A stretch of DNA of 64,000 bases from Parapedobacter composti (GTDB lineage: Bacteria; Bacteroidota; Bacteroidia; Sphingobacteriales; Sphingobacteriaceae), in the NCBI RefSeq assembly GCF_900112315.1, contig NZ_FOLL01000001.1:620001-684000 (forward strand). The letters are read 5' to 3'. A program made the position numbers and the translations under genes. Position 1 is the stretch's first letter, and each line of letters starts with the position of its first letter. Under the pieces are notes generated by a model. That model ran no database searches. It was not told the DNA's origin and saw only the letters and a program-made list of their open reading frames with translations. Positions 1-64,000 of this stretch are shown piece after piece.

Positions 1-1
1 A

Positions 2-1357
2 GAACCCGTAAAATTACAGTTGGATGTCGAAAATAATGGGTCACCCGCAGCAGGTAGCTATTCTGTAGCCGTGGTAGACGAGACCAAAGTGCCTTACGAT
101 GAAAACAAAGAAACCACAATTCTGAGCAATCTGCTGCTGACATCCGATCTTAAAGGTTATATCGAAGATCCTAATTACTATTTCAACCAGCCGGATGAGT
201 CGAAAAGGGAAGCCCTGGACGTGCTGCTGCTTACGCAGGGCTACCGCCGCTTTTCATACACAGATATTATGGCCGACCGTTATCCTCCGGTGTTGTTCTT
301 TCCCGAGCAAGGTATTGAGATTTCCGGTGTTCTACGGTTGAATAATGGCCGGCCGGTAGCCAACGGAGGTCTGTTGCTTTCCATTCCGGACAAAAGTTTC
401 CGTACGGATGTCTATACCGATGAAAACGGACGGTTTGTTTTTAAAGATCTGGTATTTACCGACTCGTCGCGCGTAACGATCAACGCCAGGGGAAACGATA
501 ACTACAGGAACATGGTAATTAATCTGGATCCGACGCAATACCCGGGTATCGACACCACAGCATACCGGGCAAATGATATGCTGAATATCGATGAGGCCTT
601 AGCCCGTTACCTGGACAACAGCCGCAATGAATACCGGACATCCATTTTGCTGGAAGAAGTGGAGGTCACCGCCGCTAAAGGGCCGACCTTTTCCCATAAA
701 GACTATCCGGCGATTTCGGGATTGGGCATGGCCGACCACCAAATAAGCGGCGACCGGCTAAAGGGATGCAACAACCTGATTATGTGCTTACAGACGGCGT
801 TGACAGGTGTCACCTATGATGCACAATCTCAGCTTTTTTATATTACCAGGGATTATAATGCCGGCGGACGGATACCGGTGCAGTTTTTTGTGAATGGTAT
901 GGCAATGGATGTTCCCGCGCTAAACGGCATCATGCCAGCAGAAGTTTTGGGAATTGAAATTTTCCTCAGGGATGAATTGGGCACGGTAAGCCGCATGTAC
1001 CAAAACAACGGTGTTGTGGCGATCTACACCAACAAAAAGCAAGAGAAGGGACCGCGGATGTCACTCAGCCAGATCGAGGCCATGCTTCCGAAAAGTAATA
1101 TCATAGACCTTACACCGCTGGGGTATATCCAAGCGCGTAAGTTTTATGTGCCGAAATACGACACGCCGGAACGGCGGGCGGTAAACGACATCCGTACAAC
1201 GGTGTATTGGAACCCGGAGGTCACCACCGGTGACGACGGCAAGGCGGGAATAACATTTTATAATGCCGACGGGAAGGGAACCTACCGGGTGGTGGTAGAG
1301 GGTGTGGACAGTCAGGGGAATATCGGGCGTGCAACCTACCGCTATACCGTTAAATAG
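2..1357 (+). CDS. Large surface/periplasmic protein with carboxypeptidase-regulatory-like and plug-like domains (5' end missing)
   Basis: The frame is open from the first bases with no upstream stop, so the gene starts before the window and only about 450 C-terminal residues are seen. The segment around residues 95-150 (ISGVLRLNNGRPVANG) looks like a carboxypeptidase-regulatory-like beta-sandwich. A TonB-plug-like stretch follows (residues about 210-340), and the end has a W-x-P sheet domain closing with TYRVVVEG. Bacteroidota proteins of this kind usually begin with macroglobulin MG2-like domains and are exported. The substrate is unknown. No partner gene follows; the next gene is convergent and ends 14 bases away. 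Confidence 0.75.
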   Translation, partial: EPVKLQLDVENNGSPAAGSYSVAVVDETKVPYDENKETTILSNLLLTSDLKGYIEDPNYYFNQPDESKREALDVLLLTQGYRRFSYTDIMADRYPPVLFFPEQGIEISGVLRLNNGRPVANGGLLLSIPDKSFRTDVYTDENGRFVFKDLVFTDSSRVTINARGNDNYRNMVINLDPTQYPGIDTTAYRANDMLNIDEALARYLDNSRNEYRTSILLEEVEVTAAKGPTFSHKDYPAISGLGMADHQISGDRLKGCNNLIMCLQTALTGVTYDAQSQLFYITRDYNAGGRIPVQFFVNGMAMDVPALNGIMPAEVLGIEIFLRDELGTVSRMYQNNGVVAIYTNKKQEKGPRMSLSQIEAMLPKSNIIDLTPLGYIQARKFYVPKYDTPERRAVNDIRTTVYWNPEVTTGDDGKAGITFYNADGKGTYRVVVEGVDSQGNIGRATYRYTVK

Positions 1358-1371
1358 GCAAATAGGAGCCG

Positions 1372-2319
1372 TTATTCGATGGGTTCGTCTTCAACTTCTT
1401 CCTCTACCCATACCACTTTTACTGCGTATGACGATGGCCATACGCCCTTGCCATATTTACGGGCGTATACCTTGGTGAATTCGGCGCCAAAATAGAGGAT
1501 GGCGGCAGAATAATATATCCAGAGCAGCAAGATAATGATAGCCCCGGCAGCCCCATAGGCTGAAGCTGGCGCACTGTACTGCATGTAAAGGGCTATCAGG
1601 TAACGCCCCAGCATAAAGAGTGCTGCCGTGAAGACTGCTCCCCAGATAACATCCCTGAAACGCATGCGTGCATCGGGCAGAAACGTGAAGACAAATCCGA
1701 AAAGTGACGTCGTTACCACAAACGTAAGACCGATGTTGATCCATTGCATCAGGTAAATCGAAATATCCGGGAAAAAGCGGTTTATCTGGGAACTCAGCGC
1801 AACGATAATACCGTTGGCCATTAATGAAACAATCAATAGAAAACCAAGTCCTAGTACCATGGAAAAGGAAATAGCGCGGTTAAGCAGCATTTTCAGCCAT
1901 CCTTTTTTGGGTTTCGGACGTACGCCCCAAATACGGTTGAGTGAGTCCTGAATCTCTATAAAAATGGTGGTAGAGCCAATGATCAGGGTTCCTATGCCGA
2001 TGGCTATGCCGAGCCCGGATTTATTGGAAAGGCTGATGTTCTGGATAATTTGCTGGATTTGGGTTGCGGTTTCAGGGCCGAACATGCCGGCAAATTCTTC
2101 GAAAATCTCGGCCCGTGCGTCCTGCTCGCCGGCTAATACTTCTCCATAGATGAACCCCACCACCCAGATAATAATTAACAGGAGCGGCGCGATAGAGAAA
2201 ATGGTGTAGTATGCGAGCGACGCGCTCATTTTCATGGCGCTGTCTTTTGAGAACTCGGCGAATGTATTGCCAAGCAGTTCAACAATTTCTTTATAGAACG
2301 ATTTCCGGAGGAATTTCAT
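1372..2319 (-). CDS. YihY/BrkB-family (UPF0761) inner membrane protein, copy 1
   Basis: The 315-residue protein has about six hydrophobic membrane segments. It carries the family pattern SASLAYYTIFSIAPLL near the N-terminus, the central NRIWGVRPKPKKGW and the late ASAYGAAGAIIILLLWIYYSAAILYFGAEF. The family was once called ribonuclease BN by mistake; its real role is unknown. The C-terminus is acidic (EEEVEDEP). A clear paralogue lies at 32270-33226. It sits 20 bases downstream of the acyl-CoA ligase on the same strand and may be co-transcribed with it. Confidence 0.88.
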   Translation of the reverse strand: MKFLRKSFYKEIVELLGNTFAEFSKDSAMKMSASLAYYTIFSIAPLLLIIIWVVGFIYGEVLAGEQDARAEIFEEFAGMFGPETATQIQQIIQNISLSNKSGLGIAIGIGTLIIGSTTIFIEIQDSLNRIWGVRPKPKKGWLKMLLNRAISFSMVLGLGFLLIVSLMANGIIVALSSQINRFFPDISIYLMQWINIGLTFVVTTSLFGFVFTFLPDARMRFRDVIWGAVFTAALFMLGRYLIALYMQYSAPASAYGAAGAIIILLLWIYYSAAILYFGAEFTKVYARKYGKGVWPSSYAVKVVWVEEEVEDEPIE

Positions 2320-2339
2320 GGATGCCGTATTCCTGTTAG

Positions 2340-4100
2340 CTATTCCTGATAGATGCTTTCAATCTCCTTTTCGTAACGCTGTTTAATAACTTTTCGTTTT
2401 AAACTCAATTTGGGCGTAAGTTCACCGGCGTCTATGGTCCACTCATGGGGGAGCAAGACAAACTTCTTGGCCTTTTCCCATTGGCCAAACCCCTGGTTCA
2501 AGCGATCCAGTTCACGCTGGTATTTATCAATCACTTCGGGCCGCTGAACGACTTCTGCTTTCGAACCGAATGGAATTCCCTTGAGCTTACACCAGTTTTC
2601 CAACTGATCGAATGCTGGTACGATAAGCGCAGCCGGAAATTTAAGGTTTTCGCCCACTACCATTACCTGTGCTATCAACGTAGATTCCATGTATTTGTTT
2701 TCCAAAGCTTGCGGAGCCACGTACTTTCCGCCGGCTGTCTTGAACATTTCCTTTTTACGGTCGGTAATACGCAAGAAGCCGTCATCATCAAGTTCGCCTA
2801 TGTCGCCGGTATGGAAAAAGCCGTCGTTGTCAATGGCTTCCGCCGTGGCGGTATCGTTGCCGTAGTAGCCGGAGAAAATACTGGGGCCCTTGCATAAAAT
2901 TTCACCGTCGGGAGCGATTTTTACCGTTACGCTTTTCAGCACTTTGCCCACCGTTCCGAATTTCACCCCGTCTTTTTCCAAGCTGTTCACGGCAATAACG
3001 GGGGATGTTTCCGTAAGGCCGTATCCTTCAAGTACAGGAATGCCGGCTGCCCAGAAGACGCGGGCAAGACGGGGCTGCAGGGCGGCGCCGCCGGAAACGA
3101 TGAGTTTGATATTGCCCCCCAGCGCGGCCTGCCATTTGCTGAACACCAATTTCCGGGCAATGGACAGCCGTAAATTGAACCATCCGCTGTTTTTGCCGGG
3201 CTCCTTGTTGCTGAGCCCCAGGTTCAGTGCCCAAAAGAAGAGCTGTTTCTTGATTCCCGTGAGTTCCTTCCCCTTGGAAACAATGCGGTCATATACTTTT
3301 TCAAGCAGCCGTGGTACTGTAGTAAACCCATCGGGCTTTACGTCATTAATATCCGCGACAATGGTATCTAAACTTTCAGCATAATGGATTTCCACACCCT
3401 TTGCAAAATATAGATAAACCACCATGCGTTCAAAAATATGACAGAGTGGCAGAAAGCTAAGCGCCTTCTTGAAATAGCTGGGCAATAAATGATGACAATC
3501 GGAAACATTGGTCAGCACATTCCGGTGCGAAAGATACACACCTTTGGGGTTACCCGTCGTACCGGAGGTATATATCAGCGTCAATAGGTCGTCCGCAGAT
3601 ACAGCGTCCCGGTATGGGGTCAAATCAATGGCCGACTGGCTTCCTTTCGTTGTCAATTCTTGCCACGACGGTATTCCGGGTACCGGGTCGAACGCATAAA
3701 TCGGAATATCGAGGTTGTTGGCATCTAAGGCAGCTTTTACTTTTTTGTATAAGTCATTGTTGCTGAGAAAAATGGTTCGAACCGCAGCGTCGTTGATGAT
3801 AAACGCGAGGTCATGGTCGGATAGCGTGGGGTATAGCGGTACAACCGCCGCACCGAGTTGGTTAATCGCGAAATCACAGAAATTCCATTCCGGCCTGTTG
3901 GCCGACATCAATGCAATTTTATCGCCTTTTTTTATGCCTTCGGTCACCAATCCCTTGCTGAGGTTGTCAACAATGGATATAAAATCGGCTGTGGAATAAT
4001 TTGTCCACTTACCGTCTGCTTTACCGGCTACCATCGACGGCTTTGCAAAACGGGCTTCGTACTGCGTTAGGAGGTCAAAAATTCGAGTTACGACAGTCAT
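2340..4100 (-). CDS. Long-chain fatty-acid--CoA ligase (AMP-forming)
   Basis: This 586-residue adenylate-forming enzyme activates fatty acids to acyl-CoA through an acyl-AMP intermediate. The ATP-binding P-loop YTSGTTGNPKG lies near residues 177-187. EGYGLTETSP (motif A5), the TGDIGELDDDGFLRITDRKKE hinge region and the C-terminal KTAGGKYVAP are all present. The length fits FadD15/Faa1-type ligases of Bacteroidota. It is the first gene of a likely two-gene transcript with the YihY-type protein. Chain-length preference cannot be read from sequence. Confidence 0.92.
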   Translation of the reverse strand: MTVVTRIFDLLTQYEARFAKPSMVAGKADGKWTNYSTADFISIVDNLSKGLVTEGIKKGDKIALMSANRPEWNFCDFAINQLGAAVVPLYPTLSDHDLAFIINDAAVRTIFLSNNDLYKKVKAALDANNLDIPIYAFDPVPGIPSWQELTTKGSQSAIDLTPYRDAVSADDLLTLIYTSGTTGNPKGVYLSHRNVLTNVSDCHHLLPSYFKKALSFLPLCHIFERMVVYLYFAKGVEIHYAESLDTIVADINDVKPDGFTTVPRLLEKVYDRIVSKGKELTGIKKQLFFWALNLGLSNKEPGKNSGWFNLRLSIARKLVFSKWQAALGGNIKLIVSGGAALQPRLARVFWAAGIPVLEGYGLTETSPVIAVNSLEKDGVKFGTVGKVLKSVTVKIAPDGEILCKGPSIFSGYYGNDTATAEAIDNDGFFHTGDIGELDDDGFLRITDRKKEMFKTAGGKYVAPQALENKYMESTLIAQVMVVGENLKFPAALIVPAFDQLENWCKLKGIPFGSKAEVVQRPEVIDKYQRELDRLNQGFGQWEKAKKFVLLPHEWTIDAGELTPKLSLKRKVIKQRYEKEIESIYQE

Positions 4101-4304
4101 ATAATTCGTGCTTGGTTCATAATTTTCGCGGTCGTAAAAAACCGTTGCGCATTTAAAGTTAATAATAATTCAGTTTACATCATAGTTTTTAACGAACCTG
4201 GCTTCCGAAGCGTCCGACGGCGCTGCGCATGGATCGCTTTTGAAATATTGCCTGACATTATGAAGACATATAAATGTTGGCATTTGTTTTGTGTGGACAG
4301 CGGC

Positions 4305-4799
4305 ATGAAAAGAAAACTGATTACCGTATTCATAACCGCTGTTTTTGCCGGATTGGTTCATCAACAGGTGGCGGCACAACAGGGAAGTACATACGACCGG
4401 GCCATCGGTGGGCGCTTCGGTGTTGCCAATGGGATTACTTATAAACATTTCCTGAATAGCAGCCATGCCATAGACGGTATCGTGAATTTCCAGGGAAATA
4501 GAAATTTCACGATTTTCAAGCTGCTGGGGCTGTATGAAATTCATCAACCGGCCACTTTCGTTGACGTGGAGGGGTTGCAATGGTATTACGGTTTTGGCGG
4601 GGGCATTGGCCATTACCGCTATAAAGACACAAACGAAAACAGTTTGGCCTTCAGCGTGGATGGGGTCATCGGGTTGGACTATAAAATTCCCGAAGCTCCC
4701 ATCAACCTTTCACTGGATTGGAAGCCTACGTTAGAAATATCGCCGGAGCCGGGCCTTCGGTTTGACGGTATCGGGTTGTCGATACGGTTTGTGTTTTAA
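4305..4799 (+). CDS. Small exported protein, probably an outer-membrane beta-barrel type
   Basis: The 164-residue protein is read from the ATG at 4305, which directly precedes a good signal peptide (MKRKLITVFITAVFAG, cut near VAAQ). An upstream in-frame ATG at 4248 would put 19 unlikely residues before it. The mature part is rich in glycine, aromatic residues and alternating beta-type stretches (YYGFGGGIGHYRY, GLDYKIP) and ends GIGLSIRFVF. A C-terminal aromatic residue is typical of outer-membrane barrels. No specific function is recognised. Its stop overlaps the stop of the convergent M61 peptidase gene in a shared TTAA. Confidence 0.7.
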   Translation: MKRKLITVFITAVFAGLVHQQVAAQQGSTYDRAIGGRFGVANGITYKHFLNSSHAIDGIVNFQGNRNFTIFKLLGLYEIHQPATFVDVEGLQWYYGFGGGIGHYRYKDTNENSLAFSVDGVIGLDYKIPEAPINLSLDWKPTLEISPEPGLRFDGIGLSIRFVF

Positions 4800-6592
4800 C
4801 GCGAGAGCCAGATTCTACCCAGGCTTTCTTGTTCAGCTGTGGCATGTTGCAGCGGTATGATGCTGAATGCCCCTTTGGTATCACGGTTCAGGGTGATGGA
4901 GAGCTCGCGGAGCTTTCCATCCCTTGCCACCAGTACATCAAGCTTATCGCCCACTGCTGCGGTCTGTAAAATCCGGTTTAATTCCCTCCCGCCGTTGTCC
5001 AGGCGTTCACCATTGATAGCAATCAGTTCATCCTTGACGTTGATGCCGCCATCCCAGGCTCCGGAACCACGGTTTACGCCGGTCACCACGATTCGGCCAT
5101 CGCTAACGCTGGTGGATACGCCAAAGTCCGGAAGCTCGTGTCCCCTGTTATGGTCTACCAGCTCGTATCCTACGGCATTCAGGTACTGGTTATAGTCTAA
5201 AGGTTCCACGGTGTGGGCCGCGCGGAAAATGTCAGCCACCGATACCCCGGCAATATCTTCAATCAGCGCCTGCAGTTCATGCTCTTCAAAACCGCGTTGC
5301 TTTTTTACATAAAATTCTTCGTAAGCTGCCTTCAATACGTCATCCAGCCGTTTCTGGCCTTGTGTGGCGGCGAGGATTTTAAGATCGAGCATCATAGCCA
5401 GCAGTGCACCTTTATTGTAATAGGATACGCTCGTATTGGCTGAATTTTCGTCCGGTCGATAGTATTTAATCCAGGCGTCAAAGCTGGCCAAAGCCACAGG
5501 CTGTATGCGGTTGCCAGCGCGGTTTTCAACCGTATTTACGTCGCCGGCAAGGGCTTGGAGGTAAGCGTTTTCACTGAGGAAGCCGCAGCGCCTCAGGATC
5601 AGGTTATCATAGTAAGCCGTGAACCCTTCCATGATCCAGAGCGCTGTTGTGTAATTTTCGGCATCGTAGTCAAATGGGCCCAGTTCAATAGGCCGTAGCC
5701 GTTTGACATGCCACAGATGGAAGTACTCATGAGCCACCAGCCCCAAAAAGCCCACATAGGAACGTTCATTTTGGTAGCCGTTACGGCTTGCTCCCAGCAC
5801 CGTGGAATTGAGGTGTTCCAATCCGCCACCACCCGACTGGTAATTATGCACGATAAATACATAACGTTTGTTCGGGTTTACCCCGAAAATGCGCGTTGCT
5901 TCTTCCACGATAGCAGCACAATCGCTCTTCAGGCGCTCTTTATCGTAATTACCGCCGCCTACCATGGCAATCTCATGGTGCACACCGGCCGCCTCGAAAG
6001 TGAAAATATCCTGGTTGCCGACCTCGATGGGCGAATCAAACAAAATATCGAAATCCGGTGCGTGAAAAGTATTCGGCTTGCCTGCAACGGGTTCCAGTCC
6101 GGTCGAAATCTTAGACCATGTGCGGTAAGGCACGATGGTCACCTCAGCAGGGTGGTCAAGTAAGCCATCCACATACATGAACGTCGCGGCGGGCGACAAA
6201 AACGCATGGGCGTCGTCAATGAAATTAGTGCGTACAGAAACCTCGAATCCATAAATCCGGTAGTTTACAATCACCTGGTCTTTTTTACCAGCGGTAATAC
6301 GCCACGTGTTCTTGCTTATTTTTTTTACCGGCATACGCTCGCCGGCCTCATCACACGCCTCCAGACTTTCTACATGCCTTGAATACTCTCTGACCAGGTA
6401 CGAGCCGGGTGTCCATACCGGCATTTTGATGTCTATGTAGTCTTTTCGGAGCCCGGAGATCTCCATTTTAATTTCGGCATAATGGGCCTGAGGCTCTTTG
6501 AACGAAACCTCAAAAAGTATACGGGGTGCGGCAAGCGCGGAAGATGTGAAGGTAGCCATCAGGATTATTAATTTTATGCGGATTCTTTTCAT
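4796..6592 (-). CDS. M61-family metallopeptidase with PDZ domain
   Basis: The protein has about 598 residues and an N-terminal signal peptide (MKRIRIKLIILMATFTSSALAA). The start at 6592 is chosen because it begins the signal peptide and has a consensus promoter just upstream. The zinc site HEYFH is near residue 290, preceded by the family hallmark GGGGLEHLNS. A C-terminal PDZ segment lies around residues 490-580 (VNRGSGAWDGGINVKDELIAING). M61 enzymes are periplasmic glycyl-type aminopeptidases. It stands alone as a single transcription unit. Confidence 0.92.
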   Translation of the reverse strand: MKRIRIKLIILMATFTSSALAAPRILFEVSFKEPQAHYAEIKMEISGLRKDYIDIKMPVWTPGSYLVREYSRHVESLEACDEAGERMPVKKISKNTWRITAGKKDQVIVNYRIYGFEVSVRTNFIDDAHAFLSPAATFMYVDGLLDHPAEVTIVPYRTWSKISTGLEPVAGKPNTFHAPDFDILFDSPIEVGNQDIFTFEAAGVHHEIAMVGGGNYDKERLKSDCAAIVEEATRIFGVNPNKRYVFIVHNYQSGGGGLEHLNSTVLGASRNGYQNERSYVGFLGLVAHEYFHLWHVKRLRPIELGPFDYDAENYTTALWIMEGFTAYYDNLILRRCGFLSENAYLQALAGDVNTVENRAGNRIQPVALASFDAWIKYYRPDENSANTSVSYYNKGALLAMMLDLKILAATQGQKRLDDVLKAAYEEFYVKKQRGFEEHELQALIEDIAGVSVADIFRAAHTVEPLDYNQYLNAVGYELVDHNRGHELPDFGVSTSVSDGRIVVTGVNRGSGAWDGGINVKDELIAINGERLDNGGRELNRILQTAAVGDKLDVLVARDGKLRELSITLNRDTKGAFSIIPLQHATAEQESLGRIWLSR

Positions 6593-6613
6593 GACAATAT
6601 CATTAGGGAAATG

Positions 6614-6644
6614 CAAAAGTAGGAGTATCGCACGAAGCAACAAA
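6614..6644 (-). promoter_or_regulatory. Consensus Bacteroidota promoter for the M61 peptidase gene
   Basis: On the minus strand, TTTG (6644-6641), 19 bases, then TACTTTTG (6621-6614) match the Bacteroidota -33/-7 pattern TTTG-N19-TAnnTTTG exactly. The -7 element ends 21 bases before the ATG at 6592, which supports that start and a very short leader. Confidence 0.7.
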
Positions 6645-6745
6645 GGAATCCCGCATATTTATGTGCTTGGGACAGAAAGTAGTGAGTGGCATTGGGGTTG
6701 CTGTAAAAAAAGTGATACAGCGGTGAAATACTTTGGCGTTTGAAG

Positions 6746-6753
6746 TAGCTTTG
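6746..6753 (+). promoter_or_regulatory. -7 promoter element upstream of the RND efflux operon
   Basis: TAGCTTTG matches TAnnTTTG and lies 73 bases before the adaptor start at 6827, in the 234-base divergent interval shared with the M61 gene. No good -33 TTTG is found at the usual spacing, so the call rests on the -7 element alone. Confidence 0.4.
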
Positions 6754-6826
6754 GCGAACGGAAAGACGTATATTTATGTCTTTTTGAAACAGCGGGGTAT
6801 TCCCAGTCCCCGATTCAGATACTAAA

Positions 6827-7891
6827 ATGAGGAAGAAATATATCTATGTCGCGGTGGCGGTGATAGCTGTGGCTTTTGTAAGTTATCGGCTGACGCGGAA
6901 CGATGGTGCGAAGGTGCCCGCTCCGGAACCTTCGAGGAGCGGTGCTCCGATGGAGGTGAATGGAGTTGTGGTTATGCCCCGGGAATTCTCCAATGTAATT
7001 ACATTGTCGGGTTCCGTTGAACCCAATGAACAAGTGCAGATACGTAGCGAAGTGCCGGGTATTATCAGGAGCCTTACCTTCAAGGAGGGAACTATGGTGG
7101 CCAAAGGACAATCCCTGTTGCGTATTGATGATTCGGAACTGCAGGCGCAGCTTATCCAGGCGCAGAGCCGGGAAAAACTCGCTGAAGACAACGAAAACAG
7201 GGCCCGCCTGTTGCTGGAGAAGGAGGCGATCAGCCAACAGGAATATGATGTGGCCCATGCCGACTTCGAAACGGCCAAAGCTCAGACGGCTTTGATCAAG
7301 GCCCAGCTCGCCAAAACCACGGTCCGGGCCCCATTCAGTGGTAAAATAGGCCTTAGATCGGTTTCCGAAGGGGAATACCTGACTCCGACCACTGTGGTGG
7401 CTAATTTATTGAGTATCAATCCGGTAAAAATATTATTCTCCGTGCCCGAAAAATACAGCAGCCAAATTAACGTGGGGCAGGGGCTGACCTTCACCGTAAG
7501 TGGCTCTAATACCAAGTATAAGGCCGAAATTTATGCCATTGAGCCAGGTGTAGATGCCGCTACGCGCACGATACAGATTCGGGCAATCGCTGAAAACCCC
7601 GAAGAGCGATTGTTTCCGGGTGCGTTTGCCCGCGTGGAGCTGCCCCTGGACCGGATAGAAAATGCGGTGCTGGTTCCGACGGAGGCGGTAGTTCCCATAC
7701 AGAACGGTAAGCAGGTCTACAAACTGGAAAACGGAATTGCTAAGGCAACTCCTGTCGAAGCAGAAAACCGAACCCGTCAGCACGTATTGATCACCAGTGG
7801 CATAGCTTTGGGAGATACGGTGTTGGTGTCTGGCATCATGTCGCTTAAAGACGGGGTGCCCGTGCGTGTACAGGTTGTTGAACATGATTAA
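6827..7891 (+). CDS. RND efflux periplasmic adaptor (membrane fusion protein)
   Basis: This 354-residue adaptor links an inner-membrane RND pump to a TolC channel. An N-terminal membrane/signal segment (YIYVAVAVIAVAFVSY) is followed by a biotinyl-lipoyl half (SGSVEPNEQVQIRSEVPGII), a coiled-coil hairpin with AQSREKLAEDNENRARLL and the second lipoyl half (TTVRAPFSGKIGLRSVSEGEYL). Beta-barrel and membrane-proximal domains follow. It is the first gene of an operon with the pump (11 bases on) and TolC. Substrates cannot be predicted. Confidence 0.93.
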   Translation: MRKKYIYVAVAVIAVAFVSYRLTRNDGAKVPAPEPSRSGAPMEVNGVVVMPREFSNVITLSGSVEPNEQVQIRSEVPGIIRSLTFKEGTMVAKGQSLLRIDDSELQAQLIQAQSREKLAEDNENRARLLLEKEAISQQEYDVAHADFETAKAQTALIKAQLAKTTVRAPFSGKIGLRSVSEGEYLTPTTVVANLLSINPVKILFSVPEKYSSQINVGQGLTFTVSGSNTKYKAEIYAIEPGVDAATRTIQIRAIAENPEERLFPGAFARVELPLDRIENAVLVPTEAVVPIQNGKQVYKLENGIAKATPVEAENRTRQHVLITSGIALGDTVLVSGIMSLKDGVPVRVQVVEHD

Positions 7892-7902
7892 ATCCCTTGA
7901 CG

Positions 7903-10900
7903 ATGAGTCTCTCTACGATTAGTATCAAAAGGCCGGTTCTTGCTATTGTAATGAACCTGATGATCATGTTATTCGGCGTCATTGGGTATACGTTTTTAGG
8001 CGTACGCGAATTTCCGTCCATTGATCCCCCGATAGTGTCGGTCCGGACAAACTACGCCGGTGCCAATCCTGACATAATAGAATCGCAAATCACAGAGCCG
8101 TTGGAGCGGGCCATCAACCAGATCGATGGCATACGTAATATTTCCTCGTCGAGCAGTCAGGGATCCAGCCGCATTAATATTGAGTTCTTGTTAAGCAAAG
8201 ACTTGGAGGAAGCCGCCAATGACGTTCGCGACAAGGTTTCCCAGGCAATGCGTAGCTTACCGCAGGATATCGATGCGCCTCCCGTGGTGTCAAAGGCTGA
8301 TGCGGATTCCGAGCCGATTATAGTGATGACCGTACAAAGCGAATCTCGATCACCGCTTGATCTTGGGGATATTGCCGAAAACATTATTGCCCAGCGCTTG
8401 CAAACACTCCCCGGTGTGAGTTCTGTACAAATCTGGGGTGAAAAGCGGTACGCCATGCGGCTTTGGATCGACCCGCTGCGTTTGGCCGCCTACGGACTCA
8501 CGCCGCTTGATGTACGTGACGCCCTGAACCGGCAGAATGTTGAGCTGCCCTCAGGGAAAATTGTCGGGGAAAACACCGAACTGGCGATAAAAACCATCGG
8601 TAATCTCACTACTGAGGAGGAATTCAATAACCTGATTATCCGGTCGGAAGGCGACCGGATAATCAGGTTCGGCGATATCGGAAACGCGGTGTTGGGGCCT
8701 GAAAACCTGGAAACCGAATTCAGGGAGTCAGGGGCGGTTATGGCTGCGTTGGCCATTATCCCGCAACCCGGTACCAATTACATTGATATCGCCAACGTGT
8801 TTTATGATCGGTTCGAACAGTTGAAAAACGAGGTGCCCAGCGACATTAAAATGGAAGTGGCAATGGACAATACCTTGTTTATCAAACGCTCCGTCGTCGA
8901 GGTGGCGGAAACCATCCTGATTGCGCTGGTGCTGGTGATATCGGTTATTTTTCTTTTTTTCAGGGATTGGGGTATTGCTTTCAGGCCGTTGATCGATATT
9001 CCGGTATCGTTGATAGCCACGTTTTTTATCATGTATTTGTTCGGGTTTTCCATTAATGTGCTCACATTGCTGGCTATTGTGTTGGCTACCGGATTGGTGG
9101 TTGACGACGGAATTGTGGTCACGGAAAATATATACAAAAAAGTAGAAGAAGGCATGTCGCCAATCATGGCAGCCATCAAAGGTTCGAATGAAATATTTTT
9201 TGCCGTCATTTCCATCTCGGTTACCCTGGCTGCCGTTTTTTTGCCGGTAATGTTTATGGAAGGGTTTGTTGGGCGGCTGTTCAGGGAGTTCGGCGTGGTT
9301 ATCGCGGCAGCGGTATTAATATCGGCCTTCGTCTCTTTGTCGCTCACACCGATGCTGAATGCTTACCTGATGCGCAGTGGAGCCAAACAATCGTGGTTTT
9401 ATCGGGTTACGGAACCTTACTTCGTAAAAATGACCACCGGTTACGCTAACTCGCTGAAGCGCTTTATGCAAATGAAGTGGATGAGCTTCCCCATATTAGT
9501 GATATGCTTTGGACTCATCGCTTGGTTTTGGGTTCACTTACGCAAAGAAACCGCACCTTATGAAGACCGGAGTCTCCTTCGTGCGAGTATAACGGCACCG
9601 GAGGGCAGCACCTTCGAATATATGGATCGGTTCATGCTTGAGCTGATTCAGTTGGTGAATGATTCTGTGCCGGAAAAAGCCGTGAATATGGTCAACACAT
9701 CGCCGGGGTTCGGCGGTACCGGGGGTGCCAATAGTGGAATGATGCGTATAGGTTTGGTGCCGCCGGAAAAGCGGGAGCGTTCACAAGAGGAAATTGCCGA
9801 AGCGTTAACTCGGCAGACCCGCAAGTATACCGAAGCACGCACCTTTATTTCGCAACAGCCCACCATTTCGGTAAACCGGCGGGGTGGAATGCCGGTCCAG
9901 TATATCATACAAGCACCCAATTTCGAAAAATTGGAAGAGAAAATACCGGAGTTTATGGATAAAGCCACGGCAGACCCCACGTTTGTCAACGTCGACGTAA
10001 ACCTCAAATTCAATCGGCCAGAACTCAATATCAGTATTGATCGGGAGAAAGCGCAAAGCCTCGGTGTATCGGTAAGGGATGTTGCACAGACACTCCAGCT
10101 GTCGTTAAGCGGTCAGCGGTTTGCATATTTTCTAATGAGCGGCAAACAATATCAGGTCATCGGTCAATTCGCAGATCAGGATAGAAGTTCACCCTTGGAT
10201 CTCGCCACCATCTTCGTGCGAAGCAGTAACGGTGAGCTTGTTCAATTGGATAATGTGGTCAGTATGACGGAACAGAGCAGTCCTCCGCAGCTATATCATA
10301 ACAATCGTTTTATGTCGGCCACCGTTTCAGCCTCTTTGGCCAAAGGCAAAACCATAGAAGATGGGATTAATGCTATGGATCGCATTGCCGGTGAAGTGCT
10401 GGATGATAGCTTTTCGACGGATCTGGGAGGGGAATCACGCGACTTCAAGGAAAGCAGTTCCAATACGCTATTTGCCTTCGGACTGGCGCTGTTGCTGGTG
10501 TACCTGATCTTAGCGGCACAGTTTGAGAGTTTCATTGATCCGTTTATCATCATTCTTACGGTACCGATGGCGGTTGCCGGGGCTATGCTGTCCCTTTGGT
10601 TAACGGGTGAATCATGGAACATCTTTAGCCAAATCGGTACCGTCATGCTCATCGGGCTGGTCACTAAAAACGGCATTCTCATCGTCGAGTTCGCCAATCA
10701 GTTAAAAGAACGTGGCAGGCCAACGAAACAAGCTATTGTAGAGGCAGCCGAAGCGCGGTTGCGTCCGATATTGATGACCAGTTTGACTGTTGCATTGGGC
10801 GCGCTTCCCATCGCACTGGCATTGGGTGCAGCGGCTACAAGCCGTATCGGCATGGGGGTTGTTATTGTCGGCGGGACATTGTTTTCGCTGATTCTTACGC

Positions 10901-11010
10901 TGTACATCATCCCGGCAGTTTATGCGATGTGGTCGAGAGCCTATAAGCCTAATGCGGAACTGGAGGAAGCGAAACGTATAGAGGAAGAGGTGTTAGCACG
11001 TGCCCATTAA
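7903..11010 (+). CDS. RND efflux pump, inner-membrane permease (HAE-1/AcrB type)
   Basis: The 1035-residue pump is read from the ATG at 7903; a TTG two codons upstream is less likely. Signs are the N-terminal TISIKRPVLAIVMN, the duplicated arrangement of one membrane helix, a large periplasmic loop and five further helices, and the transmembrane acidic pair in ATGLVVDDGIVVTENIY that relays protons. The second half repeats the layout, ending VTKNGILIVEF. It works as a trimer driven by the proton gradient. Adaptor and TolC genes flank it with 11- and 3-base gaps. Confidence 0.95.
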   Translation: MSLSTISIKRPVLAIVMNLMIMLFGVIGYTFLGVREFPSIDPPIVSVRTNYAGANPDIIESQITEPLERAINQIDGIRNISSSSSQGSSRINIEFLLSKDLEEAANDVRDKVSQAMRSLPQDIDAPPVVSKADADSEPIIVMTVQSESRSPLDLGDIAENIIAQRLQTLPGVSSVQIWGEKRYAMRLWIDPLRLAAYGLTPLDVRDALNRQNVELPSGKIVGENTELAIKTIGNLTTEEEFNNLIIRSEGDRIIRFGDIGNAVLGPENLETEFRESGAVMAALAIIPQPGTNYIDIANVFYDRFEQLKNEVPSDIKMEVAMDNTLFIKRSVVEVAETILIALVLVISVIFLFFRDWGIAFRPLIDIPVSLIATFFIMYLFGFSINVLTLLAIVLATGLVVDDGIVVTENIYKKVEEGMSPIMAAIKGSNEIFFAVISISVTLAAVFLPVMFMEGFVGRLFREFGVVIAAAVLISAFVSLSLTPMLNAYLMRSGAKQSWFYRVTEPYFVKMTTGYANSLKRFMQMKWMSFPILVICFGLIAWFWVHLRKETAPYEDRSLLRASITAPEGSTFEYMDRFMLELIQLVNDSVPEKAVNMVNTSPGFGGTGGANSGMMRIGLVPPEKRERSQEEIAEALTRQTRKYTEARTFISQQPTISVNRRGGMPVQYIIQAPNFEKLEEKIPEFMDKATADPTFVNVDVNLKFNRPELNISIDREKAQSLGVSVRDVAQTLQLSLSGQRFAYFLMSGKQYQVIGQFADQDRSSPLDLATIFVRSSNGELVQLDNVVSMTEQSSPPQLYHNNRFMSATVSASLAKGKTIEDGINAMDRIAGEVLDDSFSTDLGGESRDFKESSSNTLFAFGLALLLVYLILAAQFESFIDPFIIILTVPMAVAGAMLSLWLTGESWNIFSQIGTVMLIGLVTKNGILIVEFANQLKERGRPTKQAIVEAAEARLRPILMTSLTVALGALPIALALGAAATSRIGMGVVIVGGTLFSLILTLYIIPAVYAMWSRAYKPNAELEEAKRIEEEVLARAH

Positions 11011-11013
11011 GCT

Positions 11014-12315
11014 ATGAAGAGATTGTTTTATTTCGCCTTGATGATGAGCCCTTTAATCGGCTTCTCGCAAACTGAACTGACACTGGAAGAGGCCATCGCC
11101 ATTGCGTTGGAAAATAACTATGATATCCGGTTGGTATCAAAAGATGTGGCTATCGCCGCAAATAATGTAAACATCGGTAATGCCGGTATGCTGCCCAGTG
11201 TTTCTGGTAATGTTTCGGCTGCCGCGGGCATACAGAACACCGCACAAACGCTGCTTTCCGGTGAACAACGAGAGGTGCGGGGAAATAATACCAGTTCTAC
11301 CGCGTATGGAGCTAGTCTTGACTGGACAATTTTTGACGGCTTACAGATGTTTACGCGATATGAGCAGCTCAAGGCGTTAAGAGCACTGGGCGAAGCCAAT
11401 ATGAAAGCAACCATTCTGACCACGGTGTATGACGTGATGAGCAGTTATTTCGATTTGGTGCAGCAGAAGCAGCTTATCAATGCAACGCAGATTGCATTGG
11501 AATTATCAGCTTTCCGGCACCAGACGGCGGAAAACCGCTATCAGATCGGACAAGCGTCCAAATTGGAAGTGCTGGCAGCCAGTGTGGATCTCAATACCGA
11601 TACAACTAACCTGCTGCGGCAACGGGATCAGTACCGGAGTACGCAAATCAGGCTCAACGAGCTATTGGCGCGGGATGTAAATCAGGATTTCAGCGTTGCT
11701 GATACGTTCCTTATCGAAAGCGGCCTTGATTATGAACGGCTGTCGCAGCAAGCAAAGCAACTCAATCCGACGTTGCAATCGGCTATTGTAAATCATCGGT
11801 TGAGCCAATTGGAACTGAAACGGGTGAAGGGGGAACGCTATCCTGTGGTGAACGTTTCGTCTGCCTATACCCGTAGCCAATCGAGTACACAGTTGGGGTT
11901 CGCCACGCATTCTCGGAATAATGGTTTCAGTTATGGGATTGCGGCTTCGGTCCCGATTTTTAACGGGTTCATCCAGCGGCGCAACGAGAAGAACGCTGAG
12001 TTTGCCATGGAGGCCGCCGAAATTGAGGTAGAACGGGTAGGTCAACAGATCGAATCGCAATTGCTGGCTGCTTACCAAACTTACCTAATGAATCTGGAAT
12101 TGGTCAGACTGGAGGAAAGAAACCGAGAAATAGCCCGCGATAACCTGAATATTACGCTGGAGAAGTTCAAGCTTGGAAGTATTGCACCGCTTGAATTCCG
12201 CGAGGCCCAACGTAATTTTGTAGATGCCAGTGTACGGTTCAGTGCTGCGCAGTACCAGGCCAAGTTAGCCGAAATGACGTTGAACCAGATTGCCGGAACA
12301 TTGAAAATGGATTGA
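11014..12315 (+). CDS. TolC-family outer-membrane channel of the RND system
   Basis: The 433-residue protein has a signal peptide (MKRLFYFALMMSPLIGFSQ) and the duplicated outer-membrane efflux protein domain. Marks are LTLEEAIAIALENNYDIR at the N-terminus, QIGQASKLEVLAA in the first repeat and FKLGSIAPLEFREAQ in the second. It starts 3 bases after the pump gene, so the three products most likely form one tripartite efflux machine. It is the last gene of the operon. Confidence 0.93.
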   Translation: MKRLFYFALMMSPLIGFSQTELTLEEAIAIALENNYDIRLVSKDVAIAANNVNIGNAGMLPSVSGNVSAAAGIQNTAQTLLSGEQREVRGNNTSSTAYGASLDWTIFDGLQMFTRYEQLKALRALGEANMKATILTTVYDVMSSYFDLVQQKQLINATQIALELSAFRHQTAENRYQIGQASKLEVLAASVDLNTDTTNLLRQRDQYRSTQIRLNELLARDVNQDFSVADTFLIESGLDYERLSQQAKQLNPTLQSAIVNHRLSQLELKRVKGERYPVVNVSSAYTRSQSSTQLGFATHSRNNGFSYGIAASVPIFNGFIQRRNEKNAEFAMEAAEIEVERVGQQIESQLLAAYQTYLMNLELVRLEERNREIARDNLNITLEKFKLGSIAPLEFREAQRNFVDASVRFSAAQYQAKLAEMTLNQIAGTLKMD

Positions 12316-12336
12316 CGGTTTTTACAGACTTTTTTG

Positions 12337-12344
12337 TAAATTTG
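12337..12344 (+). promoter_or_regulatory. -7 promoter element for the BadF-type kinase gene
   Basis: TAAATTTG fits TAnnTTTG and lies 36 bases before the ATG at 12381. The nearest TTG is at 12312-12314, a wider spacing than usual. Confidence 0.4.
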
Positions 12345-12380
12345 ATGTCCGAAAAACGCTAACGAGTAAATGTATATTGG

Positions 12381-13247
12381 ATGATATTGGTAGCAGATAG
12401 CGGTTCCTCTCAATCAGACTGGATGTTAGCATTGCCGGAAGCCAAGCCCTTGTCTTTCATTACTAAGGGACTGAACCCATTTTTCGTGAATGAAAAAGAC
12501 ATTGCGAAGATTATCCAGCATGCCGAAGAGATCACGCCGTATGCAGACCGTGTGAGCGAGGTGTATTTTTTCGGATCGGGCTGTTCGAGTCCCGATCGGC
12601 GAGAAATGGTCTCTAACGCGTTGTCGCAGCTCTTCACCAATGCCTTTATTTCTGTAGAAACAGATTTGGTAGGGGCCGCTTATGCCACGTGCGGTAGCCG
12701 TAAAGGCTATATCGCAACACTGGGTACCGGCTCGGACATCAGCTTTTTCGATGGCGCTGAAGTATTGCCCACCCGCCAAGGGATGGGATATGTGCTCGGT
12801 GATGAAGGGTCAGGTGTTTGGTTTGGAAAACAATTGGTCACCAAGTTTCTTTACGGTACCATGCCAGTCGACCTCGCAGGCAAGTTCCAATCCCAATACC
12901 GCATAAATAAGGAAATTGTTATCAAGAACGTATACCAACGCGCAACGCCGAACGCTTACCTGGCATCATTCGCCCCTTTTATGGGTGAATACAGTAAACA
13001 TCCCTTTGTGGATGACCTGCTCAGAGCCGGCTTCAGAGAGTTCGTTATAACGAATATTAAGCCTTTTCCGGACTATCGTGACTATGTCTGCCATTTTGTG
13101 GGCTCTATTGCATTTTATTTCGAACCACAGCTACGCGAGGTGTGCGAGCAGTATGGGGTTAAGGTCGGAAAAGTGCTGAGGCGGCCGATCAAGGAGTTGT
13201 TCGACTACGTCGTCCAACGGGAAAAGAACTACGAGATTCAATTATAG
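12381..13247 (+). CDS. BadF/BadG-family sugar kinase, probably N-acetylglucosamine kinase
   Basis: The 288-residue protein has the ASKHA ATPase fold. Phosphate-1 loop DSGSSQSDW is at residues 6-14, a phosphate-2/glycine loop TLGTGSDI lies mid-protein, and GDEGSGVWFGK follows. Bacteroidota members of this length are usually named N-acetylglucosamine kinase and act in amino-sugar recycling, but sugar specificity is not shown by sequence. It has its own promoter-like element and stands between the efflux operon and glutathione peroxidase. Confidence 0.8.
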   Translation: MILVADSGSSQSDWMLALPEAKPLSFITKGLNPFFVNEKDIAKIIQHAEEITPYADRVSEVYFFGSGCSSPDRREMVSNALSQLFTNAFISVETDLVGAAYATCGSRKGYIATLGTGSDISFFDGAEVLPTRQGMGYVLGDEGSGVWFGKQLVTKFLYGTMPVDLAGKFQSQYRINKEIVIKNVYQRATPNAYLASFAPFMGEYSKHPFVDDLLRAGFREFVITNIKPFPDYRDYVCHFVGSIAFYFEPQLREVCEQYGVKVGKVLRRPIKELFDYVVQREKNYEIQL

Positions 13248-13266
13248 GGGTTTAAACACCATTGCC

Positions 13267-13782
13267 ATGAAATCAATACTGTTAATGCTTGCTGCCGCAC
13301 TATATGGAGGCGCGGCAACCGATGTGCATGATTTTACCATCACCACCATCGATGGGAAGGAAGTCAAACTCTCCCAGTTTAAAGGGAAAAAGCTGTTGAT
13401 TGTTAACACCGCCTCAGCGTGCGGTTTTACCAAGCAGTATGCCGGATTACAGGAATTATCAGAGAAATATGCTGATAAAGTAGTCGTGATCGGTTTCCCG
13501 GCCAATGATTTCGGCGGTCAGGAGCCGGGAACAAACGCTGAAATCCAAGGCTTTTGCGAAAAGAACTTTGGAGTTACTTTCCTGCTGGCAGAGAAGAGCA
13601 GTGTAAAAGGGAGCGATATATCACCATTGTTTAGTTATTTAACCACCGCACCCAACCCTGATTTTACAGGAGATATCAAGTGGAACTTCGAAAAGTTCCT
13701 GATTGATGAGCAAGGGAAATTAATTCATCGGTTCCGTTCGAAAGTTGAACCCTTAAGCCAGGAACTTACCAGCAAATTATAA
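13267..13782 (+). CDS. Glutathione peroxidase-family (Cys-type) thiol peroxidase, exported
   Basis: The 171-residue protein begins with a short signal-like segment (MKSILLMLAAALYGG) and then the thioredoxin-fold peroxidase. The peroxidatic cysteine is Cys52 in NTASACGF. The tetrad glutamine is in FGGQEPG and the tryptophan/asparagine in KWNFEKFLID. Cysteine replaces selenocysteine, and such enzymes usually take electrons from thioredoxin. The likely location is periplasmic. The convergent tdk gene ends one base away. Confidence 0.9.
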   Translation: MKSILLMLAAALYGGAATDVHDFTITTIDGKEVKLSQFKGKKLLIVNTASACGFTKQYAGLQELSEKYADKVVVIGFPANDFGGQEPGTNAEIQGFCEKNFGVTFLLAEKSSVKGSDISPLFSYLTTAPNPDFTGDIKWNFEKFLIDEQGKLIHRFRSKVEPLSQELTSKL

Positions 13783-13783
13783 T

Positions 13784-14368
13784 CTATACCTCCCTGTGTT
13801 GGAAAAAACAGGCCCGGCATCGTGGCTCGTAATGTTCTTTCTCACCCAACAGTAATTGCTGCTCGGCTGCGGCAATGCGGTATGAATAGGTTGCCGGAGC
13901 GCCGCACCGCATACATACGGCATGCACTTTGGTAACATGCTCTGCGATGGCCATGAGGTTGGGGACGGGGCCGAATGGCCGACCTTTAAAATCCATGTCT
14001 AAGCCAGCCACAATAACGCGGATGCCCTTGTTGGCCAACGTGGTGCATACATCGGGCAAATTTTCATCGAAAAACTGGGCTTCATCTATGCCTACTACGC
14101 TTGTTTCGCTCCCTATTGCCAGCATAGCCAATGAGTTTTCCACCGGCAAAGAAGGAATGCTGTTACTGTCATGCGAAATGATGTACGTATCGTGGTAACG
14201 GGTGTCGATTTTTGGCTTAAAAAGCTCCACGGAGAGTTTGGCAAACTGCGCACGCCGCATTCTGCGGATCAGTTCTTCCGTTTTACCCGAAAACATGGAA
14301 CCGCAAATCACTTCTATACTGCCATATGAAGCGTCCCGCTGCCTAAACCGATCTTCAGAAAACAACAT
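13784..14368 (-). CDS. tdk: Thymidine kinase (type II)
   Basis: The 194-residue enzyme phosphorylates thymidine in the salvage pathway. The P-loop GSMFSGKT is near residue 23, the Walker-B-like VGIDEAQFF lies in the middle, and a lasso domain has two cysteine pairs (VCMRCGAPA and CRACF) that bind structural zinc. Length and motif order match bacterial Tdk. It is transcribed alone, divergent from the acidic protein gene at 14489. Confidence 0.96.
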
Positions 14369-14441
14369 GTGCGTTTATTGTTATGCTTTTTCAGTCCAGA
14401 ATTATCTCGTCACAAGGGGTGCTAATATCAGAATTTAATAT

Positions 14442-14449
14442 TAATTTTG
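14442..14449 (+). promoter_or_regulatory. -7 promoter element for the acidic conserved protein gene
   Basis: TAATTTTG matches TAnnTTTG and lies 39 bases before the ATG at 14489, in the divergent interval with tdk. No -33 TTTG is seen at the usual spacing. Confidence 0.4.
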
Positions 14450-14488
14450 ACTACGGTTTCACAATAAAGCAAGAACACTTTTATAGGT

Positions 14489-15511
14489 ATGGCGACGAAA
14501 AAACAGTTATTAGCGAAGATAGGAGAATTAATCGAAGACATTAATGGTCAATACCAGGAACTGAAGGAAGAGGGTGCGGCCCAGGAAGCCTTAAGAGCGG
14601 ATCTATTTGAAGCCACAACGAACTATTTTGCAGCCCATGTGGCCGTATACGCTAAATTAATTAAAGACGGATATCATCCGTCGGAGATCAATAAGAGGCA
14701 TCCGGACGCGGAAGTGCGCCCGGCTGAAGGCACAGTCGCTCCGGAACCGAGCGCGGAATCCAACGGTGCAACTGAAATCACCTTTACCCCTCCAATAGAC
14801 GGTGACAGGGAGAAGGCATTGCATGCCAAACAACTTAGTGAAGTGAGCGAAAGTGCTGACGAATCTATGGACGAGGTCGATGGGGGAAGCACAGCGGCGG
14901 AAATGGAAGAGGGGAGTACGTTCGGTCTCGATGGCGATCGCATTTATCAATCGGACGAACCAGCGAACGAACCCAAGGCCCCCGTGCAGGAAAGTACCGT
15001 CCGGGAAGAACGTGTTTCCGAAGGAAACGATGTGCAGAAAAATGCTGAACAGGAAGACCGGGCTAAGGAAAACTTAGCCGAAGCCAAAGAAGAAGAGGTC
15101 GTTAAACCGGTTACTATAGCTGAAAAAGCGGTACAGGTAGCTGCGTCGGAGCTGCCCAAGCAATCGCCGGCGGAGCCGGAAAGGCCGGCGCGTCCGCTTA
15201 CCCTCAATGAAATGATTTCAGCCCAGCGGAAAGCCGGCGCTTCTCCATTTTCTGCGCAACGGAAGGACACCGACCGTGTTACGGATATTAAATCGGCCAT
15301 TAGCCTCAATGATAAGCTGTTGTTTATAAAAGATCTCTTCAACGGTTACAGTTTAGCCTATAGTGAAGCCATAGAATTGCTTAACCGGTATGACGACTTC
15401 TCATCAGCTGACGCATTCTTGCAAACAAACTATGCGAAGAAGAACAATTGGGCCGAGAAACAGGCTACGGTGGATAAGCTCTATGCCATTCTCCGGAAAC
15501 GGTTTGGATAA
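14489..15511 (+). CDS. Conserved acidic protein of unknown function
   Basis: The 340-residue protein has three parts. A helical N-terminal part (residues 1-70, including [18 protein letters not shown]) comes first, followed by a long acidic, low-complexity linker (about 75-235). A conserved-looking helical C-terminal domain runs from about 240 to 340 ([18 protein letters not shown] and later [11 protein letters not shown]). No signal peptide or membrane segment is present. The layout suggests a cytoplasmic adaptor with a flexible tether. I do not recognise a described function. Confidence 0.75.
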
Positions 15512-15519
15512 AAGGAGAA

Positions 15520-16689
15520 TTACCGCAGGCTTACGGCGCCATAGCGCGAGTTAATGTTTACGGTATTGTTTACCGCTTTATTCCAATAGCCGGAGTAACT
15601 CTTGGCGGTATGGCTTTCCGATCGGCTATCGATGCTGATGTGTCGATTGTCATAATTGAAACCGCCGTAGCTGACCGCCACGTTGAAGTTGAACTCAGCG
15701 TCAGATGCCGGTTGTATTTCGACGTTGGAATACGCAGCAGACACTTGGGCACTTTTTATTGAAGGCCCCAATCCCATTTTGAATCCCGCGCTGTACCGTA
15801 GGCTGACCTCGGCGGTCCGGTTTACCCGGCCAACTTCGCTCCCGCTCGAATAGTTGAGCGCCAGGGTTAGTGTTTCTGCTTCCGCAAGGGTGAATTCGCC
15901 ATAGCGGACGGAAACATCAGCGGCATTAAGATATTTGATTTTGGCCTTGGAATAAGCCACCGCCACGGAATTATCCCCGCTGTTAAGCCGTCCCGTGCTG
16001 AGACTGCCGTAGCTTACGGATATAGCGACCTTGCCATCTCTGTCGTCCAGTTCTATGGCACCATATCGGTTTACGAGCGTCAACTCGTTTCCTTTGGGCA
16101 GAAACACCTCATAATCGATCTGCAATGCCCGGTCGCTCACACCGCCGGTGAATGATGTCCACCAATTAGAACCTCCGCCGGAAGAAATGCTCGTTTTGAA
16201 AGTGATGTCGTTTCCGTGTTTCGACTCGTCAATGTAGACGCGATCCAAGGCTTCCTGTGCCCGCTTTTCGGAACTTTCAGCGGTACGGACCCGGATGGTA
16301 ACCTTAGCTTCGTTGCGGTTCCAGTTGTGTACTTTTATTTTACCGTATCGATTGTCAATAGCGAGCCGGTGTTTACTATTGACGGGATAGGATTTCTCGA
16401 TGACCTTTTCTTTCTGAAACCCGAAAAGATGATCGAGGTCGGGCTGGTCTTGAAGTCGTTGCCAATCCAGTTGTGCCAACTGATCGCCGATTGCCTGCAA
16501 CTGTTCGGTTAGCATCGGCTCATGAGCGATATCTATGGAAGCCACTGCGTCGGCTACTGCCATATTGATTTCAGCGTTAAGCTGATTAAGGCTTCTATCT
16601 AAGGTAGACTGGGCGATCGTTTCGGCACCGGAAATGCCGGAAAGCAATGAAACGATAGTTGCCGATGCGTAAGCACTAAATCTGTTCAT
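15520..16689 (-). CDS. Exported DUF4097-like beta-helix protein in a sigma-factor operon
   Basis: The 389-residue protein has an N-terminal hydrophobic segment. From about residue 110 it has repeated short strands of the type RLAIDNRYGKIKVHNW, LTLVNRYGAIELDD, VAISVSYGSL and VSVRYGEF, the pattern of DUF4097 putative adhesin-like sheets. It overlaps the upstream anti-sigma-like gene by 14 bases. It is thus the third gene of a sigma, anti-sigma and effector operon and is probably a cell-envelope protein controlled by that sigma factor. Confidence 0.72.
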   Translation of the reverse strand: MNRFSAYASATIVSLLSGISGAETIAQSTLDRSLNQLNAEINMAVADAVASIDIAHEPMLTEQLQAIGDQLAQLDWQRLQDQPDLDHLFGFQKEKVIEKSYPVNSKHRLAIDNRYGKIKVHNWNRNEAKVTIRVRTAESSEKRAQEALDRVYIDESKHGNDITFKTSISSGGGSNWWTSFTGGVSDRALQIDYEVFLPKGNELTLVNRYGAIELDDRDGKVAISVSYGSLSTGRLNSGDNSVAVAYSKAKIKYLNAADVSVRYGEFTLAEAETLTLALNYSSGSEVGRVNRTAEVSLRYSAGFKMGLGPSIKSAQVSAAYSNVEIQPASDAEFNFNVAVSYGGFNYDNRHISIDSRSESHTAKSYSGYWNKAVNNTVNINSRYGAVSLR

Positions 16690-17233
16690 TTCTGGCTTGG
16701 CTTTTAGTTTGGTTAATGTAATTCAACACTTCAAGTTGCTGGCTGAGTACCTCAATTTGGGCTTGGAGATTACGAATCATGGCTTCCAGCGTAAGCGCTT
16801 TGTTAGGGCTTTCCTTGAACTCCAGTTTCAGCGCTTCATAGTTTGCTTCCATTTGGTTGAGCACTTTGGAAAACTCCCCGTATAACGTTGGATTTGACGT
16901 GGCAATATACGCTACAGAATCCTTTTTTTGCATAACTAATTGTGCATAAATCTGTTGTTCCGCAGCTAAATCGGGGTTTACTTTGCTATAATCATGGTAA
17001 GCCTGCTGTTTTCCATAGAAATAGATGACCATGCCTGCCGTGCCAATCAAAAAAGTGATGGCTGCTACTTTGAGGAGCCGCCTGAGCTGTATCCTTAACG
17101 TAGGGGTGTGGCGTTGTGGTTGTTCGTTTTTATCGAGTTCATCGGCGATGCGCTGCCACAGCATGGACGGCGGGTTTACGTCATCAAATGCAGCCCTGTT
17201 TTCGGTAATGAATGTTTTCAGATCCTTTTTCAT
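16676..17233 (-). CDS. Membrane anti-sigma-like protein
   Basis: The 185-residue protein has a short cytoplasmic N-terminus (about 1-55, with NPPSMLWQRIADEL), one membrane helix (LLKVAAITFLIGTAGMVIYFYG) and a periplasmic coiled-coil-rich tail (LEAMIRNLQAQIEVLSQQLEVL). It begins 19 bases after the ECF sigma gene and overlaps the next gene. This order and topology match Bacteroidota anti-sigma factors, although no zinc-binding ZAS motif is seen, so the role is inferred from context. Confidence 0.72.
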   Translation of the reverse strand: MKKDLKTFITENRAAFDDVNPPSMLWQRIADELDKNEQPQRHTPTLRIQLRRLLKVAAITFLIGTAGMVIYFYGKQQAYHDYSKVNPDLAAEQQIYAQLVMQKKDSVAYIATSNPTLYGEFSKVLNQMEANYEALKLEFKESPNKALTLEAMIRNLQAQIEVLSQQLEVLNYINQTKSQARNEQI

Positions 17234-17252
17234 TGCTCCTCCTTTACTCCAT

Positions 17253-17789
17253 TCAGTTTGCTAAATAATCCAGTAATTTCCGTTTTCCGCGAAGGAACTG
17301 GCTTCTCGATGTCGCTTCACTGATACGCAGAATATGTGCAATCTCTTCATGGTCATACCCTTCAAGCAAGTACAAGGTAAGTACCAGACGATATCCGTCA
17401 GGTAATTTCCCGATAGCGGCCTTGATGGTTTCTACCTTGAATGCCACCACATCTTCCCCCGGTTCTTCCTCTGCCCATGCGTCGCCGTCATCGAGCGGTT
17501 GCATGTCCAGTTTCCGCTTACGTAATGCAGATATCGATTTGTTTATTACAATTTGTTTCATCCATAAACCAAACGTACATTCCTGGCGGAAACTGTCTAA
17601 GCGCGTGAAGGCATCGAGGAAGGCTTCTTGCAACACATCAGCTGCTTCGGCCTCATCCTGTACAATGCGGAGCGCTGTATTGTACATAGCCTTTGCATAC
17701 AGATTATATAGTTTGAACTGGGATTGCCGGTCGCCCCGCCTACAGGCCATCACCAGTTCATCGTGCTTGTCGTTAAATTGGGGTTCCAA
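17253..17789 (-). CDS. ECF-type RNA polymerase sigma factor (first of five)
   Basis: The 178-residue protein has sigma-2 (residues 20-95, with EAEAADVLQEAFLDAF for core binding and -10 recognition) and sigma-4 (about 120-175, with LEGYDHEEIAHILRISEATSRSQFLRGKRKL). The first codon appears to be TTG at 17789; a GTG/ATG pair lies about 13 codons further in. It heads a three-gene operon with a membrane anti-sigma-like protein and a DUF4097-like protein, so it probably answers to envelope conditions. Confidence 0.92.
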   Translation of the reverse strand: MEPQFNDKHDELVMACRRGDRQSQFKLYNLYAKAMYNTALRIVQDEAEAADVLQEAFLDAFTRLDSFRQECTFGLWMKQIVINKSISALRKRKLDMQPLDDGDAWAEEEPGEDVVAFKVETIKAAIGKLPDGYRLVLTLYLLEGYDHEEIAHILRISEATSRSQFLRGKRKLLDYLAN

Positions 17790-17932
17790 CTGTTTGCTTT
17801 GTTTCTGTGGTTTTAAATAGCGCTATTCCATTGCCTCCAGCGACGTTCAATTCAACCTGCTTGACAATAGACGCAAGGAAAGTGCAGGTGTTGCATGGAC
17901 GTAAAAAAATAATAAGTGTCTGTCGAAAAAAG

Positions 17933-17940
17933 TATTTTTG
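17933..17940 (+). promoter_or_regulatory. -7 promoter element very close to the methyltransferase start
   Basis: TATTTTTG matches TAnnTTTG and ends only 5 bases before the ATG at 17946. If used, transcription would begin at or next to the start codon, giving a leaderless mRNA. Confidence 0.3.
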
Positions 17941-17945
17941 CGCAG

Positions 17946-19133
17946 ATGCATAAAATTATATTGAAGAAAGGCAAAGACAAGGCCGCCAGGCAGCTGCACC
18001 CCTGGGTTTTTTCCGGTGCTATTGCGGGTTATGAAGGTAACCCGTCTGACGGGGAAGTGGTAAGTGTGGCCGATTGGTCCGGAGATTTTGTCGGCTATGG
18101 GATATACAATGGCCAATCGCGCGTGGCCGTCCGTTTAATGGAGTGGGATGAAGCAGCTGTGCCAGACGAACCATGGTGGCGGGTGCGCATCGGAAAGGCT
18201 ATCGCGGCACGTAAACACCTGATGGGCTCATCAGATACGGATGCCTTAAGATTGGTTTTTGCGGAAGCGGATTTCTTACCGGGACTGGTTGTGGACTATT
18301 ATGCAGGATTCATATCCATACAAGTGCATTCGGCTGGTGTTGAGCGTATGAAGCGGGTGATTGTAGACGAGCTGAGCCAATTATTGCGCCCACGGGGTAT
18401 TTATGAGCGGAGCGATGCCAATGCGCGTGCTCATGAGGGGTTGCCGGTGGTAAACGGCAGTTTGTCGGGCGGTCAGCCGCCGGGTTGGGTGGAAGTGAAA
18501 GAAAACGGCATCCGCTACGAGGTTAACATCGCTGAAGGGCAAAAATCAGGTTTTTATTGTGACCAGCGAGAGAACCGTTTGTTGACAGCTCGATATGCTG
18601 AAGGGCGACGGGTGCTCGACTGCTTTTGCTATTCGGGCGGATTTACGCTTAACGCGCTGGCGCATGGGGCGCAAGAAGTGGTCAGTGTAGACAGTTCAGC
18701 CCTCGCCATTGAAGCATTGCAGAAAAATGTATCACTGAATGGTTTTGATAACAACCGGCATACTGCGGTACAGGGTGATGTGAATAAACAGCTCCGGGCA
18801 TTTGCCGATGCGGGGGAACGTTTTGATCTCATCATCTTGGATCCACCGAAATACGCGCCTTCGCGCGCTGGCTTGGAAAAGGCTGCCCGGGCTTACAAGG
18901 ATTTAAACCGACGGGGACTGCTGCTCTTAGGGCGTGGAGGGCTGCTGGCTACGTTCTCCTGTTCTGCGGCCATGGATATGGCAACCTTTAAGCAAGTGTT
19001 GGCATGGGCAGCATTGGATGCCGGCCGGGAAATTCAATTTATCCGTCAGTTTGCGCAACCGGAAGACCACCCCATCCGTGCTTCTTTTCCTGAAGGGGAA
19101 TACCTGAAAGGACTATTGTGCCGGGTCGTGTAG
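17946..19133 (+). CDS. Class I SAM-dependent rRNA (cytosine-C5) methyltransferase, RlmI-like
   Basis: The 395-residue protein is read from the ATG at 17946, because MHKIILKKGKDKAARQLHPW is the usual start of an N-terminal PUA domain; a GTG 10 codons earlier is less likely. The SAM-binding DCFCYSGGFTLNAL, the catalytic-loop ILDPPKYAPSR and the late cysteine in TFSCSAAMD are the RlmI/RlmK-type signature. The family methylates cytosine in 23S rRNA. Its end overlaps the convergent aminotransferase gene by 21 bases. Confidence 0.9.
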   Translation: MHKIILKKGKDKAARQLHPWVFSGAIAGYEGNPSDGEVVSVADWSGDFVGYGIYNGQSRVAVRLMEWDEAAVPDEPWWRVRIGKAIAARKHLMGSSDTDALRLVFAEADFLPGLVVDYYAGFISIQVHSAGVERMKRVIVDELSQLLRPRGIYERSDANARAHEGLPVVNGSLSGGQPPGWVEVKENGIRYEVNIAEGQKSGFYCDQRENRLLTARYAEGRRVLDCFCYSGGFTLNALAHGAQEVVSVDSSALAIEALQKNVSLNGFDNNRHTAVQGDVNKQLRAFADAGERFDLIILDPPKYAPSRAGLEKAARAYKDLNRRGLLLLGRGGLLATFSCSAAMDMATFKQVLAWAALDAGREIQFIRQFAQPEDHPIRASFPEGEYLKGLLCRVV

Positions 19134-20315
19134 GCAGTTGTCCAACGCGGCCCGGATCACATCACACGCTTGCCGGATTTCGTGGTCGTCGATAGTAAGT
19201 GGGGGGGCAATACGCAGGGCGGTTTCGCAGTGAAGGAACCAATCGATTATCACCCCGTTTGCCGCGCAGTAAGTACTGACGCGCTCTACCTGGGCGAAGC
19301 TATCGAGTTGGAGCGCCATCATCAGGCCGATGCCGCGGATTTCGCGGACAACCGGATGCCGGAGGTACTGGCGGAATAGTTGTGCTTTTCTTTCCGCGTC
19401 TGCCGCCAGCCGATTATCCAATATCACATGAAGCGACGCCAGTGCCGCGGCGCAGCTGACCGGGTGGCCCCCGAAGGTAGTGATATGGCCGAGCATGGGA
19501 TTATCTTTGATGACATCCATCACTTCTTTGCGCGCCACGAAGGCGCCGATAGGCATCCCGCCTCCCATACCTTTGGCCAGCAGGAGGATATCGGGAACGA
19601 TAGCATAATGCTCAAAAGCAAACAACCTGCCCGTCCGGCCGAATCCGGTTTGTATTTCATCGAAAATAAGCAAAGTCCCCGTTTCGTCACAGCGTTTACG
19701 TACAGCCTGTATATATTCCCTGTCGGGAATACGGATCCCTGCTTCGCCCTGAACCGCTTCAAGGACAACGGCGGCGGTGGCGGAGGTTATCCGTTCAACG
19801 TCCTTAGGGTCGTTATAGCTTATAAAACGGATTTCAGGTAAAAGAGGGGCGTAGGCCTTATGATATTCCGTGTTGCCGATAAGACTGAGCGCGCCTTGTG
19901 TGCTCCCGTGGTAAGCCTTTTCTGCAGCGATGATTTCACGGCGTCCGGTAAACTTCTTGGCTATCTTCATTGCTCCTTCCGTGGCTTCGGTTCCCGAATT
20001 GGTGAAATACACGGAATCAAGGCGCCCCGGGAGTACATCCAATAGCTTGGTGGCCAGCATAACCTGAGGAGCTTGTACGAACTCACCGTACACGGTTACG
20101 TGAAGATATTTGGCTAATTGTTCAGAAATGGCTTCCAGCACTTTGGGGTGCCGATGACCTATATTACTTACGGCAAACCCTGATACCAGGTCAATATAGG
20201 CTTTGCCTCCCGGGCCGTAAAGGTAACAGCCTTCCGCACGTTCAACCTCTATTAGCCGAGGTGAATTAGAAGTCTGTGCCGTATTTAACAGAAAAAGCTG
20301 TCGGTTGCTGAGCAT
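19113..20315 (-). CDS. Class III PLP-dependent aminotransferase (acetylornithine/ornithine type)
   Basis: The 400-residue enzyme has the class III fold. The motifs are YFTNSGTEATEGAMKIAKKF, LIFDEIQTGFGRTG (PLP-ring aspartate) and LLAKGMGGGMPIGAF, whose lysine forms the Schiff base. The exact substrate is open; acetylornithine, ornithine or other omega-amino substrates are possible. Its ATG shares one base with the stop of the preceding gene (TAATG), so it is translationally coupled to a sigma/anti-sigma operon, which is odd for a metabolic enzyme. Confidence 0.88.
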   Translation of the reverse strand: MLSNRQLFLLNTAQTSNSPRLIEVERAEGCYLYGPGGKAYIDLVSGFAVSNIGHRHPKVLEAISEQLAKYLHVTVYGEFVQAPQVMLATKLLDVLPGRLDSVYFTNSGTEATEGAMKIAKKFTGRREIIAAEKAYHGSTQGALSLIGNTEYHKAYAPLLPEIRFISYNDPKDVERITSATAAVVLEAVQGEAGIRIPDREYIQAVRKRCDETGTLLIFDEIQTGFGRTGRLFAFEHYAIVPDILLLAKGMGGGMPIGAFVARKEVMDVIKDNPMLGHITTFGGHPVSCAAALASLHVILDNRLAADAERKAQLFRQYLRHPVVREIRGIGLMMALQLDSFAQVERVSTYCAANGVIIDWFLHCETALRIAPPLTIDDHEIRQACDVIRAALDNCLHDPAQ

Positions 20316-20782
20316 TACTCATGATCCTTGTCGCGCCGGCGGTGTTGCAGCTCGCGAAGCAGGTAATTCTTGAACTCCTCCTCCACTTCAAAGAAACGCG
20401 ATGCACGGGCGTGGCCTATGACATCGGCAAAACGTTTCCGGTAATTTTTTTTCACTTCCAGCTCCTTGGCATCAAAAGCAAGTACATCACGGTTTCCGGG
20501 ATTAAAGCCATTGCTGTGAAGTTGTTTGTTCTGCAGGTTGTGGCCCTGCATTTTTGCGCCCCGTTTCTCGTTTCTCAGGCGGGATATCGCTCTGAAATAC
20601 TGGTTATATATCGGGAAAAACTTTTGTGCTTCTGAAGGCGTAAGGTTCAACTCCCGGGTAATGAAAGCAATTTTTTCCGTTTCGATTCGTTCAAATCGTT
20701 CCGCCCTGGTTTCCTGTGCCTTGATGGAGACAGCAGAAAGCAGCATAATGGCTATCAGATTTAACTGTTTTTTCACGGTCAT
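20315..20782 (-). CDS. Exported small helical protein (Spy/CpxP-like), sigma-operon member
   Basis: The 155-residue protein has a signal peptide (MTVKKQLNLIAIMLLSAVSIKA) and a charged helical mature part. It includes KIAFITRELNLTPSEAQKFFPIYNQYF, which resembles the LTxxQ helix of Spy/CpxP periplasmic proteins. It starts one base after the anti-sigma-like gene and its stop overlaps the aminotransferase start. A periplasmic stress-sensing or chaperone role is inferred from this resemblance and position. Confidence 0.65.
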   Translation of the reverse strand: MTVKKQLNLIAIMLLSAVSIKAQETRAERFERIETEKIAFITRELNLTPSEAQKFFPIYNQYFRAISRLRNEKRGAKMQGHNLQNKQLHSNGFNPGNRDVLAFDAKELEVKKNYRKRFADVIGHARASRFFEVEEEFKNYLLRELQHRRRDKDHE

Positions 20783-20783
20783 T

Positions 20784-21485
20784 TTAAAGCGTATTATTAA
20801 GGTATGCTTCGATATCCTCTTCGTTCAAACCTTCACCGATATTACGCTCCCCAAAGTCTTCGAGGTGCTCCGAGATGTACGTGATGTCACTTGTTGTTCC
20901 ATACAGCTCCAGGTAATTAATGATGTCCTGGTCAGAAACCAAAGCCAATGGTTCCCGTGTGATGGCTTGATCTTGGCCGGGAAGCCTGAGCAACCCGGTA
21001 ATGCCCACCGCTAAGGCAATGCAAGCGGCGGCGGCATATGCCACCCACCGGACAGGCGCCAGCTTCCGGGACGTGGCTGGAACTGCCAAGGCGCGCCGCA
21101 ACGTACGCTCCCGTAAAGCATCGAAATAATTGCCTGGAACCGTAAAGCCGGGGCTGTCGGTTTTTTCCTGCAATTTATACAGGTTAAACGACTGCTCCTC
21201 GAGCTTATTAAAGTACCCTTCGGGTGCAATAAACCCAGCTTCACTTACCGCGCTTTTCAGCTTTTGCTCCTTGACATTGGCCAAAATGCGTTGTTCCAAC
21301 TGCTCGAAATAGCCCGGCGGTACGTCAAAGGCGTCTTCCGAGGCCTTGATAACATTGCATCTTTGCAGGATATACCGCTGCATCTCTTCAAAATATCCCG
21401 CAGGTACAGTATATGGATTCACACGTAAAGCGTCTGGCAGAAGGCCTGATGCCTCAGAATCATGGTATGTGTGTTTATCCTTCAT
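20784..21485 (-). CDS. Anti-sigma-like membrane protein with four GYF-type repeats
   Basis: The 233-residue protein has four spaced copies of a P-x-x-YF-x-x-L/M motif in its N-terminal cytoplasmic part: VPAGYFEEMQ, VPPGYFEQLE, APEGYFNKLE and VPGNYFDALR (residues about 27 to 120). A single membrane helix follows (WVAYAAAACIALAVGITGLL), then an acidic C-terminus (LNEEDIEAYLNNTL). It starts 33 bases after an ECF sigma gene, which points to a sigma-binding role. No ZAS zinc motif is present. The repeats may each contact a partner; this is inference. Confidence 0.7.
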   Translation of the reverse strand: MKDKHTYHDSEASGLLPDALRVNPYTVPAGYFEEMQRYILQRCNVIKASEDAFDVPPGYFEQLEQRILANVKEQKLKSAVSEAGFIAPEGYFNKLEEQSFNLYKLQEKTDSPGFTVPGNYFDALRERTLRRALAVPATSRKLAPVRWVAYAAAACIALAVGITGLLRLPGQDQAITREPLALVSDQDIINYLELYGTTSDITYISEHLEDFGERNIGEGLNEEDIEAYLNNTL

Positions 21486-21518
21486 GGTACTCCTTAGATG
21501 TGCTTGCTGCTTGAAGGT

Positions 21519-22085
21519 TTAATCGTTTGCCTCAAAAAATTGTGCTATTTTCTTTACAGCCAGATGGTAAGATGCTTTCAATGCGCCTACGCTGGTACCC
21601 ACAATTTCCGATATTTCCTCATACTTCAGGTCATCAAAATACTTCATATTGAATACCAAGCGCTGCTTCTCCGGCAGCGTAAGCAATGCTTGCTGTAGCT
21701 TCAATTGGGCCTGAGTGCCGTTGAAGTATGAGGTATCGGTCAATGAATCTGCCAGGTAAGCTGAGCTTTCGTCATCTAATGAAATATTCTGGCGTTGTTT
21801 TTTTTTGTTCAAGAAAGTGATGCACTCATTGGTGGCAATCCGGTAGAGCCACGTGTACAATTGGGCGTCCTCCCTGAAATTCCCGAGGTTTTTCCAGACC
21901 TTCACAAAGATATCCTGCACTAAATCATCGGCATCGTCGTGGTCGATGACCAAGCGTCGCACATGCCAATAGATCTTTTGCTGATATTTTTTCAACAACA
22001 GTGAAAATGCCTCATCACGTGTGCGTGCATCGGCAAATTTTTCCAATATCTGGGCATCTTCTATCATGTGCCGGGATATCCCCAA
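21519..22085 (-). CDS. ECF-type RNA polymerase sigma factor (second)
   Basis: The 188-residue protein has sigma-2 (residues 25-95, DHDDADDLVQDIFVKVWKNL and LYTWLYRIATNECITFL) and sigma-4 (about 128-182, LPEKQRLVFNMKYFDDLKYEEISEIVGTSVGALKASYHLAVKKI). A second ATG at codon 7 is an alternative start. It heads an operon with the GYF-repeat membrane protein, a Spy-like exported protein and an aminotransferase. It begins 14 bases before the end of the transketolase genes on the same strand. Confidence 0.95.
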   Translation of the reverse strand: MGISRHMIEDAQILEKFADARTRDEAFSLLLKKYQQKIYWHVRRLVIDHDDADDLVQDIFVKVWKNLGNFREDAQLYTWLYRIATNECITFLNKKKQRQNISLDDESSAYLADSLTDTSYFNGTQAQLKLQQALLTLPEKQRLVFNMKYFDDLKYEEISEIVGTSVGALKASYHLAVKKIAQFFEAND

Positions 22086-22099
22086 TCTTTTCCCCTGGA

Positions 22100-23053
22100 C
22101 TATTTCCGTTTGATAACGCGTTGCGCCGCAGCGATGATATTTGCTGCGTTCAAGCCATACTTTTCCATTAATTGGGCAGGTGTGCCGCTCTCGCCAAAAC
22201 TGTCGTCAACCGCTACATACTCTTGAGGAGTGGGTGTATTCCTGGCCAACAATTGTGCAATACTGTCTCCGAGTCCGCCGAGCCTATTATGCTCCTCTGC
22301 TGTTACCACGCAGCCCGTTTTGGCCACGGATTTCAATACGGCTTCTTCGTCCAAGGGCTTAATGGTATGGATGTTGATGATTTCCGCATCGATTCCCATT
22401 TCAGCCAGTTGCTCACCCGCTTGGATGGCTTCCCACACCAGGTGGCCGGTGGCGAAGATGCTGACATCTTTCCCCTCGTTAACCATCCATGCTTTACCGA
22501 TTTCGAATTTCTGGTCCGGGTCGGTGAAGATTGGTACTACCGGACGTCCGAAGCGCAGGTATACAGGCCCATCGTGGTCGGCAATGGCAATGGTGGCCGC
22601 TTTGGTTTGATTATAATCGCAGGGATTGATAACCGTCATGCCTGGAAGCATTTTCATCAGGCCGATATCTTCCAATATCTGGTGCGTAGCACCGTCTTCG
22701 CCGAGGGTGAGTCCTGCATGTGAGGCACAAATTTTTACATTTTTCCCCGAGTAAGCGATAGACTGGCGTATTTGATCATAAACGCGGCCGGTAGAAAAAT
22801 TAGCAAATGTTCCTGTATAAGGGATTTTGCCGCCGATGGTCAACCCCGCTGCTATGCCCATCATATTTGCCTCGGCGATGCCTACCTGAAAAAAACGATC
22901 CGGGAATTCCTTGATAAAATCGTTCATCTTGAGGGAGCCCACCAAATCGGCACAGAGTGCCACTACGTTTTCGTTTTTCCGCCCCACTTCCAGTAAACCG
23001 GCACCGAAGCCCGAACGCGTATCTTTTTTATCTGTATAGGTATATTTTTTCAT
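22100..23053 (-). CDS. Transketolase C-terminal subunit
   Basis: The 317-residue protein is read from the ATG at 23053. It carries the pyrimidine-binding and C-terminal domains of a split transketolase. RSGFGAGLLEVGRKNENVVALCADL opens the Pyr domain, GVAEANMMGIAAG-like sequence holds the catalytic glutamate, and YLRFGRPVVP and VVTAEEHNRLGGLGD lie in the C-terminal part. It pairs with the thiamine-diphosphate-binding subunit encoded 7 bases upstream, forming one pentose-phosphate enzyme. Confidence 0.93.
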   Translation of the reverse strand: MKKYTYTDKKDTRSGFGAGLLEVGRKNENVVALCADLVGSLKMNDFIKEFPDRFFQVGIAEANMMGIAAGLTIGGKIPYTGTFANFSTGRVYDQIRQSIAYSGKNVKICASHAGLTLGEDGATHQILEDIGLMKMLPGMTVINPCDYNQTKAATIAIADHDGPVYLRFGRPVVPIFTDPDQKFEIGKAWMVNEGKDVSIFATGHLVWEAIQAGEQLAEMGIDAEIINIHTIKPLDEEAVLKSVAKTGCVVTAEEHNRLGGLGDSIAQLLARNTPTPQEYVAVDDSFGESGTPAQLMEKYGLNAANIIAAAQRVIKRK

Positions 23054-23060
23054 GGTCAAT

Positions 23061-23906
23061 TTAATAATCTCCTAAGGTTTCCTCCAATTGTGCCAGCGCA
23101 GCGGCCAACTGTTCATCGTTCGGGGCTACGCCGTGCCATTTATGCGAACCCATCATAAAGTCAACGCCATTGCCCATTTCCGTCTTCATGAGTATCAATA
23201 CGGGCTTGCCTTTTCCCGTGCGGGATTTCGCTTCGCTCAATCCGGCTACAACCTCGCTCATTGCATTGCCATTCATTTCGAGTACGTCCCAGCCGAATGC
23301 GTCCCATTTGGCTTTGAGGTTGCCGAGCGATAGCACGTCTTCCGTGGCCCCGTCTATCTGTTGACCGTTATAGTCAATGGTGGCGATGAGGTTATCCACT
23401 TTATTGTGCGGAGCATACATGGCTGCTTCCCATATCTGGCCTTCCTGCTGCTCCCCGTCACCCATCAGAACGTACACGAGGTGATTGTCTTGATTCAGTT
23501 TTTTGGCCCGTGCTGCACCGATGGCTACCGAAAGCCCCTGTCCCAACGAACCGGAGGCGACGCGTACCCCGGGTAATCCTTCGTGGGTGGTAGGGTGGCC
23601 TTGCAGGCGGGAATTGATTTTACGGAACGTGGCCAATTCGCTGACTTCGAAATATCCTGCACGGGCGAGGGTGCTATAAAAGACCGGCGATATATGTCCG
23701 TTCGATAAGAAAAAGATATCTTCTCCTATGCCGTCCATATCAAACCCAGCCTTCCGTTTCATGATGTTGAAATACAGCGCCACGAAATAATCCGTGCAGC
23801 CCAGCGAACCACCGGGGTGGCCCGATTGGCAGGCGTGTACCATCCGCACAATATCGCGCCTTACCTGCGACGCAATGTGCTCCAATTTACTGATGTCTTC
23901 GCTCAT
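23061..23906 (-). CDS. Transketolase N-terminal (thiamine-diphosphate) subunit
   Basis: The 281-residue protein carries the PP domain. The cofactor-binding motif is GDGEQQEGQIWEAAMYA with the closing DYNGQQIDG. The N-terminal HACQSGHPGGSLGCTD and the substrate-side SGSLGQGLSVAIG are both present. Split transketolases are common in Bacteroidota. It is the first gene of the two-gene unit. Confidence 0.93.
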   Translation of the reverse strand: MSEDISKLEHIASQVRRDIVRMVHACQSGHPGGSLGCTDYFVALYFNIMKRKAGFDMDGIGEDIFFLSNGHISPVFYSTLARAGYFEVSELATFRKINSRLQGHPTTHEGLPGVRVASGSLGQGLSVAIGAARAKKLNQDNHLVYVLMGDGEQQEGQIWEAAMYAPHNKVDNLIATIDYNGQQIDGATEDVLSLGNLKAKWDAFGWDVLEMNGNAMSEVVAGLSEAKSRTGKGKPVLILMKTEMGNGVDFMMGSHKWHGVAPNDEQLAAALAQLEETLGDY

Positions 23907-23945
23907 TGTTAATTATAAGTGGTTATAAACAATTCGGCGTTAAAG

Positions 23946-24644
23946 TTAAGGATTAATTGTGAGATATGGCTCCAGTACCGCCCAGACATTTTCGGCCATG
24001 ATTTTATGGCCTTCTTTCGTAGGATGGATTCCATCGTCTTGGTTAAGGGTGGCCTCACCCGCCACACCTTCAAGGAGGAAGGGTACAAAAGCCATGTTGT
24101 TTTTTTCGGCCAATGTAGGAAAAATGGCACTGAAGGCCCGGCCGTAGTCACCGCCCATGCTGGGAGGTACCATCATGCCCGCCAGTACCAGTTTGCAGCG
24201 CGGGTACTTGGCCTTAACCTTGTCGATGATGTGCTGTAAATTCCGTTGGGTTTCGGCTGTGGGTATACCCCGAAGGCCGTCGTTGGCGCCCAACTCCAAT
24301 ACAAAGATATCTATCTTTTCGTTCAGCAGCCAGTCAATCCGTTCATTTCCGCCGGCAGATGTTTCGCCGCTCAGACCGGCATTAATCACACGGTAGGGAA
24401 GCCCGAGTGAATCTATACGTTGCTGGATGATGCCAGGGAAAGCTTCGTCCTGGCTTTCCAGGCCCAGGCCTGCCGTCAGGCTATTGCCAAAGAATAAAAT
24501 GTTTTTGATTGTTTCGTTATTTTCAGTCGCGGTGCCGGAGGGTCTCGCCGAAGTGGTGTCCTGCGCACCATTATCATTACCCGCAGTACCGCAGGCCATA
24601 ACCAGAAGAAAGCATACCAGGGCAAATGATAGTCGCGCAAACAT
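23946..24644 (-). CDS. SGNH/GDSL lipoprotein esterase (TesA-like)
   Basis: The 232-residue protein is read from the ATG at 24644, which begins a lipoprotein signal (MFARLSFALVCFLLVMAC, lipobox LVMAC). The nucleophile serine is in FFGNSLTAGLG (block I). Blocks III and V are LELGANDGLRG and DGIHPTKEGHKIMAE, giving the Asp/His pair. It is probably tethered in the envelope and hydrolyses ester or thioester substrates. It starts 4 bases after the Nfu gene. Confidence 0.88.
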   Translation of the reverse strand: MFARLSFALVCFLLVMACGTAGNDNGAQDTTSARPSGTATENNETIKNILFFGNSLTAGLGLESQDEAFPGIIQQRIDSLGLPYRVINAGLSGETSAGGNERIDWLLNEKIDIFVLELGANDGLRGIPTAETQRNLQHIIDKVKAKYPRCKLVLAGMMVPPSMGGDYGRAFSAIFPTLAEKNNMAFVPFLLEGVAGEATLNQDDGIHPTKEGHKIMAENVWAVLEPYLTINP

Positions 24645-24648
24645 CGGT

Positions 24649-25203
24649 TTACATTGCTTCGGCAACCACCTCTTGGACCTCAGGAACCATCCGTTTGAGC
24701 AACCCTTCAATGCCGGCCTTCAGGGTAATGGTCGAAGAGGGGCAGCCACTGCATGAACCCCGCAATTCCACGAAGACCGTGCCGCCTTCAAATGACTTGT
24801 AGCTGATGGCGCCGCCATCCTGCTCCACCGCCGGACGCACATAATCATGCAAAATTTGCTGTATTTTGATTTCCGTATCCGTTCCCTCAAAGGTCACCTC
24901 CTCATCCGGCACTACATCCTGTATCTTGAGTTCGGACTCCACGGCACCTTTTACGAATTCTTTTAGAATGCCTTCAATATCTTCCCACTCAGCGTCATCC
25001 GTTTTAGTGACGGTAACGAAGTTACTGGCGAAAAACACGCCGTTTACAAAGTTGAATTTGAAAAGCTCTCGGGCAAACGGCGACTGCTGGGCTTTTTCCC
25101 GATCCGGGAAATCCAGACTGCCGTTGATCAATAGCTTGTTGACCAAAAACTTCATGGTCGCCGGGTTAGGGGTATATTCCGTATAAACGTTTATGGTTGC
25201 CAT
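24649..25203 (-). CDS. Nfu/NifU-type iron-sulfur cluster scaffold
   Basis: The 184-residue protein has the Nfu N-terminal domain (TPNPATMKFLVNK, residues 11-23) and the C-terminal NifU domain. The cluster ligands are the CxxC in LRGSCSGCPSSTITLKAGIE. It helps build and pass on Fe-S clusters. The length matches Bacteroidota Nfu proteins with both domains. The SGNH lipoprotein gene follows 4 bases later, probably on one transcript. Confidence 0.93.
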   Translation of the reverse strand: MATINVYTEYTPNPATMKFLVNKLLINGSLDFPDREKAQQSPFARELFKFNFVNGVFFASNFVTVTKTDDAEWEDIEGILKEFVKGAVESELKIQDVVPDEEVTFEGTDTEIKIQQILHDYVRPAVEQDGGAISYKSFEGGTVFVELRGSCSGCPSSTITLKAGIEGLLKRMVPEVQEVVAEAM

Positions 25204-25218
25204 CTTTTCTCTTTTTTA

Positions 25219-25226
25219 CAAAAATA
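25219..25226 (-). promoter_or_regulatory. -7 promoter element for the Nfu gene
   Basis: On the minus strand this reads TATTTTTG (TAnnTTTG), ending 15 bases before the ATG at 25203. No -33 TTTG is found at standard spacing. Confidence 0.35.
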
Positions 25227-25266
25227 CCAATAATCCCCAAATTAAGGGTCAGTGTTTCGTCAAAGC

Positions 25267-26610
25267 TTATACACCTGTATAACTCCACGGGGTGATAGCC
25301 TTAAGTTCGGATTTTACTTCCTCACTTACGTTGAGTGTATCTACGAATGCCGCGATGGTCTCTTTCGTTACCGCTTCATTTGTCCGGGTAAGTTCCTTGA
25401 GTGCTTCATAGGGTTTCGGATAGCCCTCACGGCGCAGGACGGTTTGGATGGCTTCGGCCACCACGGCCCAGTTCTGTTCAAGATCGGCCTGCAATGCCGT
25501 TTCATTGAGGATAAGCTTGTTCAAGCCCCGTACGGTTGACTTAAGTGCAATGATTGTGTGGGCAAGTGGCACACCGATATTGCGGAGCACGGTGGAATCT
25601 GTCAGGTCACGCTGCAGACGGGATATCGGCAATTTAGCCGCTAAATGCTCAAACAAGGCGTTAGCAATGCCCAAATTGCCTTCTGCATTTTCAAAATCGA
25701 TAGGGTTTACCTTATGGGGCATCGCTGAAGAGCCAATTTGTCCCTTGGTTATTTTTTGTTTGAAGTAGTCCATTGAAATGTACGTCCACATGTCCCGGCA
25801 CAGATCAATCAGAATGTTGTTGATACGTTTCAGTGCATCGCAATGGGCTGCAAAATAGTCGTAATGTTCAATTTGCGTAGTCGTTTGCGACCGGTGTAAG
25901 CCCAATGTCTCATTGACAAACGTATTGCCGAATGCAACCCAGTCTATAGTTGGGTAAGCCGCATTGTGAGCATTGAAGTTGCCCGTGGCTCCGCCGAACT
26001 TGGCCGCATAGGGAATCGATTTAAGCAGTTCCAACTGGTTGGACAGCCTTTCGGCAAAAACCCTGATTTCCTTTCCCAGGCGGGTAGGCGAGGCGGGCTG
26101 TCCATGCGTTCGTGCCAGCATAGGTACCGCTGCCCAATCCTCGGCCAATTGTTCCAACGTGCTAACGAGTGCGGCAGATTGCGGAATATACACTTCAGTG
26201 ATCGCCTTTTTCCACGAATAGGGAATGGCTGTATTGTTGATATCCTGAGACGTCAATCCGAAATGGATAAACTCCAGCGAATCCACCAAGCCCAATGCCT
26301 CAAGCTTTTCTTTCAAAAAATATTCAACGGCTTTCACATCATGGTTTGTTTCTTTTTCCTTCTCTTTAATCCATTCAGCGTCGCTTAAAGAAAAACCTTC
26401 ATAAATACCCCGTAGCTTGTCATTAAGGCTTCCGTCGAAATGACGCAGCTGCGGTACGCCGGATTCGCATAGGCTGATAAAGTACTCAATTTCGACGAAT
26501 ACCCGGTATTTAATAAGTGCGTATTCGGAAAAATAGTCGGCTAATTCGCGGGTAACATAATGGTAACGGCCGTCCACAGGGGATACGGCCGTAAGTGGTG
26601 ATAAAGCCAT
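25267..26610 (-). CDS. purB: Adenylosuccinate lyase
   Basis: The 447-residue enzyme is read from the ATG at 26610. It catalyses two steps of purine synthesis: release of fumarate from SAICAR and from adenylosuccinate. The family signature GSSAMPHKVNPIDFENAEGN holds the mobile-loop catalytic serine. ARTHGQPASPTRLGKE carries the histidine region, and LSPLTAVSPVDGRYH is the usual N-terminus. It has its own promoter-like element and is monocistronic. Confidence 0.96.
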   Translation of the reverse strand: MALSPLTAVSPVDGRYHYVTRELADYFSEYALIKYRVFVEIEYFISLCESGVPQLRHFDGSLNDKLRGIYEGFSLSDAEWIKEKEKETNHDVKAVEYFLKEKLEALGLVDSLEFIHFGLTSQDINNTAIPYSWKKAITEVYIPQSAALVSTLEQLAEDWAAVPMLARTHGQPASPTRLGKEIRVFAERLSNQLELLKSIPYAAKFGGATGNFNAHNAAYPTIDWVAFGNTFVNETLGLHRSQTTTQIEHYDYFAAHCDALKRINNILIDLCRDMWTYISMDYFKQKITKGQIGSSAMPHKVNPIDFENAEGNLGIANALFEHLAAKLPISRLQRDLTDSTVLRNIGVPLAHTIIALKSTVRGLNKLILNETALQADLEQNWAVVAEAIQTVLRREGYPKPYEALKELTRTNEAVTKETIAAFVDTLNVSEEVKSELKAITPWSYTGV

Positions 26611-26628
26611 AGTCAATTAATCTTTCCG

Positions 26629-26636
26629 CAAAAGTA
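26629..26636 (-). promoter_or_regulatory. -7 promoter element for purB
   Basis: On the minus strand this reads TACTTTTG, the same octamer as in the consensus promoter of the M61 gene, and ends 18 bases before the purB ATG. No -33 TTTG lies at the standard distance. Confidence 0.45.
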
Positions 26637-26651
26637 GGCATTTGCCTGCAA

Positions 26652-26852
26652 TCACGGAAACGAGGGGCTCGCCAATGAGTCGGTGGTCATTGTCGTGTCT
26701 CCCCATGTGGCGGTGTCATTGGCGATAGAATCGTTGTAAATTGAGTCGGCATTCCTATTGTTCTGTCCATCACGAGCGGTATTGCCGCACGCGGTAATTC
26801 CTGCCAAAAAAAGGCATGCTGTAAACATTTTTAACATTTTCATGGTATTCAT
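26652..26852 (-). CDS. Small lipoprotein of unknown function
   Basis: The 66-residue protein has a lipoprotein signal (MLKMFTACLFLAGITAC, lipobox AGITAC). The mature tail is short, polar and rich in Asp, Asn and Thr (NADSIYNDSIANDTATWGD). ATG codons at 26852 and 26843 could both start it. Tiny lipoproteins of this type are common in Bacteroidota stress regions; no function is recognised. Confidence 0.6.
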   Translation of the reverse strand: MNTMKMLKMFTACLFLAGITACGNTARDGQNNRNADSIYNDSIANDTATWGDTTMTTDSLASPSFP

Positions 26853-26896
26853 CTTTTAAATATAAATTAAACAAACATTGATTTGGTACGTCGGGA

Positions 26897-27796
26897 TTAT
26901 ATCGTTATGCGCCCGCCTGTTACCGGCAGTGTCGCCCCAGAGATGTAATTAGCTTCGTCCGAAGCCAGAAACACATAAGCAGGAGCCACTTCGGCAGGTT
27001 GGCCAGGTCGCTCGAACGGTGTATTCTCGCCGAAATGTTCATGATCGGGGATGGTTGACGGAATCAGTGGCGTCCATATGGGGCCAGGGGCTACTGCATT
27101 TACACGGATTCCTTTGTCCTGTTGGAGCAAAATCTGACTGAGGTTTGCCGTAAAATTCTGAATGGCAGCTTTTGTTGCGGCATAGGGCAGCAAGGTGGGG
27201 TTCGGTTCGTAGGCGTTTACCGACGTGGTGTTAATGATGCTCGAACCGGGCGGCATGTGGGGTTCAGCGGCCTTGCAAAGGTAAAACATGCTGTGGATAT
27301 TTACGGCGAATGTCTTTTCCCATTCCCATGCAGGAATGTCCTGCAACGTTTCACGGGACATCTGGTAAGCGGCGTTATTTACCAGAATGTCTATCTTGCC
27401 GAACTCTTTGACAGCAGTCTCGATAATTTTTTGGCAATGCCGTTCTGAGCTGATATCCCCCTTCACCAACACCGCTTTCCGACCCGCTTCCTCCACATAT
27501 TTAGCGGTATCCTCCGCATCTCTGTCTTCAATGTCATCAAGGTAGCTGATCAGTACATCCGCCCCTTCGCGCGCAAACGCAATGGCTACTGCCTTCCCGA
27601 TGCCGGAATCGCCGCCGGTTATTACAGCAACTTTACCGGTCAACCGGGCTTTCCCTTTGTACGTTTGTTCACCGTGGTCCGCTTTCGGATCCATGGCGCT
27701 TTCTGTACCCGGTACATCTTGGGGCTTTTTAGGAAATGGGGGTTTGGGATATTTGTCCGCCGGATTTTCTTGTTGTTGCCTCGTTTCGTTTTTCAT
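26897..27796 (-). CDS. SDR-family oxidoreductase, YhdF/YghA type (general stress)
   Basis: The 299-residue protein has a proline-rich N-terminal extension (KYPKPPFPKKPQDVPG) and then a classical short-chain dehydrogenase. The NAD(P) motif is TGGDSGIGKAVAIAF and the structural motif is LVNNAAYQ. The catalytic Ser is in SSIINTTSVN and the Tyr/Lys pair in PYAATKAAI. The extension marks the group that includes Bacillus YhdF (stress protein 39). Substrate unknown. It opens the stress-gene region and is divergent from 27950. Confidence 0.92.
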   Translation of the reverse strand: MKNETRQQQENPADKYPKPPFPKKPQDVPGTESAMDPKADHGEQTYKGKARLTGKVAVITGGDSGIGKAVAIAFAREGADVLISYLDDIEDRDAEDTAKYVEEAGRKAVLVKGDISSERHCQKIIETAVKEFGKIDILVNNAAYQMSRETLQDIPAWEWEKTFAVNIHSMFYLCKAAEPHMPPGSSIINTTSVNAYEPNPTLLPYAATKAAIQNFTANLSQILLQQDKGIRVNAVAPGPIWTPLIPSTIPDHEHFGENTPFERPGQPAEVAPAYVFLASDEANYISGATLPVTGGRITI

Positions 27797-27949
27797 ACGA
27801 TTTGCTTTTTTTCCGTAATGTGGCTAACAATCGGTTTAACCGTTGGTTTTGTTTTTGTCATATTCGCTCGTTTTGTTGAGATTTTTAAACGTAACCAAAC
27901 ATTCCGCCGGTTCAATATGTTGGTCTGCAAAGAACGAATACACATCACA

Positions 27950-28201
27950 ATGGCTATAAAAAAAGAAAATGCGAAGGTGTCTGCCGGCGGCGAGAAGCTG
28001 AAAGACAAAAAAGGAGAGGATCTGATCCGTGCGCGGCGTGATCTGAAGGAAAAAAAAGAGCAGAAAAATTATGAAGCAGGCATCGATCCGCAGGTCGATC
28101 AACTGAACACTGTTCCTGAGGGAGAAGGGCATGAACGTGGTCGGGCCAAGCCCGGCGGCGGTAATCGCATGCATACTGATAAGCTAAAGCAAGATAAGTA
28201 G
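27950..28201 (+). CDS. Small charged protein of unknown function
   Basis: The 83-residue protein is read from the ATG at 27950 because a longer frame back to 27665 runs antisense to the SDR gene. It is highly charged and hydrophilic (GEKLKDKKGEDLIRARRDLKEKKEQ), has no membrane segment and is probably disordered or helical. Its tail is rich in Gly, Arg and Lys. It resembles small stress-induced hydrophilic proteins in composition only. Divergent from the SDR gene across 153 bases. Confidence 0.55.
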   Translation: MAIKKENAKVSAGGEKLKDKKGEDLIRARRDLKEKKEQKNYEAGIDPQVDQLNTVPEGEGHERGRAKPGGGNRMHTDKLKQDK

Positions 28202-28348
28202 GTCAGCTAATCCTTCATATCAATGTACTACGCAACAGACTGTCATATTAGCGCCAAAAGCCAAGGGCAGACGCAAGTTTCATCACCGCTGAACGCGCGT
28301 GATGAAAACGTAGGTTTTATGGGGCCTTTGAAGAACAACGGTTTTCGA

Positions 28349-28726
28349 ATGAAGAAAAAGAAGATTCTATACATTGAAGACGACACCGATATTGCCGATA
28401 TTGTAGTTGAGATTATGCGGTTTGAAGAATATGAAGTTATTATAGACAACGGCAAATTAATGTATAAGCATTTGAAGGAGCACGATATTGGCCTGATCTT
28501 GATGGATGAAGGCCTGAGCTGGTGTTGGGGCAGCACCCTCTGTAAAGAACTTCGGGAGCGGGATGATACGGCTCATATCCCCATCATTATGATTTCGGCG
28601 GTCAGAGAAATCGATGATATAGCACAACATTGCGGAGCGAATGCGTATATCCGTAAACCATTTGAAATTTACGATATCATTGATGCCGTAAATCAATATT
28701 ATCCGAAAGCGGATCCAACTGTTTGA
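28349..28726 (+). CDS. Single-domain response regulator, atypical
   Basis: The 125-residue receiver domain is read from ATG 28349 (MKKKKILYIEDDTDIAD). An acidic pair at EDD, the phospho-accepting aspartate in LILMDEGLS, the Ser of MISA and the lysine of IRKPFE are all kept. The segment after the aspartate (EGLSWCWGSTLC) is unlike the usual LPxxxG loop, so the dimer or partner surface may differ. No output domain is present. The next genes follow on the same strand. Confidence 0.85.
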   Translation: MKKKKILYIEDDTDIADIVVEIMRFEEYEVIIDNGKLMYKHLKEHDIGLILMDEGLSWCWGSTLCKELRERDDTAHIPIIMISAVREIDDIAQHCGANAYIRKPFEIYDIIDAVNQYYPKADPTV

Positions 28727-28749
28727 GTTTAACTAAAAAAGTGTGGCGT

Positions 28750-28947
28750 ATGAAAAGGAATAAAGTAAATCAGGTACATCCACCTGCCTTGCACCACAAC
28801 CTTCTGCACGACAGAGAAGAAACGGCGGGCGAAGATAAGCGTAATGAGCTGGCGGGAATTCGGATGCTGGAAAACCTGAAAATGGCTTTGTTTTTCAGTC
28901 GCATACAGAGCCAGATGGGCAAGGAGCAAAAAGACGGGGATGACTGA
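28750..28947 (+). CDS. Small hydrophilic protein, unknown
   Basis: A possible 65-residue product from ATG 28750 (MKRNKVNQVHPPALHHN), or 74 residues from an upstream TTG. It is charged, with a helical segment (ELAGIRMLENLKMALFFSRIQSQMG). It overlaps the next gene by 8 bases in a run of same-strand genes, which is the main support for it being real. No function is recognised. Confidence 0.4.
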   Translation: MKRNKVNQVHPPALHHNLLHDREETAGEDKRNELAGIRMLENLKMALFFSRIQSQMGKEQKDGDD

Positions 28948-29194
28948 CTGTGCATGGCGTCTTTTACGTTTGTTGAGACGGTGGGCTACAGGCTCGGTCC
29001 ATAAGTTTGCTCAAGAGCTAAGCGTGGAACCTCCGGAACTGCTTGAGGCGGTTTCGGAATTGCAGGGGTTTGGGCTTATGGTTGTCTATCCCATGAAAGA
29101 CGGCGTTTCGTCTACCAATGCCATGTTGGAGATAACACAGGAGGGGCTTGACTTCATTGAAAAGTACGACGGCCAAATCGATTCGGAGACTTAA
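28940..29194 (+). CDS. Small winged-helix-like protein
   Basis: The 84-residue protein has a helix-turn-helix-like order: ATGSVHKFAQELSVEPPELLEAVSELQGFGL followed by a beta wing (MVVYPMKDG) and a terminal helix (LEITQEGLDFIEKY). This resembles small MarR/ArsR-like winged helices without an effector domain. It overlaps the gene before it by 8 bases and the topoisomerase IB gene by 47, so the three are probably co-translated. DNA binding is inferred. Confidence 0.55.
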   Translation: MTDCAWRLLRLLRRWATGSVHKFAQELSVEPPELLEAVSELQGFGLMVVYPMKDGVSSTNAMLEITQEGLDFIEKYDGQIDSET

Positions 29195-30203
29195 GCAGGC
29201 CAAGCTCCGCTACCTACCGGATGTTATGCCGGGTTACAGCCGCATTAGATGCGGACGGGGATTTTACTACACAGACAGTTCCGGAAAGCGGATAACCGAC
29301 CCGTTACTGCTGGAACGGTTCCGGGCCTTGGTTATCCCCCCCGCGTGGAAGAACGTCTGGATAAGCCCGAGTAGCCGGGGGCATTTACAGGCTACCGGCA
29401 TTGATGAAGAGGGCCGCAAACAATACCGATATCATCCCGAATGGACAAAAGATAGGCAGCAGGAAAAACTGGCACGCATGGTTGCTTTCGGCTTTGCTTT
29501 ACCCCGGATCCGGAAGCAAGTAGCCGCCGATTTTCGGGTTAATGCGTTTACATTGGAGAAGGTCACCGCCGTCGCCCTGAGGGTCATGGAGGCTACGCTG
29601 ATTCGGGTCGGCAACGAGCAATACCGAAGGAAGTATGGAAGCCATGGACTAACCACATTAAAGAAAAAGCACATCAGCATCGCTCAGAACGAAGTGATGT
29701 TCAAATTCAGGGGAAAAAAAGGTGTATGGCAGGAAATTACCGTAAGAAGCGCGAGTCTGGCTGAGGTGTTGAGCATGTTGTGCCAACTACCCGGTGCTGC
29801 GCTTTTCCAATACGTGGATGATGCAGGAAGCAGGCATCGCCTGAACCCGGTACTGATTAATGCCTATATTCAACGCTGTCTTGATGGGAGCTTTTCCTCC
29901 AAGGATTATCGGACGTGGTATGCCGGGCTTTGGGCGTTCCGTCTGTTTGCCAGGCAACCTGACCCTAAGGACGAAAAAGAATGCAAAGCCATTATTCTGT
30001 CGGTGTTGGATGCTGTTTCCAGACGCCTGGGCAACACGCGGACGGTCTGCAAACAATATTATGTACCTGATAGCCTTATCACTGCTTATGAAAAGGGTGT
30101 GTTACAGCCCTATTTGCGCAACAGCTTAAACAGCAAAGGCATATCCACGCCACGGCAAACCGAAAACCAATTTCTGGCTTTCCTGAAAGACGCTGCAAAA
30201 TAG
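29148..30203 (+). CDS. DNA topoisomerase IB (poxvirus-like)
   Basis: The protein has about 351 residues. The N-terminal domain shows LRYLPDVMPGYSRI and YHPEWTKDRQQEKLARM. The catalytic domain carries KKKHISIAQNEVMFKFRGKKG and ends with the active tyrosine in CKQYYVP near residue 304. The enzyme nicks one strand through a 3'-phosphotyrosyl bond and relaxes supercoils without ATP. No ATG fits: the conserved N-terminus demands a start before 29208, so TTG at 29148 or 29157 is used. Confidence 0.9.
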   Translation: MTSLKSTTAKSIRRLKQAKLRYLPDVMPGYSRIRCGRGFYYTDSSGKRITDPLLLERFRALVIPPAWKNVWISPSSRGHLQATGIDEEGRKQYRYHPEWTKDRQQEKLARMVAFGFALPRIRKQVAADFRVNAFTLEKVTAVALRVMEATLIRVGNEQYRRKYGSHGLTTLKKKHISIAQNEVMFKFRGKKGVWQEITVRSASLAEVLSMLCQLPGAALFQYVDDAGSRHRLNPVLINAYIQRCLDGSFSSKDYRTWYAGLWAFRLFARQPDPKDEKECKAIILSVLDAVSRRLGNTRTVCKQYYVPDSLITAYEKGVLQPYLRNSLNSKGISTPRQTENQFLAFLKDAAK

Positions 30204-30214
30204 CCAGGTTTGTA

Positions 30215-31330
30215 CTATTTTCTCTCAAATTTTCTTTTCAGTGCCTGAAAATGATGGGTTTTGCCTTTAGGGGAATCGGCTGGGCCGATAAGGATGCCAT
30301 ACGGCTTAAGCTCGGGAACGTTATCACAAATGATTTTGATAATGCCCACCACCGGGATGGCCAGGGCCATGCCCGCGATACCCCATAGTAGCTCGCCGGC
30401 CACCAACCCCATGATGGTAAACAGCGGATTGATGTTCACCCGTTGCCCCACAACAAGGGGTTCCAGAATATAGGTTTGCAGAAACTGGACAATCACATAT
30501 ACCGCTACCACACCCAGCACCATGCCTGCGTCGCCGCCTTGGGCCAGTGCTGCGATAAGGGCAATCACGCTGCCGACGAAGTTGCCTAAAAATGGTACAA
30601 TTTCAAGCAACCCGCAAATCATGGCAAACAGTATCGCCCCCTGTAGTCCGATGATGGTGAAGCCGATGCCGTACATTACCCAAAGGCAGGCCACCATGGC
30701 AAACAAACCGATCAAATAGTGACCCGACACAGCTATCGATTTATGGATTATACGGTTTGTGTCTCTTTTTTTGCTCTCGGGAACCATGTGGATAATGGCC
30801 TTTTTGAGGTGCGAACGGTAAAATATAAGCAGATAAGTGTAAACCACCACCAGCACGGTATTCACCGCCACGTCCGCCAATGTGTTAACAATGGTAAAAA
30901 GCCAGGTCCCCGCCTGATTGGAAGCCTCTTTGCCCTGTTCCTTGACCAATTTTTCCTGTTCGTGGACCGCAATACCGAAGGTGTCGCTTACCCATGCCCG
31001 CAACGCCTCCAGTTTGGCTCCAACCTGCTCCTTCATTCCGGCGAAGTCTGCCGTCAGCCGGTTAATCTGCCATGAAAGCACCAAACCAATTACCGTGATT
31101 GCGCCAATAAACGCCAGAACAGGGATAAAAGCCGACAGTGCCCTGCCGAGCCCCAATTTTTCCAGCCATTCGCTGGCGCCATTCAGTAGCATGGCCAATA
31201 GCCCTGCAAGCACAACAGGAATCAAAAATGAGGCAGCGAAATACAGGCTGGCAATCGAAAGTGTAATAATCAGGATGATGTTAGCGGTACGCGTGGTGGT
31301 TGCAGCTGATCCATTAGTTCCCCCTGGCAT
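30215..31330 (-). CDS. AI-2E family transporter (PerM/YdiK-like permease)
   Basis: The 371-residue membrane protein has about seven or eight hydrophobic helices. The family layout is two N-terminal helices (IILIITLSIASLYFAASFLIPVVLAG), a periplasmic stretch at about 75-140 and a C-terminal bundle with LEIVPFLGNFVGSVIA and INPLFTIMGLVAGELLWG. Members export autoinducer-2 or act as ion transporters; which applies here is open. Its start overlaps the end of the ECF sigma gene by 17 bases, suggesting joint expression. Confidence 0.9.
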   Translation of the reverse strand: MPGGTNGSAATTTRTANIILIITLSIASLYFAASFLIPVVLAGLLAMLLNGASEWLEKLGLGRALSAFIPVLAFIGAITVIGLVLSWQINRLTADFAGMKEQVGAKLEALRAWVSDTFGIAVHEQEKLVKEQGKEASNQAGTWLFTIVNTLADVAVNTVLVVVYTYLLIFYRSHLKKAIIHMVPESKKRDTNRIIHKSIAVSGHYLIGLFAMVACLWVMYGIGFTIIGLQGAILFAMICGLLEIVPFLGNFVGSVIALIAALAQGGDAGMVLGVVAVYVIVQFLQTYILEPLVVGQRVNINPLFTIMGLVAGELLWGIAGMALAIPVVGIIKIICDNVPELKPYGILIGPADSPKGKTHHFQALKRKFERK

Positions 31331-31826
31331 ACGGTTTTAGCTTTTTTTTCAGTTGCTGCCTTGCTACGTGTATCCGGGTTTTGACCGTTCCAATCGGAAT
31401 CTGGAAGTGCTCGGCAATTTCATGGTATTTATAACCTTCGTAATACATGGAAAAAGGATAATAATACTCTTCAGACAGTTTTGACAATGCCCGCTCGATG
31501 TCTTCCATGATAAACTTTCCTTCTGCGGCGTTGCAAAGGGCACTTTTGAATAGATCGGATGATGAAATGGTTTGCGGCTTAATGATAATGGAATTGGTCT
31601 TGACTTTTCTCCGGTAGTAATTGATGAAGGTATTCTTCAATATGGTATAAAGCCAAGCCTGTAAGTTGGTGCCCTCTTTGAATTTGTTGTAATAGGAAAA
31701 TGCCTTGAGAAGGGTATCCTGCACCAAATCGTTTGCGTTCTCTTCATCACGGGTGAAATAAAAAGCGTAATTATTTAACGCGCCGGCTTCCTGTATCACT
31801 TTGGAGTTAAATTCGATCTTATTCAT
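31314..31826 (-). CDS. ECF-type RNA polymerase sigma factor (third)
   Basis: The 170-residue protein has sigma-2 (TRDEENANDLVQDTLLKAFSYY and LQAWLYTILKNTFINYYRR, residues 24-75) and sigma-4 (about 112-165, LSEEYYYPFSMYYEGYKYHEIAEHFQIPIGTVKTRIHVARQQL). No anti-sigma gene follows; it overlaps an AI-2E family transporter gene instead. A long upstream region with a perfect dyad precedes it. Its place in the stress region makes a stress role likely, but that is inference. Confidence 0.93.
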   Translation of the reverse strand: MNKIEFNSKVIQEAGALNNYAFYFTRDEENANDLVQDTLLKAFSYYNKFKEGTNLQAWLYTILKNTFINYYRRKVKTNSIIIKPQTISSSDLFKSALCNAAEGKFIMEDIERALSKLSEEYYYPFSMYYEGYKYHEIAEHFQIPIGTVKTRIHVARQQLKKKLKPYARGN

Positions 31827-32269
31827 AACCTATGGCATTTATCGTTTCAAGTGCGTTTGTGTTAGATAATCTGGCCGGTAAGCTTCGTCACCGAAGTTAC
31901 GTTTGCTGTTTCGTTTTTTAAGAAGTTCCCGTAAAATTCCAAACGACACAATACGTCGTTTGGAAGCTCAATACTAAAAAAGTTGATAAAACATAAAAAC
32001 ATTATTTATCACGCTATTTTGCATACTTGCAGGCGTTGTTTTTTCTCAGTTTTTATGATCGTTATTTTTTTTAATGAACTGTATTGGACTGTTTGTTTTA
32101 ATACGCTTGTTTTAATAGCTGCCCAATCGCTGTTAGATGCCAACAACCCGGGGTAGATTTTTGTTTGAAAAATTTTAAAAAAAATCTGAACGCACTCTTT
32201 TACTGTTCGTTAGGCGAATATAATGCATTTGTTATATATATCATTGTTTTCTTATTTGTAACAATATTG
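31827..32269. other. Long A+T-rich intergenic region upstream of ECF sigma factor
   Basis: This 443-base stretch separates the sigma gene (start 31826) from the second YihY gene (end 32270), both on the minus strand. It holds a perfect inverted repeat (31937-31965), a repeated TTGTTTTAATA (32093-32103 and 32107-32117) and several A/T tracts. No convincing coding frame was found; a plus-strand frame from 32165 runs antisense into the YihY gene and looks non-coding. Confidence 0.5.
31937..31965. repeat. Perfect 11-bp inverted repeat
   Basis: TTCCAAACGAC (31937-31947) and GTCGTTTGGAA (31955-31965) are exact reverse complements separated by 7 bases. It lies 111 bases before the ECF sigma start. 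On the minus strand TTTT follows the repeat, so it could also act as a weak terminator for transcripts from the YihY gene. Confidence 0.6.
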
Positions 32270-33226
32270 TTATTGTTTTCCGGCACTGTCCTCGTGCTTT
32301 CGGGGAATGTGCTTTACATCAAGCTCGGTTTCCTTTTCTTCCACATGTACTGCAAATTCTGCCGGAGCAATGCGGGTGCCATGAAAGTCTGCATATGCCC
32401 GCGTAAAGGATGCCCCAATATAGAGGATGGCGGCCGTATAATAGACCCATAATAACACAACGATCAAGGAGCCCGCAGCACCATAGGCGGATGCCTGCCC
32501 TGCTGTCTGAATGTAAAAGCCTATTAGAAACCGGCCAATCATAAACAACACCGCAGTGAACAACGCTCCGGAACGGACATCTTTCCATCGGATACGGACA
32601 TCCGGCAAAAATTTGAAAATGATGCCGAACAGGATGCTGATAACAAAGAAATTGATGACAAGGTCAATAGTAACAGACAGGTAAACCGCCAGATCAGAAA
32701 ACGCCTGTCGCACATAATCCATAAAGAGCATCAGCAGTCCGTTAATGATTAACGACACGATAAGCAGAAAGCCAAGCGAAAGTACGATGGAGGAAGAAAG
32801 CAGCCTGTCTTGGATGAATTTTAACCACCCCCGTTTAGGTTTCGGCTTAATTTCCCAGATTCGGTTGATGGAATGCTGCATATCGGCAAACACGGTTGTA
32901 GCGCCGAGCAGCAGCGTGGCTATGCCGATAACAAGCGCTAAGGTATTACCTCCTTTTAACCGTACATTGCGGAGCATCTCCTGTACCTGAATGGCAGCAT
33001 CATTGCCGATAAGCCCGTTTATCTCTTGGAAAACCCGCCCTTCCACCGCCTCGCGCCCGAAAAACAAGGCAGCTAATGAAATAACCAATACCAGCAATGG
33101 GGCCAATGAAAAAACCGTGTAATAGGCCAGGGATGCACTGAATTTCAAGCCTCTCACTTCCATGAATATGGCAAAGGTATTTTTTAGAATAGTAAACCAG
33201 CGTTTAAAAAAGTTCGTAGTTTCCAT
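32270..33226 (-). CDS. YihY/BrkB-family (UPF0761) inner membrane protein, copy 2
   Basis: The protein has about 318 residues, read from the METTNFFKRW start. It is a clear paralogue of the gene at 1372: SASLAYYTVFSLAPLL, NRIWEIKPKPKRGW and ASAYGAAGSLIVVLLWVYYTAAILYIGASF align position for position. About six membrane helices and a charged C-terminal tail are present. Function unknown. A small two-helix membrane protein gene lies upstream on the same strand. Confidence 0.88.
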   Translation of the reverse strand: METTNFFKRWFTILKNTFAIFMEVRGLKFSASLAYYTVFSLAPLLVLVISLAALFFGREAVEGRVFQEINGLIGNDAAIQVQEMLRNVRLKGGNTLALVIGIATLLLGATTVFADMQHSINRIWEIKPKPKRGWLKFIQDRLLSSSIVLSLGFLLIVSLIINGLLMLFMDYVRQAFSDLAVYLSVTIDLVINFFVISILFGIIFKFLPDVRIRWKDVRSGALFTAVLFMIGRFLIGFYIQTAGQASAYGAAGSLIVVLLWVYYTAAILYIGASFTRAYADFHGTRIAPAEFAVHVEEKETELDVKHIPRKHEDSAGKQ

Positions 33227-33271
33227 AATAATCATTTAACGGTTCCTTCCCGGTTGGTCTGGCAGCAACGC

Positions 33272-33448
33272 TTAATATTCGCTGAAATAAATGGCGAATA
33301 TGGTTAAAGCTGCCACCACACATACAGCGCTAAGGATAATAAGCACTACCCCGATGGATTCATGGATATATATCCAAGCGAATCTGCCGAACATGGCGGC
33401 GAGCGCGGCCAGTACAAGAGCAATCGCCAATTTTTTCCTGTTTTTCAT
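33272..33448 (-). CDS. Small two-helix membrane protein
   Basis: The 58-residue protein from ATG 33448 (MKNRKKLAIAL) has two hydrophobic helices: LAIALVLAALAAMFGRFAW and VVLIILSAVCVVAALTIFAIYF. An upstream start four codons earlier is possible. The gene lies 45 bases upstream of the YihY paralogue on the same strand and may be co-transcribed. Function unknown. Confidence 0.55.
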   Translation of the reverse strand: MKNRKKLAIALVLAALAAMFGRFAWIYIHESIGVVLIILSAVCVVAALTIFAIYFSEY

Positions 33449-33524
33449 TATTGTAATCAACAGTTAGCGGTCCGGTTTGTTGGTATTTTTTGAAGTTCAA
33501 AAAACGATAGTTGACTTATAAACA

Positions 33525-33928
33525 ATGGTTTTAACGCCGAAAGCTGAGTTAACGGAGAATGATATTAAGCGCGGATTGCGCATGGTGATCTGGCTTTTTT
33601 AGTGGCTATGGCGCTGCTGCCCGGTGCCAATAATGCGCAGATTGGGTTGCTCGCCGCGCTGCCTATGATTACAATTTTCCAATTGTTATCCATCCTGCTT
33701 GTACAGCGATTCAATAACAGGCGTGCGCTGTCTGTAGTTTGTATAGCACTGGCTCGGATTCCATTGCTGGTGGTTGGTATGCTGGTGTACACAAGGACAT
33801 GCCGGCAGCATATGAAAGACGCGATGATCATCGGCAACCTGATTACATGGAATAATCAGTCGCGGGCCATCCTGAAGCTGAAGCGGAAGTGGTCTGATGT
33901 TACCTCCGCCGCCTCGTCCGATAAATGA
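33525..33928 (+). pseudogene. Decayed MFS transporter, N-terminal remnant
   Basis: From ATG 33525 the frame reads MVLTPKAELTENDIKRGLRMVIW and hits a stop at 33600. One base out of frame it continues as FLVAMALLPGANNAQIGLL and RFNNRRALSVVCIALARIPLLVVGML. Together these look like the first 100 or so residues of a large MFS transporter with an internal deletion, a frameshift and loss of roughly three quarters of the gene. The sequence after about 33785 no longer looks like MFS. Confidence 0.65.
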
Positions 33929-33983
33929 CGTAAGCCAGTATCCCAATAATAAAAACCGCGCCGAATAGTATTGCGAAAAACAT
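33900..33983 (-). CDS. Possible 27-residue single-span membrane peptide
   Basis: A short frame encodes one hydrophobic helix (MFFAILFGAVFIIGILAYV) followed by a strongly basic end (IYRTRRRR). This is the composition of many real bacterial micro-membrane proteins. It lies antisense to the 3' end of the MFS remnant. No ribosome-binding site or neighbour supports it. Confidence 0.3.
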   Translation of the reverse strand: MFFAILFGAVFIIGILAYVIYRTRRRR

Positions 33984-33996
33984 AAGGGGTACGTGT

Positions 33997-34004
33997 TAAC
34001 TTTG
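33997..34004 (+). promoter_or_regulatory. -7 promoter element upstream of the MBL hydrolase
   Basis: TAACTTTG matches TAnnTTTG and lies 151 bases before the start at 34155; a TTG at 33971-33973 is the nearest -33-like element. The same octamer recurs upstream of the histidine kinase at 40246. Confidence 0.4.
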
Positions 34005-34154
34005 TGTTTCTATCTTACAATGTGCAATCCGTTTGGTTTCATTTTTTTTAACATCCACCTTTTTCATGTGACGGAATCTGATGGAGGCCGCACATGGAAT
34101 GAACAATTCCTGTGTTGATTTGTATTTTTTTCACATCGACTATAAAAAGCAGCA

Positions 34155-34892
34155 ATGGAGGATGTCATTGTAACCGTTATCGGCTGTGGGGATGCATTTG
34201 CAAGCGGTGGACGGCGGCACACGTGCTTCCATATCAAAGCGCCGCATTCCAACTTGCTTATAGATTGCGGCGCAACCGCTTATCAAGGGTTAAAAGAACA
34301 GGGTGTATCCCTCGCCGAAATAGACACCGTGGTAATTTCCCATTTTCATGGCGACCATTACGGTGGCGTACCGTTCTTGCTTTTAGAGGAAGCGATCCGG
34401 CAGCGGGAAACCCCACTGACGATTATCAGTCCGCCGATGGGCAAAGAGCGGATCAATCAGCTCCTCAGCCAGCTTTATCCCGGCACCGACGTCGTCGGCA
34501 AACTGAACTTGTTATTTAAAACCTTCGTTCCGGATGGAGTTGTGCAGACCGATCGCGTCGAAGTGACGGCTTACCCGGTTATGCATACACCGGGTGCCTG
34601 TCCTCATGGTATACGGCTTGAGGTCGGCGGGAAGACCATCAGCTATTCCGGCGATACGGAGTGGACGGCTGTGCTGATAACGTTGGCGAGGCATGCGGAT
34701 CTGTTCATCTGTGAATGTAACTTCTTTGATTCAGAAATCAGCGGACATTTAAACTACCGCACGTTGCAGGTCTATGCAGAACAGTTGCAATGTAAGCGGT
34801 TATTACTTACCCATTTAGGGTTGGAAATGCTTCAGCAACAGGGTAACATCCGTTTTCCCTGTGCATACGACGGACAGCAAATCAGGTTGTAA
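34155..34892 (+). CDS. MBL-fold metallo-hydrolase (RNase Z-like group)
   Basis: The 245-residue protein has the zinc-binding HxHxDH motif in ISHFHGDHYGG near residue 57. Further metal ligands lie in YSGDTEWT (Asp) and LLLTHLG (His), and the N-terminal IGCGDAFASGGRRHTCF is typical of the RNase Z/arylsulfatase-like branch. It lacks the exosite arm of true RNase Z. Probable hydrolysis of a phosphodiester or ester; substrate unknown. Confidence 0.88.
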   Translation: MEDVIVTVIGCGDAFASGGRRHTCFHIKAPHSNLLIDCGATAYQGLKEQGVSLAEIDTVVISHFHGDHYGGVPFLLLEEAIRQRETPLTIISPPMGKERINQLLSQLYPGTDVVGKLNLLFKTFVPDGVVQTDRVEVTAYPVMHTPGACPHGIRLEVGGKTISYSGDTEWTAVLITLARHADLFICECNFFDSEISGHLNYRTLQVYAEQLQCKRLLLTHLGLEMLQQQGNIRFPCAYDGQQIRL

Positions 34893-34994
34893 TATTTTGC
34901 ATGAATTACTCAACAATTCCGTGGAGATGGCTGTTACTAACAGCAGTAGGGTTGCATTTGCAGCCATTTGTTCAACGATATAATACCGTAGATT

Positions 34995-36152
34995 ATGGCA
35001 ACATTAACAGCAAGTAGACTGAACACCGTATTGGGTTACCAAGAGGCGCCTGTATTTTCCCTTTATATGCCTACCCATCGTACACATCCGGACAACGCTA
35101 CAGATCCAGGGCTGTTCAGGGAACTTGTGCAACGGCTGGGCGCTATGGCTGAGGGTTATCCCAATAGCGAAGAGTCCAGGCCTATCCTTTCAAAATTCGA
35201 GGCGCTTGCCAATGATTATCAATTCTGGCAGCATACGCGGGATGGCTTAGCGATTTTTGCCACGAAGAACGCGTTTGATATTTACCGCTTGCGAAAGCCG
35301 GTTAGACCACTGGCGGTCGTAGCGGACAGCGCGCACGTTAAACCCTTATTGAAGTATCTCCAAGCCAATGACCGGTATCATCTGTTGGTGCTGACGACCA
35401 ATACCGCCCAGCTTTTCGAAGGCGATCGTTATCAATTAGACGAAATTGACATATCAGGCGACGACGTACCCGATGCAATGATTGATGCGTTGGATCATGA
35501 ACTGCGTGATCTCCATGCTACGTTGGCGGCTTACCGTACCGCCACGGGTGAAAAATGGGACACCGGACAGAACCATGGGTTGCGGAAAACGGCAATTGAA
35601 AACGATATTGAGCAATTTTTCAGGGCTGTCGACAGAGCCATCATGGCGAAGTATTCTATCCCGACCCGTCTTCCCTTAATTCTTGCTGCCTTGCCGGAAC
35701 ACCATCATATATTCCGGCAGGTGAGCCGCAATGGCCGATTGATGGAGGCTGGTATCAAAGTCGATGCCACCGCGTTAAACACAGCTGAATTGCAACGGCG
35801 GGCATGGCAGGTGATGGAGCCCAATTATACACAGCGGCTGGATAGGATCATCAGCACCTACCGGCAGGCAACTGCCGATGGCATGGGAGCCGACCAACTG
35901 GAACAGATTGTAAAAGATGCGTTTGACGGTAAAGTAGCTACATTGCTGCTGGAAGAAGACCGGATTATCCCCGGCCGGATTATGGGCCGCGCAGATGTGG
36001 TTTATCACACCTCCGGTGAAACGCCAGGAACCATAGACGATGTATTGGATGATCTGGCTGAAGTGGTAATGCGATTTGGCGGTGACGTATGGATCATACC
36101 TAACGATCGTATGCCTTCGGAAACCGGGGCGGCAGCCATTAACAGGTTCTAA
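34995..36152 (+). CDS. baeRF3-type bacterial release-factor-like protein
   Basis: The 385-residue protein opens with VFSLYMPTHRTHP and continues through an eRF1-like middle (FWQHTRDGLAIFATKNAFDIYRL, LVLTTNTAQLFEGDRYQLDE). It ends with an L7Ae-like domain (DDLAEVVMRFGGDVWIIPNDRMP). This is the layout of the bacterial archaeo-eukaryotic release factor (baeRF) families, proposed from sequence analysis to act at stalled or hibernating ribosomes. It overlaps the convergent 36149 gene by 4 bases. Confidence 0.8.
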   Translation: MATLTASRLNTVLGYQEAPVFSLYMPTHRTHPDNATDPGLFRELVQRLGAMAEGYPNSEESRPILSKFEALANDYQFWQHTRDGLAIFATKNAFDIYRLRKPVRPLAVVADSAHVKPLLKYLQANDRYHLLVLTTNTAQLFEGDRYQLDEIDISGDDVPDAMIDALDHELRDLHATLAAYRTATGEKWDTGQNHGLRKTAIENDIEQFFRAVDRAIMAKYSIPTRLPLILAALPEHHHIFRQVSRNGRLMEAGIKVDATALNTAELQRRAWQVMEPNYTQRLDRIISTYRQATADGMGADQLEQIVKDAFDGKVATLLLEEDRIIPGRIMGRADVVYHTSGETPGTIDDVLDDLAEVVMRFGGDVWIIPNDRMPSETGAAAINRF

Positions 36153-36397
36153 TGGTGCCTTATTTTGTCGATGAGCGCTTTCTTATTCAATTTTAAATAT
36201 CCCTTGATGCCGATTTTCTTGGCTTCGCGGATAAGTTCATCCTTTGTACGTTCATCCAATTTACTGGCTTTTCCGCCCTTTTGCCCGGCGTTGGGCGTGT
36301 TAGCAATGCGAGCAGCCTTTTCTTTACTGGTTCCTTTTTTTCGCAAGGCCTCGTATGTTGCGTCGTCTTTGATTTGTTTACCGTGATCTTTAGCCAT
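36149..36397 (-). CDS. Small Rho-N/SAP-like protein (DUF7218 type)
   Basis: The 82-residue protein begins KDDATYEALRKKGTSKEKAARIANTP, typical of a family of small stress proteins. It ends with a Rho-N-terminal-like helical hairpin (TKDELIREAKKIGIKGYLKLNKKALIDKIR) that usually binds nucleic acid. Strongly basic. Function unproven. Its end overlaps the baeRF gene end by 4 bases. Confidence 0.78.
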   Translation of the reverse strand: MAKDHGKQIKDDATYEALRKKGTSKEKAARIANTPNAGQKGGKASKLDERTKDELIREAKKIGIKGYLKLNKKALIDKIRHH

Positions 36398-36526
36398 AAT
36401 TTATCATGATAGTGTGTACAGGTTAAAGGATGCAAATGCTGAGCCAAATTGCCCGCGGCGTTGGGAAACAACTGCCATCAGTTTTTTGTTTAGTTCCATG
36501 TATCCCGCTAGCTAACAGTATTAAGA

Positions 36527-37720
36527 ATGGGCAAAAAAACAAAGGCAGGCTCGTGGTTTTATCCGGGCCATAAGGTGAGGCTGCTTTCCGGAGGTAAGGC
36601 TTATTTTACATTGCTCCTTCAATTGATAGCGAACGCCCGTGATACTATCCATCTCCAGGTCTATATTTATGAGCCGGATGAGACCGGACAGCAAGTGGCG
36701 GATGCCCTGATCGCTGCTGCAAAGCGGGGAGTAGCGGTATACGTGCTGGTTGACGGTTATGGCTCACAGGGATTCCCTCATAGTTTTGTGGCCCGCTTCA
36801 AGGAACATGGTGTACGCTTTCGGGTGTTTGAGCCCTTGTTTAGGAGCAAACGGTTTTATATTGGAAGGCGGATGCATCAAAAGGTGCTGGTGATAGACAG
36901 CCGGTATGCCATGGTAACAGGGGCAAATATCGAGAACAAATATAACGATCTGCCCGGGCAACCAGCATGGCTCGATTTTGCGCTATGCATAGAAGGCTAT
37001 GTGGCCGCTCAGCTGTGCAGGCTGTGTTGGTCTACTTGGAACGGATTCCAGCGAGCGAGGAAAATACCTGTTCCATGCAGACAGACGGAAACAGCCATTG
37101 ACTTTGGTCAAGCCTACGACTGTGCCGTGAGGATGCGGCGTAATGATTGGGTGCGCCGCAAACATGAAATTACCCGCTCTTACCGTGAAATTCTCCGTGG
37201 CGCTCGCTCGCAAGTGATTATGCTGTCGAGCTATTTTTTGCCAAGTACATCGCTGCGTAAAGCGATCGGCGGCGCCGTAAAACGCGGTGTTGTGGTGAAA
37301 CTGATTGTATGTAACCACATGGATGTTCCCTTGGTGAAGTCTGCGGAGCGGTATATGTATGGCTGGTTGCTGCATCACGGGGTCGAAATCTATGAATACA
37401 CCTCAAACATGTTACATGGCAAACTGGCAACCTGCGATGAAGAATGGATGACCCTCGGCTCTTTTAACGTGAATGATCTAAGCGACCGGGTAAGTGTTGA
37501 ATTGAACATTGACGTGGAAGGTAGGGATTTGGTGAAGCAGGCCATAGTTGAGTTGGAAACCATTATCGCAAACCATTGTTTACGCGTGGATGAAGCCCGA
37601 TACCAGGCAAGCAGTAACCTGTTGAGAAAGGCACTCCGCTGGTTATCTTACAGGATTCTGCGCCTTGTTTTCTTTCTGGGCACATTTTATATGAAGCAAG
37701 AACGGCGGAGCGGTGATTGA
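36527..37720 (+). CDS. Cardiolipin synthase / phospholipase D-like protein (ClsB type)
   Basis: The 397-residue protein has two HKD motifs, each HxKxxxxD: MHQKVLVIDSRYAMVTGAN and MLHGKLATCDEEWMTLGSFN. Two motifs in one chain and no N-terminal membrane helices fit ClsB-like cardiolipin synthases, which transfer phosphatidyl groups at the membrane. A hydrophobic, basic C-terminus (LRWLSYRILRLVFFLGTFYM) may anchor it. It stands alone. Confidence 0.9.
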   Translation: MGKKTKAGSWFYPGHKVRLLSGGKAYFTLLLQLIANARDTIHLQVYIYEPDETGQQVADALIAAAKRGVAVYVLVDGYGSQGFPHSFVARFKEHGVRFRVFEPLFRSKRFYIGRRMHQKVLVIDSRYAMVTGANIENKYNDLPGQPAWLDFALCIEGYVAAQLCRLCWSTWNGFQRARKIPVPCRQTETAIDFGQAYDCAVRMRRNDWVRRKHEITRSYREILRGARSQVIMLSSYFLPSTSLRKAIGGAVKRGVVVKLIVCNHMDVPLVKSAERYMYGWLLHHGVEIYEYTSNMLHGKLATCDEEWMTLGSFNVNDLSDRVSVELNIDVEGRDLVKQAIVELETIIANHCLRVDEARYQASSNLLRKALRWLSYRILRLVFFLGTFYMKQERRSGD

Positions 37721-37726
37721 CGGCTA

Positions 37727-37738
37727 CTGTACTGAAAA
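37727..37738 (+). promoter_or_regulatory. CTGTACTrAAA-type element upstream of DUF2267 gene
   Basis: CTGTACTGAAAA lies 159 bases before the DUF2267 start, in a 176-base gap. It is one of five similar elements in the window (others at 46119, 56033, 56077 and 60295). Confidence 0.35.
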
Positions 37739-37896
37739 GCCAACCTATTGTCCAGAAAATCAGAAGTGTGGTTTGCCTCTAATTACGCCGCTGCTTACCC
37801 GCGGTTCGCTGGCATCCATAAGGCTTGTTGGAACAGTTTTATGACAACCATCCTGTGATGCTTTTGTAAGGATAAAACGTTTAACTGGAGGTAACT

Positions 37897-38325
37897 ATGG
37901 AACATCATTTTGAAAAGTATGCGGAAGAAGGAAACCTGTTTCTTAAAAAGGTGGCCGCGGAGTTAGGGGCACCGGATGATCGACAGCGGGCATTCCGGTT
38001 AATACAGGCGGTATTTCAGGCATTGCGCGACAGGATAACCGTGGAGGAATCCATGCATCTGATAGCCGAACTGCCGATGATCCTGAAAGCGGTATACGTG
38101 AATGGCTGGAATATAAGCGAGGAGCGGAGAGGCTCCTCCACGGTGGACGAGTTTCTGAACGAGATTCTCGAAAAAAGCCGTGCACCGGAACGCGACTTCG
38201 GCGACAATCCGGAAGAGGGCGTGGCGGCGGTATTCCGGGTAATCCGGAAATACGTGTCGCCCGGAGAATACGCACACGTTAAAGGGCAATTAACGCCAGA
38301 AATCGCAACATTGTTGGAAGCCTAA
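37897..38325 (+). CDS. DUF2267 domain protein
   Basis: The 142-residue protein has two related helical halves: FLKKVAAELGAPDDRQRAFRLIQAVFQALRDRITVEESMHLIAELPMIL and VFRVIRKYVSPGEYAHVKGQLTPEIATLL. These are the hallmark of DUF2267, found in stress clusters of many bacteria and of unknown biochemical role. A purine-rich AACTGGAGGTAACT before the ATG is a strong ribosome-binding site. The small gene at 38340 follows after 14 bases. Confidence 0.88.
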   Translation: MEHHFEKYAEEGNLFLKKVAAELGAPDDRQRAFRLIQAVFQALRDRITVEESMHLIAELPMILKAVYVNGWNISEERRGSSTVDEFLNEILEKSRAPERDFGDNPEEGVAAVFRVIRKYVSPGEYAHVKGQLTPEIATLLEA

Positions 38326-38339
38326 ATTTAAGATGTATT

Positions 38340-38576
38340 ATGAAGAAGATAACGGTAAAGGAACCTATCACCGGTGAGACACTTGTCCTTTTAGGGCAAC
38401 CCGAGGACTATAACGGCAGTCAGGGATGGCGAATCATTACACCGGAAAAGGATTCATTCGTCATGATTGAACAGGATGGAACATGGCAGGTGGTGGATGA
38501 CGAAATCCATCCTGAAATAGTTGAGGCCATCGGTAAAGCGCTACGGACTTACGCCCGTTATAATTCGTTGAGCTGA
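38340..38576 (+). CDS. Small conserved-looking protein, relative of 45083
   Basis: The 78-residue protein ends GTWQVVDDEIHPEIVEAIGKALRTY. This lines up with GEWLQLWGDFSADTVRLIGKAIEEQ of the protein at 45083-45331; both are about 80 residues, beta-rich at the N-terminus and helical at the C-terminus. No function is recognised. It follows DUF2267 closely and is probably in the same transcript. Confidence 0.65.
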   Translation: MKKITVKEPITGETLVLLGQPEDYNGSQGWRIITPEKDSFVMIEQDGTWQVVDDEIHPEIVEAIGKALRTYARYNSLS

Positions 38577-38683
38577 TCAATTAAGAAATTTTCCAAACAA
38601 TACCGATAAAGGATTGTCAACATTTATAGCAAGCCCCATGGGCGCAATTGAATGTAAAAATAGCTGAAAAAGGAGACAGGAAA

Positions 38684-39145
38684 ATGGAAGATCTGAGAAA
38701 AACCGCCGAAGTGCTGAACGATCTGGTTAAAATTAACAACGACCGGATCGCCGGGTATGAGAAAGCCATAGCTGAATTGCCGGCCGCGGACGTTGACCTG
38801 AAAGCGTTGTTCAATAGTCTGATTGAACAAAGCGAGCGTCTTAAAGCCGAATTGCAGCAGCATATCAGTGGATGGCAGAATCGCGTGGATGGGCAAACCA
38901 CCACTTCAGGAAAGATATATCGCGCGTGGATGGATATCAAGCAGACATTTGCGGTAGATGATCGCAAAGCTGTGCTTGAAAGCTGTGAATTTGGAGAAGA
39001 TGCCGCACAAAAGGCATACCGTCAGGCGGAGGAGGAAGAAGGGATATCCACCGCTGCAAAGGCACTTATTTCGAGCCAAAAAACACAACTTTTGGCGTCG
39101 CACGACCACATCAAGCAACTGAGGGATCGTGAGCGGGTGGGATAA
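38684..39145 (+). CDS. DUF2383-like four-helix-bundle protein, first of three
   Basis: The 153-residue protein starts at ATG 38684 behind an AGGAGA site. It is all helical: LNDLVKINNDRIAGYEKAI, ALFNSLIEQSERLKAELQ, YRAWMDIKQTF and ESCEFGEDAAQKAYRQA. The paired helices and the conserved E-x(3)-GE segment fit the PA2169/DUF2383 ferritin-like family, some of which may bind metal. Role unknown. Two paralogues follow directly. Confidence 0.82.
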   Translation: MEDLRKTAEVLNDLVKINNDRIAGYEKAIAELPAADVDLKALFNSLIEQSERLKAELQQHISGWQNRVDGQTTTSGKIYRAWMDIKQTFAVDDRKAVLESCEFGEDAAQKAYRQAEEEEGISTAAKALISSQKTQLLASHDHIKQLRDRERVG

Positions 39146-39157
39146 GCACCCGCTCGC

Positions 39158-39679
39158 ATGAATAATCAACAAAACATAATTTCAATAATTATGGAGAACC
39201 TAAATATAACGATGGAATGTTTGCATGATCTGGTGGCATTCCATACGGAACGGATTAAAGGGTATGAAACCCTGCTTACCGCCCTGCCACCCGAAAGTCA
39301 GCATTTAACCACGTTGTTCGACGCTTTTATCAAACAAAGTGTTGACATGAAAGCGGAACTGCTGGGAGCTGCCGGAGCGGTTTGGGGAGCAGGCGAGAAG
39401 CAGGCGCAGCAACAGGGAAAATTCGGGTTGGCGTGGTCGGTGGTGAAAGCTGTTTTTTCAAGCAGGATGCCTACTTATCCGTTGGAAAAGTGCAAATCAG
39501 GAGAAAATGCGTTATTGATTGCCTATCATAGCATAGAAGGAACAGAAGGGCTCCATCCTTCGGTCCGGACATTGGTGAACAGGCAGAAACGCGAGGTCAT
39601 CGATGCCAGAGATTGGATTGTTCCGTTCGAGCGCCGGGGCACGCCGCCTTCGCATCGGCAATTGGCGACAGTCTCGTAA
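39158..39679 (+). CDS. DUF2383-like four-helix-bundle protein, second of three
   Basis: The product is 173 residues from ATG 39158, or 162 from ATG 39191 (MENLNITMECLHDL), which aligns better with its neighbour. Shared features are LHDLVAFHTERIKGYETLL, LAWSVVKAVF and EKCKSGENALLIAYHSI. It is a divergent tandem copy of the gene before it. The spacing of 12 bases supports one operon. Confidence 0.78.
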   Translation: MNNQQNIISIIMENLNITMECLHDLVAFHTERIKGYETLLTALPPESQHLTTLFDAFIKQSVDMKAELLGAAGAVWGAGEKQAQQQGKFGLAWSVVKAVFSSRMPTYPLEKCKSGENALLIAYHSIEGTEGLHPSVRTLVNRQKREVIDARDWIVPFERRGTPPSHRQLATVS

Positions 39680-39700
39680 GCTCGCCGTTATAAGTTGGCC

Positions 39701-40180
39701 ATGGAACTTCAGCTATCGGCGAACCTCGGAGTACTTAACGACTTAATTGACGTAAACGGGCAGCGTATCTGGAGTTATCAGGGCTTACTTGCTGGAACGG
39801 ACGATAAGCGGCGTGATGAGCAGCTGAATCTAATCGTTGAGGAGGTCGTTATCCAGGGGCAGCGTTTGCAGGAGGAGCTGGAACTGGAATATGTAGACCT
39901 CGCACAGGATCTTCCGGTAAAGGGGGCCACCTCAGGTACCGTTCTCCATGCTTGGGATCTCGTGATGTCGTTGTTCGCTGACGAACGAAGTAAATCCATC
40001 AGGGAATTATTGGGTAAAGGTGAACGTGCTTTCATCACCGCCTACCGCCATGCTGGAGCGCACCCGGCACTGGTGCCGCCTGTCAATAGGCTGATTCAAC
40101 GGCAAGCACGGGAATTATCGTTGTTTTACAGCCGCTACAAGCGATTTTATCAAAGTTGCCGGCTCATTTGGAGGCGTTAA
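39701..40180 (+). CDS. DUF2383-like four-helix-bundle protein, third of three
   Basis: The 159-residue protein is read from ATG 39701; a TTG two codons upstream is possible. LNDLIDVNGQRIWSYQGLL, HAWDLVMSLF and LGKGERAFITAYRHA line up with the two upstream copies, but this one is the most divergent and has a more basic end (YKRFYQSCRLIWRR). It lies 21 bases after its neighbour and closes the run. Confidence 0.75.
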   Translation: MELQLSANLGVLNDLIDVNGQRIWSYQGLLAGTDDKRRDEQLNLIVEEVVIQGQRLQEELELEYVDLAQDLPVKGATSGTVLHAWDLVMSLFADERSKSIRELLGKGERAFITAYRHAGAHPALVPPVNRLIQRQARELSLFYSRYKRFYQSCRLIWRR

Positions 40181-40245
40181 ATATACGGGAATGGTGCGGT
40201 TGTAATAAAAAAAAGCCTGAAGCGTTAAATATAGAAGCAAACTCG

Positions 40246-40253
40246 TAACTTTG
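40246..40253 (+). promoter_or_regulatory. -7 promoter element for the histidine kinase
   Basis: TAACTTTG matches TAnnTTTG, 51 bases before the ATG at 40305 and identical to the octamer at 33997. No standard -33 TTTG was found. Confidence 0.45.
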
Positions 40254-40304
40254 TTTCTGGCGTCGTATGGGTAAACGTCATGATGAAGCAATTTTCAAAT
40301 TTGG

Positions 40305-42302
40305 ATGAGCAGCACGCGGGCAGAGATAGATAACCGTCTTTTCAGAGATTTGTTTTTAGCATCGCCGGTGGCGGGCTATCTTTGTGATAAAGAGGGCTAT
40401 CTATTGGCTTATAATGACGCTGCTGCGGCACTTTGGGGCCGCCGCCCGGAAATCGGCAAAGAACAGTGGTGCGGATCGTTTGCCATATACGGCACCGACG
40501 GGCAGCCCGTTTCTCTGGACACCTGCCCCATGGCAAGGGCTATGCGGGGGATGGAAGTTAAGGAGCGGGAAGAAATAATTGTCGAAACGCCGGATGGCCG
40601 GCGCCGGAACGTGTTAGTTTATCCGAGAACGATAAAAAACCACGAGGGTGAGCTTCTGGGAGCCCATAATACCCTGATTGACATTACGGATTATAAGCGC
40701 CAAGAGGAGAAGCATGTGATGCTTTCCGAAATCGTCCAATCGTCTGACGATGCCATCGTCAGTAAAAACCTCAACGGTATTATTACCAGTTGGAATGCCG
40801 GTGCGCAGCGTATCTTCGGCTATACCGAAGACGAAATTGTGGGGAAGCCGATAAACACGTTAATCCCGCCTTATTTGACAAGCGAAGAGATTATGATTAT
40901 CGGCGAAATCAAAGAGGGCCGGAAAATTGATCATTACCAAACCATAAGGCTGACCAAATCCGGCAAGGAGATACCCATTTCACTGACAATATCGCCCATG
41001 CGCAACAAGCAGGGCCAAATCATCGGAGCGTCAAAAATTGCCAGGGATATATCCGAAAAAGTGCAGCGGGAACAAACCATACAGTTCCATGCCCAGAAAT
41101 TGGAAACACTGCACGCTATCGGAAAGGTGATTTCAGAGAAGCTGGATACACCGGCCATTATACAAACTGTCATTGATTCAACCACCCATCTGGCTGCTGC
41201 GAATGTGGGATTATGTTTTTACCGGGTATCTGACGAACAGGGCAATTCGGTACTTTCCGTAGCGGCTACCCGTCAGGGCGAACGCTTCAAGGAAAGCCGC
41301 GATGTGTACCTTGACGACGGGGCCATTCATGCCATATTTTCCGGAAGTGAAGATATTGTGAAATTTGAAGACATGTGCAAGGCACCGCATGTATTGTCGT
41401 TGTTTGAAGCAACGGTAGGCATTAAATCCCCACGCATACGGCATTGCCTGGCCATACCTATCCGTTCGTCGGATGGTCTATTGATAGGTGCCATGTTCTT
41501 CGGGTATACGCAGTCGGATGTATTCAGTACCGCAGATGAAGATATGATGCGTAGTATCGCATTATTGGTAGCAGTTACCTTAGACAATGCCCGGTTGCTG
41601 GAGCAGGTGAACGCGCTGAACCTGAAGAAAAATGAGTTCATCGCATTAGCGAGCCATGAATTAAAAACACCGCTTACCACCGTAAAGGGATACCTGCAGA
41701 TATTGGAGCGAGCTGAAATAGACCGGATAGGACGCCGTTTTCTGACAAAGGCCCTAAAGCAACTCGAACGGATAAACTCCCTTATCGCTGAGCTCTTGGA
41801 TATCTCGAAAATCGAGGCAGGCAAGCTGAGTTTTCATTTTGAAACTTTTGACCTGAGCGAGTTGGTGCTCGATATTGTAGAGACATTCCATTTCAGCAGC
41901 CAGACCCATACCATTTTCGTAAACAATATCCACGGTGATTATACCGTTGAAGCCGATCGGCAGCGGATTGAACAGGTAATCATTAATTTGATAACCAATG
42001 CTATCAAATATTCACCGGATGCAAACAAAGTAACCGTTACGCTGGAGTCATCGCCTGCCGAAGTGAGTGTGCAGGTTATTGACGAAGGAATGGGATTAAG
42101 CCGTGAACAGCAGGATCGGGTTTTTACCAGGTTTTACCAGGTCGAGGGCACATCAAAAATGACGGGATTAGGGCTCGGGCTTTATCTCAGCAAGGAAATC
42201 GTGGAGCGGCACGGCGGCCATATCGGAGTGAACAGCCAGTTGGGGAAAGGCTCAACCTTTTACTTTTCCATTCCCAGGAAACAAGCGGAATCCGATTTGT
42301 AA
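40305..42302 (+). CDS. PAS-PAS-GAF sensor histidine kinase
   Basis: The 665-residue cytoplasmic kinase has no membrane helices. Domains in order are PAS (about 10-130, VAGYLCDKEGYLLAYND), PAS with PAC (about 140-265, VSKNLNGIITSWNAGAQRIFGY), GAF (about 275-430), HisKA with phospho-accepting His451 in ASHELKTPL, and HATPase (about 550-660: N-box NLITNAIKYS, G1 DEGMGLS, G2 GLGLGLYLSKEIV). A soluble signal such as a ligand or redox change is likely. A receiver gene follows 31 bases on and is the probable partner. Confidence 0.93.
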   Translation: MSSTRAEIDNRLFRDLFLASPVAGYLCDKEGYLLAYNDAAAALWGRRPEIGKEQWCGSFAIYGTDGQPVSLDTCPMARAMRGMEVKEREEIIVETPDGRRRNVLVYPRTIKNHEGELLGAHNTLIDITDYKRQEEKHVMLSEIVQSSDDAIVSKNLNGIITSWNAGAQRIFGYTEDEIVGKPINTLIPPYLTSEEIMIIGEIKEGRKIDHYQTIRLTKSGKEIPISLTISPMRNKQGQIIGASKIARDISEKVQREQTIQFHAQKLETLHAIGKVISEKLDTPAIIQTVIDSTTHLAAANVGLCFYRVSDEQGNSVLSVAATRQGERFKESRDVYLDDGAIHAIFSGSEDIVKFEDMCKAPHVLSLFEATVGIKSPRIRHCLAIPIRSSDGLLIGAMFFGYTQSDVFSTADEDMMRSIALLVAVTLDNARLLEQVNALNLKKNEFIALASHELKTPLTTVKGYLQILERAEIDRIGRRFLTKALKQLERINSLIAELLDISKIEAGKLSFHFETFDLSELVLDIVETFHFSSQTHTIFVNNIHGDYTVEADRQRIEQVIINLITNAIKYSPDANKVTVTLESSPAEVSVQVIDEGMGLSREQQDRVFTRFYQVEGTSKMTGLGLGLYLSKEIVERHGGHIGVNSQLGKGSTFYFSIPRKQAESDL

Positions 42303-42333
42303 TTAATAGCTTATTTTTTTAAACTTGCAAGGC

Positions 42334-42696
42334 ATGAAAAAAGCAATCCATGTCTTAGAAGATGATGCCGATATCAGCGAGCTCATCGCATTCCTACTTG
42401 CGGAATCTGGCTATGAGGCGTCTATTTTTAATAACATTGCGTCGTTTAAACAGCATGGGGGGAAATCAGTGCCTGCTTTGTTGATTATTGACATTATGTT
42501 GCCGGACGGTAATGGATTGGATATTTGCAACGCATGGAAAACGGATCCGGCAACGAAGCATATACCTATTCTGTTAATGTCGGCCTATGACGACTACCGG
42601 CACGACGTGCGTGCAAGTAAGGCAAATGGATTTATCAGCAAGCCGTTCGATATTGAGGTGTTCATGGACGAGGTGGGGCGGCAGCTCGGTGCATGA
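42334..42696 (+). CDS. Single-domain response regulator
   Basis: The 120-residue receiver domain from ATG 42334 keeps the acidic pair (LEDDADIS), the phospho-accepting aspartate in LLIIDIMLPDGNG, the Ser of LMSAYD and the lysine of ISKPFD. It has no output domain. It follows the PAS-GAF kinase on the same strand and is its probable partner, passing the signal on by protein contact or a phosphorelay. Confidence 0.9.
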   Translation: MKKAIHVLEDDADISELIAFLLAESGYEASIFNNIASFKQHGGKSVPALLIIDIMLPDGNGLDICNAWKTDPATKHIPILLMSAYDDYRHDVRASKANGFISKPFDIEVFMDEVGRQLGA

Positions 42697-42785
42697 AAAA
42701 GCCCCGCTTTGCGTGATATGTCGTTGTGTGTATTGAATGGAGATGACGGGCGCAAAGGGGGCTGAAGATAGGTCAATGCCGAGTG

Positions 42786-43301
42786 TCAGTGAGCCACGTT
42801 GGCTTCTTCCATAGCGATTTCCGTTAGTTTGGTGTCGGTGTCTTTTTCTTCTTCCAGCGTCTGGCTTAATAGGTCAGCCGCTTCGCGATGCTCCATCAGG
42901 TTTGCGTAGGTAACCAGACATCCATAGCTCGCTATCTCATAGTGCTCAGCCTTTTGCGCCGCGGCAATGAGCGCTGCGTCCAGTACTTCGGCTTCTTCAA
43001 AATTCTCCATAATTTCCTCGGCTTCTGCTAATAAGCTCTCCATGGCTTTACACTTTTTTGCCCGCGGCGAAAGCCCTATGGCGGAAAAAACATTCTTCAA
43101 CCGTTCAATATGTTGTTCGGTTTGGGTGTAATGTTCCTCAAATGCCGAGCGCAGCGTATCGCGGTTTGCCTTGCCGGCCATTTTTTTAAGCCCTTTGAGC
43201 AGAAGCTTCTCTGCACTCAACACATCTCTCAGTTCGTCTACAAACAGTTCATGGAGATGGGCGTTGGGCATGTCCTGGTTGTTTTTTCTTGTATTTGCCA
43301 T
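42786..43301 (-). CDS. DUF892 (YciE/YciF-like) ferritin-like protein
   Basis: The 171-residue protein begins LHELFVDELRDVLSAEKLLLKGLKKM, the usual start of YciE/YciF-like proteins. It has four helices with regularly spaced acidic and histidine residues (AFEEHYTQTEQHIERL, AAAQKAEHYEIASYG and EEEKDTDTKLTEIA). The family is stress-induced and its ferritin-like fold may bind a di-metal site. The C-terminus is acidic. It stands alone, opposite to the kinase operon. Confidence 0.9.
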   Translation of the reverse strand: MANTRKNNQDMPNAHLHELFVDELRDVLSAEKLLLKGLKKMAGKANRDTLRSAFEEHYTQTEQHIERLKNVFSAIGLSPRAKKCKAMESLLAEAEEIMENFEEAEVLDAALIAAAQKAEHYEIASYGCLVTYANLMEHREAADLLSQTLEEEKDTDTKLTEIAMEEANVAH

Positions 43302-43609
43302 AACATTTACTATTATTTGATTGCTAACTAAACTGTATCACTTTTTATGCCGACAGTAACGATAAGCACGATAACGCGACCCATAAAACGGCAACAGGGA
43401 CAGTGGGGATGGTTAAGGGTAGTTCCGGAATTTTTAATTTTTCGGCCGTTGCCCATGGCGGGTTTCGGGTGTGTCCTATATTTTGGTATACGTGTCTGAT
43501 TCTGTCTACTCTGATTACACTTTTTGGCATGGGCTTGTCGCGCAGACGTTTCAACATCAAGAGAATAGCATGGGGTAAACCTGGCAATGTTTTTAGTTAA
43601 TTAACTGAG
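43302..43609. other. 308-base gap without a convincing gene
   Basis: Short frames exist on both strands (for example 43403-43600 plus, with one hydrophobic stretch), but none has a good start site, conserved-looking sequence or coherent composition. It separates divergent transcripts for the DUF892 and FRG-domain genes and presumably contains their promoters. No TAnnTTTG element was found. Confidence 0.4.
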
Positions 43610-44350
43610 ATGACCAATACGGAAAGGGAGATATCCGCGTTGACGGATTACATGCAGGTGATTAAGTCACTGAAGCGGCAACATACTTGGCCCCGCAACA
43701 GTGGTTTTCTTTATCGCGGGCAACCTTCGGATACGCCGCTTATTCCTAAAATCTTGAGGTTAACGCCCCTTGATGGAAATCTTTTGCACACCGAGCGCGC
43801 GCTTCTGGAGGAATTCAAGCGCGCTAATCCGTTGCTCATCAACCCATTTCAGGTTAATAACGATTGGGATTACCTGACGCTTGGCCAACATTATGGCCTT
43901 CCGACCCGGTTTCTTGACTGGACAGACAACGCCTTGGCTGCGTTGTGGTTTGCCACCAGTTCAGTAATATCAGGTGATTCTCAGGAACCCTACGCTGTCG
44001 TCTGGATTTTTATGGCAGAAGACGCGGACTTCCTTGACTACAATATTGATCTTCATCCTTTTGATATTCCCGAAAGCAAGCTGTTCAGGCCGAGGATCAT
44101 CAAGCAGCGCATAAATAATCAGTCCGGCGTGTTTTCTGTGCATGCTACGGATGCTTTGGAAAACCGTCAGCGGTTTGATGATATACAGAACTACCGCGAT
44201 AAAATGGTTAAGATTAAAATTCCGCGGGCGGATGCCGCAGCTATTGTGGAAGACCTCCATCACTTGGGCATAGATGCGTTCAGCATCTTTCCGGAACTGG
44301 AGGGATTATGCGCGTACTTGCAATGGAGATTTTTCAGGGAAGTGCGGTAA
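43610..44350 (+). CDS. FRG-domain protein
   Basis: The 246-residue protein has the FRG domain: GFLYRGQPSDTPLIPKILR near residue 33, then LTLGQHYGLPTRFLDWTDNALAALWFAT at about 90-118 and a late HLGIDAFSIFPELEGLCAYL. The domain is widespread, often single, and in some cases found in defence or toxin loci; its activity is unproven. No antitoxin-like neighbour is visible. Its end overlaps the DUF72 gene by 17 bases. Confidence 0.85.
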   Translation: MTNTEREISALTDYMQVIKSLKRQHTWPRNSGFLYRGQPSDTPLIPKILRLTPLDGNLLHTERALLEEFKRANPLLINPFQVNNDWDYLTLGQHYGLPTRFLDWTDNALAALWFATSSVISGDSQEPYAVVWIFMAEDADFLDYNIDLHPFDIPESKLFRPRIIKQRINNQSGVFSVHATDALENRQRFDDIQNYRDKMVKIKIPRADAAAIVEDLHHLGIDAFSIFPELEGLCAYLQWRFFREVR

Positions 44351-45071
44351 GTTCAATCAGTTTTTTTGCGTTGTCTACCGCGTAAGCGTGTTGGTCGTTG
44401 TCGAAATAGAAGAACACGTCTTTTCCAGCTTTCCGCCATTGATGGCAATGCTCCGCCCAGCCAGCCAAAGCCGTATCAGAATAGCTGCCCTGATATTTTT
44501 CACCAGGTCCGTGCAATCGTACGTAGACAAAATCGGCCGTGATTTCAATTGGCGATAAATGTCCAGCTAACTCGTATATACAGAAGGCACAGTTATGGCG
44601 GCTAAGGATGTCGTAAACCTCGGGAATATACCAGCTGTGGTTTCTGAATTCAAAAACATAACGATGCCCGCGGGGCAGGGTCGTAATAAACGTGGCAAGC
44701 CGTTGGGTGTGAACCGTCCAAAAAGGCGGTAGCTGAAACAAGATTGGGCCCAGCTTACGGCCAAGCCGTGCCGCGCGTTGGATAAAACCATCCGTAAATT
44801 CAGCTATGCCGCCCAGCTTGCTGTAGTGTGTGATTCGGCGGTTAGCTTTCACTGAAAAAAGAAAATCGCGGGGTGCCGTGGCTTTCCATTTCTCGAACGT
44901 CGTTTCCAATGGAACGCGGTAAAAAGGATTGTTCAGCTCAACCGTAGCAAACGAACGGGTGTAGTAAGCCAGTTGGTCTGCGTCTTTAAGTCCTTCGGGG
45001 TAAAACACCCCTTTCCAGTGGCGGTAGTGCCATCCTGATGTGCCGATATGGACGGTTCCGTTTCGAGGCAT
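44334..45071 (-). CDS. DUF72 (YecE-like) TIM-barrel protein
   Basis: The 245-residue protein opens VHIGTSGWHYRHWKGVFYP and continues ATVELNNPFYRVP, FLFSVKANRRITH, LGPILFQLPPFW, YVFEFRNHSWY and ending VFFYFDNDQHAYAVDNAKKL. These are the usual DUF72 blocks of a TIM-barrel fold; the function is unknown. An 82-residue gene lies 11 bases upstream on the same strand, so the two probably share a transcript. Confidence 0.9.
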   Translation of the reverse strand: MPRNGTVHIGTSGWHYRHWKGVFYPEGLKDADQLAYYTRSFATVELNNPFYRVPLETTFEKWKATAPRDFLFSVKANRRITHYSKLGGIAEFTDGFIQRAARLGRKLGPILFQLPPFWTVHTQRLATFITTLPRGHRYVFEFRNHSWYIPEVYDILSRHNCAFCIYELAGHLSPIEITADFVYVRLHGPGEKYQGSYSDTALAGWAEHCHQWRKAGKDVFFYFDNDQHAYAVDNAKKLIELTALP

Positions 45072-45082
45072 TTAAACTCAGG

Positions 45083-45331
45083 CTACTTATCCAACCGCTG
45101 CTCTTCGATGGCCTTACCGATAAGCCGCACGGTATCGGCAGAAAAATCTCCCCATAGTTGAAGCCATTCGCCAGTGGTTTCCCGCCTTAGCTGGCTGCGG
45201 GAACTCCCATCTACATAACAATGGTAAATGGGAATTCCGTCTGTGGTTTCTTCCGGACGCACAAGTAGCGGGGTGTCCGCAAAAGGGCCACTGTTTAGGG
45301 TAATCTCAAATATTTCGTCCGACTTTTCCAT
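45083..45331 (-). CDS. Small conserved-looking protein, relative of 38340
   Basis: The 82-residue protein is beta-rich (DEIFEITLNSGPFADTPLLVRPEE) with a C-terminal helix (DTVRLIGKAIEEQ). Its last third resembles the 38340 protein, suggesting two copies of one small domain. It lies between a DUF72 gene and a LuxR-type regulator, 16 bases downstream of the latter on the same strand. No function is recognised. Confidence 0.65.
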   Translation of the reverse strand: MEKSDEIFEITLNSGPFADTPLLVRPEETTDGIPIYHCYVDGSSRSQLRRETTGEWLQLWGDFSADTVRLIGKAIEEQRLDK

Positions 45332-45347
45332 AATTATCGCCTGTTCC

Positions 45348-45995
45348 TCAGTTTAAAACTCCCTGTTGCAATGCGATACGGATTACCGTACCAATATCTG
45401 AAGCCCCTGTTTTCTGTAGAAGGCTCTCGCGGTATTTCAGGATGGTCCGCTTGTTGGTAAAAAGCTGGTAAGCGATCTCTTGGTTTGAGTATCCTTCCAG
45501 GATGAGTTTTAAGATTTGCTCTTCGCGCGGGGAGAACTCAACGGCATGATCTTTCTTCCCAAAGTCGGTTGCGGCAATGCGTTCCAGTACTTTCAGGTAC
45601 AGCGCCGTGCATATATAGGTGTTGCCGGACAGGATATGCTTAATGGCAAAGACCAATTCGTCTTTATTCGCCTCATTAACAATGTATCCATCAGCCCCTG
45701 ATTTCATCAGCCCCAGGATGTCCTCGTCATATTCAATGCCTGACAGAACCAATACCTTGATTTGCGGCGCTATTTTTTTCAACATTGTTAGATACCGCTG
45801 ATCGTCAGGGAGGAAAACATGATCGATAACTAACAGATCTATCGCGGGCTGCGTTGAAAGGGCCGGTATTATGTCGTCCCGTTTGGAAATGATTGCGGCA
45901 AAAGCAAAATCGGGCTCTTGGTCCAAAAGGGAGATAATGCCATCACGTGCCAGCGTCTGCGGTGAAGCCCAAATGATTTTTGCTGAATTTTCCAT
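45348..45995 (-). CDS. NarL/LuxR-type response regulator
   Basis: The 215-residue protein has a receiver domain (1-125) with the likely phospho-acceptor in LLVIDHVFLP and the lysine region VNEANKDE. A LuxR-type HTH follows (about 150-210, FSPREEQILKLILEGYSNQEIAYQLFTNKRTILKYRESLLQK). The receiver is degenerate at several positions, so activation may not depend on phosphate. No kinase is adjacent. It is the best candidate regulator for the CTGTACTrAAA elements, one of which lies in its promoter region; this is inference. Confidence 0.88.
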   Translation of the reverse strand: MENSAKIIWASPQTLARDGIISLLDQEPDFAFAAIISKRDDIIPALSTQPAIDLLVIDHVFLPDDQRYLTMLKKIAPQIKVLVLSGIEYDEDILGLMKSGADGYIVNEANKDELVFAIKHILSGNTYICTALYLKVLERIAATDFGKKDHAVEFSPREEQILKLILEGYSNQEIAYQLFTNKRTILKYRESLLQKTGASDIGTVIRIALQQGVLN

Positions 45996-46436
45996 AATAT
46001 TTAATCTACTGTCCTAACTGATATCTTTAAGTCGCTAATCGTAGAGATATACGTTTCAACTGTTGTAAAGGTTTTAGTTTTTTTAAGATACTTCTCCTAA
46101 ACCGACAAAAAGTATGGTTTTTAGTACAGCGAAGAACCGTTGGCTGACTTTTCCAAAAGCGATCCAAAAGACAAGGCCGGGTAGTACGCGGTTGCCGGTG
46201 GGTGGTCCCAGATGGCGTAATAGCCAGTAAATGAAATCGTTGCTTGGTTTCCGGTTAACGCAGTGATATTTGTGGGTGCGCCGAATACCAAGTGGTATAT
46301 CGCTTGAACACTATCATATATATCGGATTCGGCGATCTTGTTAAAACTACCTATGGTGCAATCCTTGGCATTGGCAGTTCCATAACGGTTAAGAACCTGT
46401 GTTTCGCCAGATAACGCTATTAATCGAAAAATACAT
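45996..46436. other. 441-base interval with one uncertain minus-strand frame
   Basis: It lies between the divergent LuxR-type regulator and the heptose cluster. It contains a CTGTACTrAAA-type element (46119-46130) and a minus-strand open frame from about 46430 to 46121, rich in Ser, Ala and Tyr. The frame has no good ATG; its only long version begins antisense inside the GT4 gene. I treat it as doubtful. Confidence 0.35.
46119..46130 (-). promoter_or_regulatory. CTGTACTrAAA-type element near the LuxR-type regulator
   Basis: On the minus strand this reads GCTGTACTAAAA. It lies 124 bases upstream of the LuxR-type regulator start and 307 upstream of the heptose cluster. It shares 11 bases with the element at 56033. 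Confidence 0.4.
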
Positions 46437-48380
46437 ATGAACAAGACTATCGCATTAATCAGTGAGCATGCTTCTCCCTTGGCCACGCTGGGCGGGGTGG
46501 ATAGCGGCGGGCAGAACATCTATGTAGGCGAGCTGGCCCGGCAACTGGCGTCATTAGGGTATCAGGTGGATATTTTTACCCGGCGGGATAACGAGAAATT
46601 ACCCATCGAGGTACAATGGTTGCCCGGTGTGCGGGTGATACATGTGGATGCCGGGCCAGCGAAGCAACTACCCAAAGAGGCATTATTCCCGTTTATGGAC
46701 GCTTTTGTAGCATTCATGGAAATGTATATGGCTCGGCTGTCTGAACCGTATCGGCTTTTGCACGCTAACTTCTGGATGTCGGGTTATGTGGCTATGAAAC
46801 TCAAGGAACGCTTGGGCATACCATTCGTCATCACCTTTCACGCCCTTGGCAAGGTTAGGCTGATGCATCAAGGCGATGCCGACAGGTTTCCGAAGGAACG
46901 TTGTGAAGTGGAGTTGAAAACGATGGAAAAAGCCGATGCCATTATTGCCGAATGCCCCCAGGATCAGGCTGATTTGGAACAATTTTACCATATTGGCAAT
47001 GGCAAAATCCGCATGATTCCCTGCGGCTTCAGTCCGCACGAATTCCACCCCATTGACAAGGCGTATGCGAGAATGTTATTGGATCTGCACCCTACGCGCA
47101 AAATTATTCTGCAATTGGGCCGTATGGTGCCACGTAAGGGAGTAGACAATGTTATCCAATCGCTGGCTTACCTATCTGACCGGTACGACACCCAATTGGT
47201 GATTGTAGGAGGCGAACAGGATAAAGCCAACCTCACCGCCGATCCCGAATATCAACGGCTCATGGAGCTTGCAACATCGCTGGGTGTTGCAAACGCCATT
47301 TCCTTTGAAGGCAGGAAAAGCAGGGAACAGCTCAAGTACTTTTATTCGGCAGCAGACGTATTTGTATCGACACCCTGGTACGAACCCTTTGGCATTACAC
47401 CGCTTGAAGCCATGGCCTGCGGTACGCCGGTTATCGGTGCCAAAGTAGGCGGAATACAATATAGCGTAGCTCATGGAAAGACCGGGTTCCTGGTGCCTCC
47501 CAAAGACCCTGAAGCGCTCGCCCATAAATTGGAATTTCTCCTTACCCATGAGGATTTACGGGTGTATATGCGGCGTAATGGACTAAGGCGTGTCAACGAA
47601 TATTTTACATGGGAGAAGGTGGCGTTACAGATGGACGAAGTGTACCGTAGCATCACCGACAGGCATAATGGCCTTGTCAACCACGATCGGCAGGTTATCC
47701 TCGATGCGTTCGAGGACGCTGCCAGTGTATTCAGGCGTTCCGGTTCAGCACTTGCTGATACCCTGTTGACGGCGGGGGAAACGTTAGCCGACACCTTCCT
47801 GAACGGCGGAAAAGTGCTTGTGTGCGGCAACGGGGGTAGTGCAGCCGAGAGTCTTCACTTTTCCGCAGAACTATTGGGGCGGTTTGAACTGCCAAACCGG
47901 GTGGGTCTGCCTGTTATCTCACTGATGGCTGATACCGCCATGTTAACCGCCTGGTCAAACGACATTGGCTTTGACGACATATTTGCCCGGCAAGTGGAAG
48001 CTTATGGTCGTCCGGGGGATGTGTTATTATGTCTTAGCACCAGCGGTAATTCAAAGAATATCTTGCAAGCAATGGATAAGGCCAAACAATTGGGCATGGT
48101 GTGCGTTACGATTTTGGGAAAGGACGGAGGCATGGCGGTAACTAAAGGGGATATTAACCTAGTGGTCCCATCGGAAAATACCCAACGGATCCAGGAAGTA
48201 CATCTGCATGTGATACACCTGCTTTGCAGTTTAGTGGAACGCAAATTGGCAGACCTTCCGGAAATCGGGCAGGCAGCATTGAACTATCCTCCGCCGGTTG
48301 GCAGTCTGGTCACACCGCATCAGCACAACGGAAAAACGAACGGTCATCATGTCGGGCAAAAAAGCAGTATTCTTGGATAA
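46437..48380 (+). CDS. Fusion of GT4 glycosyltransferase and GmhA-type sedoheptulose-7-phosphate isomerase
   Basis: The 647-residue protein has two enzymes. Residues 1 to about 405 are a GT4 (GT-B) glycosyltransferase: GGVDSGGQNIYVGELA at the N-terminus, GRMVPRKGVDNVI, and the donor site PFGITPLEAMACGTPVIG. Residues about 415-625 are an SIS-domain isomerase with VCGNGGSAAESLHFSAELLGRF (near 462) and LSTSGNSKNI, matching GmhA, which makes heptose 7-phosphate. It is followed by GmhB and HldE, overlapping GmhB by 32 bases. Joining a transferase to the first heptose enzyme in one chain is unusual. Confidence 0.9.
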   Translation: MNKTIALISEHASPLATLGGVDSGGQNIYVGELARQLASLGYQVDIFTRRDNEKLPIEVQWLPGVRVIHVDAGPAKQLPKEALFPFMDAFVAFMEMYMARLSEPYRLLHANFWMSGYVAMKLKERLGIPFVITFHALGKVRLMHQGDADRFPKERCEVELKTMEKADAIIAECPQDQADLEQFYHIGNGKIRMIPCGFSPHEFHPIDKAYARMLLDLHPTRKIILQLGRMVPRKGVDNVIQSLAYLSDRYDTQLVIVGGEQDKANLTADPEYQRLMELATSLGVANAISFEGRKSREQLKYFYSAADVFVSTPWYEPFGITPLEAMACGTPVIGAKVGGIQYSVAHGKTGFLVPPKDPEALAHKLEFLLTHEDLRVYMRRNGLRRVNEYFTWEKVALQMDEVYRSITDRHNGLVNHDRQVILDAFEDAASVFRRSGSALADTLLTAGETLADTFLNGGKVLVCGNGGSAAESLHFSAELLGRFELPNRVGLPVISLMADTAMLTAWSNDIGFDDIFARQVEAYGRPGDVLLCLSTSGNSKNILQAMDKAKQLGMVCVTILGKDGGMAVTKGDINLVVPSENTQRIQEVHLHVIHLLCSLVERKLADLPEIGQAALNYPPPVGSLVTPHQHNGKTNGHHVGQKSSILG

Positions 48381-48915
48381 AGATGGTACATTAATACGGG
48401 ACGTTCCCTACAACGCAGACCCAAGCAAGGTGGAACTGCTGCACGGCGTTGCCAGTGGCCTTCGGCAACTGAGCAACAAGGGATATCTGTTTTTCATCGT
48501 TACAAACCAAGCCGGGGTGGCCAAAGGTTATTTTAAGGAGGAGGCACTTACCGCAGTGGAGCATAAACTACAGCTGCTGCTGCATCAAAGCGGTATCGCA
48601 CTGTCGGGTTTCTACTATTGCCCCCATCACCCCCAGGGTGTTGTGGCAGCTTATGCAAAGGCATGTCATTGCAGGAAGCCTATGCCGGGGATGCTCTTCG
48701 ACGCAGCCACCCGGCACGGGCTAAGTCTCGCTCAATCGTGGATGGTGGGTGATATCCTTGACGATATTGAAGCGGGCAACCGTGCTGGTTGCAGGACGGT
48801 GCTGGTTGACGGCACGGCGAGTGAGAGGGTACAAATATCGGGTGGCTACCGCCGTCCATCGTATATCGCAGACAATTTTAAAGAAGCAGCAAATCTAATC
48901 GTGAAAAACACGTGA
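48349..48915 (+). CDS. gmhB: D-glycero-beta-D-manno-heptose 1,7-bisphosphate 7-phosphatase
   Basis: The 188-residue HAD-IIIA phosphatase is read from ATG 48349 (MSGKKAVFLDKDGTL); the nucleophile is the first Asp of DKDGT. TNQAGVAKGYF supplies the motif-II threonine, the zinc site is PHHPQGVVAAYAKACHCRKP (Cys/His), and VGDILDDIEAG ends the motif set. It removes the 7-phosphate between the kinase and nucleotidyltransferase steps of HldE. The start lies inside the fusion gene (32-base overlap) and the stop touches the hldE start. Confidence 0.94.
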   Translation: MSGKKAVFLDKDGTLIRDVPYNADPSKVELLHGVASGLRQLSNKGYLFFIVTNQAGVAKGYFKEEALTAVEHKLQLLLHQSGIALSGFYYCPHHPQGVVAAYAKACHCRKPMPGMLFDAATRHGLSLAQSWMVGDILDDIEAGNRAGCRTVLVDGTASERVQISGGYRRPSYIADNFKEAANLIVKNT

Positions 48916-48917
48916 AC

Positions 48918-50405
48918 ATGGAAAAATACAATTGGCGGTTTACCGAGCAGTTCGACCAAAAGACGATTCTTGTGGTTGGCGATCTCATCATCGATGAGTA
49001 CATAAAGGGAGATAGTACACGGCTATCGCCAGAGGCTCCGGTTCCTGTGGTGGATGTCCAGTCGGATTGCTTCGTGTTGGGAGGAGCCGCCAATGTGGCG
49101 GCGAATCTTCGCGCATTGGGCGCTACGGTGATTTTCTGCTCCGTAATTGGCGACGATGCCGATGCCGATCGGGCTTTTGCAATGGTGGCAGATGCAGGCT
49201 TTTCGCCGGATTACCTTATCCGCGAGAAGGACCGGGCCACAGTGGTTAAAACCCGGATACAGGCCGATGGCCACCCACTGGCCCGGCTGGATCGGGGCGA
49301 CGACCGGGCAATCTCACCTGAATCGGAGCGCCAGCTCATCCACCTCCTTAAAACGCATTTTGTATCATGTGACGGTGTTTTGATAGCAGACTACCATAAA
49401 GGCATTGTCACTCCCACCATCATAGATGGTTTGGTGCGGATGAAAATGAGCCATCCTAAGTTTGTGGCGGTCGATTCAAAACGGCTTTCACTTTTTAAAA
49501 AAATGGCTCCAACGCTTGTGAAGCCTAATTATAGTGAGGCAATGAAGTTATTGGGATGTGAAATAACTCACAAGGATCGAAAAGGGCAGTTGGAAAAATG
49601 CGGCAAAGCCATCTTCCGCAAAACCAACGCGCAATGGGTGGTACTTACGCTTGACAAAGACGGATCGCTGTGGTTCGAGCGAGGGAAACTGGTGTTCAAC
49701 ATGGGGGCAATTCCGGTGGCCGTTCCGCATGTATGCGGCGCCGGCGACACCTTCATAAGCGCTTGCACTTTGGCGCTGCTCTCGGGTGCTGATGCTGCGC
49801 GCACTGCCCAGGCGGCTACCGCCGCTGCCACGGTGGCCATTGAGAAAGAAGCAACCTCTTTATGTAGTCGCCTGGAATTGCTGGCTAAACTGGACAACGA
49901 GCAAAAACTCGTTACCTCAATGAAACGCCTGCAAGAAATCAAAGCCTATTACAAAGGCTTGGGGCACCGAATCGTGTTTACCAATGGTTGTTTTGATATC
50001 TTGCATAGCGGGCATGTCAACTACCTAAAGCTGGCGAGGAAATTGGGAGATGTGCTTATCGTCGGTGTTAACAACGATGATAGCATAAGGCGTCTCAAAG
50101 GGCCTGCCCGGCCCATCAACGGCTTGGCCGAACGGCTCTCGGTCTTGGCCGGCCTGGGGTGTGTGGACCATTTGGTGGTTTTCGGAGATGAGGCTGACGA
50201 CACGCCTGCTGAACTCATTAAGGTGCTGGCACCCGACGTATTTGCCAAGGGAGGCGACTATAAAGATAAGGAGTTGCCCGAAGCAAAACTAGTCGAATCA
50301 CTGGGGGGACAAGTGCAACTGATTCCGTTCACCGCCAACCGGTCCACCACCCGGTTAATCCGCCGCATTTACGAACATACCCATACAAAGAAGGCCATTA
50401 TTTAA
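48918..50405 (+). CDS. hldE: Bifunctional heptose 7-phosphate kinase / heptose 1-phosphate adenylyltransferase
   Basis: The 495-residue protein is read from ATG 48918; a GTG two codons earlier overlaps the gmhB stop. The N-terminal PfkB-type kinase (1 to about 325) has LGGAANVAANLRALGA and the anion-hole/base motif CGAGDTF. The C-terminal nucleotidyltransferase (about 345-495) has the FTNGCFDILHSGHVNYL motif (HxGH) and ends with FTANRSTTRLI. It makes ADP-heptose. The kinase-first order and fusion match HldE of enterobacteria. Confidence 0.95.
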   Translation: MEKYNWRFTEQFDQKTILVVGDLIIDEYIKGDSTRLSPEAPVPVVDVQSDCFVLGGAANVAANLRALGATVIFCSVIGDDADADRAFAMVADAGFSPDYLIREKDRATVVKTRIQADGHPLARLDRGDDRAISPESERQLIHLLKTHFVSCDGVLIADYHKGIVTPTIIDGLVRMKMSHPKFVAVDSKRLSLFKKMAPTLVKPNYSEAMKLLGCEITHKDRKGQLEKCGKAIFRKTNAQWVVLTLDKDGSLWFERGKLVFNMGAIPVAVPHVCGAGDTFISACTLALLSGADAARTAQAATAAATVAIEKEATSLCSRLELLAKLDNEQKLVTSMKRLQEIKAYYKGLGHRIVFTNGCFDILHSGHVNYLKLARKLGDVLIVGVNNDDSIRRLKGPARPINGLAERLSVLAGLGCVDHLVVFGDEADDTPAELIKVLAPDVFAKGGDYKDKELPEAKLVESLGGQVQLIPFTANRSTTRLIRRIYEHTHTKKAII

Positions 50406-50412
50406 CGAGGCG

Positions 50413-51528
50413 ATGGAAAGCTGGAGTCATTGTACGCATCTGCTGGTCATACGTCCGGACAATATTGGCGATGTATTGATGAGCAGTCCCGCCATACGGG
50501 CCATTAAGCGATGTTTGGGTAGTAAAATAACCTTGTTGACGTCTGCCGCTGGGGCGGCGGCTTCGGCATTGCTACCGGAAGTAGATGATACGGTTGTAGC
50601 TAATGTTCCATGGGTAAAACAACCGACGTCTGTCAATCCCCGCGAGTTTCTGGAGTTGGCAGAGCTGCTTAAGGCCAGGCAGTTCGACGGCTGTATCGTG
50701 TTCACCGTTTACAGCCAGAATCCGCTGCCTTCAGCCATGCTGGCATGGATGGCAGGTATCCCCAAACGGCTGGCCTATTGCCGGGAGAATCCCTATGACT
50801 TGCTTACGCACTGGATTCCGGATGATGAACCCTATTCCCGTATCCGGCATCAGGTAGCCCGTGATCTGGATCTGGTGGAGCAAATCGGAGCATATACCAA
50901 TGACGACCGCATCACAATTGCCATACCAGCGGGGGCAGACATCCGTGCAATGGCTAAATTGGCCGGAGCCGGTGTGGATTTGGAAGCACCTTATATGATT
51001 CTCCATGCAGGGGTGAGCGAATCCAAGCGGGAGTTCCCGGTTAATAAATGGGTAGCCATAGCCAGGCGCCTGCTTGCGGCACGCCCGGAGCAGCTGGTTT
51101 TTACGGGCAATGCACAGGAGGCAAAGCTGACTGATTATTTGCGGGATGCATGCGGCGGGCGCACCTTTTCAATAGCGGGCCTGCTGGACATCACCGAGTT
51201 TGCCGCAGTTATCCGGCAGGCGGCCCTTGTGGTTTCGGTAAATACGGCAACCATTCATTTGGCCGCTGCCTTAGGCCGACCCGCGGTCGTACTTTATGCG
51301 CTGACCAATCCGCAGCACACTCCATGGCGGAGTCCGCATGTGCTCTTCCCGTATAGTGTAGCCGATGGACAAGCGCAAAGTAGAAACGAAGTAATCCGTT
51401 ACGTGAACCAGTCCATGTTCGAGAAAAAAGTCGAGCCGCCCGCAACAAATGATGTACTAAGCGCTGTCAATGAGTTGCTCAAGGGCCACGGGGAAGGCCA
51501 GCCGATCTACCAAGGCTTTTTCAACTGA
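50413..51528 (+). CDS. GT9-family glycosyltransferase (heptosyltransferase-like), first
   Basis: The 371-residue GT-B enzyme opens HLLVIRPDNIGDVLMSSPAIRAIKR, the GT9 acceptor-side motif. In the second half it has ILHAGVSESKREFPVNKWVAIA and VSVNTATIHLAAALGRPAVVLYALTNPQHTPW, which bind ADP-heptose in heptosyltransferases. It begins 7 bases after hldE, so ADP-heptose is its likely donor. Its last 72 bases overlap the second GT9 gene on the opposite strand. Confidence 0.9.
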   Translation: MESWSHCTHLLVIRPDNIGDVLMSSPAIRAIKRCLGSKITLLTSAAGAAASALLPEVDDTVVANVPWVKQPTSVNPREFLELAELLKARQFDGCIVFTVYSQNPLPSAMLAWMAGIPKRLAYCRENPYDLLTHWIPDDEPYSRIRHQVARDLDLVEQIGAYTNDDRITIAIPAGADIRAMAKLAGAGVDLEAPYMILHAGVSESKREFPVNKWVAIARRLLAARPEQLVFTGNAQEAKLTDYLRDACGGRTFSIAGLLDITEFAAVIRQAALVVSVNTATIHLAAALGRPAVVLYALTNPQHTPWRSPHVLFPYSVADGQAQSRNEVIRYVNQSMFEKKVEPPATNDVLSAVNELLKGHGEGQPIYQGFFN

Positions 51529-52470
51529 TGCCAGGTCGGATGTCCGCTTCCCATCTATGGTGGTCAGTACAGATTTGTTTAAGGGCCGCCAGCGGTTGGG
51601 TTCGCCGTCCATGCTTACAATGACGCCCGGCGTACCCAATGCCGAAGCAATATGGGAAACACCCGTGCAATTGGAAAGGACGGCTTTTGCCTGTTTGACG
51701 AGCACGGCCATTGTGCCCAATGAGGTCTTGCCGGCAACCACGATGGCCTGGTAACGCATCAAGCGCGCAACTTCTTCAACGATGGGCAGCTCTTCAGTTG
51801 TACCGGTAAGCGCAACGTCGTACCCCAATTCAATGCATCTATCGGCCATGCAAGCGAAGGCCGACGGCGGCCACCGCCGCCATGCCGCCCGGCTACCGGG
51901 GTGTACGCAGACGTACTGACCGGGTTGCAGCGGTAAGTTAAGCGATTCAAAATCCGCATAATCCTGCTCGGTAATAGGAAACTCAAGGTGTATGCCCTGA
52001 TGTGGGATGCCAAGATGCTGTACAAGCAGCAGATGGCGGCAGATTTCATGAACGTGGGAAGGGTAGGGGATAAAGAGATCGTTCCCGGGGTGATAATGCC
52101 CTTCGGCATAGAAACCTGCAGTATAGGTGGCACCAAACAGTTCAACCAACGGGTTGACTATGGTGCCGTTTCCCTGCATTTGCAGCATCAAATCAAATTG
52201 TTTGGCTTGCATGTCTGCGATAAACCGTGCAATGTCCTGTACTGCAAACGACTGTTCGGGGAGTCCGGGATAACCGGGGAAGAGTTCCAGCCCATCGAAA
52301 TACATCGGAAACCGGTTTGTCAGTTCCTTCGCCCCTGGTAATCCGATCAAGGTGATTGACGCCTGGGGAAACTGGTGGCGCAGGGCGCGCACCGCTGGTA
52401 TGGCGCATAGCAGATCACCTAATTGCAATGCTCGGAAAACGGCGATTTTGCGGATGTCCTGAATTTTCAT
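51457..52470 (-). CDS. GT9-family glycosyltransferase (heptosyltransferase-like), second
   Basis: The 337-residue GT-B enzyme has AVFRALQLGDLLCAIPAVRALRHQFP at the N-terminus and CVHPGSRAAWRRWPPSAFACMADR and SNCTGVSHIASALGTPGVIVSMDGEPNRWRP in the donor half, as in GT9. It is similar in plan to, but not a close copy of, the plus-strand GT9 gene. It is transcribed with the GT2 gene 11 bases upstream. The 72-base convergent overlap with the other GT9 gene is unusually long. Confidence 0.88.
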   Translation of the reverse strand: MKIQDIRKIAVFRALQLGDLLCAIPAVRALRHQFPQASITLIGLPGAKELTNRFPMYFDGLELFPGYPGLPEQSFAVQDIARFIADMQAKQFDLMLQMQGNGTIVNPLVELFGATYTAGFYAEGHYHPGNDLFIPYPSHVHEICRHLLLVQHLGIPHQGIHLEFPITEQDYADFESLNLPLQPGQYVCVHPGSRAAWRRWPPSAFACMADRCIELGYDVALTGTTEELPIVEEVARLMRYQAIVVAGKTSLGTMAVLVKQAKAVLSNCTGVSHIASALGTPGVIVSMDGEPNRWRPLNKSVLTTIDGKRTSDLASVEKALVDRLAFPVALEQLIDSA

Positions 52471-52481
52471 GCACGTATATG

Positions 52482-53456
52482 TTAAAACAGCAAAGCCCTG
52501 TATTTGACCGCACCATAATATTGCCAGTAAATGGAGAGAAACGGGATAAGGGCAGATGTGAGCGCCATTTCAGCAATATGGGAGGCAGACTTGCGCGTCG
52601 GGAGCAGGCGTTTCCAGGTCAGAAGCCCCACGCCGACGAACCATCCGATCGAGGCAACCGCCGAAAGCGCCGGATAGTCCAGCACCAACGCAGTGACAGC
52701 CAGCACAAACAACGACACGGTGGTGTAGTAATGCCAGTTCGGTTGTTTTCGGATTCTTTCGCGGAATAAACGAGGGTACCTTTTGTAGAGTAAGGCATTG
52801 TACTGTCCTTTCTTCTGCTCCCGTAAGCTGATGCCCCACGGAGCGTCTCGCACCGGATGACGCACTACGGCCTCATCCACCCGGGTAATGGGGATGCCGT
52901 GCGTGATTAGCCTGAAGTGTAGATCGCTGTCCTCTCGCCAGGCCATGCCGAATTGTTCATCGAACCCTCCCGTAGCGAGCAAGGTCTCCCGGGTGCAGCA
53001 ACAGTTAGCCGTTACGAATTCCGCGGTTTGCAATTGTGCGGTATTCCACTCGTAATCGGTAGGCCGTAAGGGTATAGGGACCTCTACCTTACCTGTCATC
53101 GCCCATAACGGCTGACCCGGATAGGCTTGGCAAAACGTGTCGAGCCACGTAGACATGGGCCGACAGTCATCGTCGGTAAATGCAATCAAAGGCGATTTCG
53201 CGCTCCGCCATCCCAGATTTCTGGCGGCTGCCGGCCCTTTCTTCTTAGGCAACGACAAAAAGGAAAAAAGCAGTTCAGACTTTCCCTTATGCCAATCCAT
53301 GAGTGCATCGCGGGTAAGCCCGTCAGGCCCGTCGCTCACCACAATAACCTCAAAAGCCGTTTTGTTTAGCGTCTGGCGGTAAAGCGCGTCCAGGCATTTA
53401 ACCAACAGCTGTGGTCGCCTGTAAGTGGGAATGACTACTGATATCCTTGTTTCCAT
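52482..53456 (-). CDS. GT2-family glycosyltransferase
   Basis: The 324-residue GT-A enzyme opens ISVVIPTYRRPQLLVKCLDALYRQT. It holds the nucleotide/metal motif AFTDDDCRP and the acceptor-side WREDSDLHFRL. Two or three hydrophobic segments near the C-terminus (FVLAVTALVLDYPALSAVASIGWFVGVGLL) suggest membrane association. Its start overlaps the carbamoyltransferase end by 59 bases, so the two are probably coupled. It likely adds a sugar to the heptose-containing glycan. Confidence 0.9.
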   Translation of the reverse strand: METRISVVIPTYRRPQLLVKCLDALYRQTLNKTAFEVIVVSDGPDGLTRDALMDWHKGKSELLFSFLSLPKKKGPAAARNLGWRSAKSPLIAFTDDDCRPMSTWLDTFCQAYPGQPLWAMTGKVEVPIPLRPTDYEWNTAQLQTAEFVTANCCCTRETLLATGGFDEQFGMAWREDSDLHFRLITHGIPITRVDEAVVRHPVRDAPWGISLREQKKGQYNALLYKRYPRLFRERIRKQPNWHYYTTVSLFVLAVTALVLDYPALSAVASIGWFVGVGLLTWKRLLPTRKSASHIAEMALTSALIPFLSIYWQYYGAVKYRALLF

Positions 53457-55170
53457 AGTTTTTCGAAATTAAGAAAGAACCGATAATCAATACGTCAAAT
53501 GGCGACGTCCAGAAGCACTCCACGGCGTCCCGGGGGGTGCATACGATTGGCCTGCCGATGGTATTGAATGAAGTATTGATGAGTACCGGTATCCCGGTTA
53601 TCCGCTCAAACGCTTTCAGCAGATCATAATATAGCGGATTTTGCTTCCGGTTTACGGTTTGGATGCGGGCGGTTCCGTCAACATGTTTGACAGCAGGGAT
53701 CAGACCTGCTTTCTCCGGTGCCACCTGGTTGACAAACAGCATGAACGGTGACTGGCCGGCATCGGTAAACCACGATGGCGCGGCTTCCTCGGTAACCACA
53801 GGCGCCACGGGCCGGAAATCCTCCCGGTCTTTCACTTCGTTGAGCCATGCTTGCATTTCCGGTAGGATGGGCGACGCCAAGATGGAGCGGCTGCCCAAAG
53901 CACGCGGGCCGTATTCCATACCACCCTGGAACCACCCCACAATACGATTGGCCGCCAGCAATTGGGCCGTTTCTTCAGCAACGTTTTCCATCTTCGTAAA
54001 AGGCACCTTGGCTTTCTCCAGGAAGGCGGCAATGTCGTCGTCGCTGTATGCAGGCCCCCAATAGGCGTGTTCCATCACGAAGGTCTTCTGGGTTTCACCG
54101 CGCAACTTATTGTCAACCCAATGGGCGGCTCCTAAAGCAGTGCCGGAGTCGCCCGCTGCAGGTTGCACCCAGACTTCGCTGAACGGGCCGTCATCACGAA
54201 TACGGGCGTTAAGCACACAATTCAGGGCCACTCCGCCTGCCATTGTCAAGTTTCGCTGCCCCGTTTCGTCATGAAGCCAGTGTGCGAGTTCCAGTACAGT
54301 TTCTTCCAAAACAAACTGAAGCGACCGGGCAATATCGAAGTGATGGCCGGTAAACGGCTCATGGCGAAGCCGCGCGGCGCCGAAACGGGCTTCCAGCGAC
54401 GTCCGCTGAATGCGGTATTGACCATTTTCACCTATCCATACCATATCGCGGAAATCGTTTACATAAGTAGGCTTACCATACGAGGCTAATGCCATTACTT
54501 TGTATTCATCTGACGAGTGAAGAAACCCCAGGTAGGTGGTTACTTCTTCGTATAGCAATCCCAGGGAATGGGGGAAATTTACCTGTCCTATCCGGGTCAG
54601 ATCATTCCGCATCCCTGTGTGGTATGACGTTGTAGCCAGTTCGCCCCGTCCGTCAAGTACCATTACCGCGGCATCTGAAAAGGGCGACGGCAAGTATGCA
54701 CTTGCGGCATGAGCCAGATGGTGTTCAATGAAATGCCATTCCCAATCCGCCTGGGTAACTCCTTTAAACCGTTTTTGTAAATGATGGGGATAGCCGCTCA
54801 CCAATTGCGCCGGAGCGTTGATGATGGAGGAAAGGAACAGCTGCTGTTGCGGCTGGCCATCGGTTGCGGGCCGATCCGGCTGATGGTAAGGGGTACGGCT
54901 GTCCATACCAGTGGGTTGCTTTTCATCCATCAGCAGATAAGGATCGAACGAATAAGCAATGTGGTCCACTTCACTGAGGTGGATGCCGGCAACCTGTAAG
55001 CAGTAATCTATCGCATGAAAAGGGAGTTCGTATGCTGAAAAAGGAATAGGTCGTTTGCCGTGCTTAATATGCGTGAAGCGTTCGTCTTCTGCGGCTGCCA
55101 GCAGTTGCCCGTCTTTGACGATGCTGGCGGCCGAATCATGGAATGCAGCATTTATTCCGAGTGTATACAT
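53398..55170 (-). CDS. NodU/CmcH-family carbamoyltransferase
   Basis: The 590-residue protein has an N-terminal ASKHA-type domain (LGINAAFHDSAASIV, HHLAHAASAYLPSPF, VLDGRGELATTSYH, GGVALNCVLNARI) and a C-terminal YrdC-like part (EDFRPVAPVVTEE, PVLINTSFNTIGRPIV). NodU-type enzymes transfer carbamoyl from carbamoyl phosphate, through carbamoyl-AMP, to a sugar hydroxyl. In this cluster it may decorate the heptose glycan. The end overlaps the GT2 start. Confidence 0.94.
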   Translation of the reverse strand: MYTLGINAAFHDSAASIVKDGQLLAAAEDERFTHIKHGKRPIPFSAYELPFHAIDYCLQVAGIHLSEVDHIAYSFDPYLLMDEKQPTGMDSRTPYHQPDRPATDGQPQQQLFLSSIINAPAQLVSGYPHHLQKRFKGVTQADWEWHFIEHHLAHAASAYLPSPFSDAAVMVLDGRGELATTSYHTGMRNDLTRIGQVNFPHSLGLLYEEVTTYLGFLHSSDEYKVMALASYGKPTYVNDFRDMVWIGENGQYRIQRTSLEARFGAARLRHEPFTGHHFDIARSLQFVLEETVLELAHWLHDETGQRNLTMAGGVALNCVLNARIRDDGPFSEVWVQPAAGDSGTALGAAHWVDNKLRGETQKTFVMEHAYWGPAYSDDDIAAFLEKAKVPFTKMENVAEETAQLLAANRIVGWFQGGMEYGPRALGSRSILASPILPEMQAWLNEVKDREDFRPVAPVVTEEAAPSWFTDAGQSPFMLFVNQVAPEKAGLIPAVKHVDGTARIQTVNRKQNPLYYDLLKAFERITGIPVLINTSFNTIGRPIVCTPRDAVECFWTSPFDVLIIGSFLISKNYGNKDISSHSHLQATTAVG

Positions 55171-55194
55171 GATAAGAATGGATCTTTGGCGTTG

Positions 55195-55572
55195 TTACCG
55201 TGGCTTTCGTAATATGAAAATGCTTACCGCGGTCAAAAAAATTAACTGGATGGCGGCATCCAGTAGATAAACCCGGGGAATCACTCCGCTGGTCACGTAT
55301 ATGACATCCATAACAAGGAAACTCACTGCCACGGTATATCCGAGAACGATAGGAAGTGGAGCATTGCGCAGGCTGGCTACCAAAAACGTTAGGCCGATGG
55401 AGATGGACAGTAGGCCGACCATCTCCACCAGCCACGTGTCTTGCTTGGGGCCTGTGGCTAAAATGAAACTCTCCATATTAATAATGGGCCAGATACCGGC
55501 AATCACAAAGTATATTCCCTGAGAAAGGAAAACATTGCTTAGGGCCCTGTTGGTATGTGGCGGTCTGTCCAT
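55195..55572 (-). CDS. Small four-helix membrane protein of unknown function
   Basis: The 125-residue protein has four hydrophobic helices (FLSQGIYFVIAGIWPI, LVEMVGLLSISIGLTFLVASL, IVLGYTVAVSFLVMDVIYV and LLDAAIQLIFLTAVSIFILR). It precedes the carbamoyltransferase by 24 bases on the same strand. It could be a membrane part of the glycan pathway or a stress membrane protein; no family name is recognised. Confidence 0.7.
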   Translation of the reverse strand: MDRPPHTNRALSNVFLSQGIYFVIAGIWPIINMESFILATGPKQDTWLVEMVGLLSISIGLTFLVASLRNAPLPIVLGYTVAVSFLVMDVIYVTSGVIPRVYLLDAAIQLIFLTAVSIFILRKPR

Positions 55573-55581
55573 TCCGTCTCC

Positions 55582-55839
55582 TTATATATCTGTGTCCTGC
55601 TTGTCGTGGCCATGGGTTTTCACAATCTTATTATAGGTGCCCAAAAGCAGGAACGGAGCTGCCCATTGGCCAACAAATAGCGCGGTGTGTTTATGCCCCA
55701 AGCATTTCAGGGTCAATGACACCGCCATTGAACCCAATGCGGCACACAAAAATAACTTGGATGGGAGTTTAGCGGTTTGCGATTCAATAGCCTTGGTGGT
55801 TTCGCCTTCGCGGTGTTGCTGATTTTCATTTTCTGTCAT
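55582..55839 (-). CDS. Small membrane protein of unknown function
   Basis: The 85-residue protein from ATG 55839 (MTENENQQHREGETT) has a polar N-terminus and two hydrophobic segments (KLFLCAALGSMAVSLTLKCL and ALFVGQWAAPFLLLGTYNKI), with a charged end (HGHDKQDTDI). Start codons two and four residues upstream are possible. It lies 9 bases before the next membrane protein gene, probably in one operon. Confidence 0.6.
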   Translation of the reverse strand: MTENENQQHREGETTKAIESQTAKLPSKLFLCAALGSMAVSLTLKCLGHKHTALFVGQWAAPFLLLGTYNKIVKTHGHDKQDTDI

Positions 55840-56032
55840 TGCCATAATCAAATCTCCTTTCTAAATTGTTTGTTGAAATTGTTGAAGTGAGTGCATAGAC
55901 GATGCCATGATTGCCGTTATCGTGTTTTTAGCCTATGGGTGGTACGGTATGCGGCGCCCCCCTGTATTTCGGAACAGCCCCTTCCGTATTACCGCACATT
56001 TTTTTCGAAAATAGAGACAGCGGTATGTAGTA

Positions 56033-56085
56033 TTTAGTACAGCCCCGCAATTTGCCTGCAGCACCGGTAGACTTTTTGTACTAAA
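56033..56085. promoter_or_regulatory. Paired CTGTACTrAAA-type sites upstream of mscS-like gene
   Basis: TTTAGTACA (56033-56041) and TGTACTAAA (56077-56085) are exact reverse complements with centres 44 bases apart, close to four helical turns. The right site ends 27 bases before the MscS ATG. They are typical of a dimeric activator's half-sites. Confidence 0.5.
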
Positions 56086-56112
56086 CGCCTATACTTCTAT
56101 ACTTAGTTGGCT

Positions 56113-56880
56113 ATGGGTTTCGATAAATTTTATTCCCGTTTCATGGAGTGGCTTGTTCATCAGGCGCCGCGCATCGTTATCGGACTGGTGGTGTTGGTGT
56201 TGGGCTTATGGTTCATCCGGTTGGTGGCAAGCTGGATAAAACGGAAAATACAGCAGAAGAATTGGGATCCCACCCTGGAAGTGTTTTTATCAAGCCTGAT
56301 TGTGTTAGCGCTTCGGGTGCTGCTCATCCTGCTCGTCATACAGGTTATGGGCTTGCAAATGACGCTGTTCGCAGCGTTGGTAGGTGCATTCGGCGTTGCT
56401 GCGGGACTGGCGTTATCCGGTACTTTGCAGAACTTTGCCAGCGGTGTGCTCATACTTATCCTTAAGCCATTCCGGGTGGGGGATCACATTTCCACGCAAG
56501 GGCAGGAGGGCGAGGTGGTTTCTATCCAACTGTTCTATACGGTTATCCTGACACGCGACTACCGCACGGTGATTGTACCCAATAGCAAGCTGTCAAACGA
56601 GGTCATCGTCAATATGAGCCGGGCAGGAAAGCGCCGGCTGGACGTGGAACTGAAAGTGAAGTACGACGTTGATTTCGATCAGGCAAAGCGTGTAATCCTT
56701 GAGGCCGTTCATGCGGCGGGCAAATTACTGCTCACCACGGACCATGTGATAGGAATCAGCCTACTGGAGCCTGACGGCTACCGGATTACCATATCGGTAT
56801 GGGTAGACGAAGCTGGATATCCCGATACGCGGCTGGCTGTGCAGGAAAAAATGCTCCAGGCCGTTAAGGCCCTGGGCTAA
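56113..56880 (+). CDS. Mechanosensitive ion channel (MscS family)
   Basis: The 255-residue channel is read from ATG 56113; a TTG two codons upstream is possible. It has three membrane helices, the third being the pore helix with the glycine/alanine-rich VGAFGVAAGLALSGTLQNFASGV. The cytoplasmic cage follows (ILKPFRVGDHISTQGQEGEVVSI and VPNSKLSNEVIVNMS). It releases solutes on osmotic down-shock and forms a heptamer. The upstream paired elements suggest regulated expression. Confidence 0.93.
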   Translation: MGFDKFYSRFMEWLVHQAPRIVIGLVVLVLGLWFIRLVASWIKRKIQQKNWDPTLEVFLSSLIVLALRVLLILLVIQVMGLQMTLFAALVGAFGVAAGLALSGTLQNFASGVLILILKPFRVGDHISTQGQEGEVVSIQLFYTVILTRDYRTVIVPNSKLSNEVIVNMSRAGKRRLDVELKVKYDVDFDQAKRVILEAVHAAGKLLLTTDHVIGISLLEPDGYRITISVWVDEAGYPDTRLAVQEKMLQAVKALG

Positions 56881-57052
56881 GGGTGTGCGCTTTTGTAAAC
56901 ACGGGAATCACAAAAGCGAACAGTATGTCTGCAATACCTAATCATCAAGGGAGCACATCAACGGCGGTATCTTTCCGAACGGCTAGCACAGCAATGAAAA
57001 CGGCAACTGGCGCAGTATATGAAAGACGATATAATAAAAAAGGAGAATTATT

Positions 57053-57697
57053 ATGGATCCGAATAAAAAGTCGCCTCCCGTGGTTCCACTCGATGTAGAA
57101 AATACCGATGAAACACGGGAGCCAACGGGCGAAAATCTGAAGTTCAATGAAGAAGAAAACAGCTTCGAACTTGATACAGAAACGGAGGATAGCGAATACC
57201 AGCATCCCGAACCTTATGATACTACGGCCCCACTGGGGGAAGATGACAACTCTACGTATGATGAGGAAAACCCCTACACGGCGGGCGAGTATCGGGATAA
57301 ACAGCGTGAGGCGGACAATGAACTGGAAGAGCTCGAAACGGTAGACGACGGACTGCTGCAGTTGGACGACATCGACGAACAGCTTGCGGCTACTCCTGAA
57401 GATGAACGTAACGATCTCGATGAAGAAGGGTATCCTTTGCGCGACAATGCCGGCGGCGATGATAACCCGATAACGGCAGACTTGGACGCGGATGATGGCG
57501 ACGGCGGTCCGGAGGAAGAGGATGATGTTGACGTGGAACTGCCGCCATTTGACGACCCGCGGCGCGACGACGATGAACCGATTGGGGATGACCCGAACAG
57601 CCCCATACCACCGGCAGACGTGCCGCCGGTGGATGAACGCGACCCCTTAGGGGACAAGCAAATCCAATCGGACGACCCTACAGAAACCCGAGGCTGA
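57053..57697 (+). CDS. Highly acidic, probably disordered protein
   Basis: The 214-residue protein is almost entirely Asp, Glu, Pro, Asn and Gly (DADDGDGGPEEEDDVDVELP; PPADVPPVDERDPLGD). It has no hydrophobic core, signal peptide or cysteine. An AAAAAAGGAGAATT sequence gives a good ribosome-binding site. Intrinsic disorder is likely. Such proteins may protect against drying or salt, but no function is known. The next gene begins 28 bases later. Confidence 0.7.
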   Translation: MDPNKKSPPVVPLDVENTDETREPTGENLKFNEEENSFELDTETEDSEYQHPEPYDTTAPLGEDDNSTYDEENPYTAGEYRDKQREADNELEELETVDDGLLQLDDIDEQLAATPEDERNDLDEEGYPLRDNAGGDDNPITADLDADDGDGGPEEEDDVDVELPPFDDPRRDDDEPIGDDPNSPIPPADVPPVDERDPLGDKQIQSDDPTETRG

Positions 57698-57725
57698 ATT
57701 TGATAACCGTATAAAAACAAAACGT

Positions 57726-58361
57726 ATGGCTATAGATCGCAAAACATTGGTGTCGCCAGAAGTACCACCGCAGTATACCGGAAAGCCGTTGGATTTGGAA
57801 TCACGTACATCACTGCCCGATGAAAGTAGCGCCCGAATGTTTTTTGAAACAGCAAAGCGCCGGTTGTTGGATGTAAACCACTGGTATGAAATAGCCGAAC
57901 TGCCCGTGGCGGTGTTTGTGCTTACCGACGAGCATGGGGGTGAAGCGGTGAAATCACGCGCTGCTGAGGGAGACAAAGTACGCATTGATATTCCGGGACC
58001 GGGGCCGTCAGTAGGCGATGGATACGACTGGGTTGCTGTCGAGCAGATTACCGAAACGGCCGGGCCGGAAACGGAACGCTGCTCAATAACGCTCAGGCCA
58101 ACCGCTAATCCGCTGAAGATGGAAACGGATACCGCACACTTTTTCAAAGATGCTGCCACGTCTACACTGATAGTGGAACGGAACGGCCGGGAAGTGATCG
58201 CACGTTACCACGGGCGGAACGAAGTGGCCAACACCGAAACGGAATCGACTATTGACAATGTACGGAATGCCATGGTGGGTGCGGGAGCAAAACTGGGGCT
58301 TTCATACCCCCAGTGGAAGAGTTTGGTGGAGGGGCTAGTGAAGCCGGAAAAAAAAACATAA
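57726..58361 (+). CDS. Conserved-looking protein of unknown function
   Basis: The 211-residue protein has a structured middle: RLLDVNHWYEIAELPVAVFVLTDEHG, GDKVRIDIPGPGPSVGDGYDWVAVEQI, TLRPTANPLKMETDTAHFF and a closing helix GLSYPQWKSLVEGL. There is no signal peptide. I do not recognise a named family. It sits between the acidic protein and the DUF4142 lipoprotein and is probably co-transcribed with them. Confidence 0.72.
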   Translation: MAIDRKTLVSPEVPPQYTGKPLDLESRTSLPDESSARMFFETAKRRLLDVNHWYEIAELPVAVFVLTDEHGGEAVKSRAAEGDKVRIDIPGPGPSVGDGYDWVAVEQITETAGPETERCSITLRPTANPLKMETDTAHFFKDAATSTLIVERNGREVIARYHGRNEVANTETESTIDNVRNAMVGAGAKLGLSYPQWKSLVEGLVKPEKKT

Positions 58362-58399
58362 CAAAACACATAGAAAACTTAATCAAAATCGGAGACAAT

Positions 58400-59014
58400 A
58401 TGAAAACAGCAAATTTTTTTATCGGATTAATGGCGGTCATGTTTGTATTTGCCTGTAACATGGATAACAGACGCACGGCAGATGACAGCGTAGACCAAGC
58501 TATGGATGTGAATGATACCACGGCAATGGTCGAAGATGACGATGCCGAATTCGCCGTCAAGGCGGCCGATGCCGGCCTTGCGGAAATCGAGTTGGGTAAA
58601 TTGGCAATGGAAAAAGCATCAGACCAGCGGGTAAAGGACTTCGCCCAACGGATGGTTACGGATCACCAAAAAGCAAATGATGAGCTGATGACCATCGCTA
58701 CGCGGCATAACATTACGCTGCCTCCGGTAGTCAGCGAAGAGCACACCGATAAACAGCGGAAGCTCCGTGAAAGATCAGGCCGCGATTTTGACCGCGAATA
58801 CATCGACATCATGGTACGGGATCACGATAAGGTCGTTTCCTTATTCGAAGACGCAGCTTCAGATGCAAGGAATGCCGACCTGAAGGCCTTTGCCAGCAAA
58901 ACACTGCCTACCTTGAAAGATCACCATGAAAAAGCCCGCGCATTGCGCGAGTCGCTGGGCGGTGGCCGGACGGGGACGGATACCACGATGGTAGACCACC
59001 GGGTTATGCCGTAG
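58400..59014 (+). CDS. DUF4142 lipoprotein
   Basis: The 204-residue protein is read from ATG 58400 behind GGAGAC. It has a lipoprotein signal (MKTANFFIGLMAVMFVFAC) and a DUF4142 helical bundle: AADAGLAEIELGKLAMEKASDQRVKDFAQRMVTDHQKAND and REYIDIMVRDHDKVVSLFEDAA, closing with LPTLKDHHEKARAL. The ferritin-like histidine/acidic pattern is kept. The family is linked to stress and envelope roles; the mechanism is unknown. The gene ends the plus-strand run. Confidence 0.9.
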   Translation: MKTANFFIGLMAVMFVFACNMDNRRTADDSVDQAMDVNDTTAMVEDDDAEFAVKAADAGLAEIELGKLAMEKASDQRVKDFAQRMVTDHQKANDELMTIATRHNITLPPVVSEEHTDKQRKLRERSGRDFDREYIDIMVRDHDKVVSLFEDAASDARNADLKAFASKTLPTLKDHHEKARALRESLGGGRTGTDTTMVDHRVMP

Positions 59015-59023
59015 TACGTCTTA

Positions 59024-60256
59024 TTACGAATAGGCCTTCCACGAAAGCGGGCGGCTAAGTGATAAAGTAACCTGCATGAACGTCCCTTGGGGCAGTAATG
59101 CGGGTTTCTTGTTTATGGCTGCTTGGTTTTCGAAAAGCAGGGCATAGTGCTTACCGATTATCGGCCAACGCAGGGAAAGCCCATACTTGAATGCATGCTG
59201 CTTCAATTGGTTCAGTTCCGATGGGTTGCTCAGCAGGCCGTTAACGATGGTTGCAAGCTGTTCACTGTTATTGAAATCAAACAGCTTTCCCCTGCCGCGC
59301 AGCAATTCACTGGCATGCCAGTAAGGCGTAGAAACTACCGCCGCGCCGGCACCCACCGCATAAGAAAGGGTGCCGCTGGTAATCTGGGCCTCGTTAGGAT
59401 AAGGCGTAAGGTAAATGTCGCAGGCCGACAGGTAGGCATGCAAATCCCCTTCATTGACAAATTCCGAGATAAATACCAGGTGTTCTTCCACATTTAGTTG
59501 CCGTGCAAGCTGATGGAGGCTCTCCCGATAATCCTCGCCGGAAGTCCGGCGGATGCCGGGATGGGTCTTACCAAGTATAATATACCGGACATCCGGGTGC
59601 TGTTTACAAATCGCTGGTAACGCCCGGATAGCGGTTTCCAGCCCTTTATTGGGGCCAAGCAGGCCGAACGTAAGCAATGTTTTGCCAGCAGGGAAGTTAA
59701 GCGAACGCTTTATCGCCGCCACATCAGGCCGGTCAAAGTCTGGCACCCCGTGCGGGATGCGCTGGATCTTATTTGCCGGGATATGGTACACTTCACGCAG
59801 CAATTGCACCGCTTTTTTGCTCATCACCACGGCCTTGGCAGCGCCGTCGGCCAATGCTTGCGTAACGGAAAGCTGCATGGTATCCGGGCGCTGCAACACC
59901 GTGTGGAATATCACGGTATAAGGCACGTTCAATGCCCGCGTCAAAGCCAACAGATGGGAACCGGCCGAACCCCCGAAAATGCCGAACTCGTGCTGTATGC
60001 AACACATGTCCACCCCACTGCGGTTGATGAAAGCCGCTGCAGACTGATAATCTGCAAGCTGTTCCTGGCTAATGACAAACCTCACCCGCTCATCGTAATC
60101 ATACTGGTATTTGTCGTCCGAGTCGTTGAGGGCAACCATAAAGCTGCCGGATGCGGCAAAAGGTAGGTACCGATCAACCGCTTGAACCAGATTTTCGTTG
60201 AACGTGGCCAGGCCGCATTCCCGGGGCCGACAGGTGGAGATGTATGCTATTCTCAT
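59024..60256 (-). CDS. GT4-family glycosyltransferase
   Basis: The 410-residue GT-B enzyme opens IAYISTCRPRECGLATFNENLVQAV. The donor half has TFGLLGPNKGLETAIRALP and YPNEAQITSGTLSYAVGAGAAVVSTPYW, as in GT4. It is transcribed away from the sigma gene at 60479. It may act on the same glycan as the heptose cluster, but lies 12 kb from the fusion gene and convergent with the DUF4142 gene, so the link is not strong. Confidence 0.88.
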   Translation of the reverse strand: MRIAYISTCRPRECGLATFNENLVQAVDRYLPFAASGSFMVALNDSDDKYQYDYDERVRFVISQEQLADYQSAAAFINRSGVDMCCIQHEFGIFGGSAGSHLLALTRALNVPYTVIFHTVLQRPDTMQLSVTQALADGAAKAVVMSKKAVQLLREVYHIPANKIQRIPHGVPDFDRPDVAAIKRSLNFPAGKTLLTFGLLGPNKGLETAIRALPAICKQHPDVRYIILGKTHPGIRRTSGEDYRESLHQLARQLNVEEHLVFISEFVNEGDLHAYLSACDIYLTPYPNEAQITSGTLSYAVGAGAAVVSTPYWHASELLRGRGKLFDFNNSEQLATIVNGLLSNPSELNQLKQHAFKYGLSLRWPIIGKHYALLFENQAAINKKPALLPQGTFMQVTLSLSRPLSWKAYS

Positions 60257-60294
60257 TGGTTAAGTATTAACAATAAACGTTTCAAATAAGTAGC

Positions 60295-60306
60295 CTGTAC
60301 TGTAAG
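60295..60306 (+). promoter_or_regulatory. CTGTACTrAAA-type element upstream of GT4 gene
   Basis: CTGTACTGTAAG lies 39 bases before the start of the minus-strand GT4 gene and 173 before the sigma gene. It matches the other four elements in its CTGTACT core only. Confidence 0.3.
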
Positions 60307-60478
60307 GTTTGGGTGTAATCTGCTCGGCGGAATCTACCGTACACTTCCCTACTGTGAAGATACTAACACGGTAACTTGGCGATTGTTTGGACAGCCAATA
60401 TTTCCGGTATGACAAAAAAATAATGCTAATTTAGGGTGATATTCCACTGCTGGAACACACATCTATTAAAAACGACTG

Positions 60479-61015
60479 GTGAAAATAATAGAAAAGTTGT
60501 ATGAGCGTATATTTCCCGCGGTGGCACGGCACGTAGCCGGAAAAGGCGGTAGCTTGGAAGAGGCAAAAGATGTATTTCATGATGCCCTGCTGGTTTACGT
60601 TGAAAAAACACGCAGCGGCACGTCAGACATGCGGCAAAGTGAGGCTTATGTCTTTGGCGTGGCACGCTATCTATGGATAAAGCGGTACAAAGAAAATTTG
60701 CGGTATGCGTCGCTGGATCAATTGATGGCCGGGTATGATCAAGAGGACCCAGGCGCTTACTGGACGCAAGAATTCCAGCCGCAGGACGAACTTGTATCAA
60801 GCGGCCGCGTTTTCCGGCTACTGCAGGCCGCAGGCCGGAAGTGCATGGATGTGCTTGCCGCGTTTTATTACGAAAAGCTGGATATGCAGGAACTGGCAAA
60901 CCGCTTCGGGTTCGCAGGCACACGATCGGCAACCGTGCAGAAATTTAAATGCCTGCAAAAGGTTAAACAAGTAGTCAAAGAAAAATCGCTCCGCTATGAA
61001 GACTTTGTTGGATGA
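60479..61015 (+). CDS. ECF-type RNA polymerase sigma factor (fourth)
   Basis: The 178-residue protein has sigma-2 (GSLEEAKDVFHDALLVYVEK and AYVFGVARYLWIKRYKEN, residues 20-80) and sigma-4 (about 118-170, CMDVLAAFYYEKLDMQELANRFGF). The start appears to be GTG at 60479. It overlaps the next gene by 20 bases, a small protein of the anti-sigma type. The sequence is more divergent than the three earlier sigma factors. Confidence 0.85.
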   Translation: MKIIEKLYERIFPAVARHVAGKGGSLEEAKDVFHDALLVYVEKTRSGTSDMRQSEAYVFGVARYLWIKRYKENLRYASLDQLMAGYDQEDPGAYWTQEFQPQDELVSSGRVFRLLQAAGRKCMDVLAAFYYEKLDMQELANRFGFAGTRSATVQKFKCLQKVKQVVKEKSLRYEDFVG

Positions 61016-61265
61016 ATTGCAATGGAAAGAAGACTGCCTGCTGGGTCGCGCGCCCGGTGAGCAGCAAACGCTTTTCCAGGCCAGATTGCTCGCCGATCCG
61101 GAATTTCGGAAAGATATTCACTGGCAGTGCCAGGCATACGGCTATATCCGTGAATATGGTCGGCGGCAATTGCGGGACGAGCTTGAAGGCATACACCGGA
61201 TGTTATTCACCGAACCACAGCATCGGCTGTTCCGTAACCGGGTAATGGCCTTCTTCCGTCGCTAA
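60996..61265 (+). CDS. Small anti-sigma-like protein without membrane segment
   Basis: The 89-residue protein resembles the cytoplasmic N-terminal part of Bacteroidota anti-sigma proteins (LARLLADPEFRKDI-like pattern LLADPEFRKDIHW and YGYIREYGRRQLRDELEGIHRML). It stops at MAFFRR without the membrane helix usual in full anti-sigma factors. It overlaps the sigma gene. It is probably a soluble partner or a truncated anti-sigma factor. Confidence 0.65.
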   Translation: MKTLLDELQWKEDCLLGRAPGEQQTLFQARLLADPEFRKDIHWQCQAYGYIREYGRRQLRDELEGIHRMLFTEPQHRLFRNRVMAFFRR

Positions 61266-61348
61266 TAGCAAAAGCATAACGGTGTTGTAACATGCCCGGC
61301 TATGGGCGTGCAGGGATAACTATGTCACTATAAAACCAATATGATATC

Positions 61349-62041
61349 ATGACCAGCTATAGCAATGAATTTCGCCGGTATGCGGTGCACCACCGCGGCA
61401 TCAACGGCATGTATGTAGACCATTATGTTTCACGTGCAACGGCCATGCCCGCGGCCATGACACCTTACATCACCGAAGAGCGGCAGCTCAATGTAGCCCA
61501 GATGGATGTGTTTTCAAGGCTGATGGTTGATCGTATCATCTTTCTCGGCGAACCGGTGGACGATCGGGTGGCCAACATCATCCAGGCGCAGTTGCTTTTT
61601 CTGCAATCGGCCGACCCGAAGAAAGACATCCAGCTGTATATCAATTCGCCGGGAGGCGCTGTATATGCCGGACTGGGGATCTATGATACCATGCAGTATA
61701 TCGGCCCAGATGTGGCCACCATCTGCACGGGCATGGCCCTGTCCATGGCTGCGGTGCTGCTATGTGCCGGAGCCGGAGGCAAGCGGGCGGCACTTCCGCA
61801 TGCCCGCGTGATGATACACCAAACCTCCGGCGGTATGCAGGGCACGGCGGCGGATATGGACATCAGTATCCGGCAGACACTTAAAATGCAGCAAGAGTTG
61901 TATGCAATCATCGCTGCCCATAGCGGACAAGATTACGATGTGGTGGATAGGCTGTCAGATCGGGACCATTGGATGACGGCCGCCGAGGCTAAAGAATTCG
62001 GTATGGTGGACGAGGTGTTAGGCACCGGTATTAACCGCTGA
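61349..62041 (+). CDS. clpP: ATP-dependent Clp protease proteolytic subunit (accessory copy)
   Basis: The 230-residue protein has the ClpP triad: Ser132 in GMALSMAAV, His157 in MIHQTSGG and Asp206 in SDRDHWMTAAEA. The oligomer motif YINSPGGAVYAGLGIYDTM is present. A 35-40-residue N-terminal extension precedes the usual start of the mature core (about residue 40). No Clp ATPase gene is adjacent. In such genomes the main clpP normally sits with clpX, so this may be a second copy; this is inference. Confidence 0.92.
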   Translation: MTSYSNEFRRYAVHHRGINGMYVDHYVSRATAMPAAMTPYITEERQLNVAQMDVFSRLMVDRIIFLGEPVDDRVANIIQAQLLFLQSADPKKDIQLYINSPGGAVYAGLGIYDTMQYIGPDVATICTGMALSMAAVLLCAGAGGKRAALPHARVMIHQTSGGMQGTAADMDISIRQTLKMQQELYAIIAAHSGQDYDVVDRLSDRDHWMTAAEAKEFGMVDEVLGTGINR

Positions 62042-62130
62042 TATTTCCCTGCTGCTCTTCTGCCGTTTTTTCCTGCCGTGGTGCGGCGTTCCCGCGGGGC
62101 GTTCCGCACATGCACGGGCAAAGCGCGAAG

Positions 62131-62505
62131 TTAATGGCTGCCTTTCGTGCCCGCCCCGATTTTTTCCTCTAGCGCCCTGATGTATTTTTCCTGAACTTTA
62201 ACCAGCTTCTGCAGCGACTCCAGGGTCAGTTCCTCATTCGGCTCTGCACGATGATATCTTTCATTTCCCGGATCGGCCGCGCCCATAGGAGAAAGCGGCA
62301 TTGCCTCAAGATCTCTTTCTACCAGGTGGTTTAATTCGATGTGAAACAAATTCACGATTTTGACCAGCACTTCCAACTTCGGGATAGACCCCCGTTCATA
62401 GGAAGCCACATTATCACGGGTCACATTCAACTGCCTGGCCAATTCAGCTTGGCCCCATTTCCGCTCCTCCCGAAGGAACTTTATATTTTTAGAAAAATAG
62501 TTCAT
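62131..62505 (-). CDS. XRE-family regulator with C-terminal coiled coil
   Basis: The 124-residue protein has an N-terminal XRE helix-turn-helix (residues 3-60: NIKFLREERKWGQAELARQLNVTRDNVASYERGSIPKLEVL). A linker and a C-terminal coiled coil follow (LTLESLQKLVKVQEKYIRALEEKIG), likely for dimerisation. It is divergent from the HTH-sigma-Cas12f-like operon, and its ATG lies at the edge of an operator-rich 81-base interval, so it probably controls both directions. Confidence 0.9.
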   Translation of the reverse strand: MNYFSKNIKFLREERKWGQAELARQLNVTRDNVASYERGSIPKLEVLVKIVNLFHIELNHLVERDLEAMPLSPMGAADPGNERYHRAEPNEELTLESLQKLVKVQEKYIRALEEKIGAGTKGSH

Positions 62506-62579
62506 TGTGAAAATAAATCACAAATTATTTGTAAATATGAAAAATATTCACAAACTTTGCTCATGTATTCACAAAAGTA
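62503..62579. promoter_or_regulatory. Divergent promoter/operator region of the sigma-Cas12f-like operon
   Basis: It holds a 13-base palindrome ACAAAT-t-ATTTGT (62520-62532) and a direct repeat TATTCACAAA (62545-62554 and 62566-62575, 21 bases apart, two helical turns). A reversed half-site TTGTGAA lies at 62505-62511. Plus-strand promoter: TTTG (62528-62531), 20 bases, AAACTTTG (62552-62559, one base from TAnnTTTG). Minus strand: TACTTTTG (62579-62572) for the XRE gene. The repeats straddle both promoters, as expected for autoregulation. Confidence 0.55.
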
Positions 62580-62586
62580 ATAAAAA

Positions 62587-62775
62587 ATGAAGAAAGCGAG
62601 GTATCCCGAGAATTTGCCGCTGAAGCTTGAAATTGTGAAATCCCGGCGCACCATCAAAGAGATTGCCGAGAAAATCGGCGTCAGCAGGGAAGTGCTGACA
62701 AACACCGTGAATGGACACTATAAAGGTGTCGAGGTGATTAAGAAACTGAAGTCTGAACTAAACATCAACGATTGA
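62587..62775 (+). CDS. Small HTH protein at the head of the sigma-Cas12f-like operon
   Basis: The 62-residue protein carries one helix-turn-helix: IVKSRRTIKEIAEKIGVSREVLTNTVNGHYKG (residues 16-47) of the XRE/Cro type, with little else. It overlaps the next gene by 4 bases (TGA in frame with the TTG start region). It could be a Cro-like repressor that counteracts the divergent XRE protein. Confidence 0.72.
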   Translation: MKKARYPENLPLKLEIVKSRRTIKEIAEKIGVSREVLTNTVNGHYKGVEVIKKLKSELNIND

Positions 62776-63611
62776 CGAAAATTTTACGCGCCATGCACGC
62801 ATCGATCTACCGTACCAAGAAAAACGCCGAACGATTTTTCGACGCGCTCAAAGCTGGCGATGAAGCCGGGCTGAATTATTTCTACCGGGCCTATTATAAC
62901 TACTATGCCTGGCGTGCCGAGCGGTTCGTCAAAGACGACGTCATAGCCCATGTTATCGCACAGGAAGCGTTTCTCCGGCTGTGGCTCATGCACGATATCA
63001 TCCGCGACGTACCGCACCTGCACGAATTCCTCGGCAGCCAGCTTCGCGAAGCCGGCATGGCGTATTACCGCAAAACCGCCAACCGCTTCCACCGGAGTAT
63101 GCTGCGGCTGGATGGCATCGAAGATTTTCAGGAGTTCATGCTGGGTTATGAAATAGAGGGAGAAGAGGAGGCAGATGTGGTCTACCTCGAACAGCTGGAA
63201 GCGGAAAAACAGCGGCAACTGGAGCAAATCAATGGGCTGTTGCCCAACCTGACCGCACAGCAGCAGTTGTTTATCCGGCTGTGCCTGCGGTACGGATTCA
63301 ACTACGAGCGCATCGCCTACCATTTGGGTGGCATCTCGGATTACGAAGTGGCCCAGCGTGTGGAGCAGTGCATCGCCAACCTGAAAGCCGCACTGTCTGG
63401 CACGACCAAACTGGACAGCGCCGCCCGCACCAAGCCGCTCGTCGCCGAAGGCATGCTCAGCGATGAGCAGGCGCAGGTACTGGCCATGCGGTATGACCTG
63501 CAATATTCCTTCGAGGAAATCGCCGAGGCGCTGCAACTGGACGACGCCAAGGTGAAATCATTGTTTGTACAGGCACACGCCGCCATTAAGAAGGGGAGAC
63601 AATCGGCCTGA
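62772..63611 (+). CDS. Unusual sigma-factor-like protein with two sigma-4-like segments
   Basis: The product is 279 residues from TTG 62772, or 272 from ATG 62793 (MHASIYRTKKNAERFF). Residues 30-110 resemble sigma-2 (YFYRAYYNYYAWRAE, VIAHVIAQEAFLRLW). Two regions resemble sigma-4 helix-turn-helix: 155-208 (LTAQQQLFIRLCLRYGFNYERIAYHLG) and 228-276 (LSDEQAQVLAMRYDLQYSFEEIAEALQLDDAKVKSL). ECF factors have one sigma-4, so this is unusual. It ends 2 bases before the Cas12f-like gene. Its base composition looks richer in GC than the genes to its left. Confidence 0.75.
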   Translation: MTKILRAMHASIYRTKKNAERFFDALKAGDEAGLNYFYRAYYNYYAWRAERFVKDDVIAHVIAQEAFLRLWLMHDIIRDVPHLHEFLGSQLREAGMAYYRKTANRFHRSMLRLDGIEDFQEFMLGYEIEGEEEADVVYLEQLEAEKQRQLEQINGLLPNLTAQQQLFIRLCLRYGFNYERIAYHLGGISDYEVAQRVEQCIANLKAALSGTTKLDSAARTKPLVAEGMLSDEQAQVLAMRYDLQYSFEEIAEALQLDDAKVKSLFVQAHAAIKKGRQSA

Positions 63612-63613
63612 CC

Positions 63614-64000
63614 ATGGAAAAGAAGACCATCATCCTGACACGGAAAATACAGATATATGTAGACTGCGAAGACAAGGAGCAGAAAGATGCACACTACAAA
63701 CAGCTGTACGAATGGCAGTTTATGGCTTTTCAGGCCGCCAACCTGATTTTCACCCACCTGTATGTACAGGATCGGGTAAAAGACCTGATTTACTTTACCG
63801 ATGAGGTGAAGGTAAAGCTGGCCGACCGCGCCAAGGATGCCGGGGGCGTTTTGAATACCTCGCGGATGAGCACCACCTACCGCGTGCTGTCCGCCAAGCT
63901 ACTGGGCAAGATGCCCTCGGACATCTTTTCCAACCTGAACAATTCGCTTCACAGCGTTTACAGCAGCGAGCGCAGTGCGTACTGGAAAGGGGAGAAGTCG
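63614..64000 (+). CDS. Cas12f/TnpB-like protein, N-terminal part only
   Basis: The 129 codons seen run off the window edge. The opening beta strand TIILTRKIQIYV, a helix with LYEWQFMAFQAANLIFTHL, then MSTTYRVLSAKLLGKMPSDIFSNLNNSLHSVYSSER and a late YWKGEKS are the order and spacing of the WED/REC half of Cas12f- and TnpB-type proteins. The RuvC nuclease motifs would lie beyond position 64000, so it cannot be told whether it cuts DNA or is nuclease-dead. It begins 2 bases after a sigma-like gene. The call rests on pattern recognition, without a search. Confidence 0.5.
   Translation, partial: MEKKTIILTRKIQIYVDCEDKEQKDAHYKQLYEWQFMAFQAANLIFTHLYVQDRVKDLIYFTDEVKVKLADRAKDAGGVLNTSRMSTTYRVLSAKLLGKMPSDIFSNLNNSLHSVYSSERSAYWKGEKS

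What the first reader, a model, noticed from the sequence alone, without database searches (positions are those of the whole stretch)
62587..64000. Operon of HTH protein, sigma-like factor and Cas12f-like protein: a possible RNA-guided transcription module
Sequence: three plus-strand genes are packed with a 4-base overlap and a 2-base gap. The second is sigma-like with sigma-2 and sigma-4 segments; the third has the opening strand and REC-like helices of Cas12f/TnpB proteins. Known: nuclease-dead Cas12f homologues paired with ECF-type sigma factors have been reported in Bacteroidota as RNA-guided transcription activators. Inference: this locus may be such a module, with its own HTH regulators and an odd sigma protein. 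Nothing here shows a guide RNA or loss of nuclease residues.
Basis: partly seen in the sequence, partly recalled or inferred. Interest (0 to 1): 0.92.

Follow-up and report, generated by a model that had tools for sequence, protein, structure and literature searches.

The report
RNA-guided gene activator with CRISPR array
This soil-type bacterium carries a nuclease-dead relative of the gene-cutting protein Cas12f next to its own sigma factor and a CRISPR-like array of guides; the guides match DNA just upstream of genes for outer-surface and redox proteins, so it very probably uses guide RNAs to switch such genes on.

Summary
Past the window end the third gene is a complete 364-aa dCas12f. It lacks the RuvC-I D and RuvC-II E and ends before RuvC-III and the zinc ribbon. 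Its closest solved relative is 'nuclease-deactivated Cas12f' (PDB 9n9c, E 2e-156). The sigma protein matches 'RpoE' of the solved 'RNA-guided transcription complex' (9n9q, E 2e-52). Sigma sits beside dCas12f in all 9 fetched homologues and all 30 family loci checked. So this is a member of the known dCas12f-sigmaE system. Downstream lie a conserved two-hairpin scaffold RNA and a CRISPR-like array (36-nt repeats, ~30-nt spacers). Seven Parapedobacter arrays gave 84 distinct spacers. A genome-wide search found 27 protospacers; 23 lie upstream of, and on the same strand as, a gene starting with one conserved DNA leader (SusC, TlpA-like redoxin or zincin genes), at 63 bp to 5.9 kb. Seed matches favour a 5'-G flank. 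Phage and plasmid searches found nothing convincing. The array form, absent from most relatives read, is the unusual part. Expression, binding and activation are inferred, not shown. I could not read the paper behind the structures, so array novelty is uncertain.

The parts
62131..62505 (-). divergent Xre/HTH_3 regulator, 124 aa (optional, accessory)
   Evidence: homologues beside the module in 5 of 10 loci including this one
62587..62775 (+). 62-aa HTH protein, first gene of the operon (optional, accessory)
   Evidence: HTH_3 E 5e-4, below the Pfam cut-off; present in 5 of 10 loci
62772..63611 (+). ECF-type sigma factor, 279 aa (or 272 aa from ATG 62793); sigma-2, sigma-4 and an extra C-terminal sigma-4-like HTH
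   Evidence: PDB 9n9q_C RpoE of the RNA-guided transcription complex E 1.6e-52; Foldseek 6.5e-11
63614..64000 (+). dCas12f, N-terminal 129 of 364 aa inside the window; the gene runs on to G000:C30:684708. Outside the window, on the same strand: scaffold RNA at L002:6736-6795 (G000:C30:684736-684795) and CRISPR-like array at L002:6790-7650 (G000:C30:684790-685650), repeat GTTGTTGGTGATCACAATTTGAAAGGTATATACAAC, about 12 guides
   Evidence: protein; scaffold; array:

Best explanation
The locus encodes an RNA-guided transcription activator of the dCas12f-sigmaE kind. The array downstream is transcribed into guides; the conserved scaffold RNA and the ...GGTATATACAAC repeat end form the handle held by dCas12f (inferred). 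dCas12f cannot cut, because two catalytic acids are replaced and the third is missing with the truncated C-terminus (shown). It binds a site with a 5'-G beside the guide-matched strand, needing perhaps only the first 12-15 guide bases (inferred from matches). It brings its partner sigma and RNA polymerase, which start transcription downstream of the protospacer in the direction of the guide (inferred from the solved complex and from the one-way orientation of targets). The targets are genes sharing one start leader (SusC-type TonB-linked receptors, TlpA-like redoxins, a zincin). In this genome the best site is a 29/29 match 1.3 kb upstream of a TlpA-like gene on contig C56.
For: Sequence and fold: PDB 9n9c dCas12f E 2.2e-156, 9n9q RpoE E 1.6e-52, Foldseek tops 9n9m/9n9c and 9n9q. 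Dead RuvC in all nine aligned homologues. Sigma directly upstream in 9/9 and 30/30. Scaffold RNA with 10 of 15 pairs showing two-sided changes, 92% of cells paired against 83% shuffled and 33-46% slid. Array with 66-nt period. Targets: 29/29 self match; 84 spacers against 10 genomes; 23 of 27 protospacers, at 14 of 18 loci, have the leader start downstream on the same strand, none upstream or convergent apart from one weak 4-mismatch motif. Downstream genes are SusC E 2e-137 and 2e-207, TlpA-like redoxins, a zincin. Seed test: 12-nt seeds 18 sense, 2 antisense, 0.34 expected. Base 5' of sense matches with a seed of 10 or more: G 19 of 35, background 19%.
Against: No RNA, binding or expression data. 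The seed and mismatch counts include loci first noticed through protospacers; on 13 leader loci found independently the signal is weak (8 sense, 1 antisense, 1.2 expected by shuffling; seeds of 11 or more 0 and 1). Several long matches have A or T, not G, at the 5' flank. Many targets lie far upstream (0.7-5.9 kb) inside antisense genes rather than at a promoter. Most spacers have no match in their own genome. One genome of the same genus has leader genes but no dCas12f hit (G077). The dCas12f fold model is poor (pLDDT 50).
Confidence: 0.86

Rival explanations
1. A type V-F CRISPR defence system: the array holds memories of phages and plasmids, and dCas12f-sigma blocks or reports invaders.
For: CRISPR-like array with 36-nt repeats and diverse spacers that differ between species; T-rich 5' flanks at some protospacers; some target loci contain mobile-element-like genes, e.g. 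a transposase near the C56 site and DUF1016/YhcG nucleases.
Against: Nuclease dead and truncated; no Cas1 beside it, the genome's only Cas1 lies on another contig next to an array with a different 30-nt repeat, and two array-bearing genomes have no Cas1 match at all; no convincing match in phages, plasmids or the three viral scans made; targets cluster one-way upstream of leader genes.
Confidence: 0.07
2. An RNA-guided repressor like TldR: dCas12f bound upstream or in divergent genes blocks transcription, and sigma is a passenger.
For: Nuclease-dead TnpB/Cas12 homologues acting as repressors are established (TldR, cited in PMC13418256); several targets lie inside divergent Xre genes.
Against: Strict sigma linkage across the family; both proteins match subunits of a solved RNA-guided transcription complex; a repressor would not need same-strand orientation towards the gene.
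Confidence: 0.06
3. The sigma factor is an ordinary ECF sigma with its own promoter motif, and the Cas12f-like gene and array are decaying leftovers.
For: In two relatives one of the two genes is broken by a frameshift (sigma in L004, dCas12f in L007); many repeats are degenerate.
Against: dCas12f is intact in nearly all homologues, 54-97% identical with conserved blocks; scaffold hairpins are kept by compensatory changes; guides keep matching leader loci.
Confidence: 0.03

Closest known systems
dCas12f-sigmaE RNA-guided transcription system (PDB 9n9c, 9n9m, 9n9o, 9n9q; released 2025-12-24)
   Same: Full-length homologous dCas12f (365 aa, also without zinc ribbon) and homologous RpoE partner; 5'-G preference beside the target agrees with what I recall of the 2025 preprint on this system (not held in the library)
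   Different: Guides come from a multi-spacer CRISPR-like array plus a separate scaffold in Parapedobacter; many other family loci read here carry scaffold copies with single guides. Whether the original authors also saw arrays could not be checked
Cas12f (type V-F), e.g. AsCas12f, CnCas12f1, Un1Cas12f1
   Same: Same fold and alignment through RuvC-II; repeat end ...ATACAAC resembles the ...ATGCAAC handle of Un1Cas12f1 (from memory)
   Different: No catalytic D and E, no RuvC-III, no zinc ribbon; no linked Cas1/Cas2
TldR (TnpB-like nuclease-dead repressors)
   Same: Nuclease-dead, RNA-guided, regulates surface-structure genes (PMC13418256)
   Different: TldR represses and, from memory, has no sigma partner and no guide array

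Membership tests
dCas12f-sigmaE RNA-guided transcription | Cas12f homologue of the dCas12f clade | tested here: met
   9n9c_A E 2.2e-156 over 1-363; next best Cas12f 3.5e-47
dCas12f-sigmaE RNA-guided transcription | loss of RuvC catalytic residues | tested here: met
   RuvC-I D replaced by S (EASLSIEHP), RuvC-II E replaced by N (LLLVNQQQ), RuvC-III absent; same in 9 homologues
dCas12f-sigmaE RNA-guided transcription | genetically linked ECF-type sigma of the matching family | tested here: met
   9n9q_C E 1.6e-52; adjacent in all loci checked
dCas12f-sigmaE RNA-guided transcription | guide RNA encoded nearby | tested here: met
   by sequence only: conserved scaffold with covariation and array; expression not shown
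dCas12f-sigmaE RNA-guided transcription | 5'-G target-adjacent motif | tested here: inconclusive
   G 19 of 35 at sense seed matches, but several long matches have A or T
dCas12f-sigmaE RNA-guided transcription | guides match sites upstream of target genes, in one orientation | tested here: met
   23 of 27 protospacers sense and upstream of a leader gene
dCas12f-sigmaE RNA-guided transcription | RNA-dependent transcription start at the target | not testable with these tools
   needs an experiment
type V-F CRISPR-Cas12f immunity | active RuvC nuclease | tested here: not met
type V-F CRISPR-Cas12f immunity | spacers matching phages or plasmids | tested here: not met
   no convincing match in the collections searched; only part of the spacers were tried
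TldR repressors | nuclease-dead TnpB without a sigma partner | tested here: not met
   sigma partner always present

The most novel reading that the evidence does not exclude
The array is a multiplexed, fast-changing programme for choosing among accessory surface-protein loci: each guide starts transcription towards one leader gene and, by reading antisense through the divergent Xre-type regulator genes in between, also silences that regulator, making a two-way switch. Spacers turn over between species without a linked adaptation machinery and are retained only when they point at leader loci.
Probability: 0.3. Interest if true: 0.88.

Novelty: new variant of a known kind. Interest (0 to 1): 0.72.

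Why it matters
It gives a natural example in which an RNA-guided activator has a whole array of guides and readable targets, so the question of what dCas12f-sigmaE systems control in their hosts becomes directly testable. It also shows a CRISPR-like array whose spacers point one way at host genes, and raises the question of how such spacers are gained without linked Cas1-Cas2.

Tried and rejected
Rfam on the locus: nothing. Literature search for dCas12f with sigma factors: no relevant paper held. Defence role: array DNA against phages and plasmids and three viral scans gave nothing convincing; the single 18-nt viral match does not extend. Cas1 as a linked adaptation gene: rejected, it lies beside a different array. 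Whole-length targets for the single guides of Pedobacter: none found. Scaffold tail pairing with the repeat: plausible (-8.1 kcal/mol) but about 10-12% of shuffles do as well, so kept as inference. Leader-locus scan limited to loci not found through protospacers: only weak enrichment, so I rely on the orientation test. AlphaFold models were of low confidence and are used only as support for the sequence matches.

Full report
WHAT WAS CHECKED. The three plus-strand genes are present with the stated spacing. The window is G000:C30:620001-684000 of a 4.62 Mb genome; the nearest named relatives are Parapedobacter species, with dCas12f proteins 85-97% identical. Beyond the window the third gene ends at G000:C30:684708 and encodes 364 aa.

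WHAT THE PROTEINS ARE. NCBIfam gives guided_TnpB (6e-17) and, weakly, Cas12f2 for the third protein. A profile of nine homologues finds PDB 9n9c 'Nuclease-deactivated Cas12f' at 2.2e-156 over the whole length, far above catalytic Cas12f proteins at 3.5e-47. In the alignment to active Cas12f the RuvC-I aspartate is a serine (EASLSIEHP), the RuvC-II glutamate is an asparagine (LLLVNQQQ), and the protein stops before RuvC-III and the zinc ribbon; all nine homologues agree. The sigma profile finds a single solved relative, 9n9q_C 'RpoE' of the 'RNA-guided transcription complex' (1.6e-52; entry title). Foldseek agrees for both, although the models are of low confidence. Sigma is beside dCas12f in all nine fetched homologous loci and in all 30 loci read from the family search (some of these are the same species); dCas12f homologues occur in 71 of 301 genomes of the family, in 7 of 25 genera sampled. 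The 62-aa HTH protein and the divergent Xre protein occur in five of ten loci including this one, so they are accessory.

GUIDE RNA. Directly after the gene lies GAGGCTGCTTGTACAGCCGCAGGGTGAGGTCAGGTTGACACTCACT, found in all ten loci, sometimes twice or displaced. Two hairpins hold across 21 copies: 92% of cells pair against 83% in shuffles and 33-46% in slid versions, and 10 of 15 pairs have changes on both sides. In the Parapedobacter loci a CRISPR-like array follows: here about 12 guides, five of them after near-perfect copies of GTTGTTGGTGATCACAATTTGAAAGGTATATACAAC, with degenerate copies on both sides; up to about 31 repeats in P. luteus. The repeat occurs nowhere else in this genome. In Pedobacter the scaffold runs straight into ATACAAC and one guide, once or twice; a locus from another genus (L160) again has the same repeat. 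The repeat end can pair with the scaffold tail (-8.1 kcal/mol) but about one shuffle in ten does as well.

TARGETS. The own array as query gives one strong hit elsewhere in the genome, a 29/29 match on C56. All 84 distinct spacers were searched in the ten genomes; hits outside arrays were then read in context. They fall repeatedly upstream of genes that begin with a shared DNA leader, ATGAAGCGAAWTTTACGCWTA (MKRxLRLG...), although the proteins differ: SusC/RagA receptors, TlpA-like redoxins, a zincin. The leader is rare, four loci in this genome (the C32 copy is diverged). Without regard to gene context, 23 of 27 protospacers have the leader start downstream on the same strand, and none has it upstream or convergent except one weak 4-mismatch motif near one locus; 14 of 18 loci are positive. 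If 15 of the 20 best hits fall by chance in the at most 0.23% of strand-positions within 3 kb upstream of a leader gene, p is about 4e-36; this figure is flattered because the leader was noticed at these loci. Distances run from 63 bp to 5.9 kb; the nearest group (63-141 bp) looks like promoter targeting, the far ones lie inside divergent Xre, nuclease or other genes.

SEED AND FLANK. Exact 12-nt seeds: 18 sense, 2 antisense, 0.34 expected, 0 for reversed guides; 15-nt seeds 11 and 0. The base 5' of sense matches is G in 19 of 35, background 19%. One degenerate-handle guide of P. tibetensis (GGTTGGCGCTTACTT) matches two leader loci of its own genome and the C56 locus here by 15 bases, each after a G, 352-450 bp upstream. 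These counts include loci first seen through protospacers. On 13 leader loci found independently, 28-nt matches are 8 sense and 1 antisense against 1.2 by shuffling, and long seeds are absent, so the enrichment away from the discovered sites is modest.

MECHANISM. Shown: dead and truncated Cas12f, fixed sigma partner, conserved folded scaffold, array, one-way placement of targets. Inferred: expression, assembly, seed-length binding, recruitment of RNA polymerase by sigma, and start of transcription downstream of the protospacer towards the leader gene. The orientation result is what activation predicts and simple blocking does not. Far targets may act by long transcripts that also silence the divergent regulator; this is the least certain part.

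RIVALS. Immunity is unlikely: no nuclease, no linked Cas1, no convincing phage or plasmid targets. A TldR-like repressor does not explain the sigma partner or the strand bias. Relic status does not fit conservation, though one of the two genes is frameshifted in two relatives.

NOVELTY. The kind is known: the dCas12f-sigmaE complex is solved. Unusual here is the large, changing CRISPR-like array with a separate scaffold and the set of leader-gene targets. I could not read the primary paper, so the array may already be described; hence 'new variant of a known kind' with interest 0.72.

Noticed in passing
G000:C34:6788, C56:6860, C43:5389, C32:239773; L071-L086: Genes for unrelated exported proteins (SusC, TlpA-like redoxin, zincin) share a near-identical start at DNA level (ATGAAGCGAAWTTTACGCWTA) and a common leader peptide, as if one expression cassette had been joined to different genes.
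   Followed up: partly
L004:5158-5998 and L007:6001-7093: The sigma gene of P. defluvii and the dCas12f gene of P. indicus are each split into two overlapping frames; decay, sequencing error or programmed frameshift was not settled.
   Followed up: no
L005:7291, L009:7344, L010:7343: A guide beginning GGGCTGCTGT is shared by Parapedobacter tibetensis and two Pedobacter species and matches, after a G, sites 309-317 bp upstream of three leader genes in P. koreensis; perhaps an ancestral guide.
   Followed up: partly
L027 (G000:C21:4001-24000): A CRISPR array with more than 120 copies of a 30-nt repeat lies next to the genome's only Cas1 and a Cas3-like gene; unrelated to the dCas12f array.
   Followed up: partly
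window 60479-61015 and 61349-62041: Upstream neighbours: a 178-aa weakly sigma-70-like ORF and a ClpP-like protease gene (Pfam E 9e-72).
   Followed up: no
G077: A genome of the same genus with leader genes but no dCas12f match at E 1e-30; how its leader genes are controlled is unknown.
   Followed up: no
G000:C38:92900: A P. luteus spacer matches 28 of 30 bases inside the methionine synthase gene (metE), antisense, with no leader gene found nearby.
   Followed up: partly
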